A DNA stretch of 10,856 nucleotides from Desulfobacterales bacterium (lineage in GTDB: Bacteria; Desulfobacterota; Desulfobacteria; Desulfobacterales; Desulfobacteraceae). The DNA lies in NCBI GenBank assembly GCA_022361095.1, contig JAKSBO010000908.1, positions 1 to 10,856 of the forward strand. The letters run 5' to 3'. Made by a program: the position numbers and the translations under genes. Shown here one piece after another: positions 1 to 10,856 of the stretch (position 1 is its first letter; each line of letters begins with the position of its first letter). Below the pieces are notes generated by a model. It did no database searches. It was not told where the DNA came from and saw nothing but the letters and a program-made list of their open reading frames with translations.

Positions 1-80
1 ACCAGGGAAAAGGGGATCAGATACTTTAGTTCATGGCGTTCAAGAAGGGAGGGCATCTCCTGTTGACGGGACGTTCTCAT
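1..80 (-). CDS. VTC-domain (polyphosphate polymerase-like) protein, N-terminus only
   Basis: Only the first 26 codons and part of the next lie in the window. They read MRTSRQQEMPSLLERHELKY followed by LIPFSL. The R-H-E-L-K-Y segment matches the opening strand of VTC domains, the triphosphate-tunnel fold that in yeast Vtc4 polymerises polyphosphate; bacterial VTC proteins are often encoded beside DUF4956 genes. The ATG overlaps the TGA of the preceding gene (ATGA), and a strong AAGGAGG site sits 10 bases upstream inside that gene's last codons, so translation is probably coupled. The downstream partner of the DUF4956 gene at 2580-3263 supports the family call. The catalytic basic and acidic tunnel residues are outside the window, so activity cannot be judged. 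Confidence 0.72.
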   Translation of the reverse strand, partial: MRTSRQQEMPSLLERHELKYLIPFSL

Positions 81-1426
81 TGAACAAGTTCCTCCTTTTC
101 ATCCGGCGACAGGTAATTCATCCAAGGCGTTTCACCCAGTTTACCGGTGATGTCTAAAAGCTCGATATAGGTTGTGAATATCCTGCGGGAAAGTTTGGCC
201 CGAAGGATATCCGCGCCTAACATACTTTCCCTGAATTTCAATAAGGTCAGCGGGTCTGTTCCTTTTGTCTGAAGCAGACGGTCAAAGGCTGCTGTGCTGA
301 AGCTGTTCGTTTTTTTCTGTTGGAAGGCCGTATATCGTTCGATCTGGTGATGGAGTTTTTGCCGGAGGACGGGAATCGTCTGCCGGATTTCACGTTCCAG
401 GGCATATTGCCGGCTTCTAGCTTTCATGCTTTCAAGTTTTCGCTGGCGAAGCGTATCCCGGCTACCGGCACCAATGGGGATGGAAATACCGAATTCAATG
501 GAAAAGGCATCCGCAAAATCATCTTTATCGGCTGCGTTGAATGCAGTTTCAACAAAGCTGATGAGGCGATTTTTTTCTGCAACCTCCTGCAAATACAGGG
601 CCTCTGCCTTGACAACTTGAGTTTTTGCCCGGGTGAGATAAATATTTTCATCCTCCGGATTTATTTGAATGGCAAGGATGCGTTGGGCCAACTGATCGAC
701 CGACAGAAGATGGCCGGTATCGAAAAAGACATTCCCGCCATAACCACTTTGTAAATTAACCCTTTTTGCCACGGCATCCTGTTGGTTTTTCAGCTCCATG
801 ATATCCATCTGGAGGACCAAGCGCCGGTTTTCCACATCTGCCAGTTCTCCGGCATCAAAATCAGGCGTATCAACTTGGCGTTTCAGGACGTGCTCCCAAT
901 CTTCGTAAAGAAGATTCAGGGCATCATAAAGTATTCTCATCTCCTTGAAATAGAGAAAATCGACAACGGTCATGTACCGGTTCTTCAAGGCCGTATGCAG
1001 CAGAGATGCCAGTTGAATCGCTTCGGATTGAAGCCGTGCATCAAGCACCGCCCTTTCACCCTTGATCTCATCCCACCCCCTTGGTTTGAATCGTAATACG
1101 TACTTTTGCCGGTTGCTTTCAAATTTATCAATCGTGAATCTGAATTCAGGATCTTCAATAAATGAAATGGCGCCTGTCTCTTTCAGGAACCGGATGCGTT
1201 GATTTCGGGGAGAGAGGGACAGGTCCTCAAAAGCGGTGGATAGAAAGTCTTTGATGGAGATCGGCACCCTCTTGTCTGCAGCGTCCTCTGCATCAAGGAT
1301 ATGACCTGCAGAAGCTGCCGCGGCCGCGCCGGAGGCGTTAACAATGTCAGCGCTGCCAATGCCGGGAAAGCCGGAATTGAGGATAAAAAGCAAAGCCGGA
1401 ATTGTCGCCAATTGCATTGATTTCAT
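77..1426 (-). CDS. TolC-like outer-membrane factor
   Basis: A 449-residue exported protein that probably forms an outer-membrane/periplasmic channel. The start chosen is the ATG at 1426, giving MKSMQLATIP, because GGGTGATAAC precedes it; a TTG four codons upstream has no ribosome site. Residues 1 to about 26 are a signal peptide with a hydrophobic core ending near GIGSA. The rest is mainly long alpha-helix with heptad-like character. The second half has the TolC pattern: a beta-strand segment FGISIPIGAGSRDT, then helices rich in Arg, Gln and Glu, a Y-x5-Q turn, a LLQTKG segment, and a final helix ending in YIELLDITGKL. The first TolC repeat is divergent, so this is a remote member. It lies 20 bases after the HlyD-like adaptor gene and overlaps the VTC-domain gene. 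A coiled-coil periplasmic protein that is not a channel is the alternative. Confidence 0.68.
   Translation of the reverse strand: MKSMQLATIPALLFILNSGFPGIGSADIVNASGAAAAASAGHILDAEDAADKRVPISIKDFLSTAFEDLSLSPRNQRIRFLKETGAISFIEDPEFRFTIDKFESNRQKYVLRFKPRGWDEIKGERAVLDARLQSEAIQLASLLHTALKNRYMTVVDFLYFKEMRILYDALNLLYEDWEHVLKRQVDTPDFDAGELADVENRRLVLQMDIMELKNQQDAVAKRVNLQSGYGGNVFFDTGHLLSVDQLAQRILAIQINPEDENIYLTRAKTQVVKAEALYLQEVAEKNRLISFVETAFNAADKDDFADAFSIEFGISIPIGAGSRDTLRQRKLESMKARSRQYALEREIRQTIPVLRQKLHHQIERYTAFQQKKTNSFSTAAFDRLLQTKGTDPLTLLKFRESMLGADILRAKLSRRIFTTYIELLDITGKLGETPWMNYLSPDEKEELVQ
91..97 (-). promoter_or_regulatory. Ribosome binding site of the VTC-domain gene
   Basis: AAGGAGG on the minus strand, 10 bases before the ATG at 80-78. 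It lies within the final codons of the TolC-like gene, which fixes the VTC start and points to translational coupling. Confidence 0.7.
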
Positions 1427-1446
1427 GTTATCACCCAATATTATCG

Positions 1447-2553
1447 TTATATGCTGTGCGCTTCAGAGTTGTCTGATTCTGATGCATAACTTTCCAGGGT
1501 AAACCACTTTTTAAGCCATGCCAGATAGCCGAGTGCATCGTGATTTGCCGTCTGAATCATCACTTTTTCTCCCAAAAGAAATGGATTTCCGTCCGGCAGG
1601 TGAATTTCAACTTCCCGTCCCCACAATTGCATTTCAGGTCGTTTTTTCAGTCTTAAGGGATATTGGATGATTCTGGAGCCCACGCCCACGATTTCGCCTT
1701 TGACCCGTTTGCCTTCATCGGTAAAGGCGATCACGTCCACCCGATCTCCGATGAATGCCCGGTTATAGATATTTTCATGGATATATCCACGGACATAGGA
1801 AGGCGAGCGGGTATGCAGTGTCAGGATCGGCTGGAACGGAGAAATTTTTTCCCCTGCCTTGCAATGAATGGAACCGATAATCCCGTCAATGGGGGCAAGG
1901 ATCTGCAGAGAGGCTTTTTCTTTCTCAAGGAGTTCCAGCTCCTTTTTCAGGCTTTCCTGGTGGATGGTTTCCGGGGTTTGTGTGGATGCCAGTTTGGCCG
2001 TTAAATCATCAATCAGCGTTTGAAATCGTTTTTTGGTCAGGTCCCGTTCCTGTTTCAAATTCTCAATTTCAATCTCCATGGCACCGGGTTTTTCACCACG
2101 TTTCGTTGCCCTGGAAGGGTTGGGAATACTCTTCAGGCCGGAGACCATCTCTTTGTTAAAGGAATACCGGGAAGTCATCTGCTCGATTTTATGGTCGATT
2201 TCACTGACATTGACTTTTTTATCAGCCCTGAGTTGCCGAATCTGAGATTTGATCTCATCTCTGTTACAGGTATCGCGACTTTTCAGCTCTTTGAGCTGAT
2301 GTGTGATCTCATTGAGTTTCATTGTCAAGGCCGGCCGTTGCAATTCCACCAGGACACGTCCTTTCGGAATCTCCTGGCCGGGCAGGACATGAATCCTCCC
2401 AATTTCAACGGAGTTCTCTGAATTGACAATCACTTCTCGTGTTTCCGCAATCCCTTGAAACTCTGTGGCTTCTTCTTTTCCGAGGAATAATGACGTTTTG
2501 ACCACCACAAGAAACACTAAAATCCATGTAAGATAGAGTAGTTTTTTACCCAA
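1447..2553 (-). CDS. HlyD-family periplasmic adaptor (membrane fusion) protein
   Basis: A 368-residue adaptor that would link an inner-membrane protein to an outer-membrane channel. Residues 5-24 form a single N-terminal membrane anchor. Two half lipoyl/barrel-sandwich motifs occur at about 43-75 (GRIHVLPGQEIPKGRVLVEL) and 215-247 (LAPIDGIIGSIHCKAGEKIS). They bracket a helical hairpin rich in Lys, Glu and Leu at about 76-214, and a beta-barrel domain follows at about 250-340. The start is a TTG at 2553: AAAGGAG lies 8 bases upstream and no in-frame ATG precedes the anchor. The gene follows the DUF4956 gene by 26 bases and precedes the TolC-like gene by 20. No ABC transporter or RND pump is encoded beside it, which is unusual for this family. 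Confidence 0.85.
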   Translation of the reverse strand: MGKKLLYLTWILVFLVVVKTSLFLGKEEATEFQGIAETREVIVNSENSVEIGRIHVLPGQEIPKGRVLVELQRPALTMKLNEITHQLKELKSRDTCNRDEIKSQIRQLRADKKVNVSEIDHKIEQMTSRYSFNKEMVSGLKSIPNPSRATKRGEKPGAMEIEIENLKQERDLTKKRFQTLIDDLTAKLASTQTPETIHQESLKKELELLEKEKASLQILAPIDGIIGSIHCKAGEKISPFQPILTLHTRSPSYVRGYIHENIYNRAFIGDRVDVIAFTDEGKRVKGEIVGVGSRIIQYPLRLKKRPEMQLWGREVEIHLPDGNPFLLGEKVMIQTANHDALGYLAWLKKWFTLESYASESDNSEAHSI

Positions 2554-2561
2554 TATAAGGT

Positions 2562-2568
2562 CTCCTTT
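2562..2568 (-). promoter_or_regulatory. Ribosome binding site supporting a TTG start
   Basis: AAAGGAG on the minus strand, 8 bases before the TTG at 2553-2551. It is the reason for choosing TTG as the start of the HlyD-like adaptor. Confidence 0.7.
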
Positions 2569-2579
2569 ATTAATGGCCT

Positions 2580-3263
2580 TTATAATTCCACCGTAGTTTC
2601 CTGCAACAGGAGGCTGACGCCTTTGATGTGCCCAATGCCATTGAGTTCCTCCAGCAGTTCCTCTTTGCCTTTTTTATATTTCATTTTAATGTGGTAGGCA
2701 TAGTCGAGACGACTGCCCTGGGCAATATCACGCAGGGTGATCAGTGCAAAGAGCTTGCAGTTATTTTGCAGGATGTTATTGAGTTTTTCCTTGCTTTCCG
2801 GATCATTTTCCATATTAAACCGCAACATGCCGTCATAGTACCCAGTCTGCCCAAAAGGAGAGTGGTAAAGGATAAAGGCGGCCAGGCAAAATCCAACCGT
2901 TCCCACAACGGCGATATCGTACCCCCTTACGCCGGTGGCAATGCCGGAAGCCAGTGACGCAAACATAAAAATGATATCCCTCGGATCTTTGAAACTGGTG
3001 CGAAACCGGATGATGGCCAGTGCGCCCATCATACCAAGGCCGCTTGCAAGGCTGTCGCCAATGGCCTGCATCACCGTTGCAGCCACAATGGCGCTGAGAA
3101 TCAGAGCCTGCACAAAATTTCTTGAGTAGGAAAGCCCCCGAAAAGTCTTTTCATACACCAGGGCAATGAGCGTGGAGAGAAGAAACGAAATCAACAGCGT
3201 AAAAAGTGCCGTGATGAATGACGTATTTGCAGAGCTGTTTTGAAGGGTTAATGCATCAATCAT
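2580..3263 (-). CDS. DUF4956 integral membrane protein
   Basis: A 227-residue inner-membrane protein of unknown biochemical function. The family hallmark is visible at residues 80-99 (GALAIIRFRTSFKDPRDIIF). Hydrophobic segments at about 15-36, 48-70, 96-112 and 116-134 give roughly four or five membrane passes, followed by a soluble C-terminal domain at about 143-227 with a mixed alpha/beta pattern, probably cytoplasmic. The ATG at 3263 is preferred because GGGAGAG ends 5 bases upstream; a TTG 42 bases earlier lacks a ribosome site. DUF4956 genes commonly neighbour VTC-domain polyphosphate polymerases, as here. As first gene of the operon, and the only multi-pass protein in it, it is the likely inner-membrane platform for the adaptor and outer-membrane factor. 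That role is inferred. Confidence 0.88.
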   Translation of the reverse strand: MIDALTLQNSSANTSFITALFTLLISFLLSTLIALVYEKTFRGLSYSRNFVQALILSAIVAATVMQAIGDSLASGLGMMGALAIIRFRTSFKDPRDIIFMFASLASGIATGVRGYDIAVVGTVGFCLAAFILYHSPFGQTGYYDGMLRFNMENDPESKEKLNNILQNNCKLFALITLRDIAQGSRLDYAYHIKMKYKKGKEELLEELNGIGHIKGVSLLLQETTVEL

Positions 3264-3384
3264 GGTGTCTCTCCCGGATAGATAAATTTTTCGAAATGTT
3301 AGCAAAAATGGACATTAATTCGCCGCCCCGGCCAAGATTCAATGTGGGCGCAATGGGCAAACGCTTAAAACGATACGCTAACAA

Positions 3385-3431
3385 TAATCTAATAATTATC
3401 TAATAAACAATTGAGGTAGAAATGTGATCAA
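3385..3431 (-). promoter_or_regulatory. Tandem 11-bp repeat and weak candidate promoter upstream of the DUF4956 operon
   Basis: Two adjacent 11-bp units on the minus strand, TTATTAGATAA (3396-3406) and TTATTAGATTA (3385-3395), differ at one base and are phased by about one helical turn, as in sites for response-regulator dimers. A weak sigma70-like pair, TTGATC (3426-3431) and TTTATT (3402-3407) with an 18-base gap, overlaps them. The repeat is seen directly; its regulatory role is inferred. It is about 120 bases upstream of the operon start. Confidence 0.35.
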
Positions 3432-3725
3432 ATTGCGAGGAAAATACGTGTTTTGAATATAATGCTTTTGTAATTTACCTCACGGCTTTGTGGTATTTGG
3501 GTATTTCTTAACGTCAAGCGATAGAAAACAGAGGATCAAATTCCGGGGAAAAGACCGGCGACCAGCCTTCAGAACCGGTGCCGGCTGGAGAGAAAACGTG
3601 GGCTAAGACGGGGGAAAACATGGAAAGCGTGATGGGGCTCACCTGAAGAAGAGGATCCCACCCGGGAGCAAGGGAAAAACTTACAGCACTGCAGAAAGCA
3701 GTCAGGCCGGCCAGATATTAAACGG
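3432..3725. other. Intergenic stretch with no recognised gene
   Basis: The stretch holds no gene I can name. From about 3512 the plus strand is purine-rich and has open but startless frames: one runs to a TGA near 3640, and a second in another frame is open from there to about 3814. It contains small hairpins, for example an ACTGC/GCAGT stem with a 5-base loop near 3686-3700 and a CCAGCC/GGCTGG pair near 3560-3586. It may be debris of a decayed gene or mobile element; I found no riboswitch consensus. Confidence 0.4.
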
Positions 3726-3818
3726 TTATGTTTCAAACACCATTTCTCCGTCACGACCTTTATATATGGTGCCCCATACATTCCAATTTATATGGAAGTA
3801 CGGATAAGTCACTAAATT
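3726..3818 (-). pseudogene. C-terminal relic of a Frd/Apr-type flavoprotein
   Basis: Read on the minus strand up to a TAA at 3728-3726, this stretch encodes about 30 residues including NWNVWGTIYKGRDGEMVFET. It aligns with the last 30-odd residues of the intact flavoprotein at 5183-6928 (NWNAWINIYKGRDGSMKFEK), sharing NWN, W, IYKGRDG, M and FE, with a YP a few residues upstream in both. An in-frame TGA stands just upstream and no further homology is visible, so the rest of the gene is gone. It is a relic of a paralogue, in the same orientation as the intact gene, and implies a past duplication or replacement with deletion at this locus. Confidence 0.7.
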
Positions 3819-3837
3819 TCATCTATATTTTGTTTCG

Positions 3838-3872
3838 GGGCGAGCCTGGATGTTGATAGGCCAGGTCGGCCC
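3838..3872 (-). terminator. Hairpin downstream of the SH3-domain gene
   Basis: A 12-bp stem with two mismatches (GGGCcGaCCTGG against CCAGGctCGCCC) and an 11-base loop begins 15 bases after the SH3 gene's stop. No T-run follows on the minus strand, so an intrinsic terminator is only possible; it could instead protect the transcript's 3' end. Confidence 0.3.
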
Positions 3873-3887
3873 ATGGCGTTGGTTGGT

Positions 3888-4502
3888 TTATCCGACAGGC
3901 TGCTGATCCAGGCCCTGGGTGAATTTTTTGTCAACCCATCCAAGCTTTCCCGACGGCAGTTCAACATAAATCCAGCCGCCTGATTCCTGGTATATTTTCA
4001 GGTTTTCCCCTTTGTAGGCAAGGCAAGTCACTTCAAACGTCATGCCCGGGCCCGATCTTACGTTGAGCCTGTCCGCGGTCACAGCAACCTCTCCTTTACA
4101 GGTAACTGTTCTAAATTCATCCTTGTTTTCAGCCGCGGTCAATGCCGGTGGAGCGACAACCATATATCCATCAGGCATCCTGACATAATAAATCCCCTTG
4201 AAATAGTAATATTTCACACCCTGGACCACCCTGATGCCGTATCCCCGGGGCAGCGATGCGACAACAGCGCCTTCAGGTGCTTCCACAAGCACATACCCGG
4301 CCGGACCTTTGCGGTAAAACATGCCGTCCCTGATAAACAGGTGCCGGGCACCTAGGATTATAAGGTCAAACAGCGGGTCGGGACCATGGCGGAACCCGGG
4401 ATGCGGCATTGGATGGCCCGCAAAACCGGCTGTTTCAGCCGCAAGAATGCCGAAGGCCGCCAAAGCACCGATAATAATTTTATTGTTTTTAAACGCAGCC
4501 AT
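3888..4502 (-). CDS. Exported SH3-domain protein
   Basis: A 204-residue exported protein. Residues 1 to about 28 are a signal peptide (basic start, alanine-rich core, possible cleavage after GFA). A His/Pro-rich linker follows (HPMPHPGFRHG). At about 70-118 comes a tyrosine-rich segment (VKYYYFKGIYYVRMPDGYMV) like the DUF6515-type YY repeat of periplasmic proteins. A bacterial SH3 domain at about 138-195 starts with RLNVRSGPG and ends with GWVDKKF. Such domains usually bind peptidoglycan or protein ligands, so a periplasmic scaffold or wall-binding role is likely. AAAGG lies 7 bases before the ATG. The gene follows the small secreted protein gene by 34 bases, so the two are probably co-transcribed. 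Its specific function is unknown. Confidence 0.75.
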   Translation of the reverse strand: MAAFKNNKIIIGALAAFGILAAETAGFAGHPMPHPGFRHGPDPLFDLIILGARHLFIRDGMFYRKGPAGYVLVEAPEGAVVASLPRGYGIRVVQGVKYYYFKGIYYVRMPDGYMVVAPPALTAAENKDEFRTVTCKGEVAVTADRLNVRSGPGMTFEVTCLAYKGENLKIYQESGGWIYVELPSGKLGWVDKKFTQGLDQQPVG

Positions 4503-4536
4503 ATTGATACCTTTCTTGGTGTTTCATCAGGTCCGC

Positions 4537-4848
4537 CTAGTCGTTTCCCTGGGGGCCTCCACCCTGCCCCCTCCCCTGGGGCGCATGATCCGGAATGAGC
4601 AGAAGTCTGTCGCCGTTTCTGTCCTGTCTGCATGTTCCGGTAATTGTCTCTCCATTGGGAGCTTCAAACGATGCAGTATCTCCTTCGGCCATTTCTTCAC
4701 AGGCAGTAAATGCTTCCTGGGGAGGTCCGCCCTGGGGTCTGCCGTTATTATTCCGGGCATATGCCGGACCTGTATTCAGGTTAAATGCGATCATAACCCC
4801 TGCCAGGGCCAGTGTAATGGTTGCCGGTTTGCAGATATGAATTGTCAT
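4537..4848 (-). CDS. Small secreted protein with two cysteines
   Basis: A 103-residue protein with a clear signal peptide (residues 1 to about 31, ending GPAYA). The mature part starts with a Gly/Pro/Asn-rich stretch, then a compact domain PPQEAFTACEEMAEGDTASF and GETITGTCRQ, and ends in a Gly/Gln-rich tail. Cys50 and Cys73 are the only cysteines after the signal region and could form a disulfide. I recall similar short periplasmic proteins of unknown function with an EAF-x-AC ... G-D-T ... GTC pattern; I cannot name the family. AAGGAGA precedes the ATG by 8 bases. It is the first gene of a pair with the SH3-domain protein. The palindromic repeat at 4874-5038 ends 26 bases upstream, so its promoter must lie in or beyond that repeat. 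Confidence 0.7.
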   Translation of the reverse strand: MTIHICKPATITLALAGVMIAFNLNTGPAYARNNNGRPQGGPPQEAFTACEEMAEGDTASFEAPNGETITGTCRQDRNGDRLLLIPDHAPQGRGQGGGPQGND

Positions 4849-4873
4849 TGTCTTATTCTCCTTATGCTTAATG

Positions 4874-5038
4874 TAAGGCCCATGGCCAAAATAAAATCGC
4901 CCATCTACTTGTCTTTTAAGCCACCCTCGGCGTTATGCCAAAGGACACATATTTTAAATATGCTTGCATTGGCGTGCCTTGACGGTGACTTAAAATCCGG
5001 CGTATCTGTGGCAGATTTAATTCCGACCATGGGCCTAA
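4874..5038. repeat. 165-bp MITE-like palindromic element
   Basis: The ends are exact inverted 10-mers (AGGCCCATGG and CCATGGGCCT), extending to an imperfect terminal repeat of about 24 bases (GGCCCATGG then a C/R-rich step and AATAAAATC-like bases). The interior arms also pair: CTTTTAAGCCACC near 4913-4925 mirrors GGTGACTTAAAATCC near 4984-4998, and the centre is CATATTTTAAATATG at 4948-4962. The dyad centre of the ends and the middle coincide near 4955-4956. No transposase is inside. Long open frames across it on the plus strand are by-products. It resembles a non-autonomous transposon or a structured mobile repeat. Confidence 0.72.
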
Positions 5039-5182
5039 GCCCGGGATCCACACAAAATTCCGCCCCCGGATACGGATCGGATAATAGCTATATATTGAGA
5101 GGAGAGGTGGAGAGAATTGTGTGATAAAATAGAGTGTTTACGTTTTCCTGCCCCGCTTCGATTTTATATGCCCCTTCAAAAC
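5039..5182. other. Intergenic spacer with a purine tract
   Basis: No gene is visible between the palindromic element and the end of the flavoprotein gene. The plus strand has an A/G-rich run (about 5097-5116) followed by AT-rich sequence. I see no clear terminator for the redox operon. Confidence 0.5.
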
Positions 5183-6928
5183 CTAAGACGGCCAGGTGCC
5201 AAAGGGCTGTTTTTCAAATTTCATTGAACCGTCACGTCCCTTGTAGATATTGATCCAGGCATTCCAGTTTTTGGTGTCCGTTTCAGGATAATCCAGACGA
5301 TAGTGGCTGCAGCGGCTTTCTTTGCGCATCAATGATGCCCTGAGCTTCATTTCAGCGCTGATAATCATGTTGGCGGTTTCAAAGGCCAATCGTAATTCAT
5401 GGAGATTCGCAGCCTTAAGCATTGGCATGTGATGGTCTCTCAACTCTTCAACATAGGCCAGCGCCGCTTTAAGCAGTCTCTCTTTTTTGATATAGATAAT
5501 GAAATTGGGAATCATGATGCCCTGCAGAATCTGGGTTACCCATGCAGGACTGTACCCCGCTTCCCTTTTTAACGGTGCAAGTATCTCGGCGTTTACTTCA
5601 TCTATTTTGGATTTGGAAATTTCCGGCATTTCAATATGTTGACAGTATTCAGCCGCTGCCTTCCCTGCAACCCCGCCCTGCACCGCAGAACCGGCCAATG
5701 AGGAGCCGATCTGGGTATAGATTGCACCGGCCATATAGGACCCCAATGCATCTCCGGCTGCATACAACCCCGGTATATTTGATTCGCACTTTTCGTTGAC
5801 GGGAACAAGGCCTTCTGATTTGTGAATGGCCATGCCGGCCGAAGAACCGCCCACCAGGGTTCCTGCCATTCCCGGAGGGGCACCGCCCTCATCGTGCCGG
5901 CCGGAAGGACCGGGCCGCCCTTCGCCTTTGGGAGGGCGGTTTCGTTTAAATTCATCCGGGACAGAGGGTCCGCCTTCCGGTTCTTTTCCACCGGCGGCTC
6001 CGGGAATGCCCATCTGAACGGGATTTCCGTTCATATATGCCTTGTAATTCAAATCCACACCCAGATCATGGTGTACTTCGACCCCTGTTATGCCGGGCTT
6101 TCTTTCAAACATGCCATGCCAGCCGTCAAAACAGGCGGCAGCGTTTTCTGCCTGGCCGGGATGCCCGTCGTTCCACTCCTTGCCGGTCACCTTGGCACCG
6201 ATGTTATACGCCATGACAGTGCCGTCGTGGGTTAGGTCACAAATGGGAAATCCATTGGGTTTGAAGCCGCCTGCCCCGGTGCACAGGATGACGCTTTTGG
6301 CCTTGAAAAAATGAATTATTTCTTTATCCAGACTGAAACCGGCTGCACCGCAGATCCGTCCTTTTTCCTTGATCAAATGGGTAATGACGATTCTCTCCAG
6401 AACAGGGATGTTTCTCTTTTTGACCGGGTTGTTAAAACTCTTGTTATATAGGGGGGAATTAAAAAAGCCCCACGCCTTGAGTTCATTAACGCGGGCCAGG
6501 GAATGCTCGGCCATTTGCCGGGTATATACCGGATTATTGGTGCCCAATGCAGACCGGGAAACAGTATCCACAAATTCATCGAGGCTCAATTTTTCAGAAT
6601 CAGGATCAAATGCGAATATCCCCTTTGCAAAAGGTGTCTGCCCTGAGGAACCCAGACGGCCTTTGGAGACAAGCATTACTTTGGCACCTGCATCATGTGC
6701 CTTAACAGCAGCAAATAATCCTGCCATCCCGCCGCCGATAACCAGGACATCCGTTTCGTTTTCGATATTTGTTATTTTGTCCATATCAATTTCAGGGACA
6801 TTGGTGCTGCACATGCCCTGCTCTGGGAACACCCCAAACGCAGCCATTGCCGCAAGCCCTGCGGCCCCACCTGCAAGGGTCATGAATCTGCGGCGCGACA
6901 CATCTTTTAATTTTTGTGAAGATGTCAT
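5183..6928 (-). CDS. Tat-exported FAD flavoprotein, fumarate/adenylylsulfate reductase superfamily
   Basis: A 581-residue FAD oxidoreductase, probably periplasmic. The N-terminus has a twin-arginine signal (SRRRFMTLAGG, residues 11-21, with an alanine-rich core). FAD contacts are the dinucleotide motif VIGGGMAG (63-70), the SKG-x-LGSSG segment (88-95) and the second FAD motif GLYAAGDALG (387-396). The C-terminal domain (about 440-581) has the family's ESRCSHYRLDYPETD signature at 537-551. Where fumarate reductases and succinate dehydrogenases carry HGANRLGG, this protein has AGAIYTQIGSS (400-410), so the catalytic arginine of that motif is absent and fumarate is not the likely substrate. Residues about 309-355 are a Gly/Pro/Glu-rich insert. 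GGAGG lies 5 bases before the ATG. It is last in an operon with the cytochrome and ferredoxin, which should supply electrons. Confidence 0.85.
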   Translation of the reverse strand: MTSSQKLKDVSRRRFMTLAGGAAGLAAMAAFGVFPEQGMCSTNVPEIDMDKITNIENETDVLVIGGGMAGLFAAVKAHDAGAKVMLVSKGRLGSSGQTPFAKGIFAFDPDSEKLSLDEFVDTVSRSALGTNNPVYTRQMAEHSLARVNELKAWGFFNSPLYNKSFNNPVKKRNIPVLERIVITHLIKEKGRICGAAGFSLDKEIIHFFKAKSVILCTGAGGFKPNGFPICDLTHDGTVMAYNIGAKVTGKEWNDGHPGQAENAAACFDGWHGMFERKPGITGVEVHHDLGVDLNYKAYMNGNPVQMGIPGAAGGKEPEGGPSVPDEFKRNRPPKGEGRPGPSGRHDEGGAPPGMAGTLVGGSSAGMAIHKSEGLVPVNEKCESNIPGLYAAGDALGSYMAGAIYTQIGSSLAGSAVQGGVAGKAAAEYCQHIEMPEISKSKIDEVNAEILAPLKREAGYSPAWVTQILQGIMIPNFIIYIKKERLLKAALAYVEELRDHHMPMLKAANLHELRLAFETANMIISAEMKLRASLMRKESRCSHYRLDYPETDTKNWNAWINIYKGRDGSMKFEKQPFGTWPS

Positions 6929-6939
6929 TTATACCTCCG

Positions 6940-7566
6940 TTATTTCTTTGATTTTTTAAACGTATATGTTTTCAGAAGAAGCAGTATTCCACCTGCAGTG
7001 AGCATGCTGATTAGAATTGACATGGATAGGTTTGCATGCCTGCCAAGATCAATGGTGTGCCATACGGCAGTAGAAATAAACAGCATCGCCAGAATACCGT
7101 GAAAAAGCCGCCAGGTCTTGTATGTCATGGGCAGCTTGTCCCGTAAAAAAGAAGTGATACCCAATACCAGCATCAGGCACCATGCAATGATGCCCGTCAC
7201 AACCCCCTGGTTCAGGGTTGTGATGATGGTAAAAAACGCATCAACAGGGGCAACCCCTGCTTCAAAACAACGCGGGATCACAAGATAAAGCGGATGTAAG
7301 GATAAAATGGTAATACATATATACCCAATAAATTTATGATAGTTTACCACACGGCTCATCTTAAGATTTGTCAGAACGGTCCTGCTGGAGCGTGTCCAAA
7401 AAAACTGTCCCATCATCTGCCAAAAGGCCAGAATGGTTATAATGCAAAGAGATTCTTTTAATAGGGAACGTTCTTGGAAATTGCCCGTTACCCAGATAAG
7501 TAATGGTATGCCGGTGAATACCAGTAAGGAGTGTCTGAAAAATCTATTTTTTATATAGGTCCCCAT
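6940..7566 (-). CDS. Ferric-reductase-like diheme membrane cytochrome b
   Basis: A 208-residue membrane protein with about six hydrophobic segments. Two H-x13-H pairs, His77/His91 (NYHKFIGY ... LHPLY) and His156/His170 (RLFHGILA ... VWHTI), match the bis-heme ligand spacing of the ferric reductase/NOX/MsrQ-type transmembrane domain. No flavin or NADPH domain follows, so it needs a partner for electron entry and exit. The ATG at 7566 is chosen because GGGGGTGA lies just upstream and an earlier in-frame start would run into the ferredoxin gene. It begins one base after the ferredoxin's stop and ends 11 bases before the flavoprotein's ATG. The likely role is to carry electrons across the membrane from quinol or ferredoxin to the periplasmic flavoprotein; the direction is inferred. 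Confidence 0.82.
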   Translation of the reverse strand: MGTYIKNRFFRHSLLVFTGIPLLIWVTGNFQERSLLKESLCIITILAFWQMMGQFFWTRSSRTVLTNLKMSRVVNYHKFIGYICITILSLHPLYLVIPRCFEAGVAPVDAFFTIITTLNQGVVTGIIAWCLMLVLGITSFLRDKLPMTYKTWRLFHGILAMLFISTAVWHTIDLGRHANLSMSILISMLTAGGILLLLKTYTFKKSKK

Positions 7567-7567
7567 T

Positions 7568-7783
7568 TCACCCCCATGAAACAATAACCGGAATAGATTT
7601 TTCCGGTGAAATGGTGATTGCGTCAACAGGACAATACATCCTGCACAAATGGCATATCTGGCAATCCGCCGGATATGCGATAAATGCTTTTTTGTTTTCT
7701 GGGTCTTTGCGGATGACGTCGGTGGGGCATGTTTCCATACATGTTCCGCAACCAATACATCCCTGGATCTTTTCTATACTCAT
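7568..7783 (-). CDS. 2[4Fe-4S] ferredoxin-type protein
   Basis: A 71-residue protein with two complete C-x2-C-x2-C-x3-CP motifs (CIGCGTCMETCP and CQICHLCRMYCP), which bind two [4Fe-4S] clusters. It resembles the small iron-sulfur partner of Apr-type flavoproteins. No signal peptide is present. The ATG at 7783 follows TTGGAGA by 6 bases; a TTG one codon earlier is less likely. It is first in the operon with the cytochrome and flavoprotein. Lacking an export signal, it either works in the cytoplasm, passing electrons to the cytochrome, or is carried out with the Tat-bearing flavoprotein. The sequence alone cannot decide between these. Confidence 0.88.
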   Translation of the reverse strand: MSIEKIQGCIGCGTCMETCPTDVIRKDPENKKAFIAYPADCQICHLCRMYCPVDAITISPEKSIPVIVSWG

Positions 7784-7854
7784 CAATTTTCTCCAATATT
7801 ATTAGCACAATAAACATTAGATAGCTAACTTATAAGCCGTAATAATTTTAACCT

Positions 7855-8000
7855 AAGGGTGCCTCTAATAATTAGAATTTTGGTTTGAGTTCGAGGCGCA
7901 ATAAAATTTTAACCGGATGAATATATTAAATATTTTGAGGATTAAAACTTTATTGCAACGAAGAAATCATAGCCAAAAGGCAATTATCAGAGGTGGCCTT
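7855..8000. repeat. 146-bp palindromic repeat (MITE-like), two facing arms
   Basis: The left arm (about 7855-7915) and right arm (about 7941-8000) are imperfect inverted copies of about 60 bases. Outer ends pair as AAGG..ACCTCT.ATAATT against its complement, and inner parts share TTTTGG and GCAATAAA.TTTTAA. The spacer is AT-rich. The element ends 32 bases before the GTG of the M15 peptidase gene and about 70 bases from the ferredoxin start, so it sits in the shared divergent promoter region. Bases 7839-7854 just outside resemble the inner end of an arm, hinting at a further partial copy. Confidence 0.75.
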
Positions 8001-8032
8001 ATGTTGCTTCCATACTTTACGGATACGTACCT

Positions 8033-8923
8033 GTGGATCGAAGAAAATTTTTAAAAATTGCAGGATCCGCCGCCTTTGTTGGGGTATGTGCGCCGTTTGG
8101 CAGTTGTTTCCAAACAGCCTGGGCGCTCAATGTCCGCCCTTGCCAAACAGGTGCCCGGGATAACGGCGTCAAAGACGCCCTTGTCGAAATTGAAAAATCG
8201 GAAAGGGATCCAAGGTCTTTAAAGGTTCGTTTTTTCAACCACAAATTCAAAGATGATCTTTTTTTGCCCGACCATGAAATGCCCTTTCTTTTATCAAGCC
8301 GTATGCGTTTCAAACGTATCCAGCGGCAGATGGGTCACGGCAATTTTTGCCTGGCCGGTTTTGATGATGCGTTGGCTTATGCCCGGTCCTATGCCTGCAT
8401 AGGAAGGTTTCCCCGTCAAGAACTTGATTTTCTTGAAAAATTATTTTCCCGTCCTGCGGTGGATTACGGCTTTATGGGTAAAAAAACAGTCCCCAGGCTG
8501 ACCTGGCAGGTACCACCGGGCAAAATCATCAAAATCCGGGGATCGGGCAATTATTTATACAAAGGCAGATCCCACCGCCTGTACCAGGATATCCGGGAAA
8601 AAATTGGAACCGATGCTGTGCTGACTTCAGGCATCCGGGGGGTTTCCAAACAGTTTTTCCTTTTTTTGAACAAGGCTGTGCAGACCCGGGGGAATTTGTC
8701 CATGGCATCCAGATCCCTTGCGCCGCCGGGTTATTCCTTCCATGCCACCGGTGATTTTGATATGGGGGAAAAGGGATTTGGCCTGGATAATTTTACCGAA
8801 AAGTTTACCCGGACCCGGGTGTACAGCCGGTTGTCCAGCCTGGGGTATATTCGGTTCAGGTATGGACCTAGAAATCATTTGGGAGTCAGGTATGAGCCTT
8901 GGCATGTTGAGGTTGGAAGCTAA
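8033..8923 (+). CDS. Tat-signal D-alanyl-D-alanine carboxypeptidase, M15 (VanY) family
   Basis: A 296-residue exported zinc peptidase that probably trims peptidoglycan stem peptides. The N-terminus MDRRKFLKIAGSAAF is a twin-arginine signal, so the protein folds before export. The catalytic domain is C-terminal: SGIRGVSKQF at 199-208, the zinc motif SFHATGDFD (Ser235, His237, Asp243) and EPWHVEV (Glu288, His291), all expected of M15B enzymes. Residues 35-190 are an N-terminal region without a family I recognise; it includes VPPGKIIKIRGSGNYLYKGR, which may be a small fold. The start is GTG at 8033, chosen because the Tat motif should be near the N-terminus; the ribosome site is weak (CGGA about 9 bases upstream). 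The gene lies between two copies of the palindromic repeat family, and its stop overlaps the edge of the downstream copy. Confidence 0.83.
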   Translation: MDRRKFLKIAGSAAFVGVCAPFGSCFQTAWALNVRPCQTGARDNGVKDALVEIEKSERDPRSLKVRFFNHKFKDDLFLPDHEMPFLLSSRMRFKRIQRQMGHGNFCLAGFDDALAYARSYACIGRFPRQELDFLEKLFSRPAVDYGFMGKKTVPRLTWQVPPGKIIKIRGSGNYLYKGRSHRLYQDIREKIGTDAVLTSGIRGVSKQFFLFLNKAVQTRGNLSMASRSLAPPGYSFHATGDFDMGEKGFGLDNFTEKFTRTRVYSRLSSLGYIRFRYGPRNHLGVRYEPWHVEVGS

Positions 8924-8975
8924 AGGCCACCTCTAATAATTGCCTTTTGGTTTGAGTTCGAGGCGCAATAAAATA
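8923..8975 (+). repeat. Half copy of the 7855-8000 repeat
   Basis: Bases 8945-8974 are an exact 30-base match to 7878-7907 of the left arm. Bases 8923-8950 match the inverted right arm (8000-7973) with one mismatch. It is therefore a composite of the two arms and has no facing partner. It starts at the stop codon of the peptidase gene. Confidence 0.85.
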
Positions 8976-9049
8976 TAATATGGCTTCCAAATAGATTTTG
9001 ATTTATAAAATGTCTGTGTCATCTGCACGGATTTTTCAATTTGTGTTAT

Positions 9050-9080
9050 GGACCGGCCCCGGATGTGACCGGGCCGGTCC
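9050..9080 (+). promoter_or_regulatory. GC-rich hairpin in the leader of the holin-like gene
   Basis: A perfect 10-bp stem (GGACCGGCCC with GGGCCGGTCC) closes an 11-base loop. Only a short T-run (TTTT at 9088-9091) follows after ATGGCAG, so it could terminate read-through from the peptidase gene, or act as a leader structure. It ends about 30 bases before the holin-like ATG. Confidence 0.5.
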
Positions 9081-9109
9081 ATGGCAGTTTTAAAAAAGGA
9101 AAGATATCA

Positions 9110-9439
9110 ATGTTGATCAACCTTCTGATCTTAAGCGTTGCGGTGTTTTTGGTTGCTAATTTTCTACCCGGCATACAGGTTAAACATTTTGGGACCGCTG
9201 TTATCGTGGCGATCGTCTACAGTCTTATCAATTTTTTCTTTGGCTGGTTGCTGATTGTTTTATCCCTTCCTTTTATCATCATTACATTCGGACTGTTCAA
9301 GCTGGTGATCAATGCCGTGCTGCTCTGGATCACCGATAAAATGCTTGATGACTTTCACATTAAAGATTTTTTCACAACATTTATAGCGGCCCTGTGCATC
9401 ACCCTGGTTGATTCTGTAATTAAATGGGCCATTGCGTAA
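9110..9439 (+). CDS. YvlD/phage-holin-4-type small membrane protein
   Basis: A 109-residue very hydrophobic protein with about four membrane segments (about 2-20, 28-50, 52-74 and 86-108). The pattern LPGIQV, then SLINFFFGWLL, LSLPFIIITFGLFKLVINA and a final helix fits the YvlD/Phage_holin_4_2 family, which is widespread in bacteria and mostly not phage-linked. Its function is unknown; a membrane-stress role has been discussed for relatives. AAGGAAAG lies about 9 bases before the ATG, which is why this start was chosen over a TTG 69 bases upstream. No lysis enzymes or other phage genes are here, although a peptidoglycan peptidase gene precedes it. Its stop abuts the stop of the convergent aromatic-pathway gene. 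Confidence 0.8.
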   Translation: MLINLLILSVAVFLVANFLPGIQVKHFGTAVIVAIVYSLINFFFGWLLIVLSLPFIIITFGLFKLVINAVLLWITDKMLDDFHIKDFFTTFIAALCITLVDSVIKWAIA

Positions 9440-10856
9440 TCAGTATCTTCCCAGTACCCTCAAGGTTTCTACCTTTTCCGAGAGGGCATTGAGCACCGGG
9501 TCGGCACATGTGTCATCCAGATCTGCCTCCAGGTCTGCATAAAACAGGTATTCCCATGGTTTTCCCGCCACGGGCCGTGATTCCAGTTTGACCAGGTTGA
9601 TATGGTGGTCGCTGAAAACCTGCATGACCTCAAGCAGGGCACCCGGGCGGTTGCCTGTTGAAAAAATGATGGATGTTTTATCCGCCTTTTTATGTCCCTT
9701 AAATTCCCTGGCAATCACGGCAAACCGCGTAAAATTCATTGGATTGTCTTCAATGGATTCGTGGGCAACGGCCATGTCAAAAATTTCAGCCGCCAGGGCA
9801 GGGCCAATGGCTGCCACTGAGGGATCAAGGAGCTTGGCCTGGTTTACGGCAGAGACACCCGTGCGCACCGGTAAAATTTCAGTGGTTGTCATCTGGACCA
9901 GGTAATTCTGGCATTGGGCAATGGCGTGGGCCGGGGCAAGGATTGTTTTAACCGACGAAACGTCAGTCCCCGGATGGGTGATCAGGGCATGTTTGATACG
10001 AATGGTGATCTCACCGATGATTTTCAGATTGTGGCTTTGGAGCAGATCATAGTTTTCGTGGACAGACCCGGACAGGGAATTTTCCACAGGAACCACGCCG
10101 TATGATGCGGTGTTGTTCCTAACGGATGCAAAGACCTCTTTGAATGACATCATTGCCACCGGGGTGACATCCTCTCCGAAATAGGAGAGGCAGGCCTTGT
10201 GGGAATAGGTTCCCGGTTCCCCGGTGATGGCGCAGGCTGCCGCATTCCGGGTGCGGGGTGACGGGATAAGTTCCTTTTTTTTCAGGTAGTCAAAATCCAG
10301 TTGCTTGCCAACCACCGGCGCAATCACATAAATATCCCTGGTCAGGTTCCCGAATTGTTCGGGATAAAGGCTTTGGGGGCCGCCGGAAAGGGCTTTGTCC
10401 GGATCTGTATGTACCTCAATCATCAGGGCGTCGGCACCGGCCGCCACTGCGGCCCGGGCCATGGGTGCCACCTTTTCACGGATGCCTGTGGCATGGCTTG
10501 GGTCTATGATAATGGGCAAGTGTGTAAGCTTTTTTAAGACCGGGATGGCAGACAGGTCCAGGGTATTCCGGGTATAGGGCTCAAAGGTTCTGATACCCTG
10601 TTCACACAGGATGATATTGGTGTTGCCTGCTGCGGCAATGTATTCGGCGGACATAAGCCACTCCTGGACCGTGGCGGCAAGGCCGCGGTTGAGTATAACC
10701 GGCTTGGTCAATTTACCGGCGCATTTGAGCAGCTCGACGTTCTGCATGCTCCGGGCACCGATCTGGACCAGATCCACATATTTTTCCATCATCCGGGCCT
10801 GGGCCGGAGAGGTCATCTCCGTCACCACGCCAAGCCCGGTCGCTTCCCGGACCCGG
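9440..10856 (-). CDS. Fused DAHP synthase / prephenate dehydratase with ACT domain (5' end missing)
   Basis: 471 residues are visible; the reading frame stays open to the window edge (REATGLGVVTEMTSPAQ), so the N-terminus is missing. Positions below count from the GTG at 10828. Residues 1 to about 158 are a type I DAHP synthase of the AroF/AroG-like beta class: LVQIGARSMQN, ILCEQGIRTFE, RNTLDLSAIP, IIDPSHATG (109-115) and IEVHTDPDKALSGGPQSL. Residues about 200-375 are prephenate dehydratase: GEPGTYSHKA, VPVENSLSGSVHENYDLL and NFTRF with the catalytic Thr367. Residues about 385-462 are an ACT domain with RPGALLEV and the phenylalanine-binding ESRP motif. It would make the first shikimate-pathway intermediate and phenylpyruvate, with Phe feedback. 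No chorismate mutase domain is seen between them; one could lie upstream. Confidence 0.88.
   Translation of the reverse strand, partial: RVREATGLGVVTEMTSPAQARMMEKYVDLVQIGARSMQNVELLKCAGKLTKPVILNRGLAATVQEWLMSAEYIAAAGNTNIILCEQGIRTFEPYTRNTLDLSAIPVLKKLTHLPIIIDPSHATGIREKVAPMARAAVAAGADALMIEVHTDPDKALSGGPQSLYPEQFGNLTRDIYVIAPVVGKQLDFDYLKKKELIPSPRTRNAAACAITGEPGTYSHKACLSYFGEDVTPVAMMSFKEVFASVRNNTASYGVVPVENSLSGSVHENYDLLQSHNLKIIGEITIRIKHALITHPGTDVSSVKTILAPAHAIAQCQNYLVQMTTTEILPVRTGVSAVNQAKLLDPSVAAIGPALAAEIFDMAVAHESIEDNPMNFTRFAVIAREFKGHKKADKTSIIFSTGNRPGALLEVMQVFSDHHINLVKLESRPVAGKPWEYLFYADLEADLDDTCADPVLNALSEKVETLRVLGRY

What the first reader, a model, noticed from the sequence alone, without database searches (positions are those of the whole stretch)
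1..3263. DUF4956-HlyD-TolC-VTC operon: possible trans-envelope polyphosphate-related machine
Four genes on one strand, with 20-26 base gaps and an ATGA overlap, encode a multi-pass DUF4956 protein, a periplasmic adaptor, an outer-membrane factor and a VTC-domain protein. DUF4956-VTC pairing is known, mostly without envelope-spanning partners. Here the set has the layout of a tripartite export system but no ABC, RND or MFS pump is in view. The idea that DUF4956 is the inner-membrane platform, and that a polymer made by the VTC protein (polyphosphate or an analogue) is exported or anchored, is inference.
Basis: partly seen in the sequence, partly recalled or inferred. Interest (0 to 1): 0.75.

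Follow-up and report, generated by a model that had tools for sequence, protein, structure and literature searches.

The report
Pump-less trans-envelope polyphosphate-type operon
A conserved bacterial gene set couples a polyphosphate-polymerase-like enzyme and a small membrane protein to a tube that spans the cell envelope, with no recognisable pump, and so may build a phosphate polymer inside the cell and push it out to the surface.

Summary
On the minus strand are DUF4956, a HlyD-type adaptor, a TolC-type outer-membrane factor (OMF) and the first 26 codons of a VTC gene; the window is a whole contig, cut there. Two same-genus genomes carry the complete DUF4956-HlyD-OMF-VTC run, with a secreted CotH/lamin-tail gene convergent behind it and no pump seen nearby. 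Across 84 loci chosen as nearest relatives, HlyD accompanies DUF4956 in 82, OMF in 79 (81 with two seen in other calls), and VTC in 51 of 57 non-Bacteroidota loci, the six misses being contig ends. Bacteroidota have the block without VTC beside it (0 of 27). No ABC, RND or MFS pump was a regular neighbour. DUF4956-VTC-CotH without envelope genes is in print for Gram-positives; the HlyD-OMF form did not show in my literature searches. Best reading: VTC makes a phosphate polymer, DUF4956 passes it through the inner membrane, and HlyD-OMF carries it out to CotH/LTD surface proteins. Architecture and selection are shown; substrate and transport are inferred. Against it: one relative lost HlyD and most of OMF but keeps DUF4956 and VTC.

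The parts
2580..3263 (-). DUF4956 protein, 227 aa: membrane helices, then a beta-alpha-beta-beta-alpha-beta (ferredoxin/ACT-like by my reading) C-terminal domain; invariant RFRT motif (R86-T89)
   Evidence: Pfam PF16316 51.3 bits; alignment A2 of 62; AlphaFold2 model pLDDT 76, pTM 0.57; weak MgtC match in 22 of 62 members
1447..2553 (-). HlyD-type periplasmic adaptor, 368 aa, N-terminal hydrophobic anchor
   Evidence: HlyD_D23 34.5 and HlyD_3 24.5 bits, both over cut-off; 90% identical to L117
77..1438 (-). TolC-type outer-membrane factor, 453 aa from TTG, 449 aa from the ATG at 1426
   Evidence: no hit above cut-off itself; 28 of 53 family members match OEP PF02321
1..80 (-). start of the VTC (polyphosphate-polymerase-like) gene, cut by the contig end; ATGA overlap with the OMF
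   Evidence: 24 of 26 residues identical to L117 VTC; full-length relatives match PF09359 over cut-off
3264..3887 (.). non-coding stretch upstream of the operon, holding a degenerate copy of the flavoprotein C-terminus; no CotH gene here
   Evidence: tblastn 47% over 47 aa with stops; CotH HMM 0 matches in G000

Best explanation
A synthase-driven export machine without a classical pump. VTC (cytosol) polymerises phosphate from a nucleotide; DUF4956 sits in the inner membrane in the place that the membrane domains hold in the yeast VTC complex and passes the growing chain; the HlyD-type adaptor and the TolC-type factor prolong the path through periplasm and outer membrane; secreted CotH kinase-like and lamin-tail proteins act on, bind or use the product at the surface. 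Shown: the gene set and its mostly fixed order, its recurrence, purifying selection, conserved VTC catalytic residues, no pump as a regular neighbour in the screens made, export-type N-termini on the CotH/LTD proteins. Inferred: the polymer is polyphosphate, DUF4956 is the conduit, polymerisation supplies the drive, the product leaves the cell.
For: Complete operons in G041 and G040, no pump among nine of their neighbours scanned. HlyD 82 of 84 (L009 set by hand), OMF 79 of 84 (81 with L009 and L052; L118 counted though a fragment), VTC 51 of 57 outside Bacteroidota, all six misses at contig ends. HlyD-OMF-VTC is the usual run; DUF4956 stands before it in 40 loci and after it in 6 of those with all four in one run. 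68 of the 69 HlyD-labelled DUF4956 rows form one group (100/100). VTC alignment of 33: R81, R83, E216 invariant and aligned to Vtc4 (3g3q, E 1.7e-7) at what I take to be the residues of its impaired R264A/R266A/E426N form (PMC9911596, passages); that paper supports coupled synthesis and translocation in yeast. HlyD or TolC genes also stand beside DUF4956 outside that group: VTC-DUF4956-HlyD in L140; a weakly HlyD-like protein, DUF4956 and TolC on a Hymenobacter plasmid. CotH/LTD neighbours (37 taken by hand of 65): 35 have a hydrophobic N-terminus, 15 a lipobox by pattern, 5 a Por secretion tail. Purifying selection on all four.
Against: G026 lost HlyD and most of OMF but keeps open DUF4956 and VTC (dN/dS 0.10-0.20 against its relatives), so the inner pair may work alone, or decay has begun; its CotH is also broken. 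Bacteroidota have the block with VTC adjacent in 0 of 27, and 3 of 22 such genomes showed no VTC at all. Two Gram-positive plasmid sets and four Desulfobacterota sets have no HlyD/OMF. The close relatives also carry PPK1, so VTC is not needed for ordinary polyP. In L109 the order is HlyD-VTC-OMF. I know of no activity shown for a member.
Confidence: 0.4

Rival explanations
1. DUF4956-HlyD-OMF exports some other small molecule, lipid or glycan, and VTC is a cytosolic TTM enzyme that modifies or energises that substrate or regulates the exporter; no polyphosphate leaves the cell.
For: Bacteroidota keep the block with no adjacent VTC in 27 of 27 loci. 19 of 22 of those genomes have VTC elsewhere; of eight such places read out at length, four are DUF4956-CotH-VTC trios without HlyD/OMF and four show VTC with neither DUF4956 nor CotH by my HMMs. 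DUF4956-VTC-CotH sits among glycosyltransferase genes in L143 and beside Pel operons (PMC7112168 passages).
Against: Outside Bacteroidota VTC stays linked in 51 of 57 loci, the rest cut by contig ends, and the polymerase catalytic residues are invariant in 33 of 33.
Confidence: 0.27
2. The block is a secretion route for the CotH/lamin-tail surface proteins, or a surface-matrix assembly line in which CotH phosphorylates matrix components; VTC/DUF4956 supply a phosphate-rich matrix component or cofactor.
For: CotH and/or LTD genes near the block in 52 of 84 loci; CotH of L116 ends in a dockerin and lies beside a cohesin gene; a Cthe_2159 carbohydrate-binding protein beside VTC-DUF4956 in L134; a GGDEF-EAL protein upstream in L116 and L118.
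Against: Most CotH/LTD proteins examined have their own export-type N-terminus (35 of 37), so they need no HlyD-TolC path; only 4 of 27 Bacteroidota loci have CotH/LTD nearby.
Confidence: 0.18
3. An ordinary tripartite efflux set whose ABC, RND or MFS pump is encoded elsewhere; DUF4956 and VTC are bystanders.
For: HlyD and OMF families as such are typical of pumps; some Fibrobacter loci have an ABC-2 exporter downstream. A pump far away in the genome was not searched for.
Against: That ABC-2 set has its own adaptor and OMF; HlyD accompanies DUF4956 in 82 of 84 loci with no recurrent pump gene in the screens made.
Confidence: 0.1

Closest known systems
CotH / poly-phosphate polymerase / DUF4956 / DUF4832 accessory set beside pelDEADAFG in Gram-positives (PMC7112168, passages)
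   Same: DUF4956, VTC-type polymerase and CotH as neighbours; in bifidobacteria a dual diguanylate cyclase/phosphodiesterase joins, as a GGDEF-EAL gene does upstream in L116 and L118
   Different: no HlyD or TolC is named in the passages seen; there the set adjoins a Pel operon, here no glycosyltransferase is in the window
NELoc-2 of Clostridium perfringens (PMC2879425, passages)
   Same: VTC genes, a 222-226 aa protein called tubulin/FtsZ (DUF4956 by my inference from the matching order in L144) and CotH
   Different: Gram-positive, no HlyD or OMF in the rows seen
Yeast VTC complex (Vtc1/Vtc3/Vtc4; PMC9911596, passages)
   Same: TTM-type polymerase domain with the same catalytic residues; proposed coupling to a membrane channel
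   Different: no SPX domain in the two bacterial proteins scanned, no Vtc1-type gene seen in the operon; DUF4956 and an envelope conduit instead
Tripartite efflux pumps and type I secretion (HlyD/MFP + TolC/OMF)
   Same: adaptor and outer-membrane factor, adjacent
   Different: no ABC, RND or MFS inner-membrane pump seen; a DUF4956 protein takes that place
Synthase-dependent exopolysaccharide export (recalled)
   Same: idea of polymerisation-driven export through an envelope conduit
   Different: no glycosyltransferase synthase; VTC instead
MgtC family (PF02308)
   Same: 22 of 62 DUF4956 proteins match weakly at E<=0.05 (best 1.4e-4); membrane helices followed by a small alpha/beta domain (MgtC layout recalled)
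   Different: window protein only E 0.03, under the cut-off

Membership tests
Tripartite efflux / type I secretion | periplasmic adaptor (MFP) | tested here: met
   HlyD_D23 and HlyD_3 over cut-off
Tripartite efflux / type I secretion | TolC-type outer-membrane factor | tested here: met
   28 of 53 family members match OEP; the window protein alone has no hit above cut-off
Tripartite efflux / type I secretion | ABC, RND or MFS inner-membrane pump in the operon | tested here: not met
   none in the operons of L116, L117 or among nine of their neighbours scanned; no recurrent pump in partial screens of the other loci, except an ABC-2 set with its own adaptor and OMF in a Fibrobacter subset
VTC polyphosphate polymerase | VTC/TTM domain with Vtc4 catalytic residues | tested here: met
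   PF09359 over cut-off in L004 and in three same-genus genomes; R81, R83, E216 invariant in 33; in the window itself only 26 codons are visible
VTC polyphosphate polymerase | SPX domain and Vtc1-type membrane domain | tested here: not met
   only PF09359 in the two VTC proteins scanned, L004 and L134; lengths 263-292 aa in 33
VTC polyphosphate polymerase | makes polyphosphate | not testable with these tools
   needs enzyme assay
CotH-PPP-DUF4956 set | all three genes clustered | tested here: met
   in L116 and L117 (CotH convergent) and L002, L006, L008 and others; in the window CotH is not seen and the contig ends inside VTC
Synthase-dependent exopolysaccharide system | glycosyltransferase synthase | tested here: not met
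   no glycosyltransferase among the ten window proteins scanned

The most novel reading that the evidence does not exclude
Diderm bacteria export polyphosphate straight from the cytosolic VTC enzyme to the outside through DUF4956-HlyD-TolC, and surface-located CotH kinase-like proteins use it as phosphate donor where no ATP exists: an extracellular phosphorylation system fed by an exported phosphate polymer.
Probability: 0.1. Interest if true: 0.92.

Novelty: new variant of a known kind. Interest (0 to 1): 0.62.

Why it matters
How bacteria put polyphosphate on or outside their surface is, as I recall, open (capsular polyP of Neisseria gonorrhoeae is mentioned in abstracts listed). A conserved operon that joins a VTC-type polymerase to an envelope-spanning conduit gives a direct genetic handle on that question. 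It would also give DUF4956, a widespread unknown, a role, and would show HlyD/TolC working without an ABC, RND or MFS pump.

Tried and rejected
Chance or annotation artefact: rejected by recurrence and purifying selection. A truncated gene other than VTC: rejected. A conventional pump just beyond the window: not seen beside the two complete same-genus operons. CotH in the window's own upstream stretch: not there; the stretch holds a degenerate flavoprotein end. Same-genus co-occurrence as independent proof: VTC and CotH occur in exactly the three other genomes that have DUF4956 (3 of 19 each), but a small secreted gene shows the same pattern (4 of 19 with the window's own), so these genomes are probably one subclade and I give the pattern little weight. 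VTC as the only polyP enzyme: rejected, PPK1 is in 14 of 19 including G000, G026, G040, G041. PDB profile searches with the OMF and DUF4956 alignments gave nothing significant. Plasmid search gave five distant DUF4956 hits; three were read, one (L146) had no annotation and one (H2, Nonomuraea) was not opened. Limits of the pump screens: the Pfam scan covered 60 neighbours picked by hand, 58 of the 291 same-strand unlabelled neighbours plus two from L024, and displayed 25 of 66 families; the motif and many-TM screen covered 83 of 84 loci, L009 being skipped by the script; RND and MFS were sought only through those. Genome-wide pump searches were not made.
Full report
WHAT IS THERE. The window is one whole contig (C814) of a draft genome of 5.2 Mb. 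On its minus strand lie DUF4956 (3263-2580), a HlyD-type adaptor (2553-1447), an OMF-like protein (1438 or 1426 to 77) and the first 26 codons of a further gene that overlaps the OMF stop as ATGA. Pfam supports DUF4956 and HlyD over cut-off; the OMF has no hit above cut-off alone, but 28 of 53 family members match OEP. The 26 residues match the start of a full VTC protein of a same-genus genome at 24 of 26. VTC and CotH HMMs find nothing in this genome, as expected if the contig break removed them.

COMPLETE COPIES. Of 19 same-genus genomes 4 have this DUF4956, the window's own included. G041 (L116) and G040 (L117) have DUF4956-HlyD-OMF-VTC in one run with a CotH+lamin-tail gene convergent behind VTC. 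Further neighbours differ between them; nine of these scanned with Pfam are a helicase, two nitroreductases, transposase-type proteins, a DruA-type protein, an alcohol dehydrogenase, a ferredoxin-type protein and, upstream of the operon in L116, a GGDEF-EAL protein (one like it also stands upstream in L118); none is a pump. The CotH of L116 ends in a dockerin and lies beside a cohesin gene. G026 (L118) has lost HlyD (15 residues left) and most of OMF (residues 317-453 left), and its CotH is broken, while DUF4956 and VTC are open frames. This is the strongest single fact against an obligatory envelope conduit, though the broken CotH fits decay of the whole system.

SPREAD. A scan of genome contigs gave 139 relatives, of which the best 80 were kept. 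With the window and L116-L118 I examined 84 loci within 8 kb. Desulfobacterota 12: HlyD 11, OMF 12 (L118 a fragment), VTC 11. Fibrobacterota 39: HlyD 39 (L009 set by hand), OMF 36 by filter, plus L009 and L052 seen, VTC 36. Bacteroidota 27: HlyD 27, OMF 27, VTC 0. Others 6: HlyD 5, OMF 4, VTC 4. The groups were set from record titles; L003 and L006, under others, prove to lie in the window's phylum. All six non-Bacteroidota loci without VTC end at a contig edge; for two of them (L005, L010) VTC was found on another contig of the same genome, next to OMF (L108) or between HlyD and OMF (L109). HlyD-OMF-VTC is the usual run, with DUF4956 before it in 40 loci and after it in 6. CotH and/or LTD is near in 52 of 84.

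BACTEROIDOTA. In 22 genomes searched, 19 have a VTC elsewhere. Of eight such places read out at length, four (L102-L105) are DUF4956-CotH-VTC trios without HlyD/OMF and four (L106, L107, L110, L111) show VTC with neither DUF4956 nor CotH by my HMMs; two short ones (L082, L085) have VTC beside a DUF4956. So the envelope block and VTC are separable.

SAMPLING. The 84 loci are nearest relatives only. In an even draw from the phylum DUF4956 is rare, 10 of 395 genomes.

TREE. In a tree of 81 DUF4956 rows (16 Fibrobacter near-duplicates dropped; five labels set by hand) 68 of 69 HlyD-labelled rows form one group at 100/100; L140 lies outside it, and the Hymenobacter plasmid L145 (weakly HlyD-like protein, DUF4956, TolC) also lies outside on a long branch. 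The HlyD partnership may therefore have arisen more than once, but the long branches make this unsure.

PARTS. VTC: 40 invariant columns in 33 sequences; the profile finds Vtc4 (3g3q, E 1.7e-7), and R81, R83, E216 align with an R.R pair and a glutamate that I take for R264, R266 and E426, the residues changed in the impaired mutant (numbering placed by me). DUF4956: AlphaFold2 model of moderate confidence (pLDDT 76, pTM 0.57) with five long helices and a beta-alpha-beta-beta-alpha-beta end; 22 of 62 members match MgtC weakly. HlyD: 13 of 82 ORFs are 627-731 aa with an extra C-terminal domain, a separate gene in L017-L019, resembling phytase-like or DUF3616 propellers below cut-off; the window and the two same-genus relatives that still have HlyD lack it. 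CotH/LTD proteins: of 37 taken by hand from 65, 23 match CotH, 27 LTD, 5 a Por tail and 2 a dockerin; 35 have a hydrophobic N-terminus and 15 a lipobox pattern (simple heuristics).

NO REGULAR PUMP SEEN. ABC-2 permeases appear in 4 of 60 neighbours scanned; in L024 they follow their own OEP and HlyD. An ABC-ATPase motif pair occurs in 4 of 83 loci screened, at no shared place; many-TM proteins recur at a shared place only upstream in Fibrobacter, with scattered others. These are partial screens (see Tried and rejected).

SELECTION. Pairwise dN/dS in the genus is 0.05-0.14 for DUF4956, 0.20-0.24 for HlyD, 0.26-0.35 for OMF, 0.16-0.20 for VTC, 0.30-0.38 for CotH.

MECHANISM. In yeast, VTC makes polyP in the cytosol and is thought to feed it into a membrane channel as it grows (PMC9911596, passages). 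The simplest reading of this operon is the same principle with DUF4956 in the channel's place and HlyD-OMF as extension. Nothing here shows the substrate, the pore or the export; confidence 0.4.

NOVELTY. Three papers in the library hold the word DUF4956; I saw passages of all three. PMC7112168 describes CotH, poly-phosphate polymerase, DUF4956 and DUF4832 beside Pel operons in Gram-positives; no HlyD or TolC appears in the passages seen. PMC2879425 (passages) lists VTC and CotH genes in C. perfringens NELoc-2; PMC11677781 (passages) reports polyphosphate-polymerase-domain and CotH genes there too. PMC10434189 (passage) lists a DUF4956 and a DUF2490 gene together in Bacteroides. The listings showed no account of DUF4956 or VTC with HlyD/TolC. 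Subscription journals and preprint servers are mostly not held, so this is not proof of absence. I rate it a new variant of a known kind.

Noticed in passing
window 4537-4848 (-): Small secreted protein (103 aa, conserved PP.EA(F/Y)TACE and TG.C stretches) recurs in L002, L008 (directly before CotH) and L117, and in the same 4 of 19 genus genomes as DUF4956; possible accessory, but subclade-confounded and not adjacent everywhere.
   Followed up: partly
L116:11897-13525 and L118:6815-8461: GGDEF-EAL protein upstream of the DUF4956 operon in two same-genus relatives, recalling the dual cyclase/phosphodiesterase beside the bifidobacterial set in PMC7112168.
   Followed up: partly
window 3306-3887: Degenerate copy of the C-terminus of the neighbouring flavoprotein (47% over 47 aa, with stops), a trace of rearrangement upstream of the operon.
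   Followed up: partly
window 5183-7755 (-): Flavoprotein (FAD_binding_2 + Succ_DH_flav_C) next to a ferric-reductase-like membrane protein: a likely flavin redox pair.
   Followed up: no
window 9440-10855 (-): DAHP synthase (cut by the contig end), prephenate dehydratase and ACT domain in one frame.
   Followed up: no
L002:10700-12754 and 12 other loci: HlyD with an extra C-terminal propeller-like domain (phytase-like/DUF3616 below cut-off), a separate gene in L017-L019.
   Followed up: partly
L116:4168-7021: CotH kinase-like protein with lamin-tail and dockerin domains beside a cohesin-domain gene.
   Followed up: partly
L024:15908-20679: Fibrobacter subset: OEP-HlyD-ABC2 exporter genes right after the VTC/LTD genes.
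   Followed up: partly
L134:4903-9406: VTC-DUF4956 with a weak outer-membrane barrel match and a Cthe_2159 carbohydrate-binding protein: another possible envelope variant.
   Followed up: no
L002:14290-15110: VTC of Desulfamplus magnetovallimortis lies in two pieces in the public record.
   Followed up: no
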